A DNA stretch of 64,000 bases, taken from contig JAEURQ010000001.1 of NCBI GenBank assembly GCA_016788425.1, positions 186,001 through 250,000 of the forward strand, written 5' to 3'. Shown one piece after another: positions 1-64,000 of this stretch (position 1 is its first letter; every line of letters starts with the position of its first letter). The notes under the pieces are model-generated. The model was not told where the DNA came from. It saw only the letters and a list, made by a program, of their open reading frames with translations, and did no database searches. The DNA is from Chthonomonas sp. Lineage in GTDB: Bacteria > Armatimonadota > Fimbriimonadia > Fimbriimonadales > Fimbriimonadaceae. Made by a program: the position numbers and the translations under genes.

Positions 1-313
1 CTTCTTGCTTCGCCATCAGGCGAGCAGCGACCAGCGGATCAATCCGCTCGTCGTACGTCCAAAGCGCCCAGTCGGACTTGCCAAGCTGGTTGCGGAAGGT
101 CGCGCCGGGCACCGCGATGCTCAGTTCTTGCGCGATCTGCAGATTGTTGACGCGGGCTTGTTGCAGCATGCCCGGCGCGTACTTGACCATCAGTTTGCCG
201 GGAGCATAGCGGGGCGCGGCAGGATCCTTCTCCCCCGAGGCAACCCCGGCCAACGCCCCCACGGACAGGGCCAACGTCGCCGCGGCCACCAACACCAATT
301 TCTTCAAAACCAT
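1..313 (-). CDS. Secreted protein N-terminus, probably subtilase-type propeptide (partial)
   Basis: The reading frame starts with ATG at 313 on the minus strand and runs off the left edge, so only about 104 residues are visible. Residues 1-23 form a clear Sec signal peptide (MVLKKLVLVAAATLALSVGA). A segment reading KLMVKYAPG follows near residue 40, then an alternating amphipathic stretch containing LSIAVPGATFRNQ. A short KLMVKYAPG-type strand after the signal peptide is typical of the inhibitor I9/fervidolysin-like prodomain of secreted subtilases. The protease domain itself would lie outside the window, so the enzyme call is inference; the signal peptide is seen directly. It is transcribed away from nothing upstream; the next gene (DUF2330) is on the same strand 85 bp further up. 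Confidence 0.55.
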   Translation of the reverse strand, partial: MVLKKLVLVAAATLALSVGALAGVASGEKDPAAPRYAPGKLMVKYAPGMLQQARVNNLQIAQELSIAVPGATFRNQLGKSDWALWTYDERIDPLVAARLMAKQE

Positions 314-398
314 CGTTTCCTCAAACTCTCCGGCAAAGTATAAGGCAGATGCCTCAAAAATCAATGACTCTGCGACAGTTGGGGGCCGGTGATTGTTC

Positions 399-1373
399 CT
401 AAATTTTTGGCGTGCGGCGTCGGCGGATCGCTCGGTAGGCCACAAGACCCACGATCGCACCGGCCACGTAGGGCTTTGCGGGATTATAGTTGACCGGCCA
501 GCGAGGGGCGTCGCCGCTTCGATCGAAGTACAGGTCGTCCTTCGCCGTTCGGCTCGGAAAGTCGCCGGTTCCGAACGTCGTAAGCGCCAGGTTCTTGGGC
601 ACGTCGCTGACGCCAGTGTGGAGGCGAAGCGCGTTGATCGAGCTGGTTTGCAACGGGTATGTCGCGCCCTCGATGTTTGACTTGTAGGCTCCCGGGCCAT
701 AGAAGTGCACGGCGAGACCGCCGCCTGCCTCCGACTGGTTTACCTTGGGGACGTAAAAGGGAGCGAACGGGCGATCGGTCTTAAAAGACATGCGCACCGG
801 AATCGTCGCCGCGGCTTCGCCGTCGCCCTTGACGATAAACGCCGTGAACACCCAATCCTTCTTCACGTAAAACTGAATCCAGGTTTCAATCGAGTCGTCG
901 GTGACGAACTTGTGTTTGGCCAGCCAGTTGCGAAAGGCGTTGGCATCGCGAGCCCGCAGGGTGGTCGCGCGGTAACCGCTCACATCTTGCTCCTGCAGAA
1001 TCTCAACGCCTTTCGCCTCGCCCGCAGCCGCAAGATCTTCTGATTTGGAGCAACTGATTCGCGGAAGCAGTTCGGCATTCCTCAAGGCGGCATGGTACGC
1101 ATTGATGGCCAGCGGCCCCACTTCGAATGCCTCCTCCTTGGCTTCTCCAAGCTCGGGCACGGTCGGCGTCGGCGCGATAAACCCGAATTCGGACTCGCCG
1201 GTTGAGAACCTTGCACGGCGAATGAAGTGCTCGGTTTTGGTGGCCGGGTCCCAGATGATGATGTTCCGCTGATTGGCAAAGCGAATATCGTCGGCGACTG
1301 TGCCGACGGCGCAACAGGCCGAGGCCGAGGCGCCGACGCACCCACAAGAAACAAGAATCGCAAACCGTCGCAT
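399..1373 (-). CDS. DUF2330 domain exported protein
   Basis: A 324-residue protein with an N-terminal signal sequence (MRRFAILVSCGCVGASASACC), the motif NQRNIIIWDPATKTEHFI near residue 35 and a FGFIAPTPTVPEL segment. This combination of a Cys-Cys mature start, an early bioactive-strand segment and an IPTP-like segment is characteristic of the DUF2330 family, whose biochemical role is unknown. A C-terminal hydrophobic helix (PYVAGAIVGLVAYRAI) followed by RRRR suggests it is anchored to the membrane by its C-terminus with a cytoplasmic basic tail. It is divergent from pyrD with a 39-bp gap. No catalytic residues are recognisable and no enzymatic role is claimed. Confidence 0.75.
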   Translation of the reverse strand: MRRFAILVSCGCVGASASACCAVGTVADDIRFANQRNIIIWDPATKTEHFIRRARFSTGESEFGFIAPTPTVPELGEAKEEAFEVGPLAINAYHAALRNAELLPRISCSKSEDLAAAGEAKGVEILQEQDVSGYRATTLRARDANAFRNWLAKHKFVTDDSIETWIQFYVKKDWVFTAFIVKGDGEAAATIPVRMSFKTDRPFAPFYVPKVNQSEAGGGLAVHFYGPGAYKSNIEGATYPLQTSSINALRLHTGVSDVPKNLALTTFGTGDFPSRTAKDDLYFDRSGDAPRWPVNYNPAKPYVAGAIVGLVAYRAIRRRRTPKI

Positions 1374-1412
1374 GTCTCATGTAACCCCTTTTGCCCATAC
1401 TAGAGTTCGCCC

Positions 1413-2435
1413 ATGTACGAAAAACTTTTGCGGCCGGTTCTGTTTCGCCTCGATGCTGAGCGGGCGCACAACATGGGGCTTGCCGCCGTAGCGCAGGGGC
1501 TGGTCCGCACAAAGTTAGTTTCGGACCCGCGGCTGCGGGTTTCGGTCCTGGGTCTCGACTTTGCGAATCCGCTCGGGTTGGCCGCCGGGATGGACAAGAA
1601 CGGGGTGGCCGTCAACCATTGGCACCAGCTCGGATTCGGGCACGTGGAAATCGGCACCGTCACCCCGCTCGCGCAGCCCGGAAACCCGCAACCGCGCTTG
1701 TTCCGCATTCCCGAAGAGCAGGCAGTGATCAACCGGTTTGGCTTCAACAACGAGGGCGCGGAGGCGATGGCGCGGCGGTTGGCGACGGGTCGCGGCAAAC
1801 TGCCGCTGGGCATCAATCTCGGCAAGAACAAAGCGACCATCGAGGCGGATGCGCCGAGCGATTACGCCCGCGGTTACGCGGCCCTGGCCTCGCACGCCGA
1901 CTACGTGACGGTGAATGTGAGTTCGCCGAACACGCCGGGATTGCGCTCGCTGCAAGACATCGGCGTGCTGCGCGCGATCGTCGAGGCGATGCACTCGGCC
2001 AGCGACATCCGGCGACCGATCTTGCTCAAACTTGCGCCCGATTTAGACGCGCCCGAAATCAAGGAAATCTGTGAATCCGCGCGCTCGCTGGGGTTCGCCG
2101 GACTCATTCTCAGCAACACGACGATTCGCCGCGACCTGCTGAGTCGCGACCCCGGCGAGGCGGGTGGCCTGAGCGGACGCCCGCTCCGTGACTTCGCCCA
2201 GCAAGTCTTGGAGCAAGCGCGGCAACACACGGACCTGCCGATCATCGGCGTGGGCGGAATCTTTTCGGCGGCCGACGTGCTGAATCGCCTGGGCGCGGGC
2301 GCAAGCCTGGTGCAGCTTTACACGGGCTGGGTGTACGGCGGGCCGGGCACGTGTCCCCGAATCCTGCTCGACATTCTCGACGTGATGAAGCAGCGCGGAG
2401 CAAATTCGTTGTCCGAGCTGTTGGCGCAGTCATAA
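1413..2435 (+). CDS. pyrD: Dihydroorotate dehydrogenase (quinone), class 2
   Basis: Oxidises dihydroorotate to orotate in pyrimidine synthesis and passes electrons to membrane quinone through FMN. The 340-residue length and the N-terminal extension (MYEKLLRPVLFRLDAERAHN), which forms the membrane-associating helices, are typical of class 2. Visible motifs in order are GHVEIGTVTP, NRFGFNNEGA, GINLGKNK, YVTVNVSSPNTPGLR with the class 2 catalytic serine at about residue 170, LLKLAPDL, LILSNTT, GVGGI and LVQLYTG for phosphate binding. A CATACT hexamer lies 11 nt before the ATG and no ribosome site is evident, so the leader is very short. The next gene, alr, starts 13 bp downstream and is probably co-transcribed. 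Confidence 0.96.
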   Translation: MYEKLLRPVLFRLDAERAHNMGLAAVAQGLVRTKLVSDPRLRVSVLGLDFANPLGLAAGMDKNGVAVNHWHQLGFGHVEIGTVTPLAQPGNPQPRLFRIPEEQAVINRFGFNNEGAEAMARRLATGRGKLPLGINLGKNKATIEADAPSDYARGYAALASHADYVTVNVSSPNTPGLRSLQDIGVLRAIVEAMHSASDIRRPILLKLAPDLDAPEIKEICESARSLGFAGLILSNTTIRRDLLSRDPGEAGGLSGRPLRDFAQQVLEQARQHTDLPIIGVGGIFSAADVLNRLGAGASLVQLYTGWVYGGPGTCPRILLDILDVMKQRGANSLSELLAQS

Positions 2436-2448
2436 TAGGGGTTCGCTC

Positions 2449-3558
2449 GTGAAGCCGTATCCCCGCACCTGGATGGAAGTTGACTTGGCCGCCCTGCGCC
2501 ATAACGTGGCGGTGATTCGACAGACCATTGGGGCCGACCACAAACTCGGCTTGGTCGCCAAGGCCGACGCGTACGGCCACGGACTGGTGCCAGTCGGGCG
2601 GTTCGCCATTCAAAACGGGGTGGACTGGCTTTGCGTCGCCACCGTGCAAGAAGGCATCGCGCTACGCGACGCGGGCATCGAAGCTCCGCTGCTGGTGCTT
2701 AGCCCGATCTTGCCCATTGAGGCCGAGCAGGCTGTGTTCTACCGCTTGCGCGTGCAGGTGGAAGACATGCTCGTGGTGGACGCCCTCAGCGAGGCGGCCC
2801 TCCGCCAGGACACCAAGGCGCACGTTCACTTGAAGGTGGACACCGGGATTAGCCGGTTCGGCGCGACTCCGGTCGAAGCGAGTGACCTCGCGATCGCCAT
2901 CAGCCGCACCGAAGGGATCGACCTGGAGGGTATCAGCACGCACTTTGCCGACTCCGCGAACGACCCCGAGCGTACGGCGGGGCAGATGCGCAAGTTTCAG
3001 GCGGTGCTCGATGTGTGCCGCTCGCAGGGCATTCATTTTCGCGTGATTCACGAGGCGAATAGCGCGGGGACGATTCGATTTCCTGCCGCTCGGCAGCAAC
3101 TGGTTCGCGTCGGTATCGCGGCGTACGGCATCAATCCGTACGGGCTGGAAGTGGCCCAGCCGCTCGTTCCGGTGATGACCTGGAAGGCGCGCATTATGGG
3201 AATCCGGACTCGTCCCGCCGGGACTTGGGTGAGCTACGGCAGCACGCGGCAACTCGATCGGAACACCCGGATCGCGACGCTCGGCGTTGGTTACGGCGAC
3301 GGCTATCCGCGGGGGCTCAGCAACACCGGGGCGGTGCTGGTCGGTGGAGCGCGATGCGCGGTCCTCGGGCTGGTTTGCATGGACCAGATCCTGGTGGACG
3401 TCACCGATGTGGCGGCAGAAGTCGGCGATGACGCCGAACTCTTGGGGAAGTCAATCTTGGTGCCCGAGCTCGCGGCTCAGTTGGAGACCAATTCGCACGA
3501 GGTCATCACCCGTATCATGAGCCGGGTGCCGCGCCGGTACATCCACCCTGCGGGCTAA
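2449..3558 (+). CDS. alr: Alanine racemase
   Basis: PLP enzyme that makes D-alanine for peptidoglycan. The 369-residue protein opens with PRTWMEVDLAALRHN, carries the PLP lysine in LVAKADAYGHG (about K38), the substrate-side strand HLKVDTGISRFG, the catalytic tyrosine in WVSYGSTR (about Y263) and the VCMDQILVDVTD segment close to the C-terminal domain. The start is GTG at 2449, chosen because it gives the normal N-terminus; an AGGGG stretch lies 8 nt upstream. It follows pyrD at 13 bp. No terminator is visible between its stop and the first GGGGAGAG hairpin that begins 9 nt later. Confidence 0.96.
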   Translation: MKPYPRTWMEVDLAALRHNVAVIRQTIGADHKLGLVAKADAYGHGLVPVGRFAIQNGVDWLCVATVQEGIALRDAGIEAPLLVLSPILPIEAEQAVFYRLRVQVEDMLVVDALSEAALRQDTKAHVHLKVDTGISRFGATPVEASDLAIAISRTEGIDLEGISTHFADSANDPERTAGQMRKFQAVLDVCRSQGIHFRVIHEANSAGTIRFPAARQQLVRVGIAAYGINPYGLEVAQPLVPVMTWKARIMGIRTRPAGTWVSYGSTRQLDRNTRIATLGVGYGDGYPRGLSNTGAVLVGGARCAVLGLVCMDQILVDVTDVAAEVGDDAELLGKSILVPELAAQLETNSHEVITRIMSRVPRRYIHPAG

Positions 3559-3566
3559 CAAAAAGC

Positions 3567-3608
3567 GGACCCTAGTCAGCAAGGGGAGAGAGCGCCAACA
3601 TCAGGTCC
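3567..3608 (+). repeat. GGGGAGAG hairpin element, copy A
   Basis: Closing stem GGACC (3567-3571) with GGTCC (3604-3608). The core AAGGGGAGAG is at 3581-3590. Its 26 nt from 3567 match copy B with two mismatches, 210 bp apart. It starts 9 nt after the alr stop codon. Confidence 0.65.
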
Positions 3609-3776
3609 ACTTTCAGTATTGCCGTTTTTTGACCGGGAATTGGCAGAGAATTCTAAAACTTTGGGACTTGCCCGAACAAAAAAAGGCTAACGCTTAACAA
3701 CGTTATGATCTTCCGAAATGTTCACTAACATTCTTTGCAACAATGTTCGCAAGATGCAACTTCAATTTTTTATGTA

Positions 3777-3816
3777 GGACCCTGGTCAACAAGGGGAGAG
3801 AGTCGACCTCGGGCCC
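3777..3816 (+). repeat. GGGGAGAG hairpin element, copy B
   Basis: Closing stem GGACCC (3777-3782) with GGGCCC (3811-3816), having one A-C mismatch and an extra outer A-T pair. An inner stem GGTC (3784-3787) with GACC (3805-3808) encloses the core AAGGGGAGAG at 3791-3800. Confidence 0.6.
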
Positions 3817-3910
3817 TATTGAGTTTTAGCCCATTCAACGAATATCTTAGTTGAAAATTTTAGCGCATGGGGTCAAAGTTGGCACAAATGCGCTGAATAG
3901 CGCAATTTGA

Positions 3911-3951
3911 GCCGAAATCCGATTAAGGGGAGAGTGAATCGGAACTCCGGC
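3911..3951 (+). repeat. GGGGAGAG hairpin element, copy C
   Basis: Outer stem GCCG (3911-3914) with CGGC (3948-3951). Inner stem CCGATT (3919-3924) with AATCGG (3937-3942) presents the 12-nt loop containing AAGGGGAGAG (3925-3934). This is the copy with the clearest helix directly under the loop. Confidence 0.65.
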
Positions 3952-4018
3952 CCACTAATCTCGTACCACAATATCGTTATTGCGTCCCTAATTTCTGTCT
4001 AAATCTTAACAATTCACA

Positions 4019-4065
4019 AGGAGCCGCTGACGTCTCGGAGAGGGTAAGGGCCGCCATTAGCTCCT
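4019..4065 (+). repeat. GGGGAGAG hairpin element, copy D (variant core)
   Basis: Closing stem AGGAGC (4019-4024) with GCTCCT (4060-4065), six perfect pairs. The core is the variant CGGAGAGGG at 4036-4044. Compared with copy A, the fourth stem pair has changed from C-G to G-C on both sides, a compensatory change. Confidence 0.5.
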
Positions 4066-4095
4066 CATGATGTGCTGATAACAAGGTCAACAAGT

Positions 4096-4141
4096 GGAGC
4101 CTTCGGGTTGTACGGGGAGAGGTGTCAAACCTTCCAGCTCC
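4096..4141 (+). repeat. GGGGAGAG hairpin element, copy E
   Basis: Closing stem GGAGC (4096-4100) with GCTCC (4137-4141), the same pair type as copy D. An inner GGTT (4106-4109) can pair with AACC (4128-4131). The core GGGGAGAG is at 4114-4121. Just upstream, 4085-4099 repeats 15 nt of copy B (3784-3798) with one mismatch. Confidence 0.55.
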
Positions 4142-4277
4142 GAGTTGTATGACGACTATTTTGCCGCCATGGGGGGCAAAAGCCTGGTTTGCGGCCCGGA
4201 ATCGGGACCCCGTTAGGACCGAATCCTAAACACTGCCAAAGATTGTTCGCAACATTTTTAGAATTACGGCGGGCACA

Positions 4278-4308
4278 GAAAAGTTCGGCGGGTATTGGCC
4301 GCCGAACT
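4278..4308 (-). terminator. Rho-independent terminator of glnA
   Basis: On the minus strand a 10-bp perfect stem, AGTTCGGCGG paired with CCGCCGAACT (plus coordinates 4282-4291 and 4299-4308), has a 7-nt loop and runs straight into TTTTC. It lies 24-54 nt after the glnA stop. Confidence 0.88.
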
Positions 4309-4331
4309 CGTGGTTTGTGAAGAGCTTGCGC

Positions 4332-5741
4332 TTAGTTGTCGCTGTAGAGATAGAACTCGTACGGGTGCGGACGCAGGTCCATCGCATCGCACTCGACCTT
4401 GAGCTTGTACTCGATATAGGTTTCGATAAGGTCCTTGGTGAACACGTCGCCCTTCAGCAGGAAGTCGTGATCGTTCTTCAGCGCGTCCAGCGTGAGTCGA
4501 AGCGAACCCGGGGTTTGGGCGATGTTCTTCTTCTCGGCGGCGGGCAGTTCGTACAGGTCCTTGTCCATCGGCTTCGGCGGCTCAATCTTGTTCTGAATCC
4601 CGTCAATGCCAGCCATCATGCACGCGGCAAACGCCAGGTACGGGTTGGCCATGGGGTCCGGAGCGCGGAACTCGATACGCTTGGCCTTGCGCGATTTGCT
4701 CTGCACCGGAATGCGGACGCACGCGCTGCGGTTGCGGCTGGAGTACATCAGGTTGATCGGCGCTTCGTAACCCGGCACCAGGCGTCGGTACGAGTTGGTC
4801 GTCGGCGCGCAGATGGCGAGCAAGGCGGGAGCATGCTTGAGGATGCCGCCCACATACCAGCGCGCGGTGTCGCTGAGTCCGCCGTAACCCGCGTCGTCGT
4901 ACATCAGCGTGTCGCCGTTCTTCCAAAGCGACATGTGAATGTGCATGCCCGAGCCGTTATCGCCAAAGACCGGCTTCGGCATAAAGGTCGCTGCGAGGCC
5001 GTAATTGTAGGCCACGTTCTTGATGACGTACTTGTACATCTGCATCCGATCGGCCATGGTGAGCAGCGTGTCGAAGCGCATGTCGATTTCCATTTGGCCG
5101 GCCGCGCCGACCTCGTGGTGGTGCATTTCGGTATGGATGCCGAGGTCCAGGAGCGTGAGCATCATTTCGCTGCGCACATCTTGGTATTTGTCGCTCGGTG
5201 CACACGGATAGTAGCCACCCTTCGGGCGGTGCGTAAAGCCAATGCTGTCCTCTTCGCCCGAGTTCCAATAGGCTTCGGGGCTGTCCACTTCGAAGAACGA
5301 ACCGTGCGATTCGTTGGCGTAGCGCATCTTGCTGAACAGGAAGAATTCGGCTTCGGGGCCGAAGAAGGCGGTGTCGGCGATGCCAGTTGTGCGCAGATAC
5401 TGCTCGGCCTTTTTGGCGACGTAGCGCGGATCGCGGCTGTAAGGCTCGCGGGTGATCGGGTCTTCGATGTTGCAGATGATGACCGCGGTGGGGTGCTCGG
5501 CGAACGGATCCATGAAGATGGTGTCGGCTTCCGGAATCAGCAGCATGTCCGATTCGTTGATCGCTTGGAACCCGCGGATGCTCGATCCATCGAAGCCCAA
5601 TCCTTCTTCAAAGGTGTCTTCAGTGAAATCGGTCGCCGCGATGGTGAAGTGCTGCCATTGACCGAAGAGGTCCGTGAATCGAATGTCGACGAGACGAGCT
5701 TCGTTGTCGTGCACGAACTGCACAGCTTCTTTTATTGTCAT
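4332..5741 (-). CDS. glnA: Glutamine synthetase, type I (GSI-beta-like)
   Basis: Makes glutamine from glutamate, ammonia and ATP in the cytoplasm as a dodecamer. With the start at 5741 (MTIKEAVQFVHDNEARLVDIRFTD) the protein is 469 residues, the same as E. coli GlnA; this start has GGAG six bases upstream, unlike the in-frame ATG at 5768. Visible motifs are HHHEVGAAGQMEIDMRF, FGDNGSGMHIHMSLW, the ATP-site segment PGYEAPINLMYSSRNRSA and FRAPDPMANPYLAFA. A tyrosine in MDKDLYELPAAE matches the adenylylation site of GSI-beta enzymes, so covalent control is possible. It lies 105 bp downstream of carA on the same strand, pairing glutamine synthesis with a glutamine consumer, and has its own terminator. 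Confidence 0.97.
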   Translation of the reverse strand: MTIKEAVQFVHDNEARLVDIRFTDLFGQWQHFTIAATDFTEDTFEEGLGFDGSSIRGFQAINESDMLLIPEADTIFMDPFAEHPTAVIICNIEDPITREPYSRDPRYVAKKAEQYLRTTGIADTAFFGPEAEFFLFSKMRYANESHGSFFEVDSPEAYWNSGEEDSIGFTHRPKGGYYPCAPSDKYQDVRSEMMLTLLDLGIHTEMHHHEVGAAGQMEIDMRFDTLLTMADRMQMYKYVIKNVAYNYGLAATFMPKPVFGDNGSGMHIHMSLWKNGDTLMYDDAGYGGLSDTARWYVGGILKHAPALLAICAPTTNSYRRLVPGYEAPINLMYSSRNRSACVRIPVQSKSRKAKRIEFRAPDPMANPYLAFAACMMAGIDGIQNKIEPPKPMDKDLYELPAAEKKNIAQTPGSLRLTLDALKNDHDFLLKGDVFTKDLIETYIEYKLKVECDAMDLRPHPYEFYLYSDN

Positions 5742-5846
5742 TTTTTCTCCGTGGTTGAACCAGAGCACCAGCGATCCAGCTACGGAATTACAGTATCCCT
5801 CAAAGGCACCCGCGAAACTACGTGGAAGTTTGTGTCTTTTCCACCG

Positions 5847-6944
5847 TCAGCCGATGCTGTCGATAAATTGCTGAAAATACTTGCGCGAATCCCAGGGTCC
5901 GGGCGCGGCCTCGGGGTGATATTGGATGCTGCTGGCGCGTTCGTTGACCAGCCGAATGCCTTCCACCGTCCCGTCGTTCAGGTTCACCTGGGTGATCTCC
6001 GCGCCGGTGCCGGCGAGCGAGTCGGGGTCCACCGCAAATCCGTGGTTCTGCGAGGTGATCGTAACCGTGCCGTCAAGGAGGTCTTTCACCGGGTGATTAC
6101 TGCCACGGTGCCCAAACTTCATTTTGTAGGTGCTTCCGCCGACGGCATGACATAGCAGCTGATTGCCGAGGCAAATGCCGAACAGCGGTTTGCGACCGAT
6201 GAGGCTGCGCACGGTTTCGATGACGTCGTTGAGGCGGGCCGGGTCGCCCGGGCCGGGGCTGAGCAATACCGCATCGGGGTTCCACTCCAAAATCTCATCC
6301 GCGGGCGTGAGCGCAGGAACCACGAGGGTCTTCACGCCGAGCGCGGCGAACCGGCGGAGTATGTTGTATTTAAGGCCGCAGTCGATGGCGATGATGCGCG
6401 CCTTGGCCGGGCCCTCTTGCCATTCGCTGATGCTCTCTCGTCCGACGGAGCCCCAAGAGTACGGCACTTTGGTGGTGACAGTCCGCACGTACTCGCGGTC
6501 TTGGTAAGCCTGTGCGCCTTGCAATCGAGCCACCGCGCCTTCGGGCTCCGGCGTGATCATGCCCATGGTAGCGCCGCGCTCGCGGATGGCCAAAGTGATG
6601 GCGCGGGTATCAATGCCAGCGATGCCGGTGAGATTGCGCTCCGCCATGAGCGTGCTCATACTTTTGTTCGAGCGCCAGTTGCTGGGTTGCTCGCAGATTT
6701 CGCGGACGATAACCCCGCTCGGCTGCAGACGATCGGATTCGAAGTCGTCTTCGTTGATGCCGTAGTTGCCGATGAGCGGGTAGGTGAAGTTGACGATTTG
6801 CCCGGCGTAGCTAGGGTCGGTGAGGATTTCTTGGTAGCCGGTCATGCCGGTGTTGAACACGACCTCGCCAACGGTTTCTTGCTGGCCGCCGAAGGAAACC
6901 CCTTCAAAGACCTCGCCCGTGCCCAGCACCAAGTACGCCTTCAC
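5847..6944 (-). CDS. carA: Carbamoyl-phosphate synthase small (glutaminase) subunit
   Basis: Hydrolyses glutamine and feeds ammonia to the large subunit CarB for carbamoyl phosphate, used for pyrimidines and arginine. The 365-residue protein has the N-terminal CPSase small domain (GEVFEGVSFGG, FNTGMTGYQEILTDPSY) and a C-terminal class I glutamine amidotransferase with the catalytic triad visible as C258 in FGICLGNQ, H343 and E345 in QYHPEA. The start is GTG at 6944; a TATCCT hexamer lies 9 nt upstream on the minus strand, so the leader is short. carB is not in the window. The stop is followed by a small GTGGAA/TTCCAC hairpin and then glnA. Confidence 0.96.
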   Translation of the reverse strand: MKAYLVLGTGEVFEGVSFGGQQETVGEVVFNTGMTGYQEILTDPSYAGQIVNFTYPLIGNYGINEDDFESDRLQPSGVIVREICEQPSNWRSNKSMSTLMAERNLTGIAGIDTRAITLAIRERGATMGMITPEPEGAVARLQGAQAYQDREYVRTVTTKVPYSWGSVGRESISEWQEGPAKARIIAIDCGLKYNILRRFAALGVKTLVVPALTPADEILEWNPDAVLLSPGPGDPARLNDVIETVRSLIGRKPLFGICLGNQLLCHAVGGSTYKMKFGHRGSNHPVKDLLDGTVTITSQNHGFAVDPDSLAGTGAEITQVNLNDGTVEGIRLVNERASSIQYHPEAAPGPWDSRKYFQQFIDSIG

Positions 6945-6992
6945 CGGAGAGTCAGGATACCAGACCCCCTTAAGGTTGCGAAACCGGGCGCG

Positions 6993-8036
6993 CTACTTCT
7001 TGTCGGGGAACCACTTCACGTGCCCGTCTGCGAATGCCACTGCGCGGCCACCGGGGCCGGGCATAAAGCCTAGTTCGGTCTCCGCCGGATTTTCGATCGT
7101 TAGGAAATTACGTGGTCCCCTGTACGTGAACGTGAAGCCATTGAGGATTGACAGGTCCCTGATGTACGGGCCAACCTGACTGAGCTGAAAATTCTCCGGT
7201 AACAGATCATCGTTATCGCTCAGGAAAATCAGGAGGGCAAGCGCGGATTGCTTGGCGTCTGACATCGCCTTGGTTTTGGCCGCGGCGTTGGCCATCGCAG
7301 CTTCTTCTTCAGGCGTAAGTCGATTGATATCGCAGCTAAACACGTGGGCTTGCGACATGTAGATCAGTCGCTTTCCATCACTGGAAATCATGGCCGAGAT
7401 CACGCCGCTCGCGACGACCGCGCCGGGGGATTCGGGCGAAGTCGAGAGTTGCAAGACATTGCCGATAAGGTCATTTTTCTCGCCTTCGAACGCCGGTGCG
7501 AAAACCACGCTTAAAGGGCCCGGCTTTGGCCTCTCCAACATGGGCATGGTGTAGTTGACCCACCCAGAGGGGCTCCAAGCGCGGGCGGTTTGTTTCTTAA
7601 ACGATTGGGCGATCAGCTGGTCTTCGCTCATCAAGAACTGAGTCTGATTATCGGGCATGTCGGCGGGGGGAGCCAACTTAGCGGCGGCACTTGCCGACCA
7701 GGCCCGCGAATAGTAGTTCATTTCACGGTCGTAAAGGAAAAGCGTTTTGGAATTTCGCGAGTATCCGATGAGATAGAAATCGGGAGGAATCTCGGTCTGT
7801 TGGCCCGTAAGCAAGTCGTAGGCGTACTGCTTTCCGCTAAGCGTGCGGATGCTCGCCAGGTCTGTCTGGATATCATCGAGGTTCGCGGCTTCGGAAACAA
7901 CGAGTTGCGGGAGCCGAACGATAAACGATCCGCTTGCCGAAGGAACTCGCGCCCAAATTGGCATTGGCGGTGGCGTTTGCGCGAAACCCACGGAGCCCAA
8001 CAAGACTAGAAACGCCGAAGCGGAGAGCAGCTTCAT
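6993..8036 (-). CDS. Secreted protein with C-terminal DGHV (DUF1559-like) tail
   Basis: A 347-residue exported protein. The start at 8036 is chosen because it places a signal peptide (MKLLSASAFLVLLGSVGFAQ) at the N-terminus; an upstream in-frame ATG at 8084 would add 16 polar residues before it. The first two thirds read like a repetitive beta structure that reports values (for example LIGYSRNSKTLFLYD and SSDGKRLIYMSQ). The last 100 residues (from about KAMSDAKQSALALLIFLSDNDDLLP to GGRAVAFADGHVKWFP) match the C-terminal half of prepilin-like DUF1559 proteins, but no N-terminal prepilin helix is present. Function unknown. It is divergent from hrcA and 48 bp upstream of carA on the same strand. 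Confidence 0.7.
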   Translation of the reverse strand: MKLLSASAFLVLLGSVGFAQTPPPMPIWARVPSASGSFIVRLPQLVVSEAANLDDIQTDLASIRTLSGKQYAYDLLTGQQTEIPPDFYLIGYSRNSKTLFLYDREMNYYSRAWSASAAAKLAPPADMPDNQTQFLMSEDQLIAQSFKKQTARAWSPSGWVNYTMPMLERPKPGPLSVVFAPAFEGEKNDLIGNVLQLSTSPESPGAVVASGVISAMISSDGKRLIYMSQAHVFSCDINRLTPEEEAAMANAAAKTKAMSDAKQSALALLIFLSDNDDLLPENFQLSQVGPYIRDLSILNGFTFTYRGPRNFLTIENPAETELGFMPGPGGRAVAFADGHVKWFPDKK

Positions 8037-8094
8037 ACCATTTCGACGGACGCAAGCCAAGGAAGTGTTCGCACTGGCGAGCAACTTGCTACGT

Positions 8095-8100
8095 TAGAAT
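8095..8100 (+). promoter_or_regulatory. -10-like hexamer TAGAAT, leaderless hrcA
   Basis: TAGAAT ends 7 nt before the hrcA ATG at 8108, so transcription should start at or next to the start codon. No Shine-Dalgarno sequence is present. Confidence 0.5.
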
Positions 8101-8107
8101 AGTAGCG

Positions 8108-9112
8108 ATGGACGAGCTTAGCCCCCGAAAGAAGATGATCCTCGGCGCGGTTGTGGTGGAGTACATCGATTCAACCGAACCAGTGGCGAGCGAGACGGTG
8201 CTGAACAAGTACAACCTGAACGTGAGCTCGGCCACGGTCCGCAATGAGTTTGCCGACCTCAGCGAGTTGGGTTATCTGGCCAAACCCCACACCAGCGCGG
8301 GCCGCATTCCCAGCGACCGCGGGTACCGCTACTTTGTGGATTTCATGCGGCAGCCGCAAGACGTGGGCGCCGACGACCACGCGAAAATGCGCAAGGTCAC
8401 TCGCGATGGTGACGTCCTACAAACCGTTCTGCGCGACACGATTCGCCTGCTGAGCCGCTCGACGATGCTCCTGAGCGGAGCCACGATTAGCCGCAACACC
8501 AAAATCAAAGTTCGGCACGCGGTGATCTCCGCGCTTGGCCCGGGCTCGGCGCTGCTGGTGCTCATGCTCAGCAACGGGCACGTCGAAAACCGCATGGTCG
8601 AGCTTCCCGCGGGAACCACTCTGGAGCAAATTGGCGAATGCAACCATTTGGTGAGCGAACTCGTGAGCGGCAAGACGCTGCGCGAGGTGATGGCCCTTAA
8701 GAGTGCCGCGCCCGGCGTGGGACCGCTCGCCACGGTTCTGAGTCAGATTCGCACGATCGCCAAAGACCTCACCAAGGGCGCGCTTCTCACTGAGGGCAGC
8801 GAGTTCCTCATGGGGCAACCGGAGCTTCAACGCGACGAGCGGCTCTTCCCGTTGCTCGTGCAAGCGCTGCAAGATGACGAAGGCTTCTATCAGCAGCTCG
8901 GCGACTCGGCGCACGAGGTGACGATCGGCAGCGAAAACGCCGACCAGCGCTTGCAGCCGTTCACCATCATACGGCGCAGTTTTTTCGTGGGCGACGACGA
9001 GGCGGGCACCGTCGCCGTGGTCGGCCCGACGCGCCTCAACTACAATCGCAACCTCAGCTACGTCGAGTTCACGGCCCGCGCGATTAGCGACATGCTCAAC
9101 CGGATTCGCTAA
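8108..9112 (+). CDS. hrcA: Heat-inducible transcription repressor HrcA
   Basis: Represses chaperone operons by binding CIRCE inverted repeats. The 334-residue protein begins at ATG 8108 (MDELSPRKKMILGAVVVEYI). The N-terminal winged helix carries GYLAKPHTSAGRIPSDRGYRYFVD, the family signature, and the C-terminal part includes the GAF-like region and the closing GPTRLNYNRNLSYVEFTA segment. The choice of start is supported by the position of the -10 hexamer at 8095-8100. Unlike the common hrcA-grpE-dnaK-dnaJ arrangement it stands alone here and converges on a channel gene, overlapping it by 4 bp at the stops. I found no CIRCE-like inverted repeat in the window. Confidence 0.94.
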   Translation: MDELSPRKKMILGAVVVEYIDSTEPVASETVLNKYNLNVSSATVRNEFADLSELGYLAKPHTSAGRIPSDRGYRYFVDFMRQPQDVGADDHAKMRKVTRDGDVLQTVLRDTIRLLSRSTMLLSGATISRNTKIKVRHAVISALGPGSALLVLMLSNGHVENRMVELPAGTTLEQIGECNHLVSELVSGKTLREVMALKSAAPGVGPLATVLSQIRTIAKDLTKGALLTEGSEFLMGQPELQRDERLFPLLVQALQDDEGFYQQLGDSAHEVTIGSENADQRLQPFTIIRRSFFVGDDEAGTVAVVGPTRLNYNRNLSYVEFTARAISDMLNRIR

Positions 9113-9702
9113 TCTTTGCCGGTCGCGTCGTGGAGCGCTCGCTCCAGTCGTCTGTCGGGCACGAGCCACATGAGCGCGACGCCAATGTAGAGGGCAATCC
9201 CCACGATTGGCTGCCACACCGACGCGCCGATTCCGACCGCGTAGATCAAGAGCGACACTCGGCCTTTCACGTCATCGCCAATTGCCTCGTGGAGCACCGA
9301 GCCGCGTCCGTGATGGCAAATCAGGGCATGAGTGAGAATCCAGTACGCCACGCCGGCCATCAGCAACACCATTCCGTAGGCGATCACGGGACCGCGGTGG
9401 TTCAGTCCTTCGGCATTGACCCAGGCGGTCATAAACGGGAACAGGCTGAGCCAAAACAGCAGATGCATGTTGGCCCAGAGCACGCGCCCGTTCACCGACT
9501 TCACCGCTTGCATCAGGTGGTGGTGATTGTTCCAATAGATTCCCACGTAAATGAAGCCAAGCAAGTACGAAAACAGGGTCGGCAAGGAGTGCGAGAGATC
9601 CTTGAGTTCGGCCCCGCCGGGCTCCTTGAGCTCCAGCACCATGATCGTGATGACGATGGCGAGCACGCCATCGGAAAAGGCCTCGAGGCGTGTTTTTGTC
9701 AT
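9109..9702 (-). CDS. TMEM175-family (DUF1211) potassium channel-like protein
   Basis: A 197-residue membrane protein beginning [25 protein letters not shown]. The R-x3-FSDGV motif on the first helix is the signature of the bacterial TMEM175/DUF1211 family of potassium channels, in which the helix-1 isoleucine/leucine residues form the filter. Five further hydrophobic helices follow (for example SYLLGFIYVGIYWNNHHHL, LLFWLSLFPFMTAWV and IAYGMVLLMAGVAYWIL), giving the expected six. The start at 9702 overlaps the stop of the DinB-like gene as ATGA, so the pair is translationally coupled. Longer in-frame starts upstream would run through that gene and are rejected. Confidence 0.85.
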   Translation of the reverse strand: MTKTRLEAFSDGVLAIVITIMVLELKEPGGAELKDLSHSLPTLFSYLLGFIYVGIYWNNHHHLMQAVKSVNGRVLWANMHLLFWLSLFPFMTAWVNAEGLNHRGPVIAYGMVLLMAGVAYWILTHALICHHGRGSVLHEAIGDDVKGRVSLLIYAVGIGASVWQPIVGIALYIGVALMWLVPDRRLERALHDATGKD

Positions 9703-10166
9703 CCCCAGTGCATCTCGTTGTCGCCGGCCAGCGATTGATACACCGCAAATTGGCCCATGTGATAGAGGTTGTGCACCGCAATGAACTGCAAATATTCGTA
9801 GAGTGAATCGGGCTTGTCCTGCCCCGGAATCTCCACGTCCACGCCGAAGTCTTCGGTGGCACGAATGAGCTCGATCATCGGCTGCAGCGACGCACGGAAG
9901 TCGGCGATGCCGGCGGCCTTGTCGCCGTAACCTTCGGGCGCAATGGCCCACGGCGAACCCTCGGGCGGAGGCGCAAGCTCGGTTTTGCAGACTCGAGTGA
10001 ACGCCCGGCGATTAATCGCCGCGCATTCGTACACGATGTCGCGGGGAACGCGGGCCACTCCGCCCGGGCTTGTCGAGTAGGTGGTCTCGCTAAGCGCCCC
10101 GACCATGGCGGGGAAGGTCAGCAATATTCGCTCGTACAAAGAGAGCAACGCGGCCTGGGGGTTCAT
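9699..10166 (-). CDS. DinB-like four-helix metal-binding protein
   Basis: A 155-residue soluble protein. It is predicted to be an all-alpha bundle and ends with [21 protein letters not shown], the HNxxHxGQ motif of the DinB/DUF664 superfamily, whose histidines bind a divalent metal. Members act as thiol transferases (for example with bacillithiol) or are uncharacterised; the substrate cannot be told here. A TAGGCT hexamer ends 6 nt before the ATG on the minus strand, fitting leaderless transcription. Its stop overlaps the start of the TMEM175-like gene by ATGA. Confidence 0.7.
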
Positions 10167-10172
10167 GCCGAA

Positions 10173-10178
10173 AGCCTA
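10173..10178 (-). promoter_or_regulatory. -10-like hexamer TAGGCT before the DinB-like gene
   Basis: On the minus strand TAGGCT is followed by TTCGGC and then the ATG at 10166, a 6-nt gap. No ribosome site is visible. Confidence 0.4.
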
Positions 10179-10213
10179 CCACCGAGTCGGCGGGTAGTAC
10201 AATCTCGGCTGTA

Positions 10214-11818
10214 ATGGAACCGATCTCTTCGCAGGTCAACCTCAACGACGAGGACTTTCGTGTCAACCGCGAGCGCATGGACGCCATCATGGCCGAGTAT
10301 CGGCAACGGATGGCCCGGGCGATGGCGGGCGGCGGCGAGGAGGCGCTGGCCAAGCACAAGAAGCGCGGCAAGCTCACGGCCCGCGAGCGAATCGAGCGGC
10401 TTCTTGATGAAGGGGCATCGTTCCTGGAGTTCTCCACCTTGGCCGCCGAGGACATGTACGGCGGGGACGCGCCGGGCGCCGGGGTTGTCACGGGCATCGC
10501 CCGGGTGCATGGCCGCGAGTGCGTGGTGGTGGCCAACGACGCCACCGTGAAGGGCGGAACCTACTTCCCGATGACGGTGAAGAAGCACCTTCGCGCCCAG
10601 GAAATCGCCCTCGAAAACCATCTGCCTTGCATCTACCTGGTGGATTCGGGCGGCGCGTTTCTGCCGTTGCAAAGCGAAGTGTTTCCCGACCGCGACCACT
10701 TCGGCCGGATTTTTTACAACCAAGCTCAAATGGCCGCGCGCAAGATTCCGCAGATTGCGGCCGTAATGGGCTCGTGCACCGCGGGCGGTGCTTATGTGCC
10801 CGCGATGAGCGACGAAACCGTTATTGTCCGCGGCCAAGGGACGATCTTTTTGGGCGGACCGCCCTTGGTGAAGGCGGCGACCGGGGAAGTGGTGAGTGCT
10901 GAAGACCTCGGCGGCGCGGTCGTTCACACCGGAGTGAGTGGCGTGGCCGATCACCTGGCCGAGGATGACGAGCACGCGCTGGAGATCATCCGCAATATCA
11001 TCGAAACGCTCGGCGAAAAGCGCGACGCGCGCGAGCCTTATCCGGCGGAAGACCCGATGTTTCCGGTCGAGGACCTCTACAGCCTCGTGCCGAGCGACAG
11101 CAAGCACCCGATGCAGATGCGCGAGGTGCTGGCTCGGGTTGTGGATGGCAGCAAGTTTCAGGAGTTCAAGGCCAACTACGGCAAGACGCTCATCTGCGGT
11201 TTCGCCCGGTTTCATGGCCACCTTGCGGGCGTGTTGGCGAACGACGGAATCCTCTTCAGCGAGTCCGCGCAGAAGGGCGCGCACTTCATCGAGCTTTGCT
11301 GCCAACGCCGCATCCCGATTGTGTTTTTGCAGAACATCACCGGGTTTATGGTCGGCAAAAAGTACGAGAACGAAGGCATTGCCAAGCACGGCGCGAAGCT
11401 GGTGACGGCGGTCTCAACGGCCAATGTGCCGAAGTTCACGGTCATCATCAACGGGTCGTACGGAGCGGGGAACTACGGGATGTGTGGGCGGGCATATCAG
11501 CCTCGCCAACTCTGGATGTGGCCTAACGGGCGCATCAGCGTGATGGGCGGCGAGCAGGCGGCCAACGTGTTGCTGACGGTGAAAATGGATCAAATGGAAG
11601 CCAAGGGCGAGAGTATGTCGCCCGACCAACAAGCCGAGTTCCGCGCTCCGACGCTCAAGAAGTACGAGGACGAATCGAGCGCTTACTTTGCGACGGCGCG
11701 CCTGTGGGACGACGGCATTATCGACCCCGTGGATACGCGCCGCGTGTTGGCCATGGGCATCGAAGCCGCGCAAAATCTCGAGATTCCCGAAGCGGGATTC
11801 AGCATGTACCGGATGTAG
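10214..11818 (+). CDS. Acyl-CoA carboxylase carboxyltransferase (beta) subunit, methylcrotonyl-CoA carboxylase-like
   Basis: Transfers carboxyl from biotin to an acyl-CoA. The 534-residue protein has the two crotonase-like halves of the family: [21 protein letters not shown], then [23 protein letters not shown] and [18 protein letters not shown] in the N-terminal half, and [27 protein letters not shown] with [19 protein letters not shown] in the C-terminal half. The [18 protein letters not shown] segment resembles MccB of leucine breakdown more than propionyl-CoA carboxylase. The biotin-carrying alpha subunit is not in the window, so substrate is uncertain. A TACAAT hexamer lies 10 nt before the ATG. 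It converges on the PIG-L gene with a 3-bp gap. Confidence 0.88.
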
Positions 11819-11821
11819 CGG

Positions 11822-12649
11822 CTACTTCAGCTGGACGCAGCGAAAGCCTTCGGCCATCGCCACGCCGAATCGTTTGCCGGTGCTGCGGCCCTGATCGCCG
11901 ACCGACTGGACGATGCGATCCAATTTCGTGCCGAATTGACTGGCATGGATCGCCAGCAGCTTTTGCTTTTGCGGCCACAACTCGCTGGAGTCGAACCCGT
12001 AGTTGGGTGCCATCGTGCTGAACAGCAGGCACCACATCGGACGGCCCGTCGCTCGGGCCGCGGCCATGGAAATCACGCCCGCCCGACGGTGATCGCGGTG
12101 GCTCAGGCGCGGTGGGTAATCCGAGTCAAACGCAAGGATGTAGTCCGGCTGCAGTCGCTCAATCGCCTGCTTCACCGCGGCGATGGTGGCGTCGTCCACC
12201 GTGATGCGAGCATCGGGCCGGCCCAGGAATTCCACTCCTTGCCCACGCCAGGCTTTGCTGGCGTTCTGCGCTTCGAGGCGGCGGGTTACACGATTCTCCG
12301 CGGCGTTGGTCAGCGGGCCGTAGTAACCCTTATCGCCGTCGGAAATGATGACCTGGTGAATCTTGGCCGTCTCGCCGAGTTTGGTGAGGAAACTCCCGAT
12401 GTAGTATTCCGAGTCGTCGGGGTGAGCCGTAATCAGCAGCACCTTAGTGTCCTTAGCAAACAAGCGATCGACATCCGGCGAGACCGGCGGATTGTTCGCC
12501 GGGAGTTTGCGCTTGATCAAGTCAAACTCGTAGGGTTGCCACAAAAACGCGCCGTAAAGGCCCAAGAGAATTCCGCCTAACAGCATGCCCAACCGCCGCC
12601 ATAACTTGCGGCGTTTCAAGTGCTTTTCGGTGGGCAAGGGGGCGTCCAT
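11822..12649 (-). CDS. Membrane-anchored PIG-L (LmbE-like) deacetylase
   Basis: A 275-residue zinc deacetylase of the LmbE/PIG-L family, which removes N-acetyl groups from GlcNAc-containing substrates. Zinc ligands are visible in LLITAHPDDSEYYIG (AHPDD) and in LSHRDHRRAG (HxDH). A hydrophobic helix at about residues 18-37 (LGMLLGGILLGLYGAFLW) after a basic start suggests a signal anchor with the enzyme outside the cytoplasmic membrane. A TTG three bases upstream of the ATG at 12649 is possible, but the minus-strand TAGTAT hexamer 6 nt before the ATG favours it. The exact substrate is unknown. Confidence 0.82.
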   Translation of the reverse strand: MDAPLPTEKHLKRRKLWRRLGMLLGGILLGLYGAFLWQPYEFDLIKRKLPANNPPVSPDVDRLFAKDTKVLLITAHPDDSEYYIGSFLTKLGETAKIHQVIISDGDKGYYGPLTNAAENRVTRRLEAQNASKAWRGQGVEFLGRPDARITVDDATIAAVKQAIERLQPDYILAFDSDYPPRLSHRDHRRAGVISMAAARATGRPMWCLLFSTMAPNYGFDSSELWPQKQKLLAIHASQFGTKLDRIVQSVGDQGRSTGKRFGVAMAEGFRCVQLK

Positions 12650-12655
12650 CAACTC

Positions 12656-12661
12656 ATACTA
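12656..12661 (-). promoter_or_regulatory. -10-like hexamer TAGTAT before the PIG-L gene
   Basis: On the minus strand TAGTAT is followed by six bases and the ATG at 12649. It sits directly after the sepF terminator U-tract. Confidence 0.45.
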
Positions 12662-12669
12662 CGCGATCC

Positions 12670-12698
12670 AAAAAAATCCCCACCCTTGCGGATGGGGA
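12670..12698 (-). terminator. Terminator of the yggS-sepF operon
   Basis: On the minus strand TCCCCATCC pairs with GGGTGGGGA (nine pairs, one G-T) around a GCAA tetraloop, followed by seven Ts. It lies about 40 bp after the sepF stop. Confidence 0.88.
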
Positions 12699-12737
12699 AC
12701 TTCATCTGTGCTGTTGCTTTTTGTTCGAGAGGAGAGG

Positions 12738-13175
12738 TCAGTTAAGCTTTGCTTGCATGCGCGGAGTTGCCGGCACGCAGTCGACTTGGGCGAAGCGCGG
12801 AGCGAGAAGGTAAATGTTCTCCCCGACTTCTTCCCAGTGGCCTTCTTGGGCGTAGTTCACGCCGGCCATAAAGTCCTTGATCTTTTCGCGGGTGGGGGCA
12901 TCGGCGGCACACAGATTGAGAATCTGTTGGCGACCTTGCTTCAGTCCGTCCGCCGCGGCCACGGCATCGTTAAACGACACGACTTGGCGACGAACCACAA
13001 CGGTGTATTGCGGTGCTTCGGTGATGCGAAGTCGGGGAGCGGTGTGAGGCACGTCGTTTTCCTCGATATCTTCTACGACGGAACCGCGGTTAAAAAATGA
13101 TGAGAATTTAGAGAAAAATCCTGTACGTTCCTCTTCTTCGTCGATGACGTATGCGCGTTCTTCCATGATTGCCAT
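12738..13175 (-). CDS. sepF: Cell division protein SepF
   Basis: Membrane-binding partner that bundles FtsZ filaments at the division ring. The 145-residue protein has an acidic N-terminal linker region (MAIMEERAYVIDEEEE, then FFSKFSSFF, a candidate amphipathic patch) and the SepF core: PQYTVVVRRQVVSFNDAVAAADGLKQGRQ followed by a segment ending HWEEVGENIYLLAP. The ATG at 13175 has GGAAGG close upstream. It sits 15 bp after yggS, the arrangement typical of Gram-positive and cyanobacterial division clusters. ftsA and ftsZ are not in the window. Confidence 0.9.
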   Translation of the reverse strand: MAIMEERAYVIDEEEERTGFFSKFSSFFNRGSVVEDIEENDVPHTAPRLRITEAPQYTVVVRRQVVSFNDAVAAADGLKQGRQQILNLCAADAPTREKIKDFMAGVNYAQEGHWEEVGENIYLLAPRFAQVDCVPATPRMQAKLN

Positions 13176-13190
13176 GTCCTTCCTTAGACC

Positions 13191-13838
13191 CTAACGATCG
13201 CCGAAGATTGCTGAACCGACTCGGATGTGTGTAGATCCTTCCTGGATCGCCATCTCGTAGTCTCCACTCATTCCCAAACTCAACCACTTTCCCGGGCACT
13301 GTTCAAGGAGTTTTCGCATCTTGCGAAAGTGGTTCCTCATCTGCTCCGGTTCTGCTTGAGCGGGTCCGATGGTCATCAGCCCTCTTAGCCGAACGTGATC
13401 GTAAGTTAGCACGGTATTTATAACGGTGTCAAGGGCCTCGGGAAAAATTCCACTTTTTTGTGGCTCTTGAGCGATATTCACCTGCAAAAGCACGTTAGTC
13501 GGCTCGTCGCGCTTGGATAATTCTAAGATTTGGGACTCGCTCTCCAGCGAGTGGATCAGCGTACAGACCTCGGCAATTCGGCGAATCTTGTTGCTTTGCG
13601 CCTTGCCGATAAAGTGCCATCGGATATCGGCGGGAAGCTGCGCCGCCTTGGGCTCTAGCTCCTGCCAGCGACTCTCGCCAAAATCGCGATGGCCCGCGTC
13701 GTACGCCGCTTGGATGGCGGCCACCGGAAACGTCTTGCTCACCGCGATGAGCGTGACATCTGCGGGGTCCCGGCCCACCGACTCGCAGGCTGCCGCCATC
13801 CGTTCGTGCGTGGCGCGAAGGCGGGCGGCGATGCTCAT
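13191..13838 (-). CDS. yggS: YggS/PLPBP-family pyridoxal-phosphate homeostasis protein
   Basis: Single-domain fold type III PLP protein that buffers PLP levels. The 215 residues include the PLP lysine in VTLIAVSKTFP, then DFGESRWQELEPK, IRWHFIGKAQSNK, LQVNIAQEPQKSG, RLRGLMTIGP and the closing SLGMSGDYEMAIQEGSTHIRVGSAIFG. The segment usually reading HFIGHLQ has K-A in place of H-L. The start at 13838 lies 35 bp from the divergent trpE; a minus-strand CACAAT hexamer is 7 nt upstream. It is followed by sepF in the same operon. Confidence 0.92.
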   Translation of the reverse strand: MSIAARLRATHERMAAACESVGRDPADVTLIAVSKTFPVAAIQAAYDAGHRDFGESRWQELEPKAAQLPADIRWHFIGKAQSNKIRRIAEVCTLIHSLESESQILELSKRDEPTNVLLQVNIAQEPQKSGIFPEALDTVINTVLTYDHVRLRGLMTIGPAQAEPEQMRNHFRKMRKLLEQCPGKWLSLGMSGDYEMAIQEGSTHIRVGSAIFGDR

Positions 13839-13861
13839 GTCGGCTATTGTGACGCGTTCGC

Positions 13862-13867
13862 CATAAT
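13862..13867 (+). promoter_or_regulatory. -10-like hexamer CATAAT, leaderless trpE
   Basis: CATAAT ends 6 nt before the GTG start at 13874, with no ribosome site. No Trp-rich leader peptide or attenuator precedes trpE. Confidence 0.45.
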
Positions 13868-13873
13868 GAGGCG

Positions 13874-15334
13874 GTGAACTTGGACCGCGAAAACTTTCTC
13901 CGCTTAGCCGCGGCGGGCAAGCCGATTCCGCTGGTTCAGGACCTTCTCGCCGATGTCGAAACGCCGCTCAGCGTGTATTGGAAACTGGCGCAGGGCGAGA
14001 CCCACAGCTTCCTTTTGGAATCGGTCACCGGCGGCGAACAGGTGAGCCGCTACTCCATGATCGGCGTCGCGCCGAAGGCCGTGGCGCGAGTGCGCGGCGG
14101 TCAGGCCCGCATCGAAGGCGGGTCATCGGAGACCCTCCCCGAGGGTCAGGACCCGTTGCACTTTCTGAAGCAGCATCTCGGCGAGAGCGTGGAGCATGTG
14201 CCGGGTCTGCCCAAGTTTGTCGGTGGTGCGGTGGGTGTGCTCAGCTACGACTTTGTGCGGTACCTGGAAGACCTTGGCCCCGGCCCGACCGACGATCTCA
14301 ATCTTGACGATCTCGCGATGATGCTCACCTCGCAGGTGGTGGTGTTCGATCACGCCAAGAACCTCATCCGCGTGATCGTGCTGGCCGACCCTACCGCCGA
14401 GGGCTACGAGACAGCCACGGCCCAGATTCAGAGCATCGAAGCCAAGCTCGCGCAACCGTTGCCGCCGCTGCCGGAGGGTCGCTACCCCTCGCATCCGGTC
14501 GAAAGCAACGTGCAGCAGGCCGACTTTGAGGCCGCGGTCCGCACGATCAAGGAGTACATTGCCGCGGGCGACGGCGTGCAAATGGTGCCCAGCCAGCGCT
14601 TGCGGACAAAGCTGGATGCTCACCCGCTCACGGCCTATCGCGCGCTCCGTAGCCTCAATCCCTCGCCGTACATGTTCCTCATGCGGTTTGGCGACTTCGA
14701 CCTGGTCGGAGCGTCGCCCGAAATCTTGGTGAGTCTCAACGGCGACGAAGCTCGAGTACGGCCCATCGCCGGGACGCGGTGGCGAGGGGCGAGCGAAGCC
14801 GAAGATGATCGCCTGGCCGAAGAACTTCTCGCCGACGAAAAAGAGCGCGCCGAGCACGTGATGCTCATTGACCTGGGCCGGAACGACCTGGGCCGAGTGT
14901 GCGTGCCCGGGACGGTGCGTCCGCACGACCTCATGGTCATCGAGCGGTACAGCCACGTGATGCACATCGTCAGCGACGTCCGGGGGCAATTGCAACCGGG
15001 GCTCGACGCATTCGATCTTGTGCGCGCGACGTTCCCGGCGGGCACGGTTTCGGGCGCGCCCAAGGTGCGCGCCATGCAGATTATCGATGAGTTGGAGCCG
15101 AATCGGCGCGGCCTCTACGCGGGCGCGGCGGGCGTGTTCTCGCGCTCAGGCGAGGTGGACCTCGCGATCATTCTGCGGACAATCGTGATCAAGGACGGAT
15201 ACGCCTACGTGCAAGCGGGCGCGGGCGTGGTTTACGATTCCGACCCGACTAAGGAGTATGAGGAAACCCTCAACAAAGCCCGCGCATCGCTGCGCGCAAT
15301 TGAACTGGCGCAGGCCGGTTTACAAAAAAGTTAG
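13874..15334 (+). CDS. trpE: Anthranilate synthase component I
   Basis: Converts chorismate to anthranilate with ammonia supplied by TrpG. The 486-residue protein starts with GTG at 13874. It carries the LLES motif (residues 47-50) followed by SRYSMIG, part of the tryptophan feedback pocket, and the chorismate-site motifs PSPYMFLMRFGDFDLVGASPE, RPIAGTRWRG, DEKERAEHVMLIDLGRNDLGR and FPAGTVSGAPKVRAMQIIDELE. trpG and the rest of the trp genes are not adjacent, so the operon is split. It shares a 35-bp divergent promoter region with yggS and ends at a strong terminator. Confidence 0.95.
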   Translation: MNLDRENFLRLAAAGKPIPLVQDLLADVETPLSVYWKLAQGETHSFLLESVTGGEQVSRYSMIGVAPKAVARVRGGQARIEGGSSETLPEGQDPLHFLKQHLGESVEHVPGLPKFVGGAVGVLSYDFVRYLEDLGPGPTDDLNLDDLAMMLTSQVVVFDHAKNLIRVIVLADPTAEGYETATAQIQSIEAKLAQPLPPLPEGRYPSHPVESNVQQADFEAAVRTIKEYIAAGDGVQMVPSQRLRTKLDAHPLTAYRALRSLNPSPYMFLMRFGDFDLVGASPEILVSLNGDEARVRPIAGTRWRGASEAEDDRLAEELLADEKERAEHVMLIDLGRNDLGRVCVPGTVRPHDLMVIERYSHVMHIVSDVRGQLQPGLDAFDLVRATFPAGTVSGAPKVRAMQIIDELEPNRRGLYAGAAGVFSRSGEVDLAIILRTIVIKDGYAYVQAGAGVVYDSDPTKEYEETLNKARASLRAIELAQAGLQKS

Positions 15335-15410
15335 CGCGTCGGGAACTGTTTCCGCAGCCGCCTTGTTGTCCTTATCAGAAGCTCATAGTTCTTCCTCATC
15401 AACCTCTCGA

Positions 15411-15447
15411 AATGGCAACCGGTTTCTCCTTTCCGGTTGCCTTTCAC
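15411..15447 (+). terminator. Terminator of trpE
   Basis: Perfect 9-bp stem GGCAACCGG (15414-15422) with CCGGTTGCC (15433-15441), then TTTCACTTTG. It lies about 80 bp after the trpE stop; the bases between show no further feature. Confidence 0.8.
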
Positions 15448-15452
15448 TTTGT

Positions 15453-15480
15453 TTGAGGCTAAACGAGCGACCGGTATACT
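15453..15480 (+). promoter_or_regulatory. Promoter of acnA, leaderless
   Basis: TTGAGG (15453-15458), 16-nt spacer, TATACT (15475-15480), then 7 nt to the ATG at 15488. This is the best example in the window of a promoter whose start point would coincide with the start codon. Confidence 0.6.
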
Positions 15481-15487
15481 GGTCAAT

Positions 15488-18112
15488 ATGAATAGCTTCG
15501 GCACCCAAACTTCGTTTCGGTCCGGCGAATCCACCGCCACCATCTACTCGCTAGCCAAGCTGAAAGAGCAGGGTCACAACCTGAGCCGCCTGCCGGTGAC
15601 GATGCGGATTCTGCTGGAGATGCTCCTCCGCACCGAAGACGGCGTGAGCGTGACGAAGACCGACATCGAAAGCGTGCTGAAGTGGGACGCCAAAGCCGAA
15701 CCCAGTAAGGAAATCGCCTTCACCCCCGCCCGGGTACTGCTGCAGGACTTCACGGGCGTGCCGTGCGTGGTGGACCTCGCGAGCATGCGCGACGCGATGG
15801 CGCGTTTCGGTGGCGACCCGGCGAAGATCAACCCGCTGCAGCCGGTCGAGCTCGTCATTGACCACTCGGTGCAGGTGGACGCGTACGGGAGCGATGCCGC
15901 TCTGCAAATCAACCGCGACCTCGAGTTTCAGCGCAACCAAGAGCGATACGAGTTCTTGCGCTGGGGTCAAACGGCGTTCGACAATTTTAAGGTGGTGCCG
16001 CCCAACACGGGCATCGTCCACCAGGTCAATCTCGAATTTCTGGCCCGGGTCGTTTTTGTGAACAAGGACGGCGTCGCCTACCCCGACACGCTCGTCGGGA
16101 CGGACAGTCACACGACCATGATCAACGGTCTCGGCGTGCTTGGCTGGGGCGTCGGCGGCATCGAGGCCGAAGCCGCAATGCTCGGTCAACCGAGCTCGAT
16201 GCTGTTGCCACAAGTGGTGGGCTTCAAGCTCACGGGCGCGCTCCGCGAAGGCGTCACCGCCACCGACCTGGTGTTGACCGTGACCGAAATGCTGCGCAAG
16301 CACGGCGTGGTTGGTAAGTTTGTCGAATTCTACGGCGCCGGGATCGCCAACATGCCTCTGGCCGACCGCGCGACGATCGCCAACATGGCGCCGGAATACG
16401 GCGCGACCTGCGGCTTCTTCCCCGTGGACAAGGAGACGCTGCGCTATCTGCGGGTTTCGGGTCGAGACGAAAGCCTGATTCAAGCCACCGAGGATTACTT
16501 CCGCCTTCAGGGCCTGTTCCACGAGCCCGGCTACGCCGAGCCGGATTTCAGTAGCTATCTTGAGCTCGATCTCGCTTCGGTTGTGCCCAGCGTGGCCGGA
16601 CCCAAGCGTCCGCAAGACCGTATTGTCCTGGCCGATACGCCGAGCAGCTTCCGAGCGGCGTTTCCGGAGGTTGGCGGCGACCCCAGCAAGCTCAGCCATG
16701 GCAGCATCGTCATCGCCGCGATTACCAGCTGCACCAACACGAGCAACCCCAGCGTGATGGTCGCGGCGGGCTTGGTCGCTCGCAAGGCGAACGCTCGTGG
16801 CCTCAAGCCCAAGAGCTGGGTCAAGACGTCACTCGCCCCCGGCAGTAAGGTCGTCACGGAGTACCTGACGCACAGCGGCCTGTTGGAAGATCTCAACGCG
16901 GTGGGGTTCAACGTGGTCGGCTACGGCTGCACCACCTGTATCGGCAACTCGGGCCCGCTGCCCGAAGCCATCAGCAAGGAAGTCAACGACCACAGCCTTG
17001 CGGTGGCGAGCGTGCTCTCGGGCAACCGCAATTTTGAAGGCCGGGTGAACGCCGACGTCAAGGCGAACTACCTCATGTCGCCGCCGCTCGTTGTTGCCTA
17101 TGCGTTCGCGGGCAGCATTTACACGGACCTCACGAAGGAGCCGCTGGGCACCGACGCCGACGGCAACTCGGTTTACCTTAAGGACATTTGGCCGACCCAG
17201 CAAGAGGTGGCCGACGTCATCCAGGCGAGCATCAATCGCGAGATGTTCCAGCGCACCTACGAAGGCGTTTTCGCCGGCGACGAGGCTTGGCAAAACATCC
17301 AAGTGACGGGCGGCGAACGGTTCAACTGGTCGGATAGCTCCACCTACGTGAAGCAAGCCCCCTACTTTGACGACATGGAGAAGGAAGCGCCGACCCGCGT
17401 GAGCGAACTCACCGGTCTGCGATGCCTGGCGATTCTCGGCGATTCGATTACGACCGACCACATTTCTCCGGCGGGAAGCATCAAGGCGACCAGCCCGGCG
17501 GGGGCGTATCTCACCGAGCGCGACGTGCCGGCCCACCTGTTCAACTCCTACGGTTCGCGCCGTGGGAATCACGAAGTGATGGTGCGAGGAACGTTCGCCA
17601 ACATCCGCATTAAGAATCAGCTGGCGCCAGGCACGGAAGGCGGCGTGACCACCTATCTTCCGACCGGCGAAGTGATGAGCATCTACGACGCGGCGATGAA
17701 GTATCGGGCGCAGAACGTCGGCACCGTGGTGCTGGCGGGCAAGGAATATGGCTCCGGCTCAAGTCGCGACTGGGCCGCCAAGGGTCCGCACCTGCAAGGC
17801 ATCAAGATGGTCATCGCCGAGAGCTTTGAGCGGATTCACCGTTCGAATCTGGTGGGAATGGGCGTGTTGCCGCTGCAGTTTGCGGCGGGCGAAAATGTCG
17901 AATCGCTCGGTCTCACGGGCCAGGAAGTCTTCGAACTCGTCGGGCTTGGCGACGCCGTCGCGAGCAACTTCGCGGGTGGCAAAACGTTGACCGTACGCGC
18001 CGACGGCAAGGAGTTCCAAGTGACCTGCCGCATTGACACCCCGAAGGAAGTGGAGTACTACCTGCACGGCGGAATTCTGCAGTACGTGCTGCGCCAGCTT
18101 CTGGCGAGCTAA
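15488..18112 (+). CDS. acnA: Aconitate hydratase A
   Basis: Interconverts citrate and isocitrate in the TCA cycle with a [4Fe-4S] cluster. The 874-residue protein has the AcnA/IRP layout: [30 protein letters not shown], the three cluster cysteines in [11 protein letters not shown] (about C414) and [11 protein letters not shown] (about C481 and C484), and the swivelling domain with [14 protein letters not shown]. The ATG at 15488 gives [10 protein letters not shown]; 17 in-frame codons upstream are rejected because they would cover the promoter. It has its own terminator and no neighbouring TCA genes. Confidence 0.96.
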
Positions 18113-18118
18113 CCTACC

Positions 18119-18152
18119 AAAAAAGCCCCGCGGAGTTTCCGCGGGGCCTTTT
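18119..18152. terminator. Bidirectional terminator between acnA and the PEP-CTERM gene
   Basis: Stem GCCCCGCGG (18125-18133) with CCGCGGGGC (18139-18147), flanked by six As on the left and five Ts on the right, so it can stop transcription of both convergent genes. Confidence 0.92.
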
Positions 18153-18162
18153 TGTGCCTGTC

Positions 18163-18867
18163 TCAGGCTCGGCGCTTGCGAGCGAGGAGCAAGGCGCCAG
18201 CGGCCAACGCGGCCAGCGAACCCGGTTCGGGCACGGCGGTCACGCGGACATTGTCGAGCGACCAAGATTCGTCGGTCGCGTCTTGCAGATTGTTGCCGAA
18301 GAAGTTGAGCGCCAACGTGGACGAACTGAGGTTGAGGTTGAACGTCAGGTCGTAGTATGTGTCCTTCGCGTCAACGTCCCAGCTAAACTGCCCCAGATCA
18401 AGTCCGTTGAAACCGGTCATCCCGGTTCGCGCTAGGTAGGTGCCAACCGGTGCGCCTTGGCCACCGAAGCTTTGACCCTGCGACGTGTAAGGCTCATAAG
18501 GCACGGAGCCGCCGTTGGTCGAAACGTTGTTGAAGGTTTCTTGGAAGAAGGTCACGCCATCTTGCTTCACGCCGAAGATATCCGGGCCAGCAAGCGGGCC
18601 TTGGCCGTCCCAACTGCCGATCGTATACAGGCGGAAACTGAGCGTGTAGGCGCCCGCGCTGAGACCGGTGAGGGTCAGCGTGGTGGACGCGTTGTCGGCA
18701 AAGCGGCCGAGCGTGCGCACTCCGGCGCGGGTGACGGAGTTGCCATCGAGGTAGCTGACTGAGGACCACTCGGGCAAGGCACCCCCGGCTTGGAAGTCTT
18801 GGAAGTAGGCAAACGACTGGCTAGCAAGAGCGCTGACAAAAACAGAGCAAAAAAGGGCTTTCCTCAT
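18163..18867 (-). CDS. PEP-CTERM sorting domain exported protein
   Basis: A 234-residue secreted protein with signal peptide MRKALFCSVFVSALASQSFA, a beta-rich body (choice-of-anchor type, with TLTLTGLSAGAYTLSFRLYT and STLALNFFGNN) and a C-terminal tripartite tag: VPEPGSLAALAAGALLLARKRRA. That tag, a PEP motif, a hydrophobic helix and a basic end, is the recognition signal of the exosortase/PEP-CTERM surface-protein system. The ligand of the body is unknown. On the minus strand a perfect TATAAT lies 6 nt before the ATG, so it is probably leaderless. Confidence 0.88.
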   Translation of the reverse strand: MRKALFCSVFVSALASQSFAYFQDFQAGGALPEWSSVSYLDGNSVTRAGVRTLGRFADNASTTLTLTGLSAGAYTLSFRLYTIGSWDGQGPLAGPDIFGVKQDGVTFFQETFNNVSTNGGSVPYEPYTSQGQSFGGQGAPVGTYLARTGMTGFNGLDLGQFSWDVDAKDTYYDLTFNLNLSSSTLALNFFGNNLQDATDESWSLDNVRVTAVPEPGSLAALAAGALLLARKRRA

Positions 18868-18873
18868 GCCTTG

Positions 18874-18879
18874 ATTATA
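18874..18879 (-). promoter_or_regulatory. -10 hexamer TATAAT, leaderless PEP-CTERM gene
   Basis: On the minus strand the perfect consensus TATAAT is followed by CAAGGC and the ATG at 18867, a 6-nt gap. Confidence 0.55.
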
Positions 18880-18923
18880 GGGGAAGCGACGCGATTCTGC
18901 AACAGTATTTTTGCGGTCCCTAG

Positions 18924-19766
18924 TTAAGGTTGTTGATGCGAGAGGTAATTGTTCATCTCCTCGATGATTTGCATGCGACGATCCACGATGTTTTGGTTGC
19001 TGCCAAACCGAATTTCGGCTCCATTTGCGTCATTGACCACAAGCGCGTGGAGGCGTCGCCGCTCGCTATCGCGGTAGTTGATCTCGGACACCTTTGCCCC
19101 CTCGGCAAGCGTGTAGGTTCGGCGTGTGTCGAACGGTCCAAAGTAGCGGTGAATCGTTAGCCGCTGGCCGTCGAGATAGACCTCCTCGTTTTGGCACTTG
19201 TCCAGCGACGTACGCACCATGGCCCACGCGCCGACAAACGCCAGGATGCTGCAACCGACCAAGATGAAACTGGTGGGCGCGGTGGCACCGGCGCGGAGGA
19301 ATAACTCCCACCGAACAAGGAAGGCAATGCCGATCATCATCGAGATGCCGAGGAACGCGCCGCCCACCCGCTCCGGCGCGGCGTTTTCGGTTTTGATTCG
19401 CAAGGTCTTAGGCACCACCGACGTGCTTAGTCGCATCTCTTGCCGTGCCTCGCGGTCAGCGAGCGTATCCTGCACCTGGTTGAGGTTGAGAGGCCGCCCC
19501 TGGCGCAGATTTTCCATGGCGTCGAGCAAGTCGTAGCGGATGCTGGGCAACTGCTCAAGCGCGGACATGAGCGTTGTTTTGAGTTCTTCACGAACGTCGG
19601 GTGACGCCTCAACTTGCGACCAAAGTTGACTCCCGCTTGTTCTCAATTGCTCAATCGAATCCAACCGAGCGCGAAGTTGGTCGCCGCTCAGCGGTTTGTC
19701 GTTGAGGATCAGCGGCGCAAACCGGGCAATCCACTGCTCAGATTCGCGTTCGAGGTTTTGATCCAT
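18924..19766 (-). CDS. Two-helix membrane protein, paralogue 1 of a tandem pair
   Basis: Unrecognised 280-residue protein. Residues 1-110 are a charged, soluble, helical domain (ERESEQWIARFAPLILNDKPLS to DREARQEM). Two membrane segments follow (GGAFLGISMMIGIAFLVRWEL and SFILVGCSILAFVGAWAMV), then a C-terminal beta domain of about 80 residues (NEEVYLDGQRLTIHRYFGPFDTRRTY) that looks like the PH-like fold of YdbS/bPH2 proteins, an inference. It is 5 bp downstream of its paralogue and last in a three-gene operon with 20617-21618. The N-terminal domains of the pair are nearly identical while the membrane and C-terminal parts differ. Confidence 0.75.
   Translation of the reverse strand: MDQNLERESEQWIARFAPLILNDKPLSGDQLRARLDSIEQLRTSGSQLWSQVEASPDVREELKTTLMSALEQLPSIRYDLLDAMENLRQGRPLNLNQVQDTLADREARQEMRLSTSVVPKTLRIKTENAAPERVGGAFLGISMMIGIAFLVRWELFLRAGATAPTSFILVGCSILAFVGAWAMVRTSLDKCQNEEVYLDGQRLTIHRYFGPFDTRRTYTLAEGAKVSEINYRDSERRRLHALVVNDANGAEIRFGSNQNIVDRRMQIIEEMNNYLSHQQP
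19530..19762 (-). repeat. Near-identical N-terminal coding block, copy 1
   Basis: The DNA encoding the first 75-80 residues of this paralogue matches 20370-20604 closely over its whole length, far more than the rest of the two genes. This marks a recent duplication or gene conversion. Confidence 0.75.
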
Positions 19767-19771
19767 GAGCG

Positions 19772-20608
19772 TTAAATGGCCGGATGAGTAATGTGATTAT
19801 TCATCTCGTTCATGATCTCGATTCGCCGACTGATGCTCGTGGCGTAGTGCGCAAACTTCACCACCGAGCCGTTCGCCACGGTGATGCGGAGCGCATTCAC
19901 CGTCTCATGACCTTGTTGAAAACTGATATCCACAACCCTTGAATCAGGGCCAAGTTTATACTGCTTTGTGCTGTCGTAAAGGCCAAAGTATCGGCGAATG
20001 TACAGCGTGTTATCCTCAATCCTAACCTCTTCGTTCACGCAGCCCCGCCACGTTTGGGCGGCCAGCACAAGGAGCGCGATGACAATCAGCACCGCAAACC
20101 AAACGGGAATCATTTCATTGGTCGGCAGTTTTTGGGCCGCCGACGCTTCGTCGCTGCAGGATCGAAACATGACAAAGGCGGCCACGAACAGGGTGAAAAG
20201 CCATCCAAACACCGACGAGGTTTTCCCAAAACTGGTCTCCGCCGTGTAAACGTTCGGCACGACCGAAGTCGCCACTTCCATTTCCTGACGGGCCTCCCGC
20301 TCGGCGAGGGTGTCCTGGAGCTTGTCGAGATTCAGCGGATGTCCTTGCCGCTGGTTCTCGAGCGCGTCGAGCAAGTCGTAGCGGATGCTCGGCAACTGCT
20401 CAAGCGCGGACATCAGCGTTGTTTTGAGTTCTTCGCGCACGTCGGGCGACGCCTCAACTTGCGACCAAAGCTGCTTGCCGCTAACTCTCAGTTGTTCAAT
20501 CGAATCCAGCCGGGCGCGTAGTTGCTCCGCGCTCAGCGGTTTGTCGTTGAGGATCAGCGGCGCGAACCGGGCGACCCACTGCTCAGATTCGCGTTCGAGG
20601 TCAGCCAT
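19772..20608 (-). CDS. Two-helix membrane protein, paralogue 2 of a tandem pair
   Basis: Unrecognised 278-residue protein with the same plan as its neighbour: helical N-terminal domain (ERESEQWVARFAPLILNDKPLS to EREARQEM), two membrane segments (VFGWLFTLFVAAFVMF and IPVWFAVLIVIALLVLAAQ) and a C-terminal beta domain (NEEVRIEDNTLYIRRYFGLYD). The membrane segments share no obvious identity with those of paralogue 1, and the C-terminal domain is only distantly alike. It lies 8 bp after the zinc-ribbon gene and 5 bp before paralogue 1, so the three products probably work together. The cellular role is unknown. Confidence 0.75.
   Translation of the reverse strand: MADLERESEQWVARFAPLILNDKPLSAEQLRARLDSIEQLRVSGKQLWSQVEASPDVREELKTTLMSALEQLPSIRYDLLDALENQRQGHPLNLDKLQDTLAEREARQEMEVATSVVPNVYTAETSFGKTSSVFGWLFTLFVAAFVMFRSCSDEASAAQKLPTNEMIPVWFAVLIVIALLVLAAQTWRGCVNEEVRIEDNTLYIRRYFGLYDSTKQYKLGPDSRVVDISFQQGHETVNALRITVANGSVVKFAHYATSISRRIEIMNEMNNHITHPAI
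20370..20604 (-). repeat. Near-identical N-terminal coding block, copy 2
   Basis: Partner of 19530-19762. The two blocks are in direct orientation about 840 bp apart. Confidence 0.75.
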
Positions 20609-20616
20609 TCCCGCGA

Positions 20617-21618
20617 TTAGTGTCCGCCGATTCCGAGGCCCACCATGCTGCCGCCGCCGACATCGCCGGTGATGCTAAACCACTTGTCGGTGAGATACTT
20701 GCGGCAGATCGCGGCGACGGTTCCATCCGCCGCGCGAGCCTTTACATCAATGCGGCCACCGCTGGTGTTTTGCATGCCTTGCAGGGCGGTGAGCGCGGCC
20801 TCCGGACTTTCGCTGGCTTGCTCGATGGCGTCCAGAATCTCGCTGATCATGGTGCCGGTCTCATGGAGCGCAGTCTGATATTCGTTGCGCAGGGTTACGC
20901 ACTCGGCTGGCGGGTTCACCGCCAAAAACTGTTCTTCGAGAGTTCGCCAATCGCGACGCTTGTCTTCGGCGCTGCGCCCCACCTTTTTGGAAGGCGCGTC
21001 TTCCGGATCGGGCGTCGGAGCGTCGGGGTCAGCGAGGTCGCGGACGGCATCAATGCCGCCGCGCAGACCGCTCATTTCAGTGAACATAATGAGCGCCTCG
21101 CTCAGCTGTTTGCGCGACATCTTTACGCGCATGCCCTCGATGCGCTCGACATGTTGCAGGTAGGCCAGCACGTCGGCGGGCATGGAAATCTTCTCGGCTT
21201 GGGTTTGCGTGAGGTTGCTGGCCGGTGGCGTTCCGTAAACCCGGAGCAACTCGGCTTGCGGCGCCGTGCCCTCAGTGCGGAGGAGTTGGCCCGAGTTTGC
21301 GGTGCCGTCGGCTTTCAGCAATTCGCCCGTGTTTGCGGTGCCGTCGGCAAGCAACACTTTTGGCTTGACTGGTTCGCCCGGCACCTTGAGTAATCCACTG
21401 CGAAACGCAAAGAACAGCGAGCCGGCACCAATGAGCAAGAACCCGAGGACGAGGGGCCAAAGCGGCTGCTTGCGCGGCACAAAAGCACCCGGCACGGGCG
21501 CGGCTTGCGCTACCGGGACCGCCGCTTTGGGAGCGACGGCCGCGGCGAGGCCGTGACCGCAGTTGGGGCAAAAACGGCTAGCCTGCGCGAGGCGATAATG
21601 GCACTTGGGGCATTCCAT
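20617..21618 (-). CDS. Zinc-ribbon single-pass membrane protein with 12-residue repeats
   Basis: Unrecognised 333-residue protein. It opens with a zinc ribbon of the double CxxC type (MECPKCHYRLAQASRFCPNCGHG), then an Ala/Pro linker, a membrane helix at about residues 52-73 (PLWPLVLGFLLIGAGSLFFAF) and four imperfect 12-residue repeats (residues 88-135, for example VLLADGTANTGE and LLKADGTANSGQ). The C-terminal 190 residues are helical and end in a glycine-rich tail (GGGSMVGLGIGGH). The start at 21618 puts the zinc ribbon first; much longer in-frame starts would run across the divergent methyltransferase gene. It heads an operon with the two paralogous membrane proteins. Confidence 0.75.
   Translation of the reverse strand: MECPKCHYRLAQASRFCPNCGHGLAAAVAPKAAVPVAQAAPVPGAFVPRKQPLWPLVLGFLLIGAGSLFFAFRSGLLKVPGEPVKPKVLLADGTANTGELLKADGTANSGQLLRTEGTAPQAELLRVYGTPPASNLTQTQAEKISMPADVLAYLQHVERIEGMRVKMSRKQLSEALIMFTEMSGLRGGIDAVRDLADPDAPTPDPEDAPSKKVGRSAEDKRRDWRTLEEQFLAVNPPAECVTLRNEYQTALHETGTMISEILDAIEQASESPEAALTALQGMQNTSGGRIDVKARAADGTVAAICRKYLTDKWFSITGDVGGGSMVGLGIGGH
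21214..21357 (-). repeat. Four 36-bp coding repeats in the zinc-ribbon protein
   Basis: These encode residues 88-135 with the pattern LLxxxGTAxxxE/Q. The first two units are nearly identical, the last is degenerate. Confidence 0.7.
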
Positions 21619-21671
21619 TTCGAATTGTTTACCAAAATAATAGACGGTATCTGGCACCAGATTCACTACTA

Positions 21672-22805
21672 ATGTCACATCTCTCCGCCGAATTTTTTGC
21701 GTGCCTCGCGGCGATCGGCGACGAGGCGGCCACTCCCAAGGCGCTTTTGCGGTGGGGCGAGCGGTGGTCGGCGGACGTGGTTCGGGCGGCGGTAGAGCAA
21801 CGGCAACTGCGGCAGCGAGCGGCGGCGCGGTTCGATTTTGCGCACGAGTGGCTCTGGGACGCCGACACGATGCAGATGGCCACGCACCCGCGGCTGGCCC
21901 GTTATCACGCATCCAAGTTTCTGGTGGGTGAGCCCGTGGTTGACCTGACGGCAGGGGCGGGAGTGGACTTGCGGGCGATCGCCCAGCGCGGTCGCAGCGT
22001 GGGGGTTGAACTCGACCCCGCTCGGGCCGAGCGACTCGCCGCGAACTTTGCGGGGTCGGCAGTTGAAGTGATCTGCGGCGACGGACTTGAGGTGGCCGCG
22101 TCTCAACCCGGGGTGAGCCTGTTCGCCGATCCCGCCCGTCGGTCTGGCGGCAAGCGCGCGGCGCGCCTGGAGGATGGCCTTCCGAACCCGCGCTTGGTGG
22201 CCGAGCTCGCCGCCGGACGCCCGCGGTTGGTGATGAAGCTGTGGCCCGGCGCGGACGTGGACGACGTGCTAGCGCTGGGCGCAACCGCTGTCGAAGTGGT
22301 GAGCTACCGCCACGAATGTCGCGAGGTTCTGGCGCTCTTTGGCGCGGCTTCTGAACCCGGGGTGTGGGCGGTTTGCTTGTCCGAAGACAGCGAACTACGG
22401 CTTCAGCGCGAAGGCGCCCTGGCGGTGGCGTCACCCGCTCTGGGCTGGATCGGCCAGCTTGATGTCGCGGCGGCGCGGCTGGGTTTGGCCGGGCAGCTCG
22501 GGTTCCAGTCTCTCTGGGCGACCCGGACCTACGTCACTTCTGCCGAACCGGTGCCCAGTGCGTGGGTGCGGAGTAGCTTTCGTGTGCTGAACGATGCTCC
22601 TTTCGACCGCAAGTCCTTGCGCGCTTGGGTGCGCGAATCCGGTCGTTTGGTGGATGCGGTGAAGATCGCCGGCGGGCTGGAGATTCGGCCCGAAGACGTA
22701 GAGAAAACCATGAACCAAGGCTTGCGAGGGCCGCGACACTTGGTACTCCTAATCTATCCGGCGGACACCGGCGTGCGTTGCGCGGTGTGCGAACTCAGTA
22801 CCTGA
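21672..22805 (+). CDS. Class I SAM-dependent methyltransferase with THUMP-like domain
   Basis: A 377-residue protein. A helical N-terminal region is followed by a Rossmann methyltransferase core with the SAM motif VVDLTAGAGVDLRAIAQ and the acidic strand GVELDPARAERL. The motif FADPARR takes the place of the catalytic NPPY-like motif. The C-terminal part (FRVLNDAPFDRKSLRAWVRE to GPRHLVLLIYP) matches the THUMP-like domain found in this family, suggesting RNA as substrate; which RNA is unknown. The last 52 bp overlap the 3' end of the convergent glycosyltransferase gene. It is divergent from the zinc-ribbon gene with a 53-bp gap. Confidence 0.82.
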   Translation: MSHLSAEFFACLAAIGDEAATPKALLRWGERWSADVVRAAVEQRQLRQRAAARFDFAHEWLWDADTMQMATHPRLARYHASKFLVGEPVVDLTAGAGVDLRAIAQRGRSVGVELDPARAERLAANFAGSAVEVICGDGLEVAASQPGVSLFADPARRSGGKRAARLEDGLPNPRLVAELAAGRPRLVMKLWPGADVDDVLALGATAVEVVSYRHECREVLALFGAASEPGVWAVCLSEDSELRLQREGALAVASPALGWIGQLDVAAARLGLAGQLGFQSLWATRTYVTSAEPVPSAWVRSSFRVLNDAPFDRKSLRAWVRESGRLVDAVKIAGGLEIRPEDVEKTMNQGLRGPRHLVLLIYPADTGVRCAVCELST

Positions 22806-23929
22806 TCGTAAACGCCTAAAACTTGCTCAATCATGGCGCGGCTATCGTATTGGCCGGAAGTCGCGAGGGCACCAGCGGCCAGCTCAGCCCGAGTTTCCTC
22901 GTCCTTGAGCAATAACTGAAGGGCCTCGGCGATTTCCTCAGTTTGGTTGCGCACTAAGAAACCATTGACACCTTGCTGAACTGCGGCGCCCGCGCCGCCG
23001 CCTTGCGCGACTATCGCGGGTAAGCCATAAGCCATCGCCTCACTCACCACGAGGCCTTGGGTTTCGGTGACGCTGGCAAACGCAAACACGTCGGCCATCG
23101 CGTAATAGCGATCTACCTGGTCGCGAGCGACGAAACCTTCGAAGCGAACCCGGTCCCCAATGCCCAAATCGCCGGCCAGGCGTCGCGCGGCCTCGCGGAA
23201 GGGCCCATCGCCGACCATGACGAGCATCGCTTGGGGTTCGGATTGCATGGCGATCGCCACCGCGGCCAAGAGAGTTTCGATGTTCTTTTCCCGGGCGATG
23301 CGGCCCACATAGAGAAGTACCTTGGCGCTGTCGCCGATGCTCAACTGCCGGCGGACGGCCGCGCGTTCCAGGTTCTGCGTCGGCGCGGTCGCGGTCGCGA
23401 TCACCGTGATCGGCGTCGTTACACTATGTCGCTGAAGCCAGCGCGCCGAGGCGTCGCTGGGCGTAATGACATGATTGACGTGACTGTAGTAAAAGTTCGT
23501 GTGTTTTGCGCACTTATAACGAATATAGCGTTTCGGAAAATAGGGAATATAGTGCGCGTACTTATCGTACAAAGTGTGATACGTGCTCACAATCGGCAGG
23601 CCGTGGCTTTGCGCCCAGCGCAAGCCCACAAACCCCATGGTAAAGGGCGTATGTGTGTGGATCAAGTCGAAGCGCTGGCGTCGAAACCGCGACAGCATCG
23701 GGTAGAACGGCGGCATCGCCAGCGGATAGTCGCGCGTCCACGGAGTTTCTAACGCAAAAAACCGGTGGCAGTTTGGGTCGGGCTCCTGGTAGCCCGGCGC
23801 GCCCGACGTGAACACATGCACCGAGTGACCCTGGTTACGAAGTTCGCGGACTTGGTCGCGAATGCTAATGCTTACGCCATTGAGAATCGGCGTGTAGGAG
23901 TCTGAAAAGACCGCAATGCGCAGCGCCAT
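22754..23929 (-). CDS. Glycosyltransferase family 4
   Basis: A 391-residue GT-B fold enzyme. The N-terminal half starts RIAVFSDSYTPILNGVSISI with the conserved GV(S)xS loop and DLIHTHTPFTMGF. The C-terminal half carries LLYVGRIAREKNIETLLAA, MLVMVGDGPF, VRFEGFV and the nucleotide-binding ADVFAFASVTETQGLVVSEAMAYGLP (EX7E type). This resembles diacylglycerol or phosphatidylinositol glycosyltransferases (PimB/UgtP-like group), so envelope glycolipid synthesis is likely, but the acceptor is not certain. It begins 1 bp after the stop of an unknown gene (23931-24683) and is coupled to it. Confidence 0.88.
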   Translation of the reverse strand: MALRIAVFSDSYTPILNGVSISIRDQVRELRNQGHSVHVFTSGAPGYQEPDPNCHRFFALETPWTRDYPLAMPPFYPMLSRFRRQRFDLIHTHTPFTMGFVGLRWAQSHGLPIVSTYHTLYDKYAHYIPYFPKRYIRYKCAKHTNFYYSHVNHVITPSDASARWLQRHSVTTPITVIATATAPTQNLERAAVRRQLSIGDSAKVLLYVGRIAREKNIETLLAAVAIAMQSEPQAMLVMVGDGPFREAARRLAGDLGIGDRVRFEGFVARDQVDRYYAMADVFAFASVTETQGLVVSEAMAYGLPAIVAQGGGAGAAVQQGVNGFLVRNQTEEIAEALQLLLKDEETRAELAAGALATSGQYDSRAMIEQVLGVYDQVLSSHTAQRTPVSAG

Positions 23930-23930
23930 G

Positions 23931-24683
23931 TCACGCCTCTTCGCGAGGAGCGTGTTCCAACAACAGGCGTTCCAGAGTCACCGCATCGCAAAGGGCGTAG
24001 TACTCAGGCATCTGCGGCGGCATCAGCATTTTGTCAAAGCCAAAACTCAGCCGCTCAAACAGCGGATCGCGCCGATACAGATACACGCAAGGGCAATCGT
24101 AGTCGGCCACGCCCGGGATGAATGGCGTAAAGTGCGCCTCATTTTCAATCTGCGCGTACATGCCCATCATCGTGCCGTCGTAGACCAGATGTCGCACGGT
24201 CCCGAGCTCCGGAGAGCCAGCGGATTCCTCGACGAGCGCCTGCAAAATCTGGTTGCTCATTGCCCACGTGTGGGCCACCAGGTGCACCCGGTCGTGAAGC
24301 TCTTCGCCGCACACGTTGCCAAACCGGAAAATCTCCTCGTCGAGCATGAGCTCGGGAATGCGGTGCATGATCTCCGCCGCGCGATGCTGGCTGAAGGTGA
24401 TGAACGTCACGTCGGTGCGGACGCCATAAGCGCGCCGCGCATCCATCAACTCGATAATCGGCCCCAGCAGCGCAAAGCGCTCACGGGTCGGCTCGACCCC
24501 ACTGGCGATGCTAAAACAGTTGGTGCAGACCTTGATCGAAATCGGGCCGCCTTCGCTGGCGTAGTGTGAGGCCATTTCGGCCACGGCCTTGCGCAAACTC
24601 GGCAAACTGCGGGTGCTCGCGGGGCGGAGGCCACTCAGCAATCCGGGGCCAGTATTCTCGAACGCATCGAAAGTGTCACGCAT
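23931..24683 (-). CDS. Unrecognised conserved-looking cytosolic protein upstream of GT4
   Basis: A 250-residue soluble protein without signal peptide or membrane helix. The start at 24683 (MRDTFDAFENTGPGLLSGLRP) is chosen because in-frame codons further upstream would cover the divergent ALDH16 gene; a TAAACT hexamer is 11 nt upstream. It contains GGPISIKVCTNCFSIASG, the acidic MLDEEIFRFGNVCGEELHDRVHL and DYDCPCVYLYRRDPLFERL, with conserved-looking cysteines (CTNC, CPC), but I recognise no family. The 1-bp spacing to the glycosyltransferase suggests a joint role. Confidence 0.65.
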   Translation of the reverse strand: MRDTFDAFENTGPGLLSGLRPASTRSLPSLRKAVAEMASHYASEGGPISIKVCTNCFSIASGVEPTRERFALLGPIIELMDARRAYGVRTDVTFITFSQHRAAEIMHRIPELMLDEEIFRFGNVCGEELHDRVHLVAHTWAMSNQILQALVEESAGSPELGTVRHLVYDGTMMGMYAQIENEAHFTPFIPGVADYDCPCVYLYRRDPLFERLSFGFDKMLMPPQMPEYYALCDAVTLERLLLEHAPREEA

Positions 24684-24719
24684 GCCGTACGCGGAGTTTA
24701 TTCCATTGCGCGACCGCCG

Positions 24720-24725
24720 TATACT
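24720..24725 (+). promoter_or_regulatory. -10 hexamer TATACT, leaderless ALDH16
   Basis: TATACT ends 6 nt before the ATG at 24732, with no ribosome site. It lies in a 48-bp divergent intergenic region. Confidence 0.5.
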
Positions 24726-24731
24726 AACGGC

Positions 24732-27068
24732 ATGAGCCAAGTTGGCGAAATTCTCGATTCCATGGACTACGGTCCCGCGCCGGAAGCGGCGAACTTTGCC
24801 AACGAATGGCTGGATAAGCACGGGCGAAAGTTCGGCCACTACTTGGGTGGAAAGTGGGTCCCCGCCGAATCTCATTTCGCCAGCATCTGCCCGAGCACCG
24901 GCAAGGAACTCGCGCAGATCGGTCAGGGCTCCAGCGCGCAAGTGGACGAAGCCGTGAAGGCCGCTCGGGAAGGGCTCAAAGCCTGGACCAAACTCGGCCC
25001 CGCGGGTCGAAGCCGCGTGCTCTACGCGTTGGCGCGACAGATTCAAAAGCACTCACGGCTATTCGCCGTCCTCGAATCGCTCGACAACGGCAAGCCGATC
25101 CGCGAGACCCGCGACATTGACATTCCCTTGGTCGCGCGACACTTTTACTATCACGCGGGTTGGGCGCGGCTCATCGAAACCGAGTTTCCCGAGTACGAAA
25201 ACGTGGGGGTTTGCGGGCAGATTATCCCGTGGAATTTCCCGCTGCTGATGCTGAGTTGGAAGATCGCCCCGGCCCTGGCGGCGGGCAACGCGGTCATTCT
25301 CAAGCCGGCGGAATTCACTTCGCTGAGCGCATTGTTGTTCGCCGAAATTTGCCATCAAGTCGGTGTCCCGGCGGGCGTGGTCAACATCATCACGGGCGAT
25401 GGCGAGACCGGCAAGGCGATGGTGGCGCACGAGGGTATCGACAAGATTGCCTTTACGGGCAGCACCGAGGTTGGTCGTATTCTGCGGCGCGTCACGGCAG
25501 GCACGGGCAAAAAGCTCTCGCTAGAACTCGGCGGAAAGTCACCGTTTATCGTGTTCGAAGACGCGGACGTGGACAGCGCCATTGAAGGCATTGTGGATGC
25601 GATCTGGTTTAACCAGGGCCAGGTCTGCTGCGCTGGTTCGCGGTTGCTGGTGCAGGAAAGCATCGCCGATCGCTTCTACAAAAAGCTGCGTCGTCGCATG
25701 GAATCGCTACGCGTCGGTGATCCGCTCGATAAGGCGGTGGATATCGGCGCAATTGTGGACGCGACTCAACTGGCCCGCATCACCGAGCTGGTGGGCACCG
25801 GCGTGAAGGAAGGCGCGAAGTGCTTCCAGCCGAAGTGCAAGTTCCCCGAAGGCGGCTGGTTCTACCCGCCGACCCTGCTGACCGATGTCGAGCCGAGTTC
25901 GACGGTGGCGCAAGTTGAAATCTTTGGCCCCGTGCTGGTGGCCATGACGTTCCGCACTCCCGCCGAAGCGGTGGCTTTGGCAAACAACACCGTTTACGGG
26001 TTGGCCAGTTCGGTGTGGACGCAAAACCTCGACGTGGCGCACGATATCGCGGCGCAGATCAAGGCCGGCACGGTGTGGGTCAACTGCACCAACCAGTTCG
26101 ATGCGAACGCGGGTTTCGGCGGTTATCGCGAAAGCGGCTTCGGTCGCGAGAGCGGTCGCGAGGGGATGTTCGAATATCTCCGGTGGCGCGCGCCCTATCT
26201 GCCTGCAGGCAATCTCGCCGAGATCAAGGAGTCGCCCAGCAACGGCGCGCTCGACCGCACGCACAAGCTGTTCATCGGCGGCAAGCAAGCGCGTCCCGAC
26301 GGCGGTTATTCAATCTCACTGCCGGTTGCTTCGGGCGGAGTCGTCGAGGTGTCGCGCGGCAACCGCAAGGACATTCGCAACGCGGTCGAAGCCGCGGCCA
26401 CTGCGGCTCCGGCTTGGGGCGCCCAAACCGGTTACCTCCGGTCGCAGATTCTGTACTTCCTCGCGGAGAACATGGAGGCGAATCGCGCCGCTCTTGAGAC
26501 CGCGCTCACGGACCGCGGTGGTTCCGGTGACGAAGTGACGAAGGCCATCGACGCGGCGTTGCTGTTCGCCGGATGGGCGGATAAGCACGAGGGCACGGTC
26601 CACCCGGTGCCTCTGCGCGCCGTCACGTACACCCGCCCCGAGGTGCTCGGCGTGGTGGGCGTGGTGTGCGAAGACGCGCAGCCGTTGCTCGGATTTGTGA
26701 GCTCGGTGGCGGCAAACCTGGCGATGGGCAACGCGGTGGTCGTGATCCCGAGTCGGCACAACCCGCTCGCCGCGATGGAAATGATGCGCGTGATTGAGGC
26801 TTCGGACATTCCCTCCGGCGTGCTGAACATCGTGACGGGGCAGATCGATGAGCTGGTGCCCGACCTGGCCGGTCACGCCGGTGTGGATGCCCTTTGGTGC
26901 TTCGCCGACGCCGAAATCTGCGAGCAGGTCGAGCAGATGAGCGTGAGCAACCTCAAGCAAACGTGGTGTCTGCATGGTCATTCGCTCGATTGGACCAAAG
27001 CCCCCAGTGGCGAAATCTTGCGCCGAGCAACCCAGCTCAAGAACATTTGGGTTCCGTACGGTGCTTAA
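24732..27068 (+). CDS. Two-domain aldehyde dehydrogenase, ALDH16 type
   Basis: A 778-residue protein. Residues about 40-500 are a full NAD(P)-dependent aldehyde dehydrogenase: IIPWNFPLLMLSWK, KPAEFTSLSALLFAE, FTGSTEVGR, the general-base glutamate in LSLELGGKSPF and the catalytic cysteine in NQGQVCCAGSR (about C299/C300), then EIFGPVL. Residues about 510-778 are a second, shorter ALDH-like domain (HKLFIGGKQARPDGGYS, RPEVLGVVGVVCEDAQPLLGF) lacking a catalytic cysteine segment. This fusion is the bacterial ALDH16 arrangement. The natural aldehyde is unknown. The downstream lipoprotein gene follows at 52 bp. Confidence 0.9.
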   Translation: MSQVGEILDSMDYGPAPEAANFANEWLDKHGRKFGHYLGGKWVPAESHFASICPSTGKELAQIGQGSSAQVDEAVKAAREGLKAWTKLGPAGRSRVLYALARQIQKHSRLFAVLESLDNGKPIRETRDIDIPLVARHFYYHAGWARLIETEFPEYENVGVCGQIIPWNFPLLMLSWKIAPALAAGNAVILKPAEFTSLSALLFAEICHQVGVPAGVVNIITGDGETGKAMVAHEGIDKIAFTGSTEVGRILRRVTAGTGKKLSLELGGKSPFIVFEDADVDSAIEGIVDAIWFNQGQVCCAGSRLLVQESIADRFYKKLRRRMESLRVGDPLDKAVDIGAIVDATQLARITELVGTGVKEGAKCFQPKCKFPEGGWFYPPTLLTDVEPSSTVAQVEIFGPVLVAMTFRTPAEAVALANNTVYGLASSVWTQNLDVAHDIAAQIKAGTVWVNCTNQFDANAGFGGYRESGFGRESGREGMFEYLRWRAPYLPAGNLAEIKESPSNGALDRTHKLFIGGKQARPDGGYSISLPVASGGVVEVSRGNRKDIRNAVEAAATAAPAWGAQTGYLRSQILYFLAENMEANRAALETALTDRGGSGDEVTKAIDAALLFAGWADKHEGTVHPVPLRAVTYTRPEVLGVVGVVCEDAQPLLGFVSSVAANLAMGNAVVVIPSRHNPLAAMEMMRVIEASDIPSGVLNIVTGQIDELVPDLAGHAGVDALWCFADAEICEQVEQMSVSNLKQTWCLHGHSLDWTKAPSGEILRRATQLKNIWVPYGA

Positions 27069-27120
27069 TTTTGTCGGTTTTGCCAACCTTGGAGCAAGAA
27101 CAGCCGTCAAAGAAAGTGCA

Positions 27121-27957
27121 ATGAAGTCGACTTTTGGATTTGCCCTGGCCCTCGGTGTGGGTCTTTTGACAGCGGGTTGTGGCGGCGGAGGCGCCGGCGG
27201 CACTCTCCCGGCCGGACCGTTTATGTTGTTCGTCCAGAACAACAACACGTTGCTGCGCTACAGCATCGACACGGGCGCAACCACGATTCTGGGTAGTAGC
27301 CTGATTAATCCTCAGCACATCCGCATCAGCCCGGACGGAACCAAGTTCCTGGCGACCATCAACGGCGTGCTCGTTGTGGGGAGCACCGTCACCGGTAGCT
27401 ACACCAACCTGACCGGCTACAAGTTTGGCGACTGGCAACTCAATGGCACCCGCATTCTCGCGGCCAACAATGGCAATGTGGTGCACAAGCTCACCACCAC
27501 CGGCACCTCGCTGGAGTCGGTGTTCAACGGCAACTTCGGCGCCGGAATTTCCTCCATTGACTGCGACGATAACTCGGCCCAATTCCTGATCACCTACAAC
27601 GTCACCGGCTTTGCCCAGCTCGCGCGGGTGAACTACATTGGTGGCGCGCCGACGTTTATCACCTCGGCCGGAGCCAACTACTACAACGGTCGCTGGAGCG
27701 ATGACGGCGCCAAGGTGGTCGCGCAAACGGCGCTGACCGGCGATAGCAATTTGGCCGTGCTCAACGCGGATGCGACGGGACTCACCACAGTCGCGAACAC
27801 GACTGACTTTGAAGGCGATGCGACGTTCGACGTGACGAACATGATTTTCTACACCAAGGGAAATGAGGTGTACTCGGCCACGGTCACGGGCAGTAACCAA
27901 ACCTCGTACTTCGCGCCGGGCGGAACGATCCGTCTTGGCGACCTCTACCAGCCGTAA
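27121..27957 (+). CDS. Beta-propeller-like lipoprotein
   Basis: A 278-residue exported protein. The signal peptide ends in a lipobox (LLTAGC), so it should be lipid-anchored, followed by a Gly-rich linker. The body has repeated short strands of the PD40/WD-type kind (HIRISPDGTKFLATI, NGRWSDDGAKVVAQT), indicating a propeller-like sensor or binding domain; no catalytic residues are seen. The ATG at 27121 is used because it places the signal peptide first; in-frame codons upstream overlap ALDH16. A strong hairpin follows the stop. Confidence 0.78.
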   Translation: MKSTFGFALALGVGLLTAGCGGGGAGGTLPAGPFMLFVQNNNTLLRYSIDTGATTILGSSLINPQHIRISPDGTKFLATINGVLVVGSTVTGSYTNLTGYKFGDWQLNGTRILAANNGNVVHKLTTTGTSLESVFNGNFGAGISSIDCDDNSAQFLITYNVTGFAQLARVNYIGGAPTFITSAGANYYNGRWSDDGAKVVAQTALTGDSNLAVLNADATGLTTVANTTDFEGDATFDVTNMIFYTKGNEVYSATVTGSNQTSYFAPGGTIRLGDLYQP

Positions 27958-27968
27958 GGCAGAATAAA

Positions 27969-28006
27969 ATTAGGCAACATGGCGATTGAAAGTCATGTTG
28001 CCTAAT
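27969..28006 (+). terminator. Hairpin between lipoprotein and trans-sulfuration genes
   Basis: A 13-bp perfect stem, ATTAGGCAACATG (27969-27981) with CATGTTGCCTAAT (27994-28006), 12-nt loop, then AATGTTTTG. The U-rich run is short and interrupted, so it may be a terminator or a processing hairpin. Confidence 0.65.
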
Positions 28007-28018
28007 AATGTTTTGCGG

Positions 28019-28024
28019 TAGAAT
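28019..28024 (+). promoter_or_regulatory. -10-like hexamer TAGAAT before the trans-sulfuration gene
   Basis: TAGAAT ends 5 nt before the ATG at 28030 and no ribosome site is seen, which fits leaderless transcription. Confidence 0.45.
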
Positions 28025-28029
28025 GAGCC

Positions 28030-29166
28030 ATGCGATTCGAAACTAAGGCGATCCGCGTGGGGCAGGAGCTCGACCAGGACTATCTCGCCGTCACCCAACC
28101 GATTTATCAGACCTCAACATTCGCCTGGCGCAGCCTGGAGGACATTCCTCCGATTGACTACACGCGCTGTCAAAACCCGAACCGCGAAACCCTCGAAAAG
28201 GTAATCGCCTCGCTCGAAGAAGGCAAGCACTGCACCCTGTTTGGAAGCGGCATGGCGGCAATCGTTGCGTGCTTTGGGTTGCTCAAGCAGGGTGACCACT
28301 TGCTGATGGCCACCGATATTTATGGCGGCACGTTCCGCGTCGGCGAAAAAATGATGCCCAACCAAGGCATCGAGGTGAGCCACTTCGACGCTGGCGACCC
28401 CGCTTCGCTGCGCGCGGCGGCCCGGCCGAACACCAAGATGGTGATTTTTGAATCGCCGACCAACCCGACCATGCGGGTGATGGACATTGCGGCCCTTGTC
28501 GCCGAGGCTAAGAAGCTCGGCCTCATTACGGTGTTTGACAACACGTTCGCCTCGCCCGCGCTGCAGAATCCGCTGAAGCTTGGCATTGACCTGGTGGTCC
28601 ACTCGACCACCAAGTACATCAGCGGCCATAGCGACATCATCGGGGGCGCGGTCGTGACCTCCAGCGATGAGCTTGGCTACGCGATGTTCGAGTGGAACAA
28701 GATGGTGGGCAGCGTGCCCAGCCCGTTCGATTGTTGGCTCACCCTGCGCGGCGTAAAGACGCTCGGCGTGCGGATGCGTCAGCACTGCGAAAACGCGCAG
28801 TTAGTCGCCGAGTTCTTGGCGCAGCACCCCAAGGTGGCCAGGGTCCACTTCCCGGGACTGCCCTCGCACCCGGATCACGAACTCGCCAAGCGGCAAATGA
28901 CGAGCTTCGGCGCGATGATGAGCTTTGAGATTAAGGGCGATTATCAAGACGTGCGCCGATTCTGCGAGAGCACGAAGGTGTTTCTGCTCGCCGAGAGCCT
29001 CGGCGGAATCGAGTCGCTGATCGGCTATCCGGCCAAAATGTCCCACGCGACCATGACAGAGGAGCAGCGAATTGAGGCGGGAATCCCGGCCACGCTCATC
29101 CGCTTGAGCGTTGGCATTGAGAACGCTCAAGACCTGATTGACGACCTCGAAGCGGCGCTCAAGTAA
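28030..29166 (+). CDS. Trans-sulfuration PLP enzyme (cystathionine gamma-synthase/lyase family)
   Basis: A 378-residue fold type I PLP enzyme of the Cys/Met metabolism family. Motifs in order are YTRCQNPNRETLEKVIASLE, FGSGMAAI, ATDIYGGTFR, IFESPTNPTMRV, VFDNTFASP, the PLP lysine in HSTTKYISGHSDIIGGA (about K195), and SLGGIESLIGYPAKMSHATM near the C-terminus. These fit cystathionine gamma-synthase, gamma-lyase or methionine gamma-lyase; the sequence alone does not separate them. An unusual cysteine is at RCQNPNR where most members have Y-S-R-x-x-NPT. It is followed 9 bp later by the ALDH7 gene. Confidence 0.85.
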   Translation: MRFETKAIRVGQELDQDYLAVTQPIYQTSTFAWRSLEDIPPIDYTRCQNPNRETLEKVIASLEEGKHCTLFGSGMAAIVACFGLLKQGDHLLMATDIYGGTFRVGEKMMPNQGIEVSHFDAGDPASLRAAARPNTKMVIFESPTNPTMRVMDIAALVAEAKKLGLITVFDNTFASPALQNPLKLGIDLVVHSTTKYISGHSDIIGGAVVTSSDELGYAMFEWNKMVGSVPSPFDCWLTLRGVKTLGVRMRQHCENAQLVAEFLAQHPKVARVHFPGLPSHPDHELAKRQMTSFGAMMSFEIKGDYQDVRRFCESTKVFLLAESLGGIESLIGYPAKMSHATMTEEQRIEAGIPATLIRLSVGIENAQDLIDDLEAALK

Positions 29167-29175
29167 ACTAGGGGG

Positions 29176-30675
29176 ATGAATTCCGCCGCGCTGTTGGCCC
29201 AACTCATCCCCAATCTCGACGCTTACCGAGGTTCCGACATCGTGGTCACCACGCCCGTGGATGGCAGCGAGCTTGCCTCGCTCCGCAAGCACTCGGAAGC
29301 GGAAATTAACCAAATGGTTGAGAACAGCGTCGCCGCGTTCAAGGCGTGGCGCGAAGTTCCCGGCCCGATTCGCGGCGAACTGGTTCGTTTGTACGGCGAG
29401 AAGCTCCGCGAAAAGAAGGAAGAACTCGCCCAGTTGGTCACGCTCGAGTGCGGCAAGATTCTGGAAGAAGGGCGCGGCGAAGTCCAAGAGATGATTGACA
29501 TCTGCGACTTCGCGGTGGGCATTTCCCGGCAGCTCTACGGCCTCACCATTGCCAGCGAGCGCCCGAACCACGTGATGCAGGAAAACTGGTTGCCGCTCGG
29601 CCCGGTTGGCATCATCAGCGCGTTCAATTTCCCGGTCGCGGTGTGGAGTTGGAACGCCGCCCTCGCCTTTGTTTGCGGCGACTCGTGCCTGTGGAAGCCG
29701 AGCGAAAAGACGCCGCTCACCGCGCTTGCTTGCCAAGCCCTTTTCGAAGAAGTTGTCCGGGACTTTCCGAAGGCACCCAAGCATCTCAACCAGATCATCA
29801 TCGGCGCGATGGCGGAAGGTAACCAAATGGTGGAAGACGCGCGCATCCCGCTCATTAGCGCCACCGGAAGCACGCGCATGGGCAAGGCGGTCGGTCAAAA
29901 GGTGGCCGCGCGGTTTGGTCGCTCACTCCTAGAACTCGGCGGCAACAATGCGATCATCGTCACGCCGAGCGCGGATCTCGCGGTCGCCGTGCCCAGCATT
30001 CTGTTTGGTGCGGTCGGGACGGCGGGACAACGCTGCACGTCCACGCGGCGCGTGTTCGTTCACCGCAGCATTTTCGAGAAGGTGTTCGAGACACTGAAGA
30101 GCGCGCTCCTGCAAATCGGCGAAAGCAAAATTGGCAATCCGCTGGAGGCCGGCACGTTGGTTGGGCCGCTCATCGACGAGATGGCTTACGACGCGATGGC
30201 CGCGGCGATGGAAGCTATCAAACCCCACGCCAGCGAGATCGTGGGCGGTCAGCGATTGAAGGTCGTGGGCGACGGCGTCTACGTGCATCCGGCGTTGGTG
30301 AAGCTGAACGAGCAAGCCGACCCCATGCATCACGAGACCTTTGCGCCGTTGACCTATGTGATGCCTTACGATGATTTGGCGCAGGTGATGGAGGCGCACA
30401 ACGCGGTTCCGCAAGGGCTGAGCTCGGCGATCATGACCACCGACGTCCGCGAAGCCGAGTACTTCAAGCGGCACTCCGATTGCGGGATCGCGAACGTGAA
30501 CATCGGCACCAGCGGCGCGGAAATCGGCGGTGCTTTCGGCGGGGAAAAGGAAACCGGCGGCGGACGCGAATCGGGCTCGGACTCGTGGAAGGCGTACATG
30601 CGCCGCCAAACCAGCACTACCTACTTCGGCACGGAGAAGCCGGCTCTGGCGCAAGGAATCAAGTTCGACGTCTAA
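29176..30675 (+). CDS. Aldehyde dehydrogenase ALDH7, L-aminoadipate-semialdehyde dehydrogenase type
   Basis: A 499-residue enzyme. It has GIISAFNFPVAVWSWN, KPSEKTPLTAL, ATGSTRMG, the base glutamate in LLELGGNNA and the catalytic cysteine in GTAGQRCTSTRR (about C287). The C-terminal signature GAEIGGAFGGEKETGGGRES is diagnostic of ALDH7/antiquitin, which oxidises alpha-aminoadipic semialdehyde in lysine degradation. It lies 9 bp after the trans-sulfuration gene. AGGGGG directly abuts the ATG, too close for a normal ribosome site, and a TAAACT hexamer overlaps the preceding stop, so it may have its own promoter. Confidence 0.9.
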   Translation: MNSAALLAQLIPNLDAYRGSDIVVTTPVDGSELASLRKHSEAEINQMVENSVAAFKAWREVPGPIRGELVRLYGEKLREKKEELAQLVTLECGKILEEGRGEVQEMIDICDFAVGISRQLYGLTIASERPNHVMQENWLPLGPVGIISAFNFPVAVWSWNAALAFVCGDSCLWKPSEKTPLTALACQALFEEVVRDFPKAPKHLNQIIIGAMAEGNQMVEDARIPLISATGSTRMGKAVGQKVAARFGRSLLELGGNNAIIVTPSADLAVAVPSILFGAVGTAGQRCTSTRRVFVHRSIFEKVFETLKSALLQIGESKIGNPLEAGTLVGPLIDEMAYDAMAAAMEAIKPHASEIVGGQRLKVVGDGVYVHPALVKLNEQADPMHHETFAPLTYVMPYDDLAQVMEAHNAVPQGLSSAIMTTDVREAEYFKRHSDCGIANVNIGTSGAEIGGAFGGEKETGGGRESGSDSWKAYMRRQTSTTYFGTEKPALAQGIKFDV

Positions 30676-30701
30676 GGCCAGCAGTTTTGCTAGGTTAGCA
30701 T

Positions 30702-30731
30702 CACGTGATCCCCATTTCCGGGGATCACGTG
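30702..30731. terminator. 12-bp perfect palindromic hairpin after ALDH7
   Basis: CACGTGATCCCC (30702-30713) pairs with GGGGATCACGTG (30720-30731), loop ATTTCC, followed by TATATTTAA. It could terminate ALDH7 transcription or act as an operator for the dockerin gene 42 bp further on; the short AT-rich tail leaves both open. Confidence 0.55.
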
Positions 30732-30772
30732 TATATTTAACTCGTCGCACTTTGCGATTTTTGAGGAGAACA

Positions 30773-32101
30773 ATGAAGTTAAATTCGCGATTTGCGCTCA
30801 TGGCTGGCTTGAGCGCGCTGACAGTCGTCACAAACGCACAAATTTTTGCCGATCCTTGCGAGAGCCTCTCGGCCTACACCGTCGTCCAAAATCCGGACGC
30901 CTCGGCCGAAGTTGTCAACTACGGTAGCTTTACGCTGAACGACTCGCTCGGCAACCCGGTGAGCATCAGCATCCCCGAAGCTCCGCGTCCCATCTCGGGC
31001 GGCGGCGCAACCACGGGCATCATGCTCCGCGCCAACAAGAATGACTTGGTCGCCGGCACCCAAGGGATCAATCTGATCTTGAGCGCAAGCGGTACCCCCA
31101 TTGAAGTCTCGACCAAGTACTACAAGCTTTCGCTCGATTGCTATATGAAGTGCGATGCTCCGACTGGAGTTGGCACCACTGAAGCGTTCAATGCGGGTGT
31201 CAGTCGACTCGGCAGCGCCGGACCGTTCGGTTATTACAACCGCTCCACCGCTGGCGACGGCAACTGGATCACTTACGTAGGCGACGGCGGTATTAACGGC
31301 ACGGATATGCGGAACTACCGCGGCACCACTCAACTGGGTGGACTCGACGTCTCGAACCCGATTTGCCAATCGGTCTTCTCGGCTGTAAATGGATATGAGT
31401 TCATTGGCGCACCGAGCGGCAACTGGTCGCGCGTGGATCTTATCGTGAACAATGGCGTTATCTATTGGCGCATGAACGGTACTCCGATGCTGAGCGGTTC
31501 GTCGATTCTTTCGACGGACGGCAAGGTTTGGTTCGGCTACGATGATCCGTTTGGCGGCGTCGCTGGTGCCCCCGAAAAGCAGTACGCGATCGTGGATAAC
31601 GTCGTCGTAACTGAATTGCCGAAGTTCACGGGCACGCTGGCCGTCAGCGGCTACGCTGGCGACATCACGACCGAAACATTCACCGCTCAAATCTTTGATA
31701 GCGCCGGGGTTCTGACCGACTCCCTTCCGTTTAAGGTGGATGCGAGTGGCAATTTCGAGTTCGGCACGACCATTCCGGCCTCGGGTTCGGTGGTCATCGT
31801 TGGCGACTCCACGCTGAACCGCTGGATGCAAAGCGTCACTCCGACGGTGAGCGGCACCAGCCTCGGCAACGTCAATTTGCTGAACGGCAACATCAACGGT
31901 GATGCCGTTATTGACATCGGCGATTACACGATCCTCGCCGCCAAGTTCGACGCGAGCAGCAGTGATCCTGACTGGAACACGGCCGGCGGCGATGGATTTA
32001 AGCCGAGCCAAGCCGACATCACTGGCGACGGCGTGGTGGACATTGCCGACTACACGCAGATCGCGGCGAACTTCGACGCGGCCAGCGAATACATTCCCTA
32101 A
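30773..32101 (+). CDS. Secreted dockerin-type I protein
   Basis: A 442-residue exported protein. The signal peptide is MKLNSRFALMAGLSALTVVTNAQ. The central 330 residues form a beta-sandwich-like domain that resembles concanavalin-type binding modules (YYKLSLDCYMKC, VWFGYDDPFGG) with an Ig-like strand set. The C-terminal 60 residues contain two dockerin repeats with calcium loops, NINGDAVIDIGDYTILAAKF and DITGDGVVDIADYTQIAANF. The ATG at 30773 has GAGGAG 6 nt upstream, which fixes the start. No cohesin is seen in the window, so the repeats may be used for surface attachment. A strong terminator follows. Confidence 0.85.
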   Translation: MKLNSRFALMAGLSALTVVTNAQIFADPCESLSAYTVVQNPDASAEVVNYGSFTLNDSLGNPVSISIPEAPRPISGGGATTGIMLRANKNDLVAGTQGINLILSASGTPIEVSTKYYKLSLDCYMKCDAPTGVGTTEAFNAGVSRLGSAGPFGYYNRSTAGDGNWITYVGDGGINGTDMRNYRGTTQLGGLDVSNPICQSVFSAVNGYEFIGAPSGNWSRVDLIVNNGVIYWRMNGTPMLSGSSILSTDGKVWFGYDDPFGGVAGAPEKQYAIVDNVVVTELPKFTGTLAVSGYAGDITTETFTAQIFDSAGVLTDSLPFKVDASGNFEFGTTIPASGSVVIVGDSTLNRWMQSVTPTVSGTSLGNVNLLNGNINGDAVIDIGDYTILAAKFDASSSDPDWNTAGGDGFKPSQADITGDGVVDIADYTQIAANFDAASEYIP

Positions 32102-32124
32102 GCCTGGCTTAGCTCAAACCATAA

Positions 32125-32154
32125 ACGGAGCCCAACATGGGGCTCCGTTTTTTT
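32125..32154 (+). terminator. Terminator of the dockerin gene
   Basis: ACGGAGCCC (32125-32133) with GGGCTCCGT (32140-32148) and a run of seven Ts. It separates the dockerin gene from the type II secretion operon; a TAAAAT hexamer at 32185-32190 could serve that operon. Confidence 0.92.
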
Positions 32155-32259
32155 GGATTCACTTAGGTTCGGGCGTAAAGCGGCTAAAATTCCGAGTAGA
32201 GAATTGCGGGCTGGGTGAACAAAGTGTCATCTGTTTCGTAAACCCTCCTTGAGATTTCC

Positions 32260-33798
32260 ATGCCAGGACCCCTTTCCTCTTTGTTGCCAACCGTTGATCT
32301 AGCCGAAACGAAGCTCGATCCGGCGGTGGTGTCCCTGGCCCCCGGCGACTTCGCGATTCAGCGTCAAGCGCTGCCACTCTTCCGCAACGGCGACGAGCTC
32401 GTGGTCGCGATCGGCAATATCGAATCGCTCTCCGCGGTCGATGAACTCGCTGTCATCACGGGTTTGTCCACCCGCGCCGTGCTCGCCGAACCGCAGGTGC
32501 TGCGCGACCGGATCGAAGAGCGTTATCTCGAATCCATGCTCGCTGACCTCCCTGCTGAGGAAGGCGCGGGCGTCACCGAGATTGACGAAACCGTTGACCT
32601 CGCTGACCTTCAGCGTTTGGCCGGCGAATCGTCGGTTGTCCAAATGGTCAACCTCATCTTCGCGCAAGCCGTGCGCGATGGCGCAAGCGACATTCACGTT
32701 GAGCCTTACGAAAAGCAGATGAAGGTTCGGTACCGCGTTGATGGCATGCTCCGCGACGTGATGAAGCCGCCCAAGCGCATGCACGCCGCGCTGATCTCGC
32801 GCATCAAGATTCTTGGCGAAATGAACATCGCCGAACGCCGCCTTCCGCAAGATGGCCGCATCAAGCTGAACCTCGCGGGCCGCAGCGTCGATATCCGGGT
32901 GAGCATTGTGCCGACCGTGTTCGGCGAACGCTGCGTCATGCGGATTCTGGACAAGGGTACGGCGATGCTCAGCTTGCCCGATCTTGGCTTCAGCGCACCA
33001 ACCTTTGCTCGTTACAGTAAGGCAATCAGCATGCCCTACGGCATCATCCTCAGCACCGGCCCGACCGGGGCGGGGAAGTCCACCACGCTTTACGCGAGCC
33101 TGCAGGAAGTCTATTCGCCGACCAAAAACATCCTGACCATCGAAGATCCGGTCGAGTATCAAATCTCGGGCATCGGTCAGATTCAGGTGCGCAGTAACAT
33201 CGGATTGTCGTTCGCCAGCGGCCTTCGCTCCATCGTCCGACAAGACCCCGACGTCATCATGGTTGGTGAAATCCGGGACGTGGAAACCGCCGAAATCGCG
33301 ATTCACGCCTCGCTCACGGGCCACTTGGTCTTTAGCACCCTGCACACCAACGACGCGGCGGGCGCCATCACTCGCCTTATCGACATGGGCGTGGAGCCGT
33401 TCCTGGTCGCGAGTTCGCTGCTGGCCGTGGTCGCCCAACGACTCGTGCGCCGCAACTGCCCGTTCTGTTCCGCGCCGACCGAGTGGGATGAGGACGCAAT
33501 GCAGGCAATTGGCGTGACACGCGAAGAGTTTCAGCACGCGCAGGTCGTCGCCGGTGTCGGTTGCGACAAGTGCCAAGGGAGCGGTTTCAAAGGTCGCCAA
33601 GGCATCTACGAACTTCTGCTGGTAGACGAGCCCGTGCGCCGGATGACGGTGGATCGCTCTTCCAGCAGCATCATTCGCGACCACGCGGTTCAAAATCAAG
33701 GCATGATCACGCTTCTGGCCGACGGAAAGCGCATCGTGCTCGAAGGCAAAACGACCCCCGCCGAGGTGATGCGCGTGAGCCAGCGCGAGGACTTCTAA
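32260..33798 (+). CDS. gspE: Type II secretion/type IV pilus assembly ATPase GspE
   Basis: Cytoplasmic hexameric motor that powers pseudopilus assembly. The 512-residue protein has an N-terminal GspE/PilB N1-like region, [31 protein letters not shown], Walker [10 protein letters not shown] (about 267-275), the Asp box [11 protein letters not shown], Walker [15 protein letters not shown], the His box [10 protein letters not shown] and a zinc site of four cysteines (CPFC about 398 and CDKC about 434). It heads a tightly packed operon running to gspD; gspF begins 3 bp after its stop. GspE and PilB cannot be separated by sequence alone, but the downstream H-I-J-K-L-M-C-D order favours type II secretion. 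Confidence 0.94.
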
Positions 33799-33801
33799 CG
33801 C

Positions 33802-35001
33802 ATGCAGTCGTTTGCCTACACCGCGCTCGAACCGACGGGCAAAAAGCGAACCGGATTCCTCGACGCCGCCGATCAGGAAGCGGCGATCGCTCAGCTTTCG
33901 GCGCAAGGCACCTACGTCCTGGAGATCAAGCCGCAGGCGGCCACCGCGGTCGTCCGGAACACGAAGAAAGCTTCCCGCCAAGAAGTCGCGCTGTTCACAC
34001 GCCGCATGGCCGACCTTGCCGCCGCCGGGCTCCCGCTCGACCGCGTGCTGCAGGTGGTTGCTGAGCAAAGCGAATCCGGGCAGCTCATCGAAATTTCGGA
34101 GCAGGCGCTCGCCGATGTTCGCACGGGTTTGCCGATCTCGGCCGCGCTCGCCAAATATCCCAAGGTCTTTCCGTTGCAGTACACCGAGACTCTGCGCGCG
34201 GGTGAAGCCAGCGGCCAGTTTCCCGAGGTCGCCACCCGCCTCGCCGATCTGCAGGAAACCGAAGTCGCTCGCCGAAGCCAAATCAGCTCGGCGCTGATCT
34301 ACCCGACCATTCTCTTAATCGCGGCAATCGGGGTCGTGTTCTTCCTCATCCTGTTTGTCGTGCCCCGCATGATCGGCATCTTCAAGGACCTCGGCAACGA
34401 CCTGCCGCTTTCGACGAAGATCTTGCTCTCGACCGCCGACTTCCTCACCAAGAACGGCTTGGTTGCCTTTGGTGCGTTGGTCGCGATTGTGTTGATTCTG
34501 CGCGGGTGGTTCGCCACCGAAGCCGGCGCGATCTCTCGTGACCGATTCCTCATGCGCGCGCCGATCATCGGCAAAGTGGTGGGCAAGGCGGTGGTTTCGC
34601 GGTATGCGCGCATCCTCGGCACCTTGCTCTTCGGTGGCGTTCCGATCCTTGAGGCCCTGCGCCTGAGCGGTTTGGCCAGCGGAAATCGCCTGTTCCAGGT
34701 CACCAGCGAGCAGGTCGCCAACGATGTCCGCGAGGGCAAGCGCATTCACCAGGCCATGCGCGACAGCAACGAGTTTCCTCCCGTTCTTCACCATATGGTT
34801 GCCATTGGTGAGGAAACCGGTGACTTGCCCGCGGTTCTCAACCGCGTAGCCACCAGTCTCGATTTTGAGGTCGAAGTCGGCCTCCGTAACCTAGTCGCCA
34901 AAATTGAGCCGCTCATCCTCGTGCTCATGGGCGCGTTCGTCGGCTTTGTGGTGCTCAGTATTGCGCTCCCCATCTTCCAAGCACAAAATCTCGTCAAGTA
35001 A
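33802..35001 (+). CDS. gspF: Type II secretion inner-membrane platform protein GspF
   Basis: Platform protein coupling the GspE motor to pseudopilin assembly. The 399-residue protein has two repeated cytoplasmic helical domains (VALFTRRMADLAAAGLPLDRVL and RYARILGTLLFGGVPILEAL) and three membrane segments (ALIYPTILLIAAIGVVFFLI, GLVAFGALVAIVLILRGW and ILVLMGAFVGFVVLSIALP). The family motif EETGDLPAVLNRVA precedes the last helix. It starts 3 bp after gspE and is followed 4 bp later by gspG. Confidence 0.94.
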   Translation: MQSFAYTALEPTGKKRTGFLDAADQEAAIAQLSAQGTYVLEIKPQAATAVVRNTKKASRQEVALFTRRMADLAAAGLPLDRVLQVVAEQSESGQLIEISEQALADVRTGLPISAALAKYPKVFPLQYTETLRAGEASGQFPEVATRLADLQETEVARRSQISSALIYPTILLIAAIGVVFFLILFVVPRMIGIFKDLGNDLPLSTKILLSTADFLTKNGLVAFGALVAIVLILRGWFATEAGAISRDRFLMRAPIIGKVVGKAVVSRYARILGTLLFGGVPILEALRLSGLASGNRLFQVTSEQVANDVREGKRIHQAMRDSNEFPPVLHHMVAIGEETGDLPAVLNRVATSLDFEVEVGLRNLVAKIEPLILVLMGAFVGFVVLSIALPIFQAQNLVK

Positions 35002-35005
35002 TCCT

Positions 35006-35440
35006 ATGAAGTTGAACTCATTCCGTAACCGTCGCCGAGGCTTCACCCTGATCGAACTCCTCGTCGTTATCCTCATTCTCGCCATTCTCGCGGCGATGAT
35101 CGTGCCGCGCGTTGTGGGCCGAACCGACGACGCCAAGCGCGCCAAGGCCCTCAGTGACCTTTCGGCGCTCTCGTCCGCGCTCAGTCAGTTCCGACTCGAC
35201 GTGGGACGTTACCCGACCACCGAAGAAGGCCTCGAATCGTTGCGGTCCGCGCCGTCGGACGCCACTGGCTACCGTGGCCCGTACACGACCAAATCCATCC
35301 CGCTTGATCCGTGGGGATTTGAATATGAGTACGAATATCCGGGCTCGGCCGGCGACGACAGCTACCTGCTGATGAGCTTCGGCCAAGATGGAGCGGAGGG
35401 CGGAGAAGGCAACGCCAGTGACATCGTCGAAGGCGAATAG
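35006..35440 (+). CDS. gspG: Major pseudopilin GspG
   Basis: Main subunit of the type II pseudopilus. The 144-residue precursor has the prepilin peptidase site RRRGFTLIELLVVILILAIL, cut after Gly, with Glu at position 5 of the mature protein. The C-terminal domain matches GspG: LDVGRYPTTEEGLESLRSAP, GPYTTKSIPLDPWG and YLLMSFGQDGAEGG, which includes the calcium-binding region. The start at 35006 lies 4 bp after gspF; longer starts overlap gspF. The next gene, gspH, begins inside its last codons. Confidence 0.95.
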   Translation: MKLNSFRNRRRGFTLIELLVVILILAILAAMIVPRVVGRTDDAKRAKALSDLSALSSALSQFRLDVGRYPTTEEGLESLRSAPSDATGYRGPYTTKSIPLDPWGFEYEYEYPGSAGDDSYLLMSFGQDGAEGGEGNASDIVEGE

Positions 35441-35960
35441 TCGCCGCGCCGCCTTCACGCTCCTTGAGCTGTCGGTGGTCGTTGTGATTATTGCGGTGAT
35501 CACCGGGGCGGTTGCTCCGGCGGTGGGCCGCTGGAAAACGGGCGCGGACCTGCGTCAGTTCTACGCCCGTGCGCAAGCCTTGGCCAGCGAAAGCCGCGAA
35601 CTTGCCGTGCGACAACGCACGACCCTGCGCCTTACCGTGGAGGGCGAGAGCGTGGTGCTCCGCTCGGGCGTCACCGAGGAGGAGGAAGGTCAGGCGGTGC
35701 GGACCTTGACCCTTCCGGACAACGTATCGTTAAGTAGCGCCACTCGTCAGGCGACGACAGAGACGACCGACGGATTTGTCATTAGCTACTACCCGGACGG
35801 TAGCTCCGATGGCGGCACGCTGACCTTCGAATCTGACGGAAGTCCGCGCGCCCTCCGCGTGGACAAGCAAGGCCGCGCTGACTTTGTGGCGAGCGATGCG
35901 CCCGAAACCGGCGAAGGCGAGACGTGGTCGGCGGGAGATTTGGAGGTACGCAGTGGCTAA
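35418..35960 (+). CDS. gspH: Minor pseudopilin GspH
   Basis: A 180-residue prepilin-like protein with AAFTLLELSVVVVIIAVITGAV near the N-terminus and a GspH-type beta domain (LAVRQRTTLRLTVEGESVVL). The start at GTG 35418 is preferred to the ATG at 35388 because GGAGAAGG lies 8 nt upstream and the leader is then short and basic; it overlaps gspG by 23 bp. The residue before the cleaved bond is Ala instead of the usual Gly, which is unusual for prepilin peptidase. It overlaps gspI by 8 bp. Confidence 0.8.
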   Translation: MTSSKANSRRAAFTLLELSVVVVIIAVITGAVAPAVGRWKTGADLRQFYARAQALASESRELAVRQRTTLRLTVEGESVVLRSGVTEEEEGQAVRTLTLPDNVSLSSATRQATTETTDGFVISYYPDGSSDGGTLTFESDGSPRALRVDKQGRADFVASDAPETGEGETWSAGDLEVRSG

Positions 35961-36336
35961 GCGCAAAGGATTTAGCTTGGTGGAAGCAATGGTGGCAACC
36001 GCGTTTGTCGGCATCGGACTTTCGGCGATTTTGGGCGGAATGGCTCAGCTCAACCGTAGCGAGGCGCAGGGCCGCGCCCGCGAGCAAGAACTCGTGCTCG
36101 CCACTCGCAAAATGCGCGAACTCGTGGCGACTCAGGATTACAATAACGCGCCGGTGGATGGCGATTTCTCGGCGGAAGGCGTGCCCAATCTGCGTTGGAG
36201 CCTCACCAGCGAACCGGCGCAAGTGGAGTCCATGGTCAATCTGCGGCTGACCGTTCAGGACGCGAGTGGCCAAGACGTCGCGACGCTCGACCAAATGGCG
36301 TTTGCGCCTACGGTGACCACGGAGGCGACGAACTAA
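35953..36336 (+). CDS. gspI: Minor pseudopilin GspI
   Basis: A 127-residue minor pseudopilin. The GTG at 35953 has a perfect GGAGG six bases upstream and gives the short leader MAKRKG followed by FSLVEAMVATAFVGIGLSAI, with Glu at mature position 5. The body (ELVLATRKMRELVATQDY, LRWSLTSEPAQVESMVNLRL) is consistent with GspI, a tip component with GspJ and GspK. It overlaps gspH by 8 bp and shares a TAATG overlap with gspJ. Confidence 0.82.
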   Translation: MAKRKGFSLVEAMVATAFVGIGLSAILGGMAQLNRSEAQGRAREQELVLATRKMRELVATQDYNNAPVDGDFSAEGVPNLRWSLTSEPAQVESMVNLRLTVQDASGQDVATLDQMAFAPTVTTEATN

Positions 36337-37082
36337 TGCGTCTGCGCGCCGGGATTACTCTTGTGGAGACCATCGTGGTGGTCGCCATCATGATGGTCCT
36401 CATGGCTGCGCTTAGCTTCGCCATCAGCATCGGCACCCGCAACGAAACGCTCGGCGCCGAGCAGGGCCGCCAACTCCAGCGACGTCTCGATTTTGAAGAT
36501 CGTGTGACGCAGCTGCTCGAATCCGCCGCAGTCTCCACCGACCAAGACGACCTGCGCACCTATATGGTCGCCGAAACGAAAGGCGACACCTTGGTGACCA
36601 ACCCGGCCAGCGACCTCGGCGAACTGCCGGATACGCTCACCTTTACGGCGTACTCTCCGCGCCTGCCCGGCGCGTTCCTGGCCAGCACCGACGACTTCGA
36701 AACCGCCAACGAGACGTACCGTCCGCAGGGCGGCATCAGCGAATACACGATCAGCCCGGTGGCCACCGGCGACTCCGGTCAGCGCGAGGGCTTATTCCTC
36801 CGCACCCAAACGCCGAGCGACGGCGACCACACTCAGGGCGGCCTGGAGGAAGTGTTTTCCGACAACGTGCTGAGCACCGGCTTTGAATTTTGGGACGGCC
36901 TCCAGTGGACCGCAACCTGGGACACGACCACGGCGGGCACCAAGCGGCTGCCGAGCGCCATCCGTGTGAGCTACACACTGGTCAACGATCCGCAGAACAC
37001 CTACTCGTTCGTGGTCCGACTTCCCAGTAGTGACGTGACCACCGATAACCCGGCGGAAACCACCTCGACGGAGGGCGCATGA
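36336..37082 (+). CDS. gspJ: Minor pseudopilin GspJ
   Basis: A 248-residue minor pseudopilin with the leader MRLRAG, then ITLVETIVVVAIMMVLMAAL, with Glu at mature position 5. The body is beta-rich and acidic, with a long central part (TLTFTAYSPRLPGAF, FEFWDGLQWTATWDTTTAG) as in GspJ. GGAGG lies 10 nt before the ATG. The start overlaps the gspI stop (TAATG) and the stop overlaps the gspK start (ATGA), so the tip genes are translationally coupled. Confidence 0.84.
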   Translation: MRLRAGITLVETIVVVAIMMVLMAALSFAISIGTRNETLGAEQGRQLQRRLDFEDRVTQLLESAAVSTDQDDLRTYMVAETKGDTLVTNPASDLGELPDTLTFTAYSPRLPGAFLASTDDFETANETYRPQGGISEYTISPVATGDSGQREGLFLRTQTPSDGDHTQGGLEEVFSDNVLSTGFEFWDGLQWTATWDTTTAGTKRLPSAIRVSYTLVNDPQNTYSFVVRLPSSDVTTDNPAETTSTEGA

Positions 37083-38311
37083 AGCGTCGCGGCGTCGTCT
37101 ATATCGTGGCGCTCATCGGCATGGCCGGTCTGCTCGCCGTGCTCGGTGGCATCGCCGTTCGGCAGCGAGCGGTGTTCGCCGCGCGCCAAAACCGCGTGGA
37201 CTTCGCGCGCGCCGAAGGGATCTACGAATCGGCGGTGGCCCGAGCCATGGCCGAGATTGACCTGATTGAAGCGGGGTCGGCCACGACCTTGGCCGATGAC
37301 TGGGCCTTGCTCGGTAGCGGCGGCAACGACAATTTCATCGTCGGCACCGGCTCGTTCCGGCTCGAAATCGTGGACGCGTCCTCGCGGCTTGACCTGAACT
37401 CGATCACGGTGGAGGAGTTGGAAAAGCTCGGCATCACGGAAGACCTTTCCGATGCGCTGCTCGACTGGCGAGAAGCCGGCCAGGCACCCCGCGCGCAGGG
37501 CGCCAAGGACGAATATTACAACACCCTGACCAACCCCTATAACGCCGCGGTGGAGCCGTTCCGCACGGTCAACGAATTGCTCTTGGTGAAGGGCTTTACC
37601 CCCGCGACGCTGTATGAGCCGCTCCAAGATGCGGCTGCCGAACTGATCTCGGGTGACACCACGCAGCTGCCGATTTTGGCCGACATGCTGAGCGTCGGGG
37701 CGACCTCGGAGCCAGTTCAGCCCGAAGGTGCCACGCTCCAAAATCTTGCGCAAGTCCAGAACGCCCAGGCGATCAACCAGGTCATTCAAAACCTGCCGCT
37801 CGCGACCCAGATTTTCAACCAGCGGCAGCAGTTTCAGACCATGGGCGACGTGATGGAGGTGCCGGGAATGACCGTCGCCGCGGCGGCTCAATTGTTGGAT
37901 CGCTTTACGGTGGGCAATGCCGCGACTTACAGTGGTCGCACAAATCTTAACACCGCAAGTGAGGCAGTACTGAACACGCTGCCAAACTTTACGTCTGACC
38001 TTTCAGCCGGAGTTCTGAGTCTTCAAGAAGCAGGCATGACGCGAATGGGAGAGATCGCCGAATTGCCGGGCATGACGCCGCAGATTCTCGCCGATGTGGT
38101 CGACCGAGTCAACCTCAACTCTCGTAGTTTCTTATTGCGAATTCAAGCGCGGTATCAAACTGGAACGATTGAGCGCGAGGTTCTCGTAAATCTCACGGAC
38201 CAAGGGCCGCAAGTGGTGCGCTACGAAACTGTCTCGCAAGACGACGTAGCCAACCGCTGGCAATGGGATGCCGAGACTGGCGCCGACATAGAACTGATCA
38301 CGAATTCATGA
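37079..38311 (+). CDS. gspK: Minor pseudopilin GspK
   Basis: A 410-residue tip pseudopilin. The leader MKRRG is followed by VVYIVALIGMAGLLAVLGGI, without Glu at position 5, which is normal for GspK. The body has a helix-hairpin-helix-like alpha domain (RLDLNSITVEELEKLG, YNAAVEPFRTVNELLLVKG and GRTNLNTASEAVLNTLP) typical of GspK. It is larger than most GspK proteins because of an inserted low-complexity region around residues 200-260 (LAQVQNAQAINQVIQ). It overlaps gspJ and gspL by ATGA on both sides. Confidence 0.88.
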   Translation: MKRRGVVYIVALIGMAGLLAVLGGIAVRQRAVFAARQNRVDFARAEGIYESAVARAMAEIDLIEAGSATTLADDWALLGSGGNDNFIVGTGSFRLEIVDASSRLDLNSITVEELEKLGITEDLSDALLDWREAGQAPRAQGAKDEYYNTLTNPYNAAVEPFRTVNELLLVKGFTPATLYEPLQDAAAELISGDTTQLPILADMLSVGATSEPVQPEGATLQNLAQVQNAQAINQVIQNLPLATQIFNQRQQFQTMGDVMEVPGMTVAAAAQLLDRFTVGNAATYSGRTNLNTASEAVLNTLPNFTSDLSAGVLSLQEAGMTRMGEIAELPGMTPQILADVVDRVNLNSRSFLLRIQARYQTGTIEREVLVNLTDQGPQVVRYETVSQDDVANRWQWDAETGADIELITNS

Positions 38312-39591
38312 GCCGCGAAATCAACCCTGTCCTCGTCTGGAGCCCGCAAGCCGCCATTGTTCAAACCAAGGCGGGGAGCGCCGTATCGGACGAGAACCCA
38401 GCCGCCGCGCTGGAGCGCGCGGGAGTACGCGGGCCGCTCACGGTCGCCCTTGCTCGCCGCAGCGTGTTTGTCAAGGCGGTGCCTTTGCCCGCGGCCAGCA
38501 AAAACGAAGTGCGCGGCATTGTGCAAGTGCAACTCGGCAAAATTTTCCCGGCCAGCGAAGGCGGATACGCCTTCGATCTGCTGGCAAGCTCGCACCAAAC
38601 CCTCGACGGTCGTCTGACCAGCGTTTTCGGGGCCCCGCAAGAAACGCTGGACCTCGTGCGGGAGTCTCTCCCCGCCGGGTCCCGCGTGGAAAGTCTGGTG
38701 CCGGTGGCGCTGGGATCGCTCCTTATTGCGCAGGGCTTGAATCTGAACGACGCGGTGGTGGTTGAACCCGCCGAGTCGGGATTCGGCATCGACGTGATTC
38801 ATCATGGCGCGCTGCTGTACTCGCGCGTCGTGACCCGTGAACTCGATGCCGCCGGGCTCGCCCAAGAAATTTCGATGACGCTCGCCGCGGCGGGCGTTGA
38901 AGCGGTGCCAGTCATTGCGGCGGGCAATCTCGAACTCGACACGCCGCATCGCACAACTCAGACTTCAGCGCAGGCGCTCGCTCAACGAGGCACGCTCGGC
39001 GTGGGCATGCAAGCTCCCGGCGAAATCGCCGCCCGCGAAGCGAAGGTTTCGTCCGGTCGTGGACGACTCGCCGCGCTAATGGCGGCCGCGGTCGTGGTCA
39101 CCGGTGCACTCGCGTTCCTCGATCGCAGTGATGCGCAAGCCGCGGTGGACAAAAAGGATGCGAAGTGGCGGGCCGAGAGCGCCAAGCTGCGCAAGATTCG
39201 CGACAACGCCCGGTCCGACGCCGACAAGGCGAAGACTCTGGCCGATCGCACGCGACAGATTTTGATGCCGGCGCAACCCGTCGGCGACGTATTGACGCTC
39301 GTCACCAACATGGTGCCGCAAGACGCGTGGGTCATCGGCGTGGCGTTTGATCGCGGAAAGCCGATGCAGATTCGCGGCTCGTCGCTCTCGGAAGACGCGG
39401 TCACCGCGTATCTCGACGCGCTCAACACGAGCGACCGATTGCGCGATGTGAAGCTCGTCTTCACGAACCGCTCGAAGGTGGAAGATAAAGATATTGTGAA
39501 TTTCTCAATTACGGCTCGCGCAGTAGGGAATACTCCGCAGGAGCCGCTTAAGACCATGAAGAAGGGGGCGGCGTCGAAGCCAAAGGCATGA
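38308..39591 (+). CDS. gspL: GspL-like (PilM/PilN-type) assembly protein
   Basis: A 427-residue bitopic protein. The N-terminal two thirds form an actin-like cytoplasmic domain as in GspL/PilM (VRGIVQVQLGKIFPASEGG, VALGSLLIAQGLNLNDAVVVE). A single membrane helix at about residue 255 (LAALMAAAVVVTGALAFL) is followed by a coiled coil (AKWRAESAKLRKIRDNARSD) and a ferredoxin-like periplasmic PilN domain (ILMPAQPVGDVLTLVTNMVP). It therefore joins PilM and PilN functions as GspL does. It overlaps gspK by ATGA. Confidence 0.8.
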   Translation: MSREINPVLVWSPQAAIVQTKAGSAVSDENPAAALERAGVRGPLTVALARRSVFVKAVPLPAASKNEVRGIVQVQLGKIFPASEGGYAFDLLASSHQTLDGRLTSVFGAPQETLDLVRESLPAGSRVESLVPVALGSLLIAQGLNLNDAVVVEPAESGFGIDVIHHGALLYSRVVTRELDAAGLAQEISMTLAAAGVEAVPVIAAGNLELDTPHRTTQTSAQALAQRGTLGVGMQAPGEIAAREAKVSSGRGRLAALMAAAVVVTGALAFLDRSDAQAAVDKKDAKWRAESAKLRKIRDNARSDADKAKTLADRTRQILMPAQPVGDVLTLVTNMVPQDAWVIGVAFDRGKPMQIRGSSLSEDAVTAYLDALNTSDRLRDVKLVFTNRSKVEDKDIVNFSITARAVGNTPQEPLKTMKKGAASKPKA

Positions 39592-40184
39592 AGGGCTGGA
39601 ACATCATGATTGGGGTTTGCCTCGCGCTCTTGGCCACCATTGCCGCGCTGGACTTTTTCGTGCCGAAGCCGAAGTCGCCCCTCAACCCGGCGGCCAAGCA
39701 AAAGCAGCTCGTCGAGCTCACCGATGAGGCCAAGCAGGCGAAGGAGCAACTGAGCGCCGAATCGGCGTTTGTCTCAAGCCAACTGTGGACTGAAAATGAG
39801 GCCGAGATCGGCCCCGCCGTGCTTACCGAAGTGAAGACGGCCGCCACCTCGCAGGGCCTCAACCTCAAGTCGTTCCGGCCGCAACGGTCGGTGCAAGAAT
39901 CGCGCATTGAGCGCTACCCGTTCCAGGTGAACGTCGAAGGGGCGTTTCCCAACGTGCTGAGCTTTGTGGCGAACCTCGAAGCGCCCGGCACTCGCCTCGG
40001 TGTTTCGCTTGTCCAATGCTCGGCGCTGGATGGCGATCGCACCACGGTGGCCGCCACCATCGCGATCGTCGCGGTGCGCGATCGGGAAGCGAAACCCGCG
40101 GTTGTAAGCAAGGAGCCGACCAAGCCGGCCACGGACAAACCCGCCGTGGAGAAAGTTGAAAAAGGGGTGAAGAAAGATGCCTAA
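39588..40184 (+). CDS. GspM/PilO-like assembly protein
   Basis: A 198-residue bitopic inner-membrane protein. One N-terminal helix (WNIMIGVCLALLATIAALDFF), a coiled coil (ELTDEAKQAKEQLSAESAF) and a ferredoxin-like domain (YPFQVNVEGAFPNVLSFVANLE) match the PilO/GspM plan. A Lys/Pro-rich tail ends the protein. It overlaps gspL by ATGA and the next gene by 8 bp. It should pair with the GspL-like protein in the inner-membrane platform. Confidence 0.78.
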   Translation: MKGWNIMIGVCLALLATIAALDFFVPKPKSPLNPAAKQKQLVELTDEAKQAKEQLSAESAFVSSQLWTENEAEIGPAVLTEVKTAATSQGLNLKSFRPQRSVQESRIERYPFQVNVEGAFPNVLSFVANLEAPGTRLGVSLVQCSALDGDRTTVAATIAIVAVRDREAKPAVVSKEPTKPATDKPAVEKVEKGVKKDA

Positions 40185-40827
40185 GATCAGTCGACCGACC
40201 CAGATTCTTGTCGCCGGAGCGCTCATTGGAATCACGTACATGGCGACCAGCGAGGAAGCCGTGCCCGAACGCCAGACGCGAAAGCGCCCGACGGCGTCCT
40301 CGCAGACCAAGGTGTACGCCGATGGAATTACCCAGGCCGACATCGATGCCAAGTTCGAGCCCCTGAATCAAACGCCGAAAGACGCGTTCCAACCGCTCGT
40401 TAAACGCGAGTCGCGACGCAGTGACTTTAACCAAACCGTGGCTCCCGACGTGATTCCGGCTGGGTTCGCCGCTGGCGAATCGGGATGGACCTTCACTGGC
40501 ATCGTTGACACAAACGGAAAAACCGAAGCACTTTTGGAGAACAAAGGGAGCGGAGCAAGCGTTTTCCTTGGTGAGGGCGAAAAATGGAAGGATCTAACTG
40601 TGGAGTCGATCGGCTCGGCCACGCTGTCTATCAGCGGCCCCGACGGCAACATGAGGGTTCTTCGATTGAACGATGGCGACAGTGTTTTGCCGAATGTGAG
40701 CATTGCGCGGGGGAATGAACCGATGAACCCTACGCTCAGTGGCCCCATTGGCAACCGATTTGAAATTACGCCCAGCAATGGGCCCAACCGCTCCGCGCGA
40801 GCAGAGATTACGAATGAAACTCGATAA
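40177..40827 (+). CDS. GspC/PilP-like inner-membrane protein
   Basis: A 216-residue protein in the position of gspC. It has a short N-terminal membrane segment (TQILVAGALIGITYMA), a disordered Lys/Thr-rich linker and a small beta domain (GWTFTGIVDTNGKTEALLENK, VFLGEGEKWKDLTVESI) that resembles the homology-region domain of GspC or PilP, which contacts the secretin. Identity to either is too low to choose. It overlaps both neighbours. Confidence 0.68.
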   Translation: MPKISRPTQILVAGALIGITYMATSEEAVPERQTRKRPTASSQTKVYADGITQADIDAKFEPLNQTPKDAFQPLVKRESRRSDFNQTVAPDVIPAGFAAGESGWTFTGIVDTNGKTEALLENKGSGASVFLGEGEKWKDLTVESIGSATLSISGPDGNMRVLRLNDGDSVLPNVSIARGNEPMNPTLSGPIGNRFEITPSNGPNRSARAEITNETR

Positions 40828-43405
40828 GCGATTATTCCTGGCGATGGCCCTCCTTCCGGTGGTTGCCACTGCCCAATTTGACTTCGGCGGCGGTTCGCGA
40901 GAACCGGCGAAGGAATCGTGGGAAGAGTTCAAGTTGAACGCCAAGACGCGCGTGAAGCTCGACTTCCGAAACGCATCGGTGGACAGCATCATCTCTTACT
41001 TCAGCAAGACCTCGGGCGTCACGATCATCAAGGATCCGGCGCTCACCGGTAGCCTCACGCTGACCAGCCCGAACTCGCTCTCGCTGAGCGATGCGTTCGC
41101 GATGCTCAAGTTGACGCTGGACCTGAAGAACTTCGAAATGAAGAAGGAAGGCAAAGCGATTGTCATTCGGCAAAAGCGGCAAGATAATCGCGGCGGCTGG
41201 GGTGGCGGTACACAGGGTCAGGGCAACTCTGGTTTTGGCGGCATGAACATGGAGCAGATGTCGCAAATGTTCGGCGGCAACAGCCGTAACGAACTCAAGG
41301 TTTATCCGCTCAAGAACGCCAACGCAAGTCAAGCCGCGCGCGTGGTGAACGAAGTCTTCGCCGGGTCTCAGAGTCCGTTTGACCAGTTCATGCAGCAAAT
41401 GGGCACGGGCGGCATGTCCGGCTTCGGCGGCAACCAAGGATTTGGCAACCAAGGCGGACGTCAAGGCCAGGGCGGCGGCAACAATCCGTTCACGGGCGGC
41501 GGTCGCAACCAGGGCGGCGGTGGTCGCGGCGGATTTGGACGCATGGGATTTGGCGGTAGCACGCAAACCGTGCGCGCTTCCTCGGACGACTACTCGAACT
41601 CGGTGATCGTCAACGCGCCCAGCGCGGATCAGCGCCAAGTGGAAGCCCTGCTCAAGCAAATTGATAAGGAAACCGAGCAGCCGCTCAAGCCCGTCGTGTA
41701 CCGCCTGGAATACGCCGCGGCATCCGATGTTTCGGTGGCCGTTCAAAACGTGCTGACGACCAACGCACCGCGCGGACGCGGCGGCGCAAGCTCGCAAAAC
41801 GTTCCGATTGAGCAGCGCTTCCAGCAAGCTGCTCGCTTTGGAAACGCGCAAGCTGCGTTTGGTACAGTGGTCGCCGATGTGCGCACCAATAGCCTCGTCG
41901 TGACCGCGACCGAGGACAACCACGAACTGATCACGGCGGTGCTCAAGGAACTGGATCGCCCGATTGAATTGCAAAGCAGCACCTTTGTCGTGCCGCTTAA
42001 CAACGCTCGCGCCGACCTTGTGGCTCAGTTGCTGAACCAAACGTTCGGCACGCGATCTGGGACCGGCACCGGGAACCGCAACACGAACACGGTTGGTCGC
42101 AGCCCGCAAACCCAAAACCGCTTGAACACCGGAAACAACGGTGGTGGCGGCGGAACGGGACGCTCGCGCGAATACGTTCCGTCGGACGACGAAATGAGTT
42201 CGGGCGCGCTGAATCTGGAAGGACAGATTGACCCCGAAACCGGCGAGTTCGTTCCGGTCGTGGCCGTGCAACAGGGCGGCGGATTCAACTTCTTCCAACA
42301 AGGTGGCGGTGGCCAAAATCGTCAGCAAAACCAGGGTCGCCAAACGACCGGTCGCGATGCCCAGGGTCGCTTGGTCAACGTCAACGACTTGACCAACCAG
42401 ATCACGGTTATTCCCGATCAAAACACGAACAGCCTCATCATCGTTTCGTCGCCGGACCAAGTGGAACTGATCAAGCAAATCTTGAATCAGCTCGACCGGA
42501 TTCCTGAGCAGGTGATGATCGAGACCGTGATTGTGGAAGCCACGCTCGACGCCAGCAGCAAGCTGGGTATTGAGTGGAACTTCTCGCAGTCCCGACCGTT
42601 CGGCACGCCGGGCACCAACGGCAACGCCGCGGGTGCATTCGGCTTGCAAAACGCGAGTCCGGCCCTGCAAGGGTTCCGCTACACCCTGACCGGTGGCGCG
42701 CTCACTGGCTTCATGAACGCGCTCGCGACGGACAAGAAGTTCCAAGTGCTGTCCACACCGCGCATCTTCACCTCGAACAACGCGCAAGCTCAGATCAACA
42801 TCAGCCAGCGTGTGCCGTACGTGCTGAGTTCGCGAACCGACGCGAACAACAACCTGACGTTCACGTACGCCTTCGAAGACGTGGGGATCATCCTCACCGT
42901 CACGCCGCGCATTACGAGCAACGGTTACGTGACGATGGAAGTGAACCAAACGGCAAACGACCTGCAAGGGTTTACTGACTTCAACGCGCCGATTATCAAT
43001 CAGCGCGAAGCCGATACGACCGTGAGCGTGAAGGACGGCGAGACCATTATTCTCGGCGGCATCATCCGCAACTCGGTCACCAGCACGGTGAAGAAGATTC
43101 CGCTGCTGGGCGATATCCCGCTGCTGGGCAACCTGTTCAAGTCGACGGACAAGTCGAACGTGAAGACGGAACTGCTGGTCTTCCTCACTCCGCGCGTCGT
43201 GCGCAACGAGGACGAAGCCCGCAAGCTCAAGGAAGACGAAGTCAACCGCCTAAGCAAGCCAACCCAAAAGACGCTCGACGGTACGGTGAAGAAATCCACC
43301 GGGCCCAAGCTTGAAGTCAAGGACATGAAGGACGTCAAGAAAGACGAAAAGAAGGACGACAAGAAGGGCGGCACGGGCGGCGAAACCCAAACGAAACCAA
43401 ATTAA
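40814..43405 (+). CDS. gspD: Type II secretion secretin GspD
   Basis: Outer-membrane channel of the system. The 863-residue precursor begins at ATG 40814 with a signal peptide (MKLDKRLFLAMALLPVVATAQ). An N0-like domain (VKLDFRNASVDSIISYFSK) and three N1-N3 KH-like domains (LKVYPLKNANASQAARVVNE, VVYRLEYAAASDVSVAVQNV, STFVVPLNNARADLVAQLL, ITVIPDQNTNSLIIVSS) precede the secretin core (QVMIETVIVEATLDASSKLG to IPLLGDIPLLGNLFKSTDKS). Two linkers hold Gly/Gln/Asn-rich insertions (about residues 135-155 and 210-255, and again around 410-510). A Lys/Asp-rich tail ends it. No pilotin gene is adjacent. Confidence 0.94.
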   Translation: MKLDKRLFLAMALLPVVATAQFDFGGGSREPAKESWEEFKLNAKTRVKLDFRNASVDSIISYFSKTSGVTIIKDPALTGSLTLTSPNSLSLSDAFAMLKLTLDLKNFEMKKEGKAIVIRQKRQDNRGGWGGGTQGQGNSGFGGMNMEQMSQMFGGNSRNELKVYPLKNANASQAARVVNEVFAGSQSPFDQFMQQMGTGGMSGFGGNQGFGNQGGRQGQGGGNNPFTGGGRNQGGGGRGGFGRMGFGGSTQTVRASSDDYSNSVIVNAPSADQRQVEALLKQIDKETEQPLKPVVYRLEYAAASDVSVAVQNVLTTNAPRGRGGASSQNVPIEQRFQQAARFGNAQAAFGTVVADVRTNSLVVTATEDNHELITAVLKELDRPIELQSSTFVVPLNNARADLVAQLLNQTFGTRSGTGTGNRNTNTVGRSPQTQNRLNTGNNGGGGGTGRSREYVPSDDEMSSGALNLEGQIDPETGEFVPVVAVQQGGGFNFFQQGGGGQNRQQNQGRQTTGRDAQGRLVNVNDLTNQITVIPDQNTNSLIIVSSPDQVELIKQILNQLDRIPEQVMIETVIVEATLDASSKLGIEWNFSQSRPFGTPGTNGNAAGAFGLQNASPALQGFRYTLTGGALTGFMNALATDKKFQVLSTPRIFTSNNAQAQINISQRVPYVLSSRTDANNNLTFTYAFEDVGIILTVTPRITSNGYVTMEVNQTANDLQGFTDFNAPIINQREADTTVSVKDGETIILGGIIRNSVTSTVKKIPLLGDIPLLGNLFKSTDKSNVKTELLVFLTPRVVRNEDEARKLKEDEVNRLSKPTQKTLDGTVKKSTGPKLEVKDMKDVKKDEKKDDKKGGTGGETQTKPN

Positions 43406-43424
43406 CCCCGAGGAGGGACTCAAC

Positions 43425-44165
43425 ATGAAAAATCTCAAACTGACAATGGTAGTGGCGGCCTTGGCCGTCGGCGCTCTGGCCCTGGCCCAAGGCGGTCAAG
43501 GTCGCGGCGGTCAAGGACGTGGCGGCATGATGCAACGCGGCGGTCAACAATCGCCGGCGATGCTTCTGAACCGCAACGACGTCAAGGCTGATCTGAAGCT
43601 GACGGACGAGCAAAAAGATGCGATCCAAAAGATTCAAGACGAAAGCATGACCAAGATGCGCGACATGTTCGGCGGCGGTGGCCCCGGCGGTGGCGGCGGT
43701 GGCGGCGAACGACCGAGCGAAGAAGAAATGAAGGCGCGCATGGAAAAGATGACAGCCATGCAAAAGGAATCCGAAGCGGCGGTGAAGAAGGTTCTTACCA
43801 CGGCTCAATGGGATCGCCTTGGCGAAATCCGCATCCAAATCGCGGGCAACGGCATCGTGACCGACGTGGAAATGCAGAAGACGCTGAAAATGACCGAGGC
43901 GCAAATTACCAAGGTGAAGTCGCTACAGCAAGGTATGAACGACGCCAACGCCTCGATCATGCAGCGAATGCGCGATGGCGAACTGGAGCGCGAAGGCGCG
44001 ATGGAAGCCATGCAAAACAACCGCAAGGCGCTGAACGACGAGTACGCCAAGGTTCTCACGGCCGAGCAAAAGGCTCAGCTGAAGAAGATGGGCGGCGCTG
44101 AATTCAAGGCCGATCCGGAAGAAGCTAATCGCGGCGGTTTCGGCCGACGTGGCGGCGGACGCTAA
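43425..44165 (+). CDS. Spy/CpxP-like periplasmic protein, Gly/Arg-rich
   Basis: A 246-residue exported protein at the end of the secretion operon. The signal peptide (MKNLKLTMVVAALAVGALALAQ) is followed by a Gly-Gln-Arg repeat (GGQGRGGQGRGGMMQRGG). Two helical halves carry LKLTDEQKDAIQKIQDESM, LKMTEAQITKVKSLQQGM and VLTAEQKAQLKKM, the LTxxQ-type motifs of Spy/CpxP chaperone-like proteins. It ends RGGFGRRGGGR. GAGGAGGGA lies upstream of the ATG. It may be a periplasmic chaperone or metal responder for the secretion apparatus; that is inference. A strong terminator follows. Confidence 0.7.
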   Translation: MKNLKLTMVVAALAVGALALAQGGQGRGGQGRGGMMQRGGQQSPAMLLNRNDVKADLKLTDEQKDAIQKIQDESMTKMRDMFGGGGPGGGGGGGERPSEEEMKARMEKMTAMQKESEAAVKKVLTTAQWDRLGEIRIQIAGNGIVTDVEMQKTLKMTEAQITKVKSLQQGMNDANASIMQRMRDGELEREGAMEAMQNNRKALNDEYAKVLTAEQKAQLKKMGGAEFKADPEEANRGGFGRRGGGR

Positions 44166-44182
44166 GTCTCGCAAAGAACTGG

Positions 44183-44216
44183 AAATGCCCGGGCAGTTTT
44201 TGCTCGGGCATTTTTT
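44183..44216 (+). terminator. Terminator of the type II secretion operon
   Basis: AAATGCCCG (44183-44191) with CGGGCATTT (44205-44213), 13-nt loop with its own T run, then a tract of six Ts. Confidence 0.9.
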
Positions 44217-44281
44217 GCGTCCGCAAAAGAACCAGTAAACATACTGGGCGCAAAACTTTCGTTTTCGGACACCCCTTCTTG

Positions 44282-44287
44282 TATAAT
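44282..44287 (+). promoter_or_regulatory. -10 hexamer TATAAT of the glucoamylase gene
   Basis: Perfect consensus 30 nt before the ATG at 44318. No good -35 is seen at the usual spacing. The leader of about 24 nt has no clear ribosome site. Confidence 0.5.
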
Positions 44288-44317
44288 GAGAATACGTATT
44301 CACCGCTGAATATCCTC

Positions 44318-47300
44318 ATGAAAACTCTCCGATTTATGCTCCTGGGCCTGATATGTTTGGCCGCGACCTTGGTGCAAGCGACGCCCGAGTTTGTGGAGCA
44401 CATCCCGGCGAACCAGGTGTTTGGCGAGGCCAGCGGAACCACCATGCGCAGCCCATCGGTCCCGCGCGACGGCGACGCCGTCACCCTCTGGGTTAAGATC
44501 GGATACAGCTTCTACTACAGCGACGTCGCCATATACTACACCACCAACGGCACCTTCCCGGGCGGATCGCGAGGCGTTGGTAGCGGCGCAACCCAAGTCG
44601 TCCGACCCACCTTTGTCCGCAACGAAGGCAGTGGCGGCGGCAACCAAGATTGGTGGAAGGTCACCCTTCCGGCGGGCACCCGCGAAGCCGGTCAGGTCAT
44701 CAACTACCGCATCGGAGCCTGGGCCAGTGGCGGCGGACCCGAAATTTTCTCGAACAACTACGGCTGCTCGGGCGGTGGCTGCAGCAACCTGCCCACCGAC
44801 TACCAGTACCTTGTGAAGGCGGCTTGGCCGGGCGCGGGCGCCGGATCGCCAAACCCGCAAGTTGGCTATCCGCCTGTGAGCTTTTGGAAAGAAGAAGCCA
44901 TGGTCGGCAACAACTACGGCGCGGCCATGGTGGACCAAAACGGGACGCTCTACGACGTGTACTTCCCGACCCCCGGCGGCGTCAATGGCGTCGGCACCAA
45001 GAACGAGGGCTACGTCGGCGGACTCGACACGTTCCCGCCCGGACTGCCGCTCGGCAATCGCGGTCAAATGCACCTCAACCAAGCCATGGCGGGTCTCCGC
45101 GTGGACGGCACCACCTACTGGCTGAGCAATCAAAACGGCGTCGGCTATTCCAACGTGAGCCAGGGCTACCAGGGCGATTCCAACACGGTCGCGGGCAGCA
45201 CCACGCTCACCGGTAAGGACCTCACAGTCCAGCAATACGACTTCATGCCCGCCGGCATCACGTTCCCCAACGACCTGGGCGGCACGCCTCAGCGGGGGAT
45301 GTTTGTCAAGCGCTACCTGGTCACCAACACCGGCAGCAGCACTCGCCGCGCCACGTTCTACTACTATGCCGACTGGGCGATTAACGGCGGCGACAACTTC
45401 GACGACGTCTACTGGGACAACACGCGCAAGGTCATGGTCGCGCGCGACATCACTCCGCGCCAAGCGGCAGCGAGCGGCGAATACAACCCGACCACGTTTA
45501 GCGATTACACCAAGAATGTCAGTGTGTACTTCGCGACGACGATGAAGGTGCTTGGCTCGGTCGGAGGCTCCTCGGGCGCGACGGCCACCGACAACTGGCG
45601 CGAAACCAGTAACGACGCCGGTCAAGGCTGGATGGCTTCGACGATCAACATCGCCGCGGGCGCCACGGTCGAGGTCGACGTGCTCGTCGCCGGCGGATTT
45701 GATAGCTTCGGCAACGCCACTGGTACCTACGATTTCCAACTCGCGCCGGTGGTTGATTGGTTCATGGCCAACAGCATGAACTCCGTGCAAAACGCCACCA
45801 ACACGTATTGGCAGAACTGGCTGGCGAGCGGCACGACGATGGAAGTGCCGAGCGCGCCGACTTACACCAATCTGTTTAAGCGCGGATTGCTCGGCACGAT
45901 GATCCACTTCGACGCCAAAAATGGCGGCGTGGTGGCTGGCTACCACAACGGCGCGTACCCCTACGTGTGGCCGCGCGACGCGGCTTATGCGGCGGTGACG
46001 CTCGCCCGCGCCGGGCACTCGTTCGAATCGAGCGAGGTGTTGCGCTGGCTCCGCGAGGTGACCTACCGCGCCAACGAAACCTGGGGCGGCAAGGGCTTCT
46101 GGTACCAAAAGTACACCACCGACGGCTACATCATTTGGAGCGCGCCGCAGGTGGACGAGACCTCGGTCGTGCCGTGGGCCGTTCGCTACCAATACGAGGT
46201 CACTGGCGAAGGCAGCGTGCTCTCGCAAAACTGGCCGATGGTCCGCGACGCGGGCTTCGCTAGCAGCCAAGATTCCAGTATCGACTCGCGTCTATTCTTC
46301 GATGATCCGAACAATTTGATGAACTCGATGAACGTGTGGGAAGATAGCTTCGACGACTTCCTGTACTCAAACGCGAACGTTTACAAGGGCTTGGTGGATG
46401 CCGCGTGGATCGCCGGTACCCAGGGCGCGGTGACCGATCAGAGCACCTTCAATGGTCGCGCCGCCAGCATTCTGGGAGGCATTAATGGCCGCCTGGATTG
46501 GAATGGCGAAAACACCGACATCTCGCAGCTCGGATTGATCTATCCGTTCAACGTCCTGACCGCAAGCAATCCGAAGATGGTGAAAATCTTCAACCGCATG
46601 AACGGCACCGAAGGCGATCGCTGGGGGAATATCAAGCCGCTCGTGCGCACGTCTGGCGAGTGGAACGGCCTCGTCGATCGCTACTTTGGCGATACCTATT
46701 GGAACGGCGGCCCCTGGTTCCTTTCGACCATGTGGTACGGCCTCGCCCAAATGGAGCGCGCCGACGAAGTGGCCGGATTCACCGACGTGGATGGTCACAA
46801 GACCAAACTCGACCTGCTGATTCAGCGACTCGGTCCGGCCGGATTTGGCGCTGAGCAGATTGCGCCGAACAACAGCGAGCTGTACTCCGGATTCAAGCTG
46901 CAGGCCGCGTGGCCGAACGCATGGGAATCCATGTCCACCTTCGTGGATTCGCTGATGGCGTTCCTGGATTACCGCCCCGATGCCGCCGGTAACACCTTGC
47001 GGATCTCGCCCAAATTGCCGAGCGCCTGGCCAACCGCCACGTTCCGCAACGTGCGCCTTGGCCAACACCGCATGAACGTGAAGGTCGCTAACAGCGCGAG
47101 CACGCTCACGGTGGAAGTGCAAAACATCACGGGCAACGCGGTGAACGCCGAAATCTACTTTAAGCTCCCGAGCGGGTTTAAGCTAGGCCAAGCGTTTATC
47201 AACGACAATCCGGTGAGCGCCACGACCAGCGTAAACGGCACTCGGGTGCGCGTGGCGGGGGCCATCGGCACCGGCGCGGGTAGCGTCACTCGGTTCAGTG

Positions 47301-47332
47301 TCCGCAAGTCGGTGACCACTCCTCGCTTCTAA
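44318..47332 (+). CDS. Secreted GH15 glucoamylase-like glycoside hydrolase
   Basis: A 1004-residue exported enzyme that should release glucose from the ends of starch-like glucans. The signal peptide is MKTLRFMLLGLICLAATLVQA. Residues about 30-165 are a beta-sandwich of the kind found at the N-terminus of amylolytic enzymes (DVAIYYTTNGTFPGGSRG). A beta supersandwich (about 190-500) follows, then the (alpha/alpha)6 barrel: HNGAYPYVWPRDAAYAAVTL, VWEDSFDDF with the general-acid Glu at about 675, and GAEQIAPNNSE with the base Glu at about 846. A C-terminal beta region (RMNVKVANSASTLTVEVQN) ends it. It is the natural kind of cargo for the adjacent type II system. Confidence 0.86.
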   Translation: MKTLRFMLLGLICLAATLVQATPEFVEHIPANQVFGEASGTTMRSPSVPRDGDAVTLWVKIGYSFYYSDVAIYYTTNGTFPGGSRGVGSGATQVVRPTFVRNEGSGGGNQDWWKVTLPAGTREAGQVINYRIGAWASGGGPEIFSNNYGCSGGGCSNLPTDYQYLVKAAWPGAGAGSPNPQVGYPPVSFWKEEAMVGNNYGAAMVDQNGTLYDVYFPTPGGVNGVGTKNEGYVGGLDTFPPGLPLGNRGQMHLNQAMAGLRVDGTTYWLSNQNGVGYSNVSQGYQGDSNTVAGSTTLTGKDLTVQQYDFMPAGITFPNDLGGTPQRGMFVKRYLVTNTGSSTRRATFYYYADWAINGGDNFDDVYWDNTRKVMVARDITPRQAAASGEYNPTTFSDYTKNVSVYFATTMKVLGSVGGSSGATATDNWRETSNDAGQGWMASTINIAAGATVEVDVLVAGGFDSFGNATGTYDFQLAPVVDWFMANSMNSVQNATNTYWQNWLASGTTMEVPSAPTYTNLFKRGLLGTMIHFDAKNGGVVAGYHNGAYPYVWPRDAAYAAVTLARAGHSFESSEVLRWLREVTYRANETWGGKGFWYQKYTTDGYIIWSAPQVDETSVVPWAVRYQYEVTGEGSVLSQNWPMVRDAGFASSQDSSIDSRLFFDDPNNLMNSMNVWEDSFDDFLYSNANVYKGLVDAAWIAGTQGAVTDQSTFNGRAASILGGINGRLDWNGENTDISQLGLIYPFNVLTASNPKMVKIFNRMNGTEGDRWGNIKPLVRTSGEWNGLVDRYFGDTYWNGGPWFLSTMWYGLAQMERADEVAGFTDVDGHKTKLDLLIQRLGPAGFGAEQIAPNNSELYSGFKLQAAWPNAWESMSTFVDSLMAFLDYRPDAAGNTLRISPKLPSAWPTATFRNVRLGQHRMNVKVANSASTLTVEVQNITGNAVNAEIYFKLPSGFKLGQAFINDNPVSATTSVNGTRVRVAGAIGTGAGSVTRFSVRKSVTTPRF

Positions 47333-47371
47333 TTTTTCGCGGCGAGGACTACGGCAACGGGGCTGGGCGTC

Positions 47372-47377
47372 TATAAT
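47372..47377 (+). promoter_or_regulatory. -10 hexamer TATAAT of the secA-upstream ORF
   Basis: Perfect consensus 16 nt before the ATG at 47393. It supports the small ORF and secA being one transcript starting near 47384. A five-codon ORF (MKLSV) begins inside the hexamer and its stop overlaps the ATG as TAATG, but it would precede the predicted start point. Confidence 0.5.
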
Positions 47378-47392
47378 GAAGTTAAGCGTTTA

Positions 47393-47677
47393 ATGTTCAA
47401 CTTCCTGCCCGCCCTGGTGCTGTTTTTGCTCCACGGATCCCTTGCTGGGGATGCGTCGGCGCGAGCCGTTGAACGAGCCCTCGCACAAAGCGCCTTCGCG
47501 CGCGAAATCGCGTTGGTTTGCCAAGTTTGGCAAGACCAAGAAACCGCGGCCCAGCCGCAAACCGCGCCGACCAAGTCGGTCGCAAGTTCCAACTTGCGCT
47601 GGCGAGTCAGCGCCCCGGCGATCGTCGCCGCTCCGCGCGTGTTCACCCGAACTCGCGCCGGACCCTTATCGGCCTAA
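47393..47677 (+). CDS. Small exported protein upstream of secA, SecM-like arrest peptide candidate
   Basis: A 94-residue ORF. The N-terminus (MFNFLPALVLFLLHGSLAG, then DASA) is a hydrophobic signal-peptide-like stretch, though its n-region lacks a basic residue. The middle is Ala/Gln-rich. It ends VFTRTRAGPLSA-stop. RAGP is the core of the E. coli SecM arrest sequence (FSTPVWISQAQGIRAGP, four residues before its stop); here it is residues 88-91, three residues before the stop. The upstream Phe/Trp positions of SecM are not conserved at the same spacing. secA begins 78 bp downstream with no terminator between. The Gly90-Pro91 codons are complementary to the secA ribosome site. By analogy it would stall ribosomes when export is slow and so raise secA translation. 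Function is inferred; the ORF, RAGP and the pairing are seen. Confidence 0.6.
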   Translation: MFNFLPALVLFLLHGSLAGDASARAVERALAQSAFAREIALVCQVWQDQETAAQPQTAPTKSVASSNLRWRVSAPAIVAAPRVFTRTRAGPLSA

Positions 47678-47744
47678 ACCCCACCCGGTTTTGCCGCTCG
47701 GCAGTAGCGTTTTGCTACGGCCCGTTCCCGTGACCCAAGGGTCC
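47660..47744 (+). promoter_or_regulatory. Predicted helix masking the secA ribosome site
   Basis: GGACCCTT (47660-47667), covering codons Gly90, Pro91 and part of Leu92 of the small ORF, pairs perfectly over 8 bp with AAGGGTCC (47737-47744), the only Shine-Dalgarno-like sequence before secA. Between them a hairpin GTAGC (47704-47708) with GCTAC (47714-47718) is extended by GGC/GCC across an A-G mismatch. A ribosome halted at Gly90-Pro91 would keep the 5' strand single and free the site. A competing local hairpin GACC-CAAG-GGTC (47732-47743) also covers it. The site is 14 nt or more from the ATG, somewhat far. Confidence 0.5.
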
Positions 47745-47755
47745 ACCTTCCAACC

Positions 47756-50700
47756 ATGATTAAGTTTTTACGAAAGATGTTCGACAGTTCCGATAAGGAC
47801 GTCCGTGCGCTGCTGCCCACGGTCGAGCTTATCAACGGCCTCGAAGAAGCGGTGTCCACGCTCAGCGACGAAGCTCTGCGCGGCAAAACCCAGCACTTCA
47901 AAGACATGCTCGCCAGCGGTACCAGCCTGGACGACATGCTGCCCGAAGCCTTCGCGGTGGTCCGCGAAGTATCGAAGCGATTGCTGCACATGCGCCACTT
48001 CGACGTGCAACTGGTCGGCGGCATGGTCCTGCACCAGGGCCGCATCTCGGAAATGCGCACCGGTGAAGGGAAGACCCTCGTCGCCGTTGCTCCGCTGTAT
48101 CTCAATTCGCTCGGCGGCAAGGGCGCGCACCTCGTCACGGCCAACGACTACCTCGCCCGTCGCGACGCGGCTTGGATGGGCCCGATCTACAACTTCCTCG
48201 GCGTGAGCGTCGGGGTTGTTCAAGGCCAGTCCGATGAAAACGACGAGCGTGGCGGTAGCTACATATACGATCCCGAGTATGTGGACGAAGACCCGCGCTA
48301 TGCGCGCCTGCGCCCGTGCAGTCGCCGCGAGGCTTACCTGTGCGACGTGACTTACGGCACCAACCACGAGTTCGGATTCGATTACCTTCGCGACAACATG
48401 GCTTACGAGATGGATCAGCTCAGCATGAGCGATCTCAACTACGCGATCATCGACGAAGTCGACTCGATCCTCGTGGACGAAGCGCGCACGCCGCACATCA
48501 TCAGCGGCGCGTCGAGCGAAGATGTCAGCCAATACAAGATGGTCAACGAGGTGGTGAAGACCCTGCAAAACGAGCTTCACTACACCGCCGACAAGAAGAA
48601 CCACTCGGCCAGCCTCACCGAAGAGGGCATGGACTATGTGGAAGAGCAGCTGAACCTGCCGAACATCGCCAGCGACCCGCGGATTTTCCACCACGTAAAC
48701 GCGTGTCTCAAGGCGCACGCCCTGTTCCAACGCGACGTGGACTACGTCGTTCGCGGCAACGAGGTCGCCATTGTCGACGAGAACACCGGGCGCATCATGC
48801 ACGGTCGCCGCTACAGCGATGGCCTGCACCAAGCCTTGGAAGCCAAGGAAGGCGTGCAGGTGCAACGCGAAAGCCAAACGGTGGCTGTCATTACGTTCCA
48901 AAACCTCTTCCGCCTTTACGGAAAGCTGGCCGGGATGACCGGTACGGCGAAGACCGAAGAAGACGAATTCCGCAAGATTTACGGCCTCGATGTCGTCACG
49001 ATTCCGACCCACCGCGATAGTCAACGCGTGGACCACGACGACGTGATCTACAAGACGCTCGAGGGCAAGATGCGCGGCATCGCCAACGAACTCATGCGCC
49101 TGTACGTCAAGCAACAACCGGTGCTCGTCGGGACCCGCTCGATCGAAATGACGGAAGTCGTCTCCGAGCGACTGACGCCGGACATGCTTCAACGCCTGCT
49201 CCTCGCGACTCGGCTGTACGATTTCAAGGAAGAAAAGAAGGGCGACCGCGCCGCGCTTAAGGCCGCCGAAGAAGTGGTTAACATGCCGCTCGCCGAAATC
49301 TCGCGAGACACGCTGAGCGCGGTTTGCGCCCAAGCCGGGTTCAGCGGCGACGCTCTGAACGCCGACCACTGGACGTACTTCAGCAAGAAGCACGGGTTCA
49401 CGGACGCTAACCGCGAGTACTTTGACGAAGCCCTCAAGCACGGGATTCCGCACAACGTGTTGAACGCGAAGTATCACGAACGCGAAGCGTTGATCATTAG
49501 TGAGGCGGGCCGCAAGGGCGCGCTGACCATCGCCACCAACATGGCCGGTCGCGGGGTGGACATCTTGCTTGGCGGTCGCGTCGCCGACGATGTCATCAAG
49601 CAAGCTCAAGAAGAAGAGCAGCGCGATGGCAACAAGTTCGCCGAGCAGTACGCCAACACGTTTGCAAGTTTCCGCCGTGGTGGTGTCGAACGCGCCGCGC
49701 CGCCGCTTCCGCTGGACGACCAAGAGCGTCGCGGTCTCGCCGACGAAGTTCGTGCCCTGGGTGGTCTTTACATCCTCGGGACCGAGCGCCACGAGAGCCG
49801 CCGCATTGATAACCAGTTGCGCGGGCGATCGGGCCGTCAAGGCGATCCGGGCGAAAGCCGATTCTACGTGAGCTTGGAAGACCAACTCTGGAAGATTTTC
49901 AACCAGAAGATGCTGGAGAATCCGACCCTCAAGCTGTGGCCGCCGATGGAAGAAGTCAAGGCTGGCTTCCTCTCCAGCATGATCCGCAAGACCCAAGAAC
50001 GCATCGAGTCGCACTTCTTCGAAGCGCGTAAGAACGTTCTGGAGTACGACGACGTGTTGAACTCGCAGCGCGAGCACATTTACGGCGTCCGCCGCGAAGT
50101 TCTGCTGGGCCGCGATACTCGCGAGGACATCAAGGAAGGGCTGGATAGCCTGGTCCGCGAAACCGTCGTCAACGCCAATTCGGTGGATGAAGACGGCCGC
50201 GTCGTGTTCAACTGGGAGTACATGTACGAAGAGCTGAACACGCTGTTCCCGCTCGTGGACTACGCGACCATTAACGAACTGGAGCAACACGGCACCGGCG
50301 AGGAACTGATCCAAGCCGTCACCGACATCGCTCACGACGCGATGGCCAAGCGCGAGGCGAGCATGGGCGAGGACGACTTCAAGCTCCTGGCTCAGCGCGT
50401 GATGCTGCAGGTTGTGAACGACCAGTGGCAAGACCACTTGCAGATGCTCGACTACATCCGCGAGGGCATCGGCTTGCGCGGCTACGGTCAAGTGGACCCG
50501 CTCGTGGCCTACAAGCGCGAAACGTACGACTTGTTCCAAGCGACCCTGCGCCACATCCGCGAAGAGTCGGTAAAGCTGTTGTTCCGCGCCGAACTGCGCC
50601 GTCCGCAAGAGTTCCCTGAGGAAGAAGCGCTCTCCGCCGCCGAAGTCCTCGGCGCGCTTTCGTCGCCGCCGAGCAGCGAAGGCAAGCCCGGCGAATGGCC

Positions 50701-50812
50701 GGATTCGGTGGACCCCAAGTTCGTCGGTCGCAACGAGACCTGCCCGTGCGGCAGCGGCTTGAAATTCAAAGCGTGCCACTACGCGATCTTCCGCGAAAAG
50801 GGGACGATCTAA
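47756..50812 (+). CDS. secA: Protein translocase ATPase SecA
   Basis: Drives preproteins through SecYEG. The 1018-residue protein is longer than the usual ~850-900. NBD1 has the Walker A MRTGEGKT (about residue 100), [14 protein letters not shown] and the Walker B [28 protein letters not shown] and VTIPTHR lie at the NBD1/NBD2 border, and NBD2 contains [25 protein letters not shown] and [18 protein letters not shown]. The zinc tail [17 protein letters not shown], which contacts SecB or ribosomes, closes it. Extra length comes from an insertion before YLCDVTYG (about 160-195) and one of roughly 90 residues in NBD2 after [10 protein letters not shown]. The start ATG at 47756 follows the small SecM-like ORF by 78 bp; the downstream gene starts 2 bp after its stop. 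Confidence 0.97.
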   Translation: [1018 protein letters not shown]

Positions 50813-50814
50813 GC

Positions 50815-51798
50815 GTGAAACTCGGTCTGTTTTTGGCCTTGTTCGGCGATAAATCGCTGGACGAGGCTTTGCAGATTTGTGCTGCCGAAGGACTGCAAGC
50901 CGTGGAGATCGGGGCGGGTGCCTACCCCGGCAACGCGCACCTGAACGTGGACGAACTGCTGAGCTCCAGCGAGGCGCGTGACCGTCTGTTGGGCAAGTTG
51001 GCCGACCACGGCCTGAGCATCTCGGCGATCAGTGTGCACGGGAACCCGATTCACCCGAACGGCGAAATCGCTCGGGCTCACCACGATGCGTTTGTTCAGG
51101 GCGTCGAACTTGCCGCCGCGCTCGGCGTGCGCAAGCTCAACGGCTTTAGCGGCTGCCCCGGCGATGGTCCGAACGCAACAAACCCGAACTGGGTGACCTG
51201 CGCTTGGCCGGACGAGTTTCGCGACATTTTGGATTGGCAGTGGAACCAATCCGTCATGCCGTACTGGTCCGAGCAGGCGAAGCTCCTCGCTCAGCACGAG
51301 GTGGAGTTCGGCATCGAAATGCATCCCGGTTTTGTGGTCTACAACAACGACACGCTGTTGAAGCTGCGCCGCGGGCTCGGCGACAATGGCCGCTGGATCG
51401 GCGCGAACTTCGACCCCAGCCACCTGTGGTGGCAAGGCGTGGACCCGCTACTCGCGGTGCGCGAATTGCTGGAAGAGCGAGCCGTCTTCCACGTTCACGC
51501 CAAGGACCTAACCATTGATCCGCTGAATTCCGGTCGCAACGGCAACCTCGACACCAAATCGTATGGTGCCATCCATGCGCGTTCGTGGGTGTTCCGCTCG
51601 TGCGGATTCGGGCATGGCGTGGAGTGGTGGCGCAGTTTTGTGAGCACGCTTCGCACGTTTGGCTACGACCACGTGCTGAGCATTGAGCACGAAGACGGGC
51701 TGATGAGCACGATGGAAGGCCTCCGCGCCGCGATCGGCACGCTCAAGCAAGCCGTGATCACCGAATCCGCCGGACCGATGTTTTGGGCTCGCGACTAA
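50815..51798 (+). CDS. Sugar phosphate isomerase/epimerase-type TIM-barrel protein
   Basis: A 327-residue TIM-barrel of the AP endonuclease 2/xylose isomerase-like superfamily, starting at GTG 50815 (KLGLFLALFGDKSLDEALQICAAEGLQAVEIGAG). Metal-binding residues are seen in ISAISVHGNPIHPNG (His), VEFGIEMHPGF (Glu/His), NFDPSHLWWQG (Asp/His), FHVHAKD (His) and VLSIEHEDG (Glu), fitting a keto-sugar or cyclitol isomerase or dehydratase; the substrate is unknown. It begins 2 bp after the secA stop, so it is likely co-transcribed with secA, although no functional tie is apparent. Confidence 0.8.
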   Translation: MKLGLFLALFGDKSLDEALQICAAEGLQAVEIGAGAYPGNAHLNVDELLSSSEARDRLLGKLADHGLSISAISVHGNPIHPNGEIARAHHDAFVQGVELAAALGVRKLNGFSGCPGDGPNATNPNWVTCAWPDEFRDILDWQWNQSVMPYWSEQAKLLAQHEVEFGIEMHPGFVVYNNDTLLKLRRGLGDNGRWIGANFDPSHLWWQGVDPLLAVRELLEERAVFHVHAKDLTIDPLNSGRNGNLDTKSYGAIHARSWVFRSCGFGHGVEWWRSFVSTLRTFGYDHVLSIEHEDGLMSTMEGLRAAIGTLKQAVITESAGPMFWARD

Positions 51799-51804
51799 GC
51801 GAGC

Positions 51805-52215
51805 CTACTTTCCGTCGGCGCGCGTAAAGAGCAGCAGGCTGCCGATCATCGAGCCTTCCGGAGCGATGAGGGTGAGCTTCTTGTTGTCGTCGCTCGGCTT
51901 AAGCTGAAGTCCCTCTAGCGAGCCGCGCATCTGCTCGTTCTTGCCGGACGAAACCTTCAGCTCCAGGTTGCCGCTCGGCAAGGTGCTCCACGTGCCGGCG
52001 ACTTCGCCGACTACCGGCAGGTTCAGGGTGAACGTTTTGTCGGTCCGCAACTCCATGTTCAGGCGCACGGTGGGCAGCTGGGTTTTTAGAGCCGCGCGCA
52101 GCATAAACGGCACACTCTCGTTGGCGTCGAGGATCGCTTCCCACTTGCCGACAAACGGCGAGGAGTTGAACGCGCATCCGGTGAGGAGTACGAGCGGCAG
52201 GAGTCGGCGCAGCAT
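51805..52215 (-). CDS. Small lipoprotein
   Basis: A 136-residue lipoprotein. The signal peptide MLRRLLPLVLLTGC ends in a lipobox Cys at residue 14. The mature part is beta-rich and starts SSPFVGKWEAIL, resembling a small lipocalin-like domain (VGKWE opening, TFTLNLPVVGEVAGTW and LTLIAPEGSMIGSLLLFTR strands). Binding specificity is unknown. It converges on the TIM-barrel gene with a 6-bp gap and diverges from efp. Confidence 0.7.
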   Translation of the reverse strand: MLRRLLPLVLLTGCAFNSSPFVGKWEAILDANESVPFMLRAALKTQLPTVRLNMELRTDKTFTLNLPVVGEVAGTWSTLPSGNLELKVSSGKNEQMRGSLEGLQLKPSDDNKKLTLIAPEGSMIGSLLLFTRADGK

Positions 52216-52285
52216 AGGTCACATTCGGAAACGAAATTGGCCGGTCAAAAGTTTCGATTCGGGTACCCTTAGGGGCGAACTTCCT

Positions 52286-52858
52286 ATGGCAATTGATACC
52301 AGCGACTTCAAAAATGGCTTAGCGATCTACATCGATGGCGACGTGTACCAGATCATTGAGTTTCAGCATGTCAAGCCAGGCAAGGGCGGCGCATTTGTCC
52401 GCACCAAGCTCCGCCGGTTGAAGAACGATTCGACGATCGAAAAGACTTTCCGCTCCGGCGAAAAGTTTGACTCGGCGTACCTGGAGAAGAAGAAGTTTCA
52501 GTACCTCTACAAGGCCGGCGACGAAGTGACGCTGATGGACATGGACACCTACGAGCAGGTCGCCGTGGATGCCACCGCGCTCGGCTCGGGCATGAAGTTC
52601 CTCAAAGAAGAAGCGGAAGTCACGGGCATGCTGGTGGACGACGTCGCGATCGGCTACGAAGTGCCGAACTTTGTCGAGCTGGAAATCACCAGCTGCGACC
52701 CCGGCTACAAGGGCGACACGGTGAGCGGCAGCAGCATGAAGAACGCGGTGCTGGAAACCGGCGCCAACATCCAGGTGCCGTATCACATCAAGGAAGGCGA
52801 TGTGATTAAGGTGGACACGCGCAGCGAGTCGTACCTGGAACGCGTCAACCGTAAGTAA
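52286..52858 (+). CDS. efp: Elongation factor P
   Basis: Relieves ribosome pausing at consecutive prolines. The 190-residue protein starts at ATG 52286 (MAIDTSDFKNGLAIYIDGD). The loop HVKPGKGGAFVRTKLR holds K33 at the tip position that is modified in many bacteria; no modification enzyme lies nearby. The C-terminal OB domains end with the family motif VPYHIKEGDVIKVDTRSESYLERV. It stands alone between a divergent lipoprotein gene and rplK, with a likely terminator after it. Confidence 0.96.
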   Translation: MAIDTSDFKNGLAIYIDGDVYQIIEFQHVKPGKGGAFVRTKLRRLKNDSTIEKTFRSGEKFDSAYLEKKKFQYLYKAGDEVTLMDMDTYEQVAVDATALGSGMKFLKEEAEVTGMLVDDVAIGYEVPNFVELEITSCDPGYKGDTVSGSSMKNAVLETGANIQVPYHIKEGDVIKVDTRSESYLERVNRK

Positions 52859-52877
52859 TTCGAGGGCTGGGCCAGCG

Positions 52878-52900
52878 GCGTGAGGTATACTCACGCTTCT
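52878..52900 (+). terminator. Hairpin after efp
   Basis: GCGTGAG (52878-52884) with CTCACGC (52890-52896), 5-nt loop GTATA, then TTCT. The T run is short, so termination is only likely. TATACT-like bases in the loop could alternatively be part of an rplK promoter. Confidence 0.5.
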
Positions 52901-52945
52901 GTCGCCTAAGCTTCCCTCTAGTGCGACCTTTATAGGATCACAACG

Positions 52946-53371
52946 ATGGCAAAGAAAGTCACAAGCATTATCAAGTTGAATATCGCGGCTGGGAAGGGAA
53001 CCCCCGCTCCCCCGGTTGGACCCGCACTCGGTCAAGCCGGGATCAACATGATGGAATTTCTCAAGAAGTTCAACGAAATGACCGCCCCGCAAATGGGCTA
53101 CACGGTTCCCGTTGAAATCACGGTTTTCGAAGACCGAAGCTACTCCTTCATCGTCAAGGCCCCGCTTTCGAGCGACCTCATTAAGCGAGCCGCCGGCATC
53201 GACAAGGGCGCCAGCAACCCGCTGACCGACAAGGCCGGAACCCTCAGCAAGGACAAACTCCGCGAAGTCGCCAAGGTCAAAATGCGAGACTTCAACACCG
53301 ACGACGAAGAAATGGCCATGCGCATTCTCGCCGGTACCGCCCGTTCCATGGGCGTCAAAATCGAAGACTAA
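52946..53371 (+). CDS. rplK: 50S ribosomal protein L11
   Basis: Binds 23S rRNA in the GTPase-associated centre and is needed for the stringent response. The 141-residue protein has the full L11 pattern: KLNIAAGKGTPAPPVGPALGQAGINMMEF, then YTVPVEITVFEDRSYSFIVKAP and the RNA-binding domain ending RILAGTARSMGV. In most bacteria rplK is followed by rplA, rplJ and rplL and preceded by secE-nusG; here it is alone and closed by a terminator, which is unusual. Confidence 0.97.
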   Translation: MAKKVTSIIKLNIAAGKGTPAPPVGPALGQAGINMMEFLKKFNEMTAPQMGYTVPVEITVFEDRSYSFIVKAPLSSDLIKRAAGIDKGASNPLTDKAGTLSKDKLREVAKVKMRDFNTDDEEMAMRILAGTARSMGVKIED

Positions 53372-53383
53372 TCGGTCTTTCCG

Positions 53384-53421
53384 AAGGGGAACGTGGAACT
53401 AGGTCCATGTTCCCCTTTTTT
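53384..53421 (+). terminator. Terminator of rplK
   Basis: AAGGGGAACGTGGA (53384-53397) pairs with TCCATGTTCCCCTT (53404-53417), one G-T pair, and ends in a run of Ts. A strong intrinsic terminator. Confidence 0.93.
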
Positions 53422-53491
53422 GAACCCAAAAGTTTCTTTGGAATTCCAATAAACGGGGATGACTCATTCGACGAGTTCACCCGTCTATACA

Positions 53492-54064
53492 ATGAAAAAC
53501 GTGCGATCACTTTTGCTCCTGGCAACCTGTCTTGGTGGGTTCGGATTGGCTTATGCCGACCCGGATAAGGAAGCGCACGGCCCCTCGCAAGACATCGCCG
53601 ACCTCATTCGTGAGGCCGCCGGAGCCGAAGCCGCCATCATCGCGGCCGGAATGATCAAGGAGGGCCAGAGCAGCGACCTCGCCACGTTTCTCCGCTATCC
53701 GACCGACGAAATCGCGGTCGTCGAACTCAAGGGTTCACAGATTCGCCAAGCCTTGGCCAAGTCCGTGTCGCTGTATCCAAGTCCGTACGATAGCTTTTTG
53801 CAGCTGAGCAACATGGACGCGAGCTTCAAAAAGTCGGCGTCGCCGGACGCTCGGCTGGAATTCGCCAACTTGGGCGGCCAGCGCCTCGACGATAAGCGTA
53901 GCTACCAAGTTGCGATGCCGGCCACACTCGCACGCGGGGGCCTCGGCTTCTTCCGCATCTGGGATAAGAACCAGATCAAGAAGACGCTCAACGGCATCAC
54001 GCTCGAATCCGTGGTCAAGGGCAAAGCCGCCGCTGGCTCAGCGCCGCGCTGGCGGATGAGCTAA
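53492..54064 (+). CDS. Exported 5'-nucleotidase C-terminal domain protein
   Basis: A 190-residue protein with signal peptide MKNVRSLLLLATCLGGFGLAYA. The rest reads like the substrate-binding C-terminal domain of 5'-nucleotidase/UshA-type enzymes: AEAAIIAAGMIKEGQSSDLATFLRYPTDEIAVVELKGSQI and the closing LDDKRSYQVAMPATLARGGLGFF. The metallophosphatase domain that would make it an active nucleotidase is absent, so it may be a binding protein or partner. The start at 53492 places the signal peptide first. Its last 27 bp overlap the 3' end of the convergent ceramidase-like gene. Confidence 0.72.
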   Translation: MKNVRSLLLLATCLGGFGLAYADPDKEAHGPSQDIADLIREAAGAEAAIIAAGMIKEGQSSDLATFLRYPTDEIAVVELKGSQIRQALAKSVSLYPSPYDSFLQLSNMDASFKKSASPDARLEFANLGGQRLDDKRSYQVAMPATLARGGLGFFRIWDKNQIKKTLNGITLESVVKGKAAAGSAPRWRMS

Positions 54065-55222
54065 GGCGTTCAACGCCTGCGCTACCCGCTCCACCATTTG
54101 CGTGCCCGAATCGCGTCCGTGCAACTGGAGGTTCGCCTCGTATCCCCCTCGGTCGTAATCCTCCGGGGAAAGCACATAACCGATCCATCCGTTCACATGA
54201 GCGACGGGGAGCGTCCAAGTGAATCCAAGCACTCGGCCCTGCCGAGCAATCTGGCGGCCCAGTTCGGCGCTGGGCTCGCCGCCGACGCCAATCACCGCGA
54301 GCTTGCCGAGGCGAAATCCGGTGATTCGGCCTTGCGGCGGCGCGAAGCGGTTCACCACCGTTTGCGCCAGCTCCGGCGTCACGCCGTACTCTTTCGCAAA
54401 GTTCTTGTGAGGCTGCGGTTTGGCGCAGTCGTATGGCTGGTCAAAAATATCAAACTTCAGGTCAAGGGGGGCGCGACTTGCTCGTGCCAGCCCACCGCGG
54501 ACGTCCCGCCGAAACTGCTGAATCCGAGCTTCGGGAGTAGGGCCTGGCATTGCCGGTGAGACATCGCCGAGCGCGCCCTGCGAGATAATCTGAGCGTCTA
54601 CCGCGCTGGGCCAATCGCGCCGAGTTTGCAACTCGGTCGGGTCGTAGTTCACCGGATGAGCGGCGTAGTTGAACCAGATGTTGCGGCCATTCAGCTGAAT
54701 CATGGTCGCCAGGGTGTCGGGCTGGGCAAACTTGCGGCGACCCCGATTCCGCGCCATCCGCCACGTCAACACCTCGGCCGACCGAACGGGCTGCCACCCT
54801 TTGTCGGCGGCCAGAATCGAGGCCGCAATCCGCTCGGCGTACCACGTCATCCAGCGCTTTCGGAACGTCGCGATGCCGGGAATCGGGATCGTCATCCGAT
54901 CGTTTAGCATCTGCGAATCTGGCGCGCAGTGAGTATGCGTCGCGTGGAGAAACAGCGTGGTGCCAGCGGGGAGGCGCTCAGCCACCGCCGCCCGCAACGA
55001 CTCGGGGATGGTGAGCAAATCGCACGAGGCGACAAACATGGTTCGACCTTGCCGCAAGCCGAGAACGCGCACGCCCAACTCTTCGCCGCCGGGCTGCAGG
55101 TTTGCGCCCTTTCGTTCGGTGTAGCCGCCCAGGGGCAGCGGCTCGGGCGGAGTGAGCGCCGCGTAGCCGGTGGTGAACTCCAAATTTGAACCCGCCAAAA
55201 GCACCCAAGCGAGTCCAATCAT
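54038..55222 (-). CDS. Neutral ceramidase-like secreted hydrolase
   Basis: A 394-residue exported protein of the neutral/alkaline non-lysosomal ceramidase superfamily. The N-terminus (MIGLAWVLLAGSNLEFTTG) acts as signal sequence. Family motifs include PLPLGGYTERKG, the zinc ligands in FLHATHTHCAP, the segment NYAAHPVNYDP and GALGDVSPAMPG with the catalytic serine. Family members cleave ceramide to sphingosine and fatty acid; some are only amide hydrolases of unknown substrate, so the substrate is not certain. The start at 55222 is chosen over one at 55243 because on the minus strand a TACAAT hexamer lies 6 nt upstream of it. Confidence 0.78.
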   Translation of the reverse strand: MIGLAWVLLAGSNLEFTTGYAALTPPEPLPLGGYTERKGANLQPGGEELGVRVLGLRQGRTMFVASCDLLTIPESLRAAVAERLPAGTTLFLHATHTHCAPDSQMLNDRMTIPIPGIATFRKRWMTWYAERIAASILAADKGWQPVRSAEVLTWRMARNRGRRKFAQPDTLATMIQLNGRNIWFNYAAHPVNYDPTELQTRRDWPSAVDAQIISQGALGDVSPAMPGPTPEARIQQFRRDVRGGLARASRAPLDLKFDIFDQPYDCAKPQPHKNFAKEYGVTPELAQTVVNRFAPPQGRITGFRLGKLAVIGVGGEPSAELGRQIARQGRVLGFTWTLPVAHVNGWIGYVLSPEDYDRGGYEANLQLHGRDSGTQMVERVAQALNALAHPPARR

Positions 55223-55228
55223 GCTTCG

Positions 55229-55234
55229 ATTGTA
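55229..55234 (-). promoter_or_regulatory. -10-like hexamer TACAAT, leaderless ceramidase-like gene
   Basis: On the minus strand TACAAT is followed by CGAAGC and the ATG at 55222, a 6-nt gap. Confidence 0.5.
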
Positions 55235-55256
55235 TCGGAACACCTGGTGAAAATGC

Positions 55257-55262
55257 TAAAAT
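55257..55262 (+). promoter_or_regulatory. -10-like hexamer TAAAAT before the Ig-like gene
   Basis: TAAAAT ends 8 nt before the ATG at 55271, without a ribosome site. It is back to back with the divergent ceramidase-like promoter. Confidence 0.45.
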
Positions 55263-55270
55263 ACTCCCGC

Positions 55271-56893
55271 ATGAGCTTTCGAATCAGCCTGAGCACCGAC
55301 CACCTCGCGGTCGAACCGGGCAACGCCCAACCGCTCTCGGTGACCGTGAATCACGAGGGCGACGAGGTCGAAAGTTTTGAACTTGCAGTGAAGGGAATTG
55401 ACTCCACTTGGGTCGCGATTCCCGTGCCAAGTTTCGAGATCGAGCCGACCGGCTCGCGCACCGAACGCCTCCTCTTGCGCATGCCGCGCGAAACCGATTC
55501 CCGCGCTGGGCTCTATCCCTTCGTCATCAGTGTGCGCAGCTTGGCGACTGGCGAATCGCGCGAGCAGCAAGGAATTCTCGAGATCAAGCCGTACCACAAC
55601 ATCAACGTGGATGTGAACCCGAAGAAGGCGACGGTCAGCCCGACCCAGCCCAAGGCCAAGTTTGAACTTACGGTGATGAATCTGGGGAACCAGGAAGCCT
55701 CAATCCAGCTTTACGCCACGGACGTGGACGATCAGTGCGTGTTCGAATTCGACATGGATCGCGTGACGCTCGCGCCCGGTCAGCAACGCACCGTCGGCAT
55801 GACCGCCGGATCGGGCAAAAAGAAGCTGGTCACGGCCGCGCGTTTGCACGGGTTTTCGGTCACCGCGCGCAGCACCGAGCTGCCGGGACTCATGGCGAGT
55901 TCGCAGGCGCAACTCGAAGAACGGGCCGCTCTCACCCCGGGCACCGTCGTCGGTGGGGTTGCATTGCTGACCCTGGCAGGTGCCTGGCTCTACGCGTTCC
56001 CCAAGCCGCCCAAGGTGCTCGATCTCGTTGTGGATTCGCAGATCACGGCCGGAGCATCGCTTCGCGTGGATTGGCGGTCAGAACATGCGACCGCATTCGA
56101 GGTCCTGATCAACGGCAAAGTTGTTAAGCGAAGCCTGGACGGCACCGGTTTCGTGCTGATTCCGATGGCCGATCCCGGGACTTACGAAGTCGTGGGCCGG
56201 GCGATTGACGGCAAGCAATCCGATGAGCGCCGCCAGCAGCTCGTCGTGAACCCCAAGCCGGAAGCCATCGCGCCCGAAATCCTTGAGTTCTCGGCCAGCC
56301 CCGAGCGTTGCCCCAAGGGCGGCACCGTGACCATCACGTACAAACTCGGCCCGAACGTGTCGCGCGCGACCCTCGCGCCCCTCGGCCAAATTCTGGATCC
56401 GAAACGCGAGTCCATCCAGGTCACGGCCACGCAAGAAGGCGAGATCGAATACACGCTGGTGGCCGAATCGTCGGATGGCCTCACCCAGAGCAAGGTCGCC
56501 AAAATCACGGTGTTCAAAGAAACTTTGGCCAAGCTCATCGCCTTCAAAATCGACAAGAAGGAGATCAATCTTGGCGAGTCCATTACGCTCGATTGGCAGA
56601 GCACGGGCACCGTCCGCGCCGAACTCAGCGATGGCAAGGAGACCAAAACCGTGAGCGCGACCGGCACCATGGTGCTTTCGCCCTCGGAGAACACCACCAT
56701 CACGCTCACCCTCTTCGACTCCGAGGGCAACAAGGTGGTCGAGACAACCCGCGTCAAGGTCAAAAAGCCGGTGGAACCCAAGCCTACGCCCGATGGCCCG
56801 GTCTCGCCCGCCGATGACGACGCGACCAAGCCCAAGACGGCGCCGACTTCCACCCCGATCGAGAAGCCCAAAACCACTGAACCCACCGCATGA
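55271..56893 (+). CDS. Single-pass membrane protein with Ig-like domains
   Basis: A 540-residue protein without signal peptide. The first 220 residues are beta-rich and contain two Ig-like units (LSVTVNHEGDEVESFELAV, KFELTVMNLGNQEASIQLY) like those of COG1470-type proteins. A membrane helix follows at about residues 228-248 (TVVGGVALLTLAGAWLYAF), then more Ig-like units (VRVDW-type strands, LGESITLDWQSTGTVRAEL) and a Pro/Thr-rich tail. The arrangement suggests an N-terminal cytoplasmic or tail-anchored layout, not resolved. Its stop overlaps the purH start by ATGA, so the two are co-translated despite unrelated apparent roles. Confidence 0.72.
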   Translation: MSFRISLSTDHLAVEPGNAQPLSVTVNHEGDEVESFELAVKGIDSTWVAIPVPSFEIEPTGSRTERLLLRMPRETDSRAGLYPFVISVRSLATGESREQQGILEIKPYHNINVDVNPKKATVSPTQPKAKFELTVMNLGNQEASIQLYATDVDDQCVFEFDMDRVTLAPGQQRTVGMTAGSGKKKLVTAARLHGFSVTARSTELPGLMASSQAQLEERAALTPGTVVGGVALLTLAGAWLYAFPKPPKVLDLVVDSQITAGASLRVDWRSEHATAFEVLINGKVVKRSLDGTGFVLIPMADPGTYEVVGRAIDGKQSDERRQQLVVNPKPEAIAPEILEFSASPERCPKGGTVTITYKLGPNVSRATLAPLGQILDPKRESIQVTATQEGEIEYTLVAESSDGLTQSKVAKITVFKETLAKLIAFKIDKKEINLGESITLDWQSTGTVRAELSDGKETKTVSATGTMVLSPSENTTITLTLFDSEGNKVVETTRVKVKKPVEPKPTPDGPVSPADDDATKPKTAPTSTPIEKPKTTEPTA

Positions 56894-58419
56894 GAGCCCT
56901 GCTATCCGTTACTGACAAAACCGGTGTCGTCGAGTTCGCTCGCGGCCTCATTGACCATGGCTACGAGATTCTGAGCACTGGCGGAACCGCGCGCGCGCTT
57001 CGTGAGGCGGGTCTCACGGTGACCGATGTGGCCGAAGTGACCAACTTCCCCGAGATGCTCGAAGGCCGCGTCAAGACGCTGCACCCGGCGATTCACGGCG
57101 GTCTCCTTGGTGACGTCAGCAAGGCCGATCACGTGAGCCAAATGTCGGAAGCCGGGATTCAGCCGATTGACCTTCTCGCCGTGAACCTGTATGCGTTTGA
57201 AGCCACGGTGACCCAACCGCACACGCTGGCCGAGGCGGTCGAGAGCATTGACATTGGCGGCCCGGCGATGATCCGCGCGGCCAGCAAGAACTTTCAGCAC
57301 GTCACCGTCGTGGTGAACCCGAGCGACTACGAGCGCGTGCTCGCGGCCATCGCCGACGGCTCGGTCGCGAAGCTCCGGCCCGAGCTCATGGCGAGTGCGT
57401 TTCGGCACACGGCCTACTACGATTCCAAAATCTCGACGTACTTTACGCGGGTGTTCGGTGGCGACACGTTTGCCAGCGAACTGACCACCGGGCTGAAGCT
57501 CAAGGAGAGCATGCGCTACGGAGAAAACCCTCACCAAGCGGGAGCGTTCTACGTCGATACGCTCGGCGCTAAGGGGCTCGCGCAAGCCGAGCAATTGTGG
57601 GGCAAACCGCTCGGCTACAACAACATCCTTGATGGCGATGCCGCCTGGGAGCTTGTGGCCGACCTGGATCCGGGCGCATGCGCCATCATCAAGCACGGCA
57701 ACCCGTGCGGCGCGGCGATCATGGGCAACTTCGCCGACAGCTACGCCGAGGCTCGTAAGAGCGATCCGATCAGCGCGTTCGGAGGGATCGCCGCATTTAA
57801 CGGCGAAATTGACCTTGCCGTCGCTGAGGCGATGACGGCGAAAGGCAACTTCCTGGAGGTCGTCATTGGCACGAGTTTCACGCCAGAAGCGGTGGAGATT
57901 TTCAAGAATCGCGCGGGCTGGGGGCAAGACGTTCGTCTGCTCGCCGCGCCGCTCCCCACCAACGAACGCGACCTTACCTACCGCAGCATTCGCGGCGGCA
58001 TGCTGGTGCAAGAGGCCGACGAAGAGCCAGAAACCCGGTGGGAACTGGTCACCGAAAGCAAGCCAACCGGCGAAGAATGGAACGCGCTTCACCTCATGTG
58101 GTGGATCGTCAAGCACGTCAAAAGCAACGCGATTGTCGTCGGTGATGCGCAGCGCCTACTCGGCGTGGGTGCCGGTCAAATGAATCGCGTGCAAAGCGTG
58201 CGCCTCGCCATTGAGCAAGCGGGCGATCGGGTTGGGGGCGCGGTGCTTGCGAGCGACGCCTTTTTCCCGTTCCCGGATAGCATCGAGACGGCGGCCGCGG
58301 CGGGAATCCGCGCGATTATCCAACCCGGCGGAAGCAAGAAAGATGGCGATGTCATTGCCGCGGCGAACGAAAAAGGGATCGCCATGGTTCTAACTGGATA
58401 TCGACACTTCCGACACTAA
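56890..58419 (+). CDS. purH: Bifunctional AICAR formyltransferase/IMP cyclohydrolase
   Basis: Carries out the last two steps of purine synthesis. The 509-residue protein starts at ATG 56890. The N-terminal MGS-like cyclohydrolase domain has [18 protein letters not shown] and [15 protein letters not shown]. The C-terminal transformylase domain has [27 protein letters not shown] (K-H and N-P-C-G active-site motif), [23 protein letters not shown] and [18 protein letters not shown] with [13 protein letters not shown]. It is translationally coupled to the preceding Ig-like membrane protein (ATGA). Confidence 0.96.
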
Positions 58420-58449
58420 GAATTAGAAGTAGAATAGGAGCAACCGGTA

Positions 58450-58734
58450 ATGAAGAATCAGACTGAATGGATTATCCGCGGTGTTTTCGCTGTCATCGCC
58501 ATTGGCGTGATTTGCTACAGCATCTTTGGTGCCCGCGAACCGATTTCCCCGCCCGAGCCAGAGAAGCCTCCGCTCGGGAAGGTTGCCCTGCCCACTCCGG
58601 CGATCACCTATAAGAATGAACTGCCGGCCGGCGACAGCAACGGCGGTGGTGGCGGTGGTGGCGGAGCGCCATTTGGCGGCGGCGGACCCCCGCTTCCTGG
58701 CGGCGCCGGAGCACCCACCCGAGCTGGGAAGTAA
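58450..58734 (+). CDS. Small Pro/Gly-rich membrane protein upstream of mreB
   Basis: A 94-residue protein. A single N-terminal membrane helix (WIIRGVFAVIAIGVICYSIF) is followed by a Pro-rich linker (REPISPPEPEKPPLGK) and a Gly/Pro-rich tail that includes a run of eight glycines. The topology with a basic residue before the helix suggests the tail is periplasmic. AGGAG lies 10 nt before the ATG. The stop codon TAA is directly followed by the GTG start of mreB with no spacing, so it is likely part of the mreBCD operon. I recognise no family. Confidence 0.65.
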   Translation: MKNQTEWIIRGVFAVIAIGVICYSIFGAREPISPPEPEKPPLGKVALPTPAITYKNELPAGDSNGGGGGGGGAPFGGGGPPLPGGAGAPTRAGK

Positions 58735-59775
58735 GTGCGCGGACTGTTCTCCCGCTTCATTCGGGATATTGGTATTGACCTCGGTACGGCAAACACGCTC
58801 GTTCATTTGAACGGGCGTGGCATTATTCTACGTGAACCGAGCGTCGTCGCCATTGAGCGCGATACCGGCGCGGTGTACGCCGTCGGCGAGAACGCCAAGC
58901 GGATGCTGGGCCGCACGCCCGCCAACATCATCGCCACTCGTCCGCTCAAGGACGGCGTCATCGCCGACTACGATCAGACGGAGAAGATGCTCAGCGACTT
59001 CATCAAGCGCGCCACGCGCGGGGTGCCGAGTTACTTCGTCACCGTGGTCGTCGGCATTCCGAGCGGCGTCACCGAAGTCGAGCGTCTCGCCGTTATTGAA
59101 GCCTCGCGCAAGTCGGGTGCCCAACGCGCCTACGTGCTGGAAGAGCCGATGGCCGCGGCGATCGGCGCGGGAATGCCCGTCGAAGAGCCGATCGGCAACA
59201 TGATCGTTGACATCGGCGGCGGTACCACCGAAGTCGCGATGATCAGTTTGGGCGGCATCGTCACCGCCAACTCCGTGCGCATCGCGGGAGATGAGATCGA
59301 CGAAGCGATCGCCAACTATGTGCGCCGCGCCTACAACCTTTACATTGGCGAGCGGACGGCCGAACAGATCAAGATTGAGCTGGGCAGCGCTTACCGGTTG
59401 CAGCAGGAACTCAGCATGTCGGTGAAGGGCCGCGACATGGTTGCCGGGTTGCCGCGTAGCGCGACGATCAGCAGCGAGGAAATTCGCGCCGCGATCGCCG
59501 AACCCATCAATTCCATTATCGAAGCGATCAAGATGACGCTGGAAACGACTCCTCCCGAGTTGGCCGCCGATGCCATGAACAACGGCATTGTGCTGGCGGG
59601 TGGCGGCGCGCTCATTCGCGGGCTCGATACTTTGATTACTCAGGAAACGGGGATGCCGGTGCGGATTGCGAACGATCCGCTCGACTGCGTGGTCATTGGC
59701 ACCGGGCGCATGCTCGAGATGCTGCATGATAATCCCAACATGCGTCGAATGTTGGAACGCTCATCCCAAGGGTAG
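58735..59775 (+). CDS. mreB: Rod-shape protein MreB
   Basis: Actin-like filament protein that guides lateral cell-wall synthesis. The 346-residue protein starts at GTG 58735 (RGLFSRFIRDIGIDLGTANTLVHLNG). ATPase motifs are the phosphate-1 loop DIGIDLGTANT, ATRPLKDGVIADY, phosphate-2 MIVDIGGGTTEVAMISLGG and adenosine segment GIVLAGGGALIRGLD. The start directly abuts the stop of the small membrane protein gene, and mreC follows at 26 bp. Confidence 0.97.
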   Translation: MRGLFSRFIRDIGIDLGTANTLVHLNGRGIILREPSVVAIERDTGAVYAVGENAKRMLGRTPANIIATRPLKDGVIADYDQTEKMLSDFIKRATRGVPSYFVTVVVGIPSGVTEVERLAVIEASRKSGAQRAYVLEEPMAAAIGAGMPVEEPIGNMIVDIGGGTTEVAMISLGGIVTANSVRIAGDEIDEAIANYVRRAYNLYIGERTAEQIKIELGSAYRLQQELSMSVKGRDMVAGLPRSATISSEEIRAAIAEPINSIIEAIKMTLETTPPELAADAMNNGIVLAGGGALIRGLDTLITQETGMPVRIANDPLDCVVIGTGRMLEMLHDNPNMRRMLERSSQG

Positions 59776-59801
59776 AACCTCTACGCCGCGTTGATACGCT
59801 G

Positions 59802-60581
59802 GTGCCCATCGTCTGCGTGGCGGTGGCCGTTTTCGTCGGCACTCAGCAGAACCGGGCGCGGAAAAACAGCGCCACCGATCCCGTGACGAGCGTCGTGCGG
59901 CAAGTCGTCGCCCCACCAAGTCAGTGGCTGGGCGCGCGACTGGACGGACTCACCGACTTTTGGAGCGGTTTCACCAGCGCAGGGACTCTGCGCGAGGAAG
60001 TGCGTCGCCTGCGCGGCGAGAATGCGCACCTTCTTCTGTATTCCGATCGCGAGGCGGAACTGAGTCGCCGCGTGCAGAACCTCGAACAGCTTCTCGGCAC
60101 CAAGTCCAGCCTCGCCGGGACCAAGGTGTTGGCGCGGGTGAGCGGCTACCACGTGTACGAAGATCGCGCGACCCTCAACGTCGGCAAGGCGCAAGGCATC
60201 GTCCCGGGGGCCGCGGTGGTGGGCAACGCCGGGCTCCTTGGCATTGTCCAAACGGTCAGCGCGAAGACCTCGCAAGTGCTTCTGATCTCCTCGTCCAGTT
60301 GTCGCCTCGGCGCAAAAATCAACACGTCGCCGCCGGTCGTCGGCCTCATTAAGGGCGAGACGAGTGTGCGGCTCGTGTTCGAAACCAACGTCACCGACCG
60401 TCCGATGGCGTCCGGCCAACGCGTCGTGACCAACGGGCTTTCCGACACGATTCCGCCCGGCGTGCTCATTGGTTATGTCGAGCGTAGCGAAAGCTCGCCC
60501 GAGTTCGGCGCGTCGCGCGCCAAGGTCGTGCCGGTCGAGAATCTGGCCGATGTCCGTGAGGTCTGGGTGATCTTGCCATGA
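59802..60581 (+). CDS. mreC: Rod-shape protein MreC
   Basis: Periplasmic scaffold of the elongasome. A 259-residue protein with one N-terminal helix (MPIVCVAVAVFVGTQQ), a coiled coil (LREEVRRLRGENAHLLLYSDREAELSRRV) and the beta-barrel core (ARVSGYHVYEDRATLNVGKAQGIVPGAAVVG and IPPGVLIGYVE). The GTG at 59802 is the first standard start in the frame; CTG just upstream is not favoured, and the helix lacks the usual basic leader. Its stop overlaps the mreD start by ATGA. Confidence 0.88.
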   Translation: MPIVCVAVAVFVGTQQNRARKNSATDPVTSVVRQVVAPPSQWLGARLDGLTDFWSGFTSAGTLREEVRRLRGENAHLLLYSDREAELSRRVQNLEQLLGTKSSLAGTKVLARVSGYHVYEDRATLNVGKAQGIVPGAAVVGNAGLLGIVQTVSAKTSQVLLISSSSCRLGAKINTSPPVVGLIKGETSVRLVFETNVTDRPMASGQRVVTNGLSDTIPPGVLIGYVERSESSPEFGASRAKVVPVENLADVREVWVILP

Positions 60582-61057
60582 GCAGTCTCACTCGCTTTCT
60601 CATCGCGATTCCGGCCTACTACTTGGCCGCGATCTTGGAAATGAACGCCCACCGCTTCGCGATTTTTGGCGTGGAACCGCAGTTTCTGCTCACCACCGGG
60701 CTGGTGTTTGCGCTCTTTGGCAGCCCCGCCGGTGGAGCCACCGCGGGCGCGGCGAGCGGGATTTTGCAGGGTGCCTTGGCGGGGGCGAACATGGTCGCGT
60801 ACGGGATTTCGCGCACCATCGCGGGGTTCGCGCTCAGCTTTGTGCCGCGCGTCGGTGTGGTGGTTCGGGCCGGAGTTGGGTTCGTGGCCGTGTTTGCGGC
60901 GTCGCTTGTCGCCAATCTCGTGCTGATTTTTCTCGCCCCCCGCCCTGACCTAAGTTCTGCGTTGGGTAGTACAATTACGTCAGCGATTTACAATGGCGTG
61001 ATCGCGACTCCGTTCTGTGCGCTGTTTGGCGTCGCCGGTCGTCAGAGCTCACGCTAA
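60578..61057 (+). CDS. mreD: Rod-shape protein MreD
   Basis: A 159-residue integral membrane protein with about five hydrophobic helices (LTRFLIAIPAYYLAAILEM, FLLTTGLVFALFG, AAGAASGILQGALAGA, RAGVGFVAVFAASLVANLVLI and GVIATPFCALFGVAG). Position after mreC with an ATGA overlap and the size identify it as MreD. It completes the mreBCD set; no downstream pbp2/rodA is present because glutamate dehydrogenase follows 20 bp later. Confidence 0.84.
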   Translation: MSSLTRFLIAIPAYYLAAILEMNAHRFAIFGVEPQFLLTTGLVFALFGSPAGGATAGAASGILQGALAGANMVAYGISRTIAGFALSFVPRVGVVVRAGVGFVAVFAASLVANLVLIFLAPRPDLSSALGSTITSAIYNGVIATPFCALFGVAGRQSSR

Positions 61058-61077
61058 GCAATCTCGGAAAACTGGCC

Positions 61078-62328
61078 ATGAGCGGAAAACTAGTTCTCGA
61101 TATGGCGCGTGAGCAACTGGGTCACGCCGTCAAACACCTGGACCTCGACGAAGGTCTTCACGCCGTACTCCAACGCCCCAAGCGGGCCCTGATCGTCAAC
61201 TTCCCGGTCGTCATGGACGACGGGCGAGTGGAAGTGTACGAAGGCTATCGCGTTCAGCACAACACCTCGCGCGGTCCCACCAAGGGCGGCATCCGCTATC
61301 ACCAAGACGTGGACGTCGAAGAGACGACCGCGTTGGCCATGTGGATGACCTGGAAGTGCGCCGTGGCCAACCTGCCTTACGGCGGGGCCAAAGGCTCGGT
61401 CAAGGTGGACACCAAAACGCTTTCTCCGCGTGAACTCGAAAAGCTTACGCGCCGCTTCGCCACCGAAATCAACATCGTCATTGGCGAGCGCGGCGACATT
61501 CCCGCCCCGGATATCGGCACCAACGCTCAAGTCATGGCGTGGATCATGGACACTGTTTCCATGCAAGCCGGCTACACCGTCCCGGGCGTCGTCACCGGTA
61601 AGCCGGTGGATCTCGGCGGCTCGGAAGGTCGCGTCGAAGCCACGGGCCGCGGCGTGATCGTCGCCGCCAGCGAAGCGTTGAAGGCCCAAAGCAAGCAGTG
61701 GGAAGGCACGAAGGTTGTGGTGCAAGGCTTTGGTAACGTTGGCTCGGTCGCCGCGCTCCTTGCCGAACGCGAAGGCGCCACGATCGTGGGAGTTAGCGAT
61801 GCGCGCGGTGCGATCTACAACGCCAAGGGCCTGCCGATTCGCGAACTCTACGATCGCTACTCCGGCAAGGATGGCGGCATCAAGGAATTCAAGGATTGCG
61901 ACCAGATTTCGAACGAAGAACTGCTTGAACTGGATTGCGACGTGCTGATTCCGGCGGCAATTGCGCAGCAATTGCACAAGGACAACGCGAATAAGGTGAA
62001 GGCAACGATCATCGCCGAAGGCGCGAACGGCCCGACCACCACCGAAGCGGACGCGATCTTCCACGACAAGGGAATTCAGGTGATTCCGGACATTCTCGCC
62101 AATGCGGGCGGTGTCATCGTCAGCTACTTCGAGTGGGTGCAAGACCTGCAAAACTTCTTCTGGGAAGAGGAAGAGATCAACAACAAGCTCACCCGCATCA
62201 TGAAGCGCGCCTACGGTGATGTGGCCCGCACCGCGGCCGAGCACAAGACCGACATGCGCACGGCGGCGCTCATCATCGCGGTTCGTCGCGTGGCCGACGC
62301 CACCGTTCGACGCGGCATCTTCCCGTAA
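61078..62328 (+). CDS. NAD(P)-dependent glutamate dehydrogenase
   Basis: Interconverts glutamate and 2-oxoglutarate with ammonia. The 416-residue protein has the family N-terminal domain with the glutamate-binding and catalytic lysine motifs TKGGIRYHQDVDVEETTALA and ANLPYGGAKGSVKVD, PAPDIGTNAQVMAWI, and the Rossmann NAD domain VVVQGFGNVGSVAALLAE. The C-terminal AEGANGPTTTEAD and LANAGGVIVSYFEWVQ segments close it. It shares ammonia and glutamate metabolism with glnA and carA far upstream. A bidirectional terminator follows. Confidence 0.93.
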   Translation: MSGKLVLDMAREQLGHAVKHLDLDEGLHAVLQRPKRALIVNFPVVMDDGRVEVYEGYRVQHNTSRGPTKGGIRYHQDVDVEETTALAMWMTWKCAVANLPYGGAKGSVKVDTKTLSPRELEKLTRRFATEINIVIGERGDIPAPDIGTNAQVMAWIMDTVSMQAGYTVPGVVTGKPVDLGGSEGRVEATGRGVIVAASEALKAQSKQWEGTKVVVQGFGNVGSVAALLAEREGATIVGVSDARGAIYNAKGLPIRELYDRYSGKDGGIKEFKDCDQISNEELLELDCDVLIPAAIAQQLHKDNANKVKATIIAEGANGPTTTEADAIFHDKGIQVIPDILANAGGVIVSYFEWVQDLQNFFWEEEEINNKLTRIMKRAYGDVARTAAEHKTDMRTAALIIAVRRVADATVRRGIFP

Positions 62329-62350
62329 GCCAGGCCGAAGACACGAAAAA

Positions 62351-62383
62351 GACCCGAGGGCAACCGCTCTCGGGTCATTTTTT
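62351..62383. terminator. Bidirectional terminator after glutamate dehydrogenase
   Basis: GACCCGAG (62351-62358) with CTCGGGTC (62369-62376), As on the left and a T run after ATT on the right. It serves the convergent sialidase-like gene too. Confidence 0.9.
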
Positions 62384-62386
62384 GTT

Positions 62387-63484
62387 TTAGCGCAGGTCGC
62401 TGAGCGCGAAGCTGAGGACCTCGATGTCCTCTTTCTGCCGCGCGACGATCACGTAAGCGCGTCCATCGCGGATGAGCACATTCGGGTAGCTGTAGTCGCC
62501 GGACTTGTGCTTGCCGGGCCAGTTGATGCGGTGCGGTTCGTCCGAGACCACCCAGTGTCGGTCGAACCGGAACCCGTCGCGGCTGGTCGAAAACACGAGC
62601 GGATTGCGCTTGCCGACGTTGAGGTCGGGGCAGCCGCAATAGAACCAGCGGCTCTCATCGAGGCGACCAAACTGGAACTTGGCGTCGTTGTCGGTGAAGT
62701 CGCTCGCGTGCGGTCGCGACCAGCTGGTGCCGCGGTCGGTGCTCACGCTCTGCCACAAAAATCCGTTGTAGTCTTGGCCCGTCGCGCGGAAGTAGCTGAC
62801 CAACTGGCCGTCGGCGAGCTCTACCACCGACGCCTCGCAAAGGTCGGCCGCCGACTGCGATTGGCGACGCACTTGCCAAAAGGTCCACGGGTTGTCCTCT
62901 TCGGCAAAGCTCGGCGCGATGCTACTCCAGCGCCAACCGGCGAGCCCCGTCGGATCATCGGTAAACGGCATCGCGAAGTTGCCCGCCAAAATCAGTCGTC
63001 CGCTGGCCAGGCGCAAGGCGTTTTGATTGCTGCACAGCTTCGGACCCAGCGGCAACGGGCGCGACCAGTGCAGCCCATCTTTGGTGACCTTGGCGTAGAG
63101 TTTGGTGTCGGCGACATCCTCGTTGTAGTCGGAATACAACGCCACCAAGCCGTGTGGCGAGACGAAGAATCCGCCCGCCGTCAGCACTCGTTTGCCGAAC
63201 GGCTCGGCGAGCACCCGCGGCTCGGTCCACTCGGTGCCGTTGCCCGAAGTCGCGACCAGAACCCGTTGCCCGACCTCGTCTTCGTCGCGTTGGCCGTTGG
63301 ACCACATCGCCACGAACGTGCCTTCCCACTCGGTAATGAACGGGTGATTGTTGTACGTCCAAGTCTGGTGCGGGCGGTAAAGCGTGGTGCGCACCAACGG
63401 CAGGCGCGCGTGCGTGCCCTCGCGATACGACCGATTTGAGGCCGTACTTGGCTGCCAAGTGAGCTGAATTGCGGGTTCTGCCAT
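62387..63484 (-). CDS. Sialidase-like (BNR repeat) six-bladed propeller protein
   Basis: A 365-residue protein without signal peptide. Four Asp-box/BNR-like units are seen, [34 protein letters not shown] and [11 protein letters not shown], together with [11 protein letters not shown] and [10 protein letters not shown] strands that form a propeller. This fold is shared by exo-alpha-sialidases and related glycosidases; the arginine triad cannot be assigned with certainty, so activity on sialic acid is inference. It converges on glutamate dehydrogenase and diverges from rpsR. Confidence 0.75.
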
Positions 63485-63554
63485 CCGTTGCCGTACCTTG
63501 CTTCAAGGGTTTTATGCCATACTTACCGCTCGTCTTCGGACAAATGTGAAACTT

Positions 63555-63968
63555 ATGAGTGAAGAAACCACTACGACGCAGGCTAATCCCGAAGCCGCCT
63601 CGATTCCCGGTGGTGAACACGGGAAACGAATCCTGGACAAGGATTCGCTTGGCGCGATCACCGGCGACCGACCTATCCGCAAGCGCGGACGCAAGAAGGT
63701 CAGCTACCTGACCATGAACAAGATTCATCACGTCGACTACAAGGACGTGAACTTGCTCAAGCGATTCTTGAACGAGCACGGCAAGATCGTGCCGACGAAG
63801 ATTAGCGGCAACACGGCCAAGCAGCAACGCATGATCACCATCGCGATCAAGCGCGCTCGCGAAATGGCACTGCTGCCGTTCGTGATCAACGAATTCAACT
63901 CCGATCGCTTTACGCGACCGAAGCGCGAAGGCGGACGACGCGACGAAGAAAATTCGCATCGCGACTAA
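63555..63968 (+). CDS. rpsR: 30S ribosomal protein S18
   Basis: Binds 16S rRNA with S6 in the small subunit. The 137-residue protein is longer than typical S18 (about 75-90 residues) because of an acidic/Thr-rich N-terminal extension of roughly 45 residues ([16 protein letters not shown]). The core matches S18: [29 protein letters not shown] after [19 protein letters not shown]. The start at 63555 is preferred to 63498 because the latter would cover the intergenic region. GAGAGG near the right edge may be a ribosome site of a next gene outside the window. Confidence 0.92.
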
Positions 63969-64000
63969 TCCACCTCGACAACAAGGATAATAAGAGAGGC

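Follow-up and report, generated by a model that had tools for sequence, protein, structure and literature searches.

The window analyzed here is a stretch of 64,000 nucleotides from a genome of 2.67 Mb. In it, alr (2449-3558, plus strand) and glnA (4332-5768, minus strand), both confirmed by Pfam, converge on an AT-rich gap of 770 bases. The gap holds five hairpins on the minus strand, E1 to E5, which run from 4143 to 3560 with E1 first in the sense direction. The initial annotation had described this region as AT-richer and devoid of ORFs, and this is what we see: the G+C content of the array region is 47.6% (vs. 60.6%), and no ORF of at least 60 aa is present in it. The features are as follows, the scores in bits being those of the covariance model R3 (see below).

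3556-3558, plus strand: stop codon of alr, adjoining the U-tract of the array
3560-3564, minus strand: U5 tract after the E5 core hairpin, the probable intrinsic terminator of the array (from its sequence and from U-tract enrichment in homologues)
3562-3613, minus strand: hairpin E5, with a 12-bp outer stem, a 7-bp inner stem, and loop CUCUCUCCCCU; 43.1 bits
3615-3620, minus strand: possible -10 box of E5, AATACT, at a position that roughly fits the homologues
3775-3818, minus strand: hairpin E4, outer stem UAGGGCCC/GGGUCCUA, inner stem GGUCGAC/GUUGACC, loop UCUCUCCCCUU; 45.0 bits
3908-3954, minus strand: hairpin E3, outer stem UGGGCCGGAG/UUUCGGCUCA, inner stem CCGAUU/AAUCGG, loop CACUCUCCCCUU; 42.7 bits
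4014-4070, minus strand: hairpin E2, with a 12-bp outer stem and a larger loop containing CCCUCUCCGA; 33.2 bits
4085-4099, minus strand: degenerate partial unit CTCCACTTGTTGACC beside E1, 14/15 like the loop and 3' arm of E4 (direct repeat D1)
4094-4143, minus strand: hairpin E1, outer stem GGAGCU/GGCUCC, inner stem imperfect, loop ACCUCUCCCC; 37.8 bits (E = 3.2e-6 in 1.0 Mb of its own genome, E1 being part of the training set)
4146-4151, minus strand: possible -10 box of E1, CATACA, weak and found by sequence inspection
4282-4308: terminator hairpin between glnA and the array, followed by TTTTCT on the minus strand

Each unit has an outer stem of 8-12 bp, or 6 bp in E1, and an inner stem of 5-7 bp, imperfect in E1 and E2, with a short asymmetric internal loop between them. 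The apical loop carries CUCUCCCC in four of the five units, the most diverged loop being that of E2 with CCCUCUCCGA. The glnA terminator had been noted initially, and with this hairpin lying between glnA and the array, the latter is probably transcribed separately. Only E5 is followed by a U-tract. Promoter signals within the array are weak; upstream of E1, a promoter matrix favors AATAGT, farther upstream, over CATACA, and the -10 signal over the five copies jointly is borderline (permutation p = 0.053).

Further elements lie near the units. A 17-nt direct repeat at 3739-3755 and 4239-4255 (minus strand ATCTTGCGAACATTGTT and ATGTTGCGAACAATCTT, with a TTGCGAACA core) occurs once upstream of E5 and, at a distance of 500 nt, again upstream of E1, and a perfect inverted repeat, AATGTT-AGTG-AACATT, lies near the copy at 3739-3755. 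These repeats are possible operator sites. Between E3 and E4 there is a GCGC-rich hairpin (3860-3896) that does not possess the loop motif.

All five elements listed in the initial annotation were found at their positions. Their purine core is GGGGAGAG at 3583, 3793, 3927, and 4114, and CGGAGAGG in the fourth element in the order used there. Since CTCTCCCC occurs only 27 times on both strands of about 91% of the genome, four occurrences within 550 nt are not due to chance. The closing stems that had been described are real; they belong, however, to the minus strand, and the inner stem of 5-7 bp within each had been missed. On this strand, the fold z-scores relative to shuffled sequences are -5.15 for E5, -3.68 for E4, -3.92 for E3, -3.44 for E2, and -1.20 for E1, which folds least convincingly. 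The corresponding plus-strand values are -0.5, -0.5, -1.2, +0.4, and -0.9, and the region as a whole gives -5.3 on the minus strand vs. -0.7 on the plus strand. Judged by its folding, the predicted RNA is encoded on the minus strand.

The choice of strand bears directly on one idea raised initially, that of a protein sponge comparable to CsrB/RsmZ. Such an RNA would titrate CsrA and come from the plus strand, with GGGGAGAG in its loops. CsrA recognizes GGA, the plus-strand loops contain GGA, and the suggested search for CsrA did find it encoded in the genome (G000:C1:8176-8331, E = 1e-24). The sponge itself, though, is unsupported on that strand: plus-strand folding is no better than that of shuffles, plus-strand matches to the covariance model score at noise level, the sense hairpin is more stable than its antisense counterpart in 56 of 70 copies, and the promoters and U-tracts described below also indicate the opposite strand, the one with CUCUCCCC loops. 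The sense loops contain no GGA, and a CsrB-type sponge was rejected as extremely unlikely.

Homologues were sought with covariance models. The first, R1, was built from the five window copies using a hand-fitted, N-padded alignment; therefore, pair counts on those five copies lean towards structure. It matched a single copy in each of two genomes, the only one of the same genus (E = 1.9e-4) and one from another genus of the Fimbriimonadaceae (E = 0.0043). Retraining on 7 copies (R2) and on 17 (R3) brought in more. Such a search of relatives, which is independent of those pair counts, had been put forward as a check on the array, and it yielded more copies with compensatory pairs.

In a survey of 291 Armatimonadota genomes (E ≤ 0.01), the hairpin was matched in 30 of 85 Fimbriimonadaceae genomes vs. 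1 of the 206 others in the phylum, this single match being longer and doubtful. The exact 13-mer TTGCTCTCCCCTT has 58 sites in 40 of the 85 family genomes, with nine for the backwards pattern used as a control. Scanning public genomes with a 20-base loop pattern returned 17 stretches, which come from Armatimonadota or from records labeled Fimbriimonadaceae, Fimbriimonadia, Chthonomonadaceae, or 'Chthonomonas sp.', one being labeled Chloroflexi. The hairpin family looks to be confined to the Fimbriimonadaceae, with predicted copies in about half of the sampled genomes of that family. A 16-mer search of viral contigs gave 12 matches, none with the full hairpin, and DNA-level homologues of the whole region were found neither among 60 relatives nor in plasmids.

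Several GC-rich model matches (L045, L049, and L052 in one genome, G012, as well as L054, L063, and L079) were discarded as chance or as some other repeat. Genome G012 possesses a dispersed GC-rich palindromic repeat, CCCCTCACCCCAACCCCTCTCCCC, which matches the model weakly and is seemingly an unrelated, REP-type element. In genus g6, a second CTCTCCCC occurs 220-260 nt from the main hairpin (L035, at 1258 and 1521; L042, at 1520 and 1739), and this genus may have small arrays as well.

Rfam 15 gave no match in the window at the gathering score. When ten loci were compared with Rfam at E values up to 10, no match covered any copy, and there were only chance matches elsewhere. By the standard of Rfam, the predicted sRNA is a new family.

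In an alignment of 70 distinct copies, fitted to the model, 87.5% of the cells are paired, and each of the 15 pairs has examples in which both partners have changed. The score for covariation reaches 0.82, compared with 0.22 for shuffled and 0.06-0.18 for slid controls. The approximately 60 copies from outside the window covary at all 15 pairs, most of them with the loop UUGCUCUCCCCUU. Together with the results of the genome searches, this excludes a chance origin of the hairpin family. The loop contains CUCUCCCC in 64 of 66 copies, a degree of conservation that should be regarded as overstated to some extent, because the search for copies relied in part on the loop motif. A G precedes CUCUCCCC in 60 of the 61 other copies vs. 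none of the five window copies. These comparisons show the predicted unit to be a two-stem hairpin in which pairing and a C/U-rich loop are conserved. The suggestion of a regulatory RNA array of unknown family fits this evidence, including the homologues with compensatory pairs, as does that of a C-rich anti-SD RNA exposing CUCUCCCC in its loop if the other strand were transcribed.

Signals of an own promoter and terminator, weak in the window copies, are present in the homologues. Outside the window, the hairpin is approximately 50 nt long, and in 39 of 50 copies CUCUCC is preceded, at a distance of 26-29 nt, by the end of a TATAAT-like -10 box. Matches of at least 5/6 to this box occur at the expected place in 20 of 60 copies vs. 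0-3 of 60 in five intervals farther upstream. TTGC or TTGA at a spacing of exactly 17 nt from the -10 box is found in 9 of 46 copies (other spacings, 0-3), with L091 and L121 reading TTGACA-17-TACAAT and TTGACA-17-TATAGT. A search for operators upstream turned up chiefly TTGC/CGCAA words, and these were traced in part to the -35 box. Of 61 copies, 27 have a U-rich tract after the hairpin, vs. 4 with one farther on.

If transcription sets in some 7 nt downstream of the -10 box, the RNA would begin at the base of the hairpin, and the promoter, hairpin, and U-tract signals together would define a gene of about 55 nt. We infer that many copies are stand-alone mini-genes of this length with a housekeeping-type promoter and a terminator. 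The array reported initially is indeed five-copy in the window, but the usual unit elsewhere is a single mini-gene.

One should keep in mind that a hairpin followed by a U-tract may be nothing more than a transcription terminator, here placed between often convergent genes and without function in trans. U-tracts stand behind many copies, the downstream gene is convergent in 33 of 59 copies, and E5 adjoins the alr stop codon. A terminator would not be expected to conserve a 12-base loop, however, nor to have a -10 box, and sometimes a -35 box at 17 nt, at its 5' base. The 5' A-run needed for a bidirectional terminator is present in only 3 of 61 copies, and E1-E4 are not followed by U-tracts at all. 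We consider this explanation improbable.

The genes next to the hairpin vary, but a single layout is seen repeatedly, with a PF00144 gene (beta-lactamase/serine hydrolase family) upstream and a convergent etfA downstream. As roughly ten copies have etfA as their neighbor, among them the sixth copy of the window's own genome (L056, G000:C1:313167-313213), the ancestral site probably adjoins etfA. A search of 91% of this genome revealed no additional copy with a comparable score, with the exception of a degenerate hairpin at C2:148923. The array was not found at glnA in relatives. A conserved glnA 3' UTR was considered and rejected, since none of the relatives examined, not even that of the same genus, has a matching region downstream of glnA. 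The array looks like a lineage-specific, local tandem expansion, because one arm of E4 and E5 is identical at 24 of 26 nt (direct repeat D2) and a partial unit lies beside E1.

Two other loci possess features of their own. In genome G001 (L034), the sRNA hairpin is convergent with a Crp/Fnr-like gene, and a near-perfect palindrome, TTGTAACATTTGTTACAA, lies approximately 120 nt upstream of it (about 1375-1395). Close to glnA and downstream of it in genome G008 (L006, from about 3550), a frame starting MATRVLGIDVGTNSIGWALV resembles the start of a Cas9 protein.

Array copies may in part be decaying, because their promoter signals are weak and U-tracts are missing from E1-E4. Taken to its conclusion, this would reduce the whole array to decaying copies of the gene linked to etfA, with no function of their own, an explanation with which the diverged loops of E1 and E2 and the partial unit at 4085-4099 also agree. 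Yet the stems of E2-E5 are still well paired through compensatory differences, and CUCUCCCC is retained in four of the five copies, so that decay of the entire array is quite unlikely.

Our leading hypothesis is antisense action in trans: the array would be an amplified sRNA gene family of the Fimbriimonadaceae, the loops of which pair with G-rich start regions, a reading to which we assign a probability of roughly 50%. The window would express five units in tandem from the minus strand, with a clear terminator only at the last unit; any promoters belonging to E1-E4 would be weak at best, or these units would be read through to the E5 terminator. The products would be RNAs with one to five C-rich loops. 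Each loop would present CUCUCCCC for pairing in trans with G-rich, GGGGAGAG-like sites near the start codons of mRNAs and would thereby block ribosome binding, and additional copies would increase both the dose and the number of loops. Hfq is encoded in the genome.

Among 1619 genes of the window's own genome (simple ORF calls), none has GGGGAGAG in its start region; loop-to-start-region duplexes in this genome are not clearly better than those of shuffled loops, and its GGGGAGAG sites, checked one by one, gave no support for a target. When the loop complement was sought before ATG across the family, mostly the hairpins themselves were recovered, with the remainder at about the level of the reversed control. 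Three matches at start regions are not hairpins (L154, L144, and L151); they belong to ThDP-enzyme-like and pyrB-like genes in genome G013 and to a 68-aa ORF in genome G123, as named from sequence. These should be interpreted with care, as any purine-rich site favors a position in the start region.

The lack of supported mRNA targets in these searches is one point in favor of the main rival to antisense pairing, in which the sRNA genes carry a protein-binding loop that titrates or guides an RNA-binding protein, the array being a stronger decoy. An almost invariant loop on variable stems would suit such a role, and similar loops in tandem recall known sponge architecture. Against this, no candidate CUCUCCCC-binding protein was found, CsrA being present but GGA-recognizing, and the array loops hold only CUCUCCCC while their flanks change, where a protein site would more likely conserve the flanks. 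We regard a protein-binding loop as rather unlikely, though less so than the terminator and decay explanations.

With antisense pairing as the best guess, a defined, testable sRNA family is proposed in a phylum that has been little studied. Its promoter, strand, and ends are predicted, and its loop is open to functional tests; among the papers searched, none dealt with small RNAs of Fimbriimonas. Few designs for an sRNA that acts through its loop could be simpler than a gene made of one hairpin, and the way in which this gene has moved and multiplied hints at how the dose of an sRNA and the number of its loops may change in evolution. It can be proposed, tentatively, that a hairpin of about 50 nt serves as 5' end, recognition loop, and terminator at once, that it works with a protein partner or with the Armatimonadota translation machinery, and that its dose is set through tandem amplification.

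Several known systems should be considered when classifying this family. CsrB/RsmZ sponges also possess repeated hairpins that share a loop motif, but theirs is GGA, which is absent from the loops of the predicted transcribed strand, where CUCUCCCC occupies this place. The family does have the conserved, unpaired loop characteristic of those antisense sRNAs that act through C/U-rich loops. The sRNA sX13 of Xanthomonas uses C-rich apical loops against G-rich motifs close to start codons (PMC3771888). Apical loops of this kind are shared with the present hairpins, whereas sX13 is 115 nt long, has three stems and CCCC-type loops, and belongs to another lineage. RepG of Helicobacter pylori has its seed in the C/U-rich loop of the terminator hairpin, a hairpin that is sufficient alone (PMC8295292). 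The likeness lies in a C/U-rich loop within a terminator hairpin; RepG differs in that its target, a G-repeat, is known and that it has more than one stem-loop, the sequence comparison consisting of the absence of an Rfam match.

The alphaproteobacterial alpha-r14 family, which includes NfeR1, displays an identical anti-SD motif in three hairpins, the stems of which differ freely (PMC10746234). These cuckoo sRNAs and the Fimbriimonadaceae hairpins have in common an ultraconserved, C/U-rich, unpaired motif that is repeated on variable stems. The motif is CCUCCUCCC there vs. CUCUCCCC here, and the host is alphaproteobacterial there vs. Armatimonadota here, which places the hairpins outside alpha-r14. 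While NfeR1 has three hairpins, the Fimbriimonadaceae unit, a candidate sRNA, is usually a single-hairpin gene. On these comparisons, the predicted family resembles the sRNAs with C/U-rich loops, in a form pared down to one hairpin per gene and, in this genome, amplified.

Follow-up and report, generated by a model that had tools for sequence, protein, structure and literature searches.

A tandem pair of Armatimonadota membrane proteins with near-identical first thirds and a predicted PH-like barrel split by a membrane hairpin

The window, by which we mean the whole 64,000-nucleotide stretch of Chthonomonas sp. DNA that was analysed, contains a compact run of three genes, here called A, B and C (Table 1). 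All lie on the same strand, with gaps of 8 nt between A and B and of 5 nt between B and C; such short gaps on one strand make co-transcription likely, and the three genes are probably co-transcribed. The initial annotation of a zinc-ribbon, single-pass protein followed by two two-helix proteins was confirmed in its coordinates and segments: a single hydrophobic segment is found in A, and two hydrophobic regions in each of B and C. The start of A is an ATG at 21618, within a longer open frame. Promoter and terminator counts stood at the level of shuffled sequence and were uninformative. Elsewhere in the window (24732-27068), a 778-aa ORF apparently carries two tandem aldehyde-dehydrogenase domains, as recognised by eye.

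Table 1. Coordinates, within the window, of the three genes and of the segments discussed in the text
Feature	Position	Strand	Description
Gene A	20617-21618	-	333-aa ORF; zinc ribbon (residues 3-24), one membrane helix (residues 53-71), then a C-terminal domain
Gene B	19772-20608	-	278-aa ORF; N-domain, then two membrane helices and a C-terminal part
Candidate conversion tract in B	20366-20602	-	codons 3-81
Gene C	18924-19766	-	280-aa ORF
Candidate conversion tract in C	19521-19757	-	codons 4-82
Predicted membrane hairpin of C	19194-19376	-	residues 131-191; keeps 2 of the 14 motif residues

The N-terminus of A matches Zn_Ribbon_1 (PF13240) at 26.8 bits, above the cut-off of 25. Its matches to PHROGs are confined to residues 1-29, and its best match among solved-structure sequences has an E of 0.13. 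Two cysteines of the C-terminal domain, C240 and C305, are invariant in all 13 aligned members and could form a disulfide outside the cytoplasm. The zinc ribbon is absent from three aligned members, as translated.

B and C are paralogous and 50% identical overall. They share a DNA repeat of 256 bp at 88% identity (E 7.8e-90), which was the sole second match in the 2.67-Mb genome for a query of 801 bases. It had been proposed that the first 110 residues are nearly identical, also at the DNA level. The repeat is real, but near-identity at the DNA level is limited to a tract of ~79 codons (codons 3-81 of B), and amino-acid identity falls from 91% over codons 1-82 to 68% over codons 83-120. Synonymous divergence (pS) between the two genes is 0.31 in codons 1-82, 0.85 in codons 83-120, and saturated beyond. 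Fisher tests on rounded counts separate the first block from the second at p 1.7e-6 and from the whole remainder at p 2.6e-10. A change point lies at codon 81 of B, with third positions matching at 63 of 79 codons inside the tract and at 12 of 44 after it, a contrast that was matched by 0 of 2000 permutations. In the larger blocks pN stays below pS (0.06 vs 0.31, 0.19 vs 0.85 and 0.53 vs 0.77), and at the first membrane helix (segment from codon 131) the two are about equal, 0.69 vs 0.65.

Did the first thirds of B and C stay alike, or were they made alike? Both answers had been offered at the outset, the first as a cytosolic surface shared by the two proteins and held under strong constraint, the second as gene conversion. 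The former would place the N-domain under exceptional purifying selection, with both proteins binding one cytosolic partner. The level of amino-acid identity retained in codons 83-120 at saturated synonymous sites indicates some protein constraint just outside the tract, and is in keeping with this idea; however, protein constraint alone does not lower synonymous divergence, and the jump in pS at codon 82 speaks against it as well. As a control, nine orthologue pairs of the B/C family were compared, seven of them diverged enough to inform. In these seven, two members of which recur and all of which lie close to saturation, pS of the N-region ranged from 0.57 to 0.83; the pooled values were 0.72 for the N-region and 0.69 for the remainder (p 0.27), so that the N-region is not slow. 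The two closest pairs, pooled, gave a slightly lower N-region value (0.087 vs 0.152 for the rest, p 0.087); this may reflect a mild synonymous constraint, favourable to the shared surface but far short of the contrast between B and C (0.31 vs 0.79). The N-domains of the other tandem sets, the pair in genome G002 and the triple in G135, are only 27-47% identical and not homogenised, and the N-domain ranks below the membrane hairpin in family conservation. A protected partner surface is therefore not favoured as an explanation of why the N-termini are so alike, and we hold it to be improbable.

Gene conversion fits better, since the diverged orthologue pairs show no synonymous constraint, and it is supported by the step in pS and by the change point together with this control. 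From the sequence comparison, the first thirds of B and C appear to have been homogenised after duplication, most simply by gene conversion. The conversion was not recent, as dS within codons 1-82 is 0.39, and a close relative carrying B and C would be needed to tell which copy was the donor. The branch uniting B and C against the rest of the family has support of 99, 100 and 100 in the N-terminal, C-terminal and barrel-region trees, respectively; because the two group together in all three, the duplication is lineage-specific.

With regard to distribution, a search with B found matches in 16 of 61 genomes, the window's own included, and a search with A in 60 of the 61, 48 of these having one match each. 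The family profile of B and C matched 41 of 291 genomes of the phylum; these profiles were built mainly from motif-bearing members, and motif-less single-copy relatives may escape them. In a separate scan, 14 named records were obtained, titled Armatimonadetes, Fimbriimonas, Fimbriimonadales, Chthonomonas or “bacterium”. Relatives of B and C mostly occur without a tandem copy: among the 41 genomes, part of which were fetched, four showed tandem sets, namely the window's, G002, G135 with three copies, and G153, whose second copy is truncated. Among the clusters listed, and leaving antisense shadow frames aside, no shared neighbour of the family recurs in more than three loci.

Another question is whether A belongs to the same system. 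The common strand and the short gaps would suit a functional membrane complex of A, B and C, specific to this lineage. However, this layout was seen only here: none of 44 stretches fetched around other B/C-family loci (from roughly 32 different genomes or records, short contigs among them) holds A. A conserved three-gene neighbourhood, which the initial annotation had proposed to look for, is thus rejected. Relatives do have a gene of the B/C type while their A lies at another place, and such relatives are what had been named beforehand as counting against the three-gene idea. In addition, 44 of the 61 genomes (42 when the profile matches in G022 and G036 are added) hold A without a detected B/C gene, one of them being the same-genus genome G001 (87% complete). 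Homology of A to B and C was likewise rejected, with hhalign probabilities of 0.85% and 1.6%, although a complex would not need such similarity. A, B and C are probably not a conserved three-protein complex, and we find a complex confined to this lineage hard to credit as well.

The neighbourhood of A in other genomes offers a different picture. In G001, A is divergent to a gene of ~175 aa without a Pfam match at the cut-off. This gene is present in 54 of the 61 genomes, and the divergent pair (for example L057:5938-7521 and relatives) is kept in 27 of the 33 same-family genomes that have both genes, by a hand count from coordinates; in the window's genome, the ~175-aa gene lies on another contig than A. 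Since the pair is divergent elsewhere and split here, the order A-B-C is best read as a local rearrangement. The zinc-ribbon protein appears to be a chance neighbour of B and C, and the ~175-aa protein is possibly its real partner. In four genomes (L058, L059, L060, L063) A lies near genes that we take to be FHA- and VWA-like, and in five (L067-L069, L071, L072) near genes presumably related to type IV pilus assembly.

Within the B/C family, conservation peaks in the membrane hairpin, contrary to what the initial annotation led one to expect: over 31 copies, the mean frequency of the top residue is 0.65 in the hairpin, 0.55 in the linker, 0.47 in the N-domain and 0.42 in the barrel. A motif of 14 residues stands out there, in outline W..FT..H....IGGM, followed by FY..F in the second helix. 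Its positions were chosen among columns invariant in seven of the 31 copies, so that the count is circular for those seven; at least 11 of the 14 residues are present in all 31 non-secondary copies. Besides B and C, 35 copies were counted, and the remaining four, which are secondary tandem copies, keep 2-5 residues; B keeps three. Of the 41 genomes, 30 supplied sequences, the window's among them; L090 and L091 were used as well and, by contig number, look like G072 and G074 of the same set. The other nine genomes (11 if L090 and L091 differ) are contig-edge fragments or were not fetched. In G135 (L122:6905-9927), where three members stand in tandem, both additional copies lack the motif and carry a long insert that separates the membrane helices.

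What follows from the loss of this motif in B and C? Taken with the rise of pN to the level of pS at the first membrane helix, it suggests an altered client or relaxed constraint, and B and C probably have altered or relaxed clients. A stronger version of this reasoning would make B and C duplicates under relaxed selection that retain little function. The hallmark motif is gone from both copies, the window's genome yielded neither a third family member nor a canonical copy, and pN does reach pS around the first helix. Yet both frames are intact and full-length, each still with its two hydrophobic regions, and in the larger blocks pN is below pS; such wholesale decay is unlikely.

A fold for the family was obtained by prediction. 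The AlphaFold model of C, from 18 sequences, has a mean pLDDT of 85.6 and a pTM of 0.54; that of L078, a canonical member, has the same order, with 84.8 and 0.48, and the fold of B is carried over from the model of its paralogue C. In C, a three-helix bundle plus one further helix forms the N-terminal part; a strand (121-126), two helices (131-159 and 164-191), six strands (193-254) and a last helix (261-278) follow. The hairpin thus interrupts a predicted PH-like barrel after its first strand, and a seven-strand barrel of this kind, capped by a C-terminal helix, is the order found in both models. For L078, the assignment gives a single helix run (148-209) for the hairpin.

Comparison with solved structures is consistent with this description. 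Plain PH domains align with C over 86-105 residues of model residues ~118-280 at Z 7-8 (ranges only), suggesting that the hairpin is skipped in these alignments and that the strand before it takes the first position of the barrel. Many PH and PTB chains are found at Z 7-9 against the models, scores to be read with the aligner's note that Z 7-8 can be background. The N-terminal bundle resembles chains of CorA, ZntB and spectrin repeats, with Z about 10; we take this as generic three-helix similarity.

Collectively, these data are brought together in one account, covering the evolutionary history and the split-barrel fold, that we consider moderately probable. B and C are tandem copies, duplicated in this lineage, of an Armatimonadota membrane-protein family, each copy predicted to consist of a three-helix bundle and then a PH-like barrel split by a two-helix hairpin after its first strand. 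After duplication, the hairpin and barrel diverged to saturation, and the first ~80 codons would have been re-homogenised by conversion. A would be an old gene of the order, brought upstream of B and C by local rearrangement. The bundle and barrel probably sit on the same side of the short hairpin, in the cytosol, although the charge bias around the membrane helices is weak, and together they would act as a membrane-anchored platform for docking on the cytosolic side. By analogy, this platform might serve as an assembly factor, a scaffold for a membrane client as EROS is for NOX2, a function that we regard as possible but doubtful. Within this account, the sequences show the duplication, the tract, the distribution and the loss of the motif; the fold is a prediction, and topology, co-transcription and function are inferred. 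Still further from the data is the idea that the family members are EROS-like bacterial assembly factors in which the W..FT..H motif contacts a membrane redox client or binds its cofactor, duplication repeatedly frees motif-losing copies for new clients, and conversion, in the present case, keeps only the soluble bundle matched; we see little likelihood in this full scheme.

The picture of a three-gene complex thus gives way to one of partial conversion, in which one domain was homogenised while synonymous sites in the others became saturated. A little-known membrane family of the Armatimonadota comes to light as well. Neither B nor C matched a Pfam or NCBIfam family at its cut-off, B, C and L078 had no match in PHROGs, and the best E for B and C against solved-structure sequences was 0.0096. 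A PADLOC scan gave no match, and a viral fold library returned nothing at E 0.001. In the literature searched, from which subscription papers were mostly absent, nothing treats the family by title or abstract start.

Which known systems, then, come closest? One is DUF2244 (PF10003), weak matches to which are found in seven of 16 family members at E up to 0.5. By coordinates, eight of the 30 matches to it in the phylum at E up to 0.01 fall on the B/C family, and hhalign aligns the two over 117 columns with an E of 6.6e-4 and a probability of 27%. The family differs in that its matches stay below the Pfam cut-off (best 25.7 vs 27 bits) and in its extra N-terminal part of ~110 residues. Only one of the 291 genomes, G082, exceeds the 27-bit cut-off, and it has no B/C-family match itself; the window's genome gave no DUF2244 match at E 0.001, with a positive Caulobacter control. 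On these alignments, DUF2244 is a sub-threshold relative of the family. Elsewhere in the phylum, at loci L138, L140, L141 and L142, DUF2244-like genes adjoin a gene that we assume to be PspA-like and a small, presumably J domain-like gene. In the part of the source available to us, bacterial DUF2244 proteins are described as having two membrane helices and, after these, a putative PH-like portion (PMC2817789).

Another, by fold, is EROS (CYBC1; DUF4564), the chaperone of NADPH oxidase 2. The photosystem I assembly protein Ycf4, published as an EROS orthologue in the portion of that report consulted (PMC5379978), gave no match with the PF02392 model in the window's genome, the sole genome searched, with a positive Synechococcus control. 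For C, the only Foldseek match at E 0.001 or below is EROS (8kei_D, E 7.9e-4), and VIA-align superposes 143 residues of model residues 118-278 at Z 9.9 and rmsd 4.1, making EROS the best match to the full predicted layout. L078 aligns with EROS over 142 residues at Z 8.1 and rmsd 5.3, tied with ordinary PH domains, and Foldseek listed no match for it at E 0.001, nor EROS, among the best 50 rows. A split PH barrel is therefore supported in both models, and a specific link to EROS in one.

Differences exist as well. In EROS, two strands precede the hairpin, in the C model one; an N-terminal bundle is not described for EROS in the part of the source seen (PMC9767466); and no sequence match connects the two, as a profile of the C-terminal part returned six solved chains up to E 10 without EROS, and the EROS family is absent among the Pfam families listed. 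What they share is a PH-like barrel split by a two-helix hairpin. In the same partial source, EROS is presented as a PH domain with two inserted membrane helices, a layout taken from an AlphaFold model and termed hitherto unobserved in known structures, with PIGH as the other predicted case (PMC9767466). The B/C family would count among such membrane PH-like proteins and, should the fold be confirmed, the split-PH architecture that EROS and PIGH are predicted to have could be studied in a simple bacterial setting.
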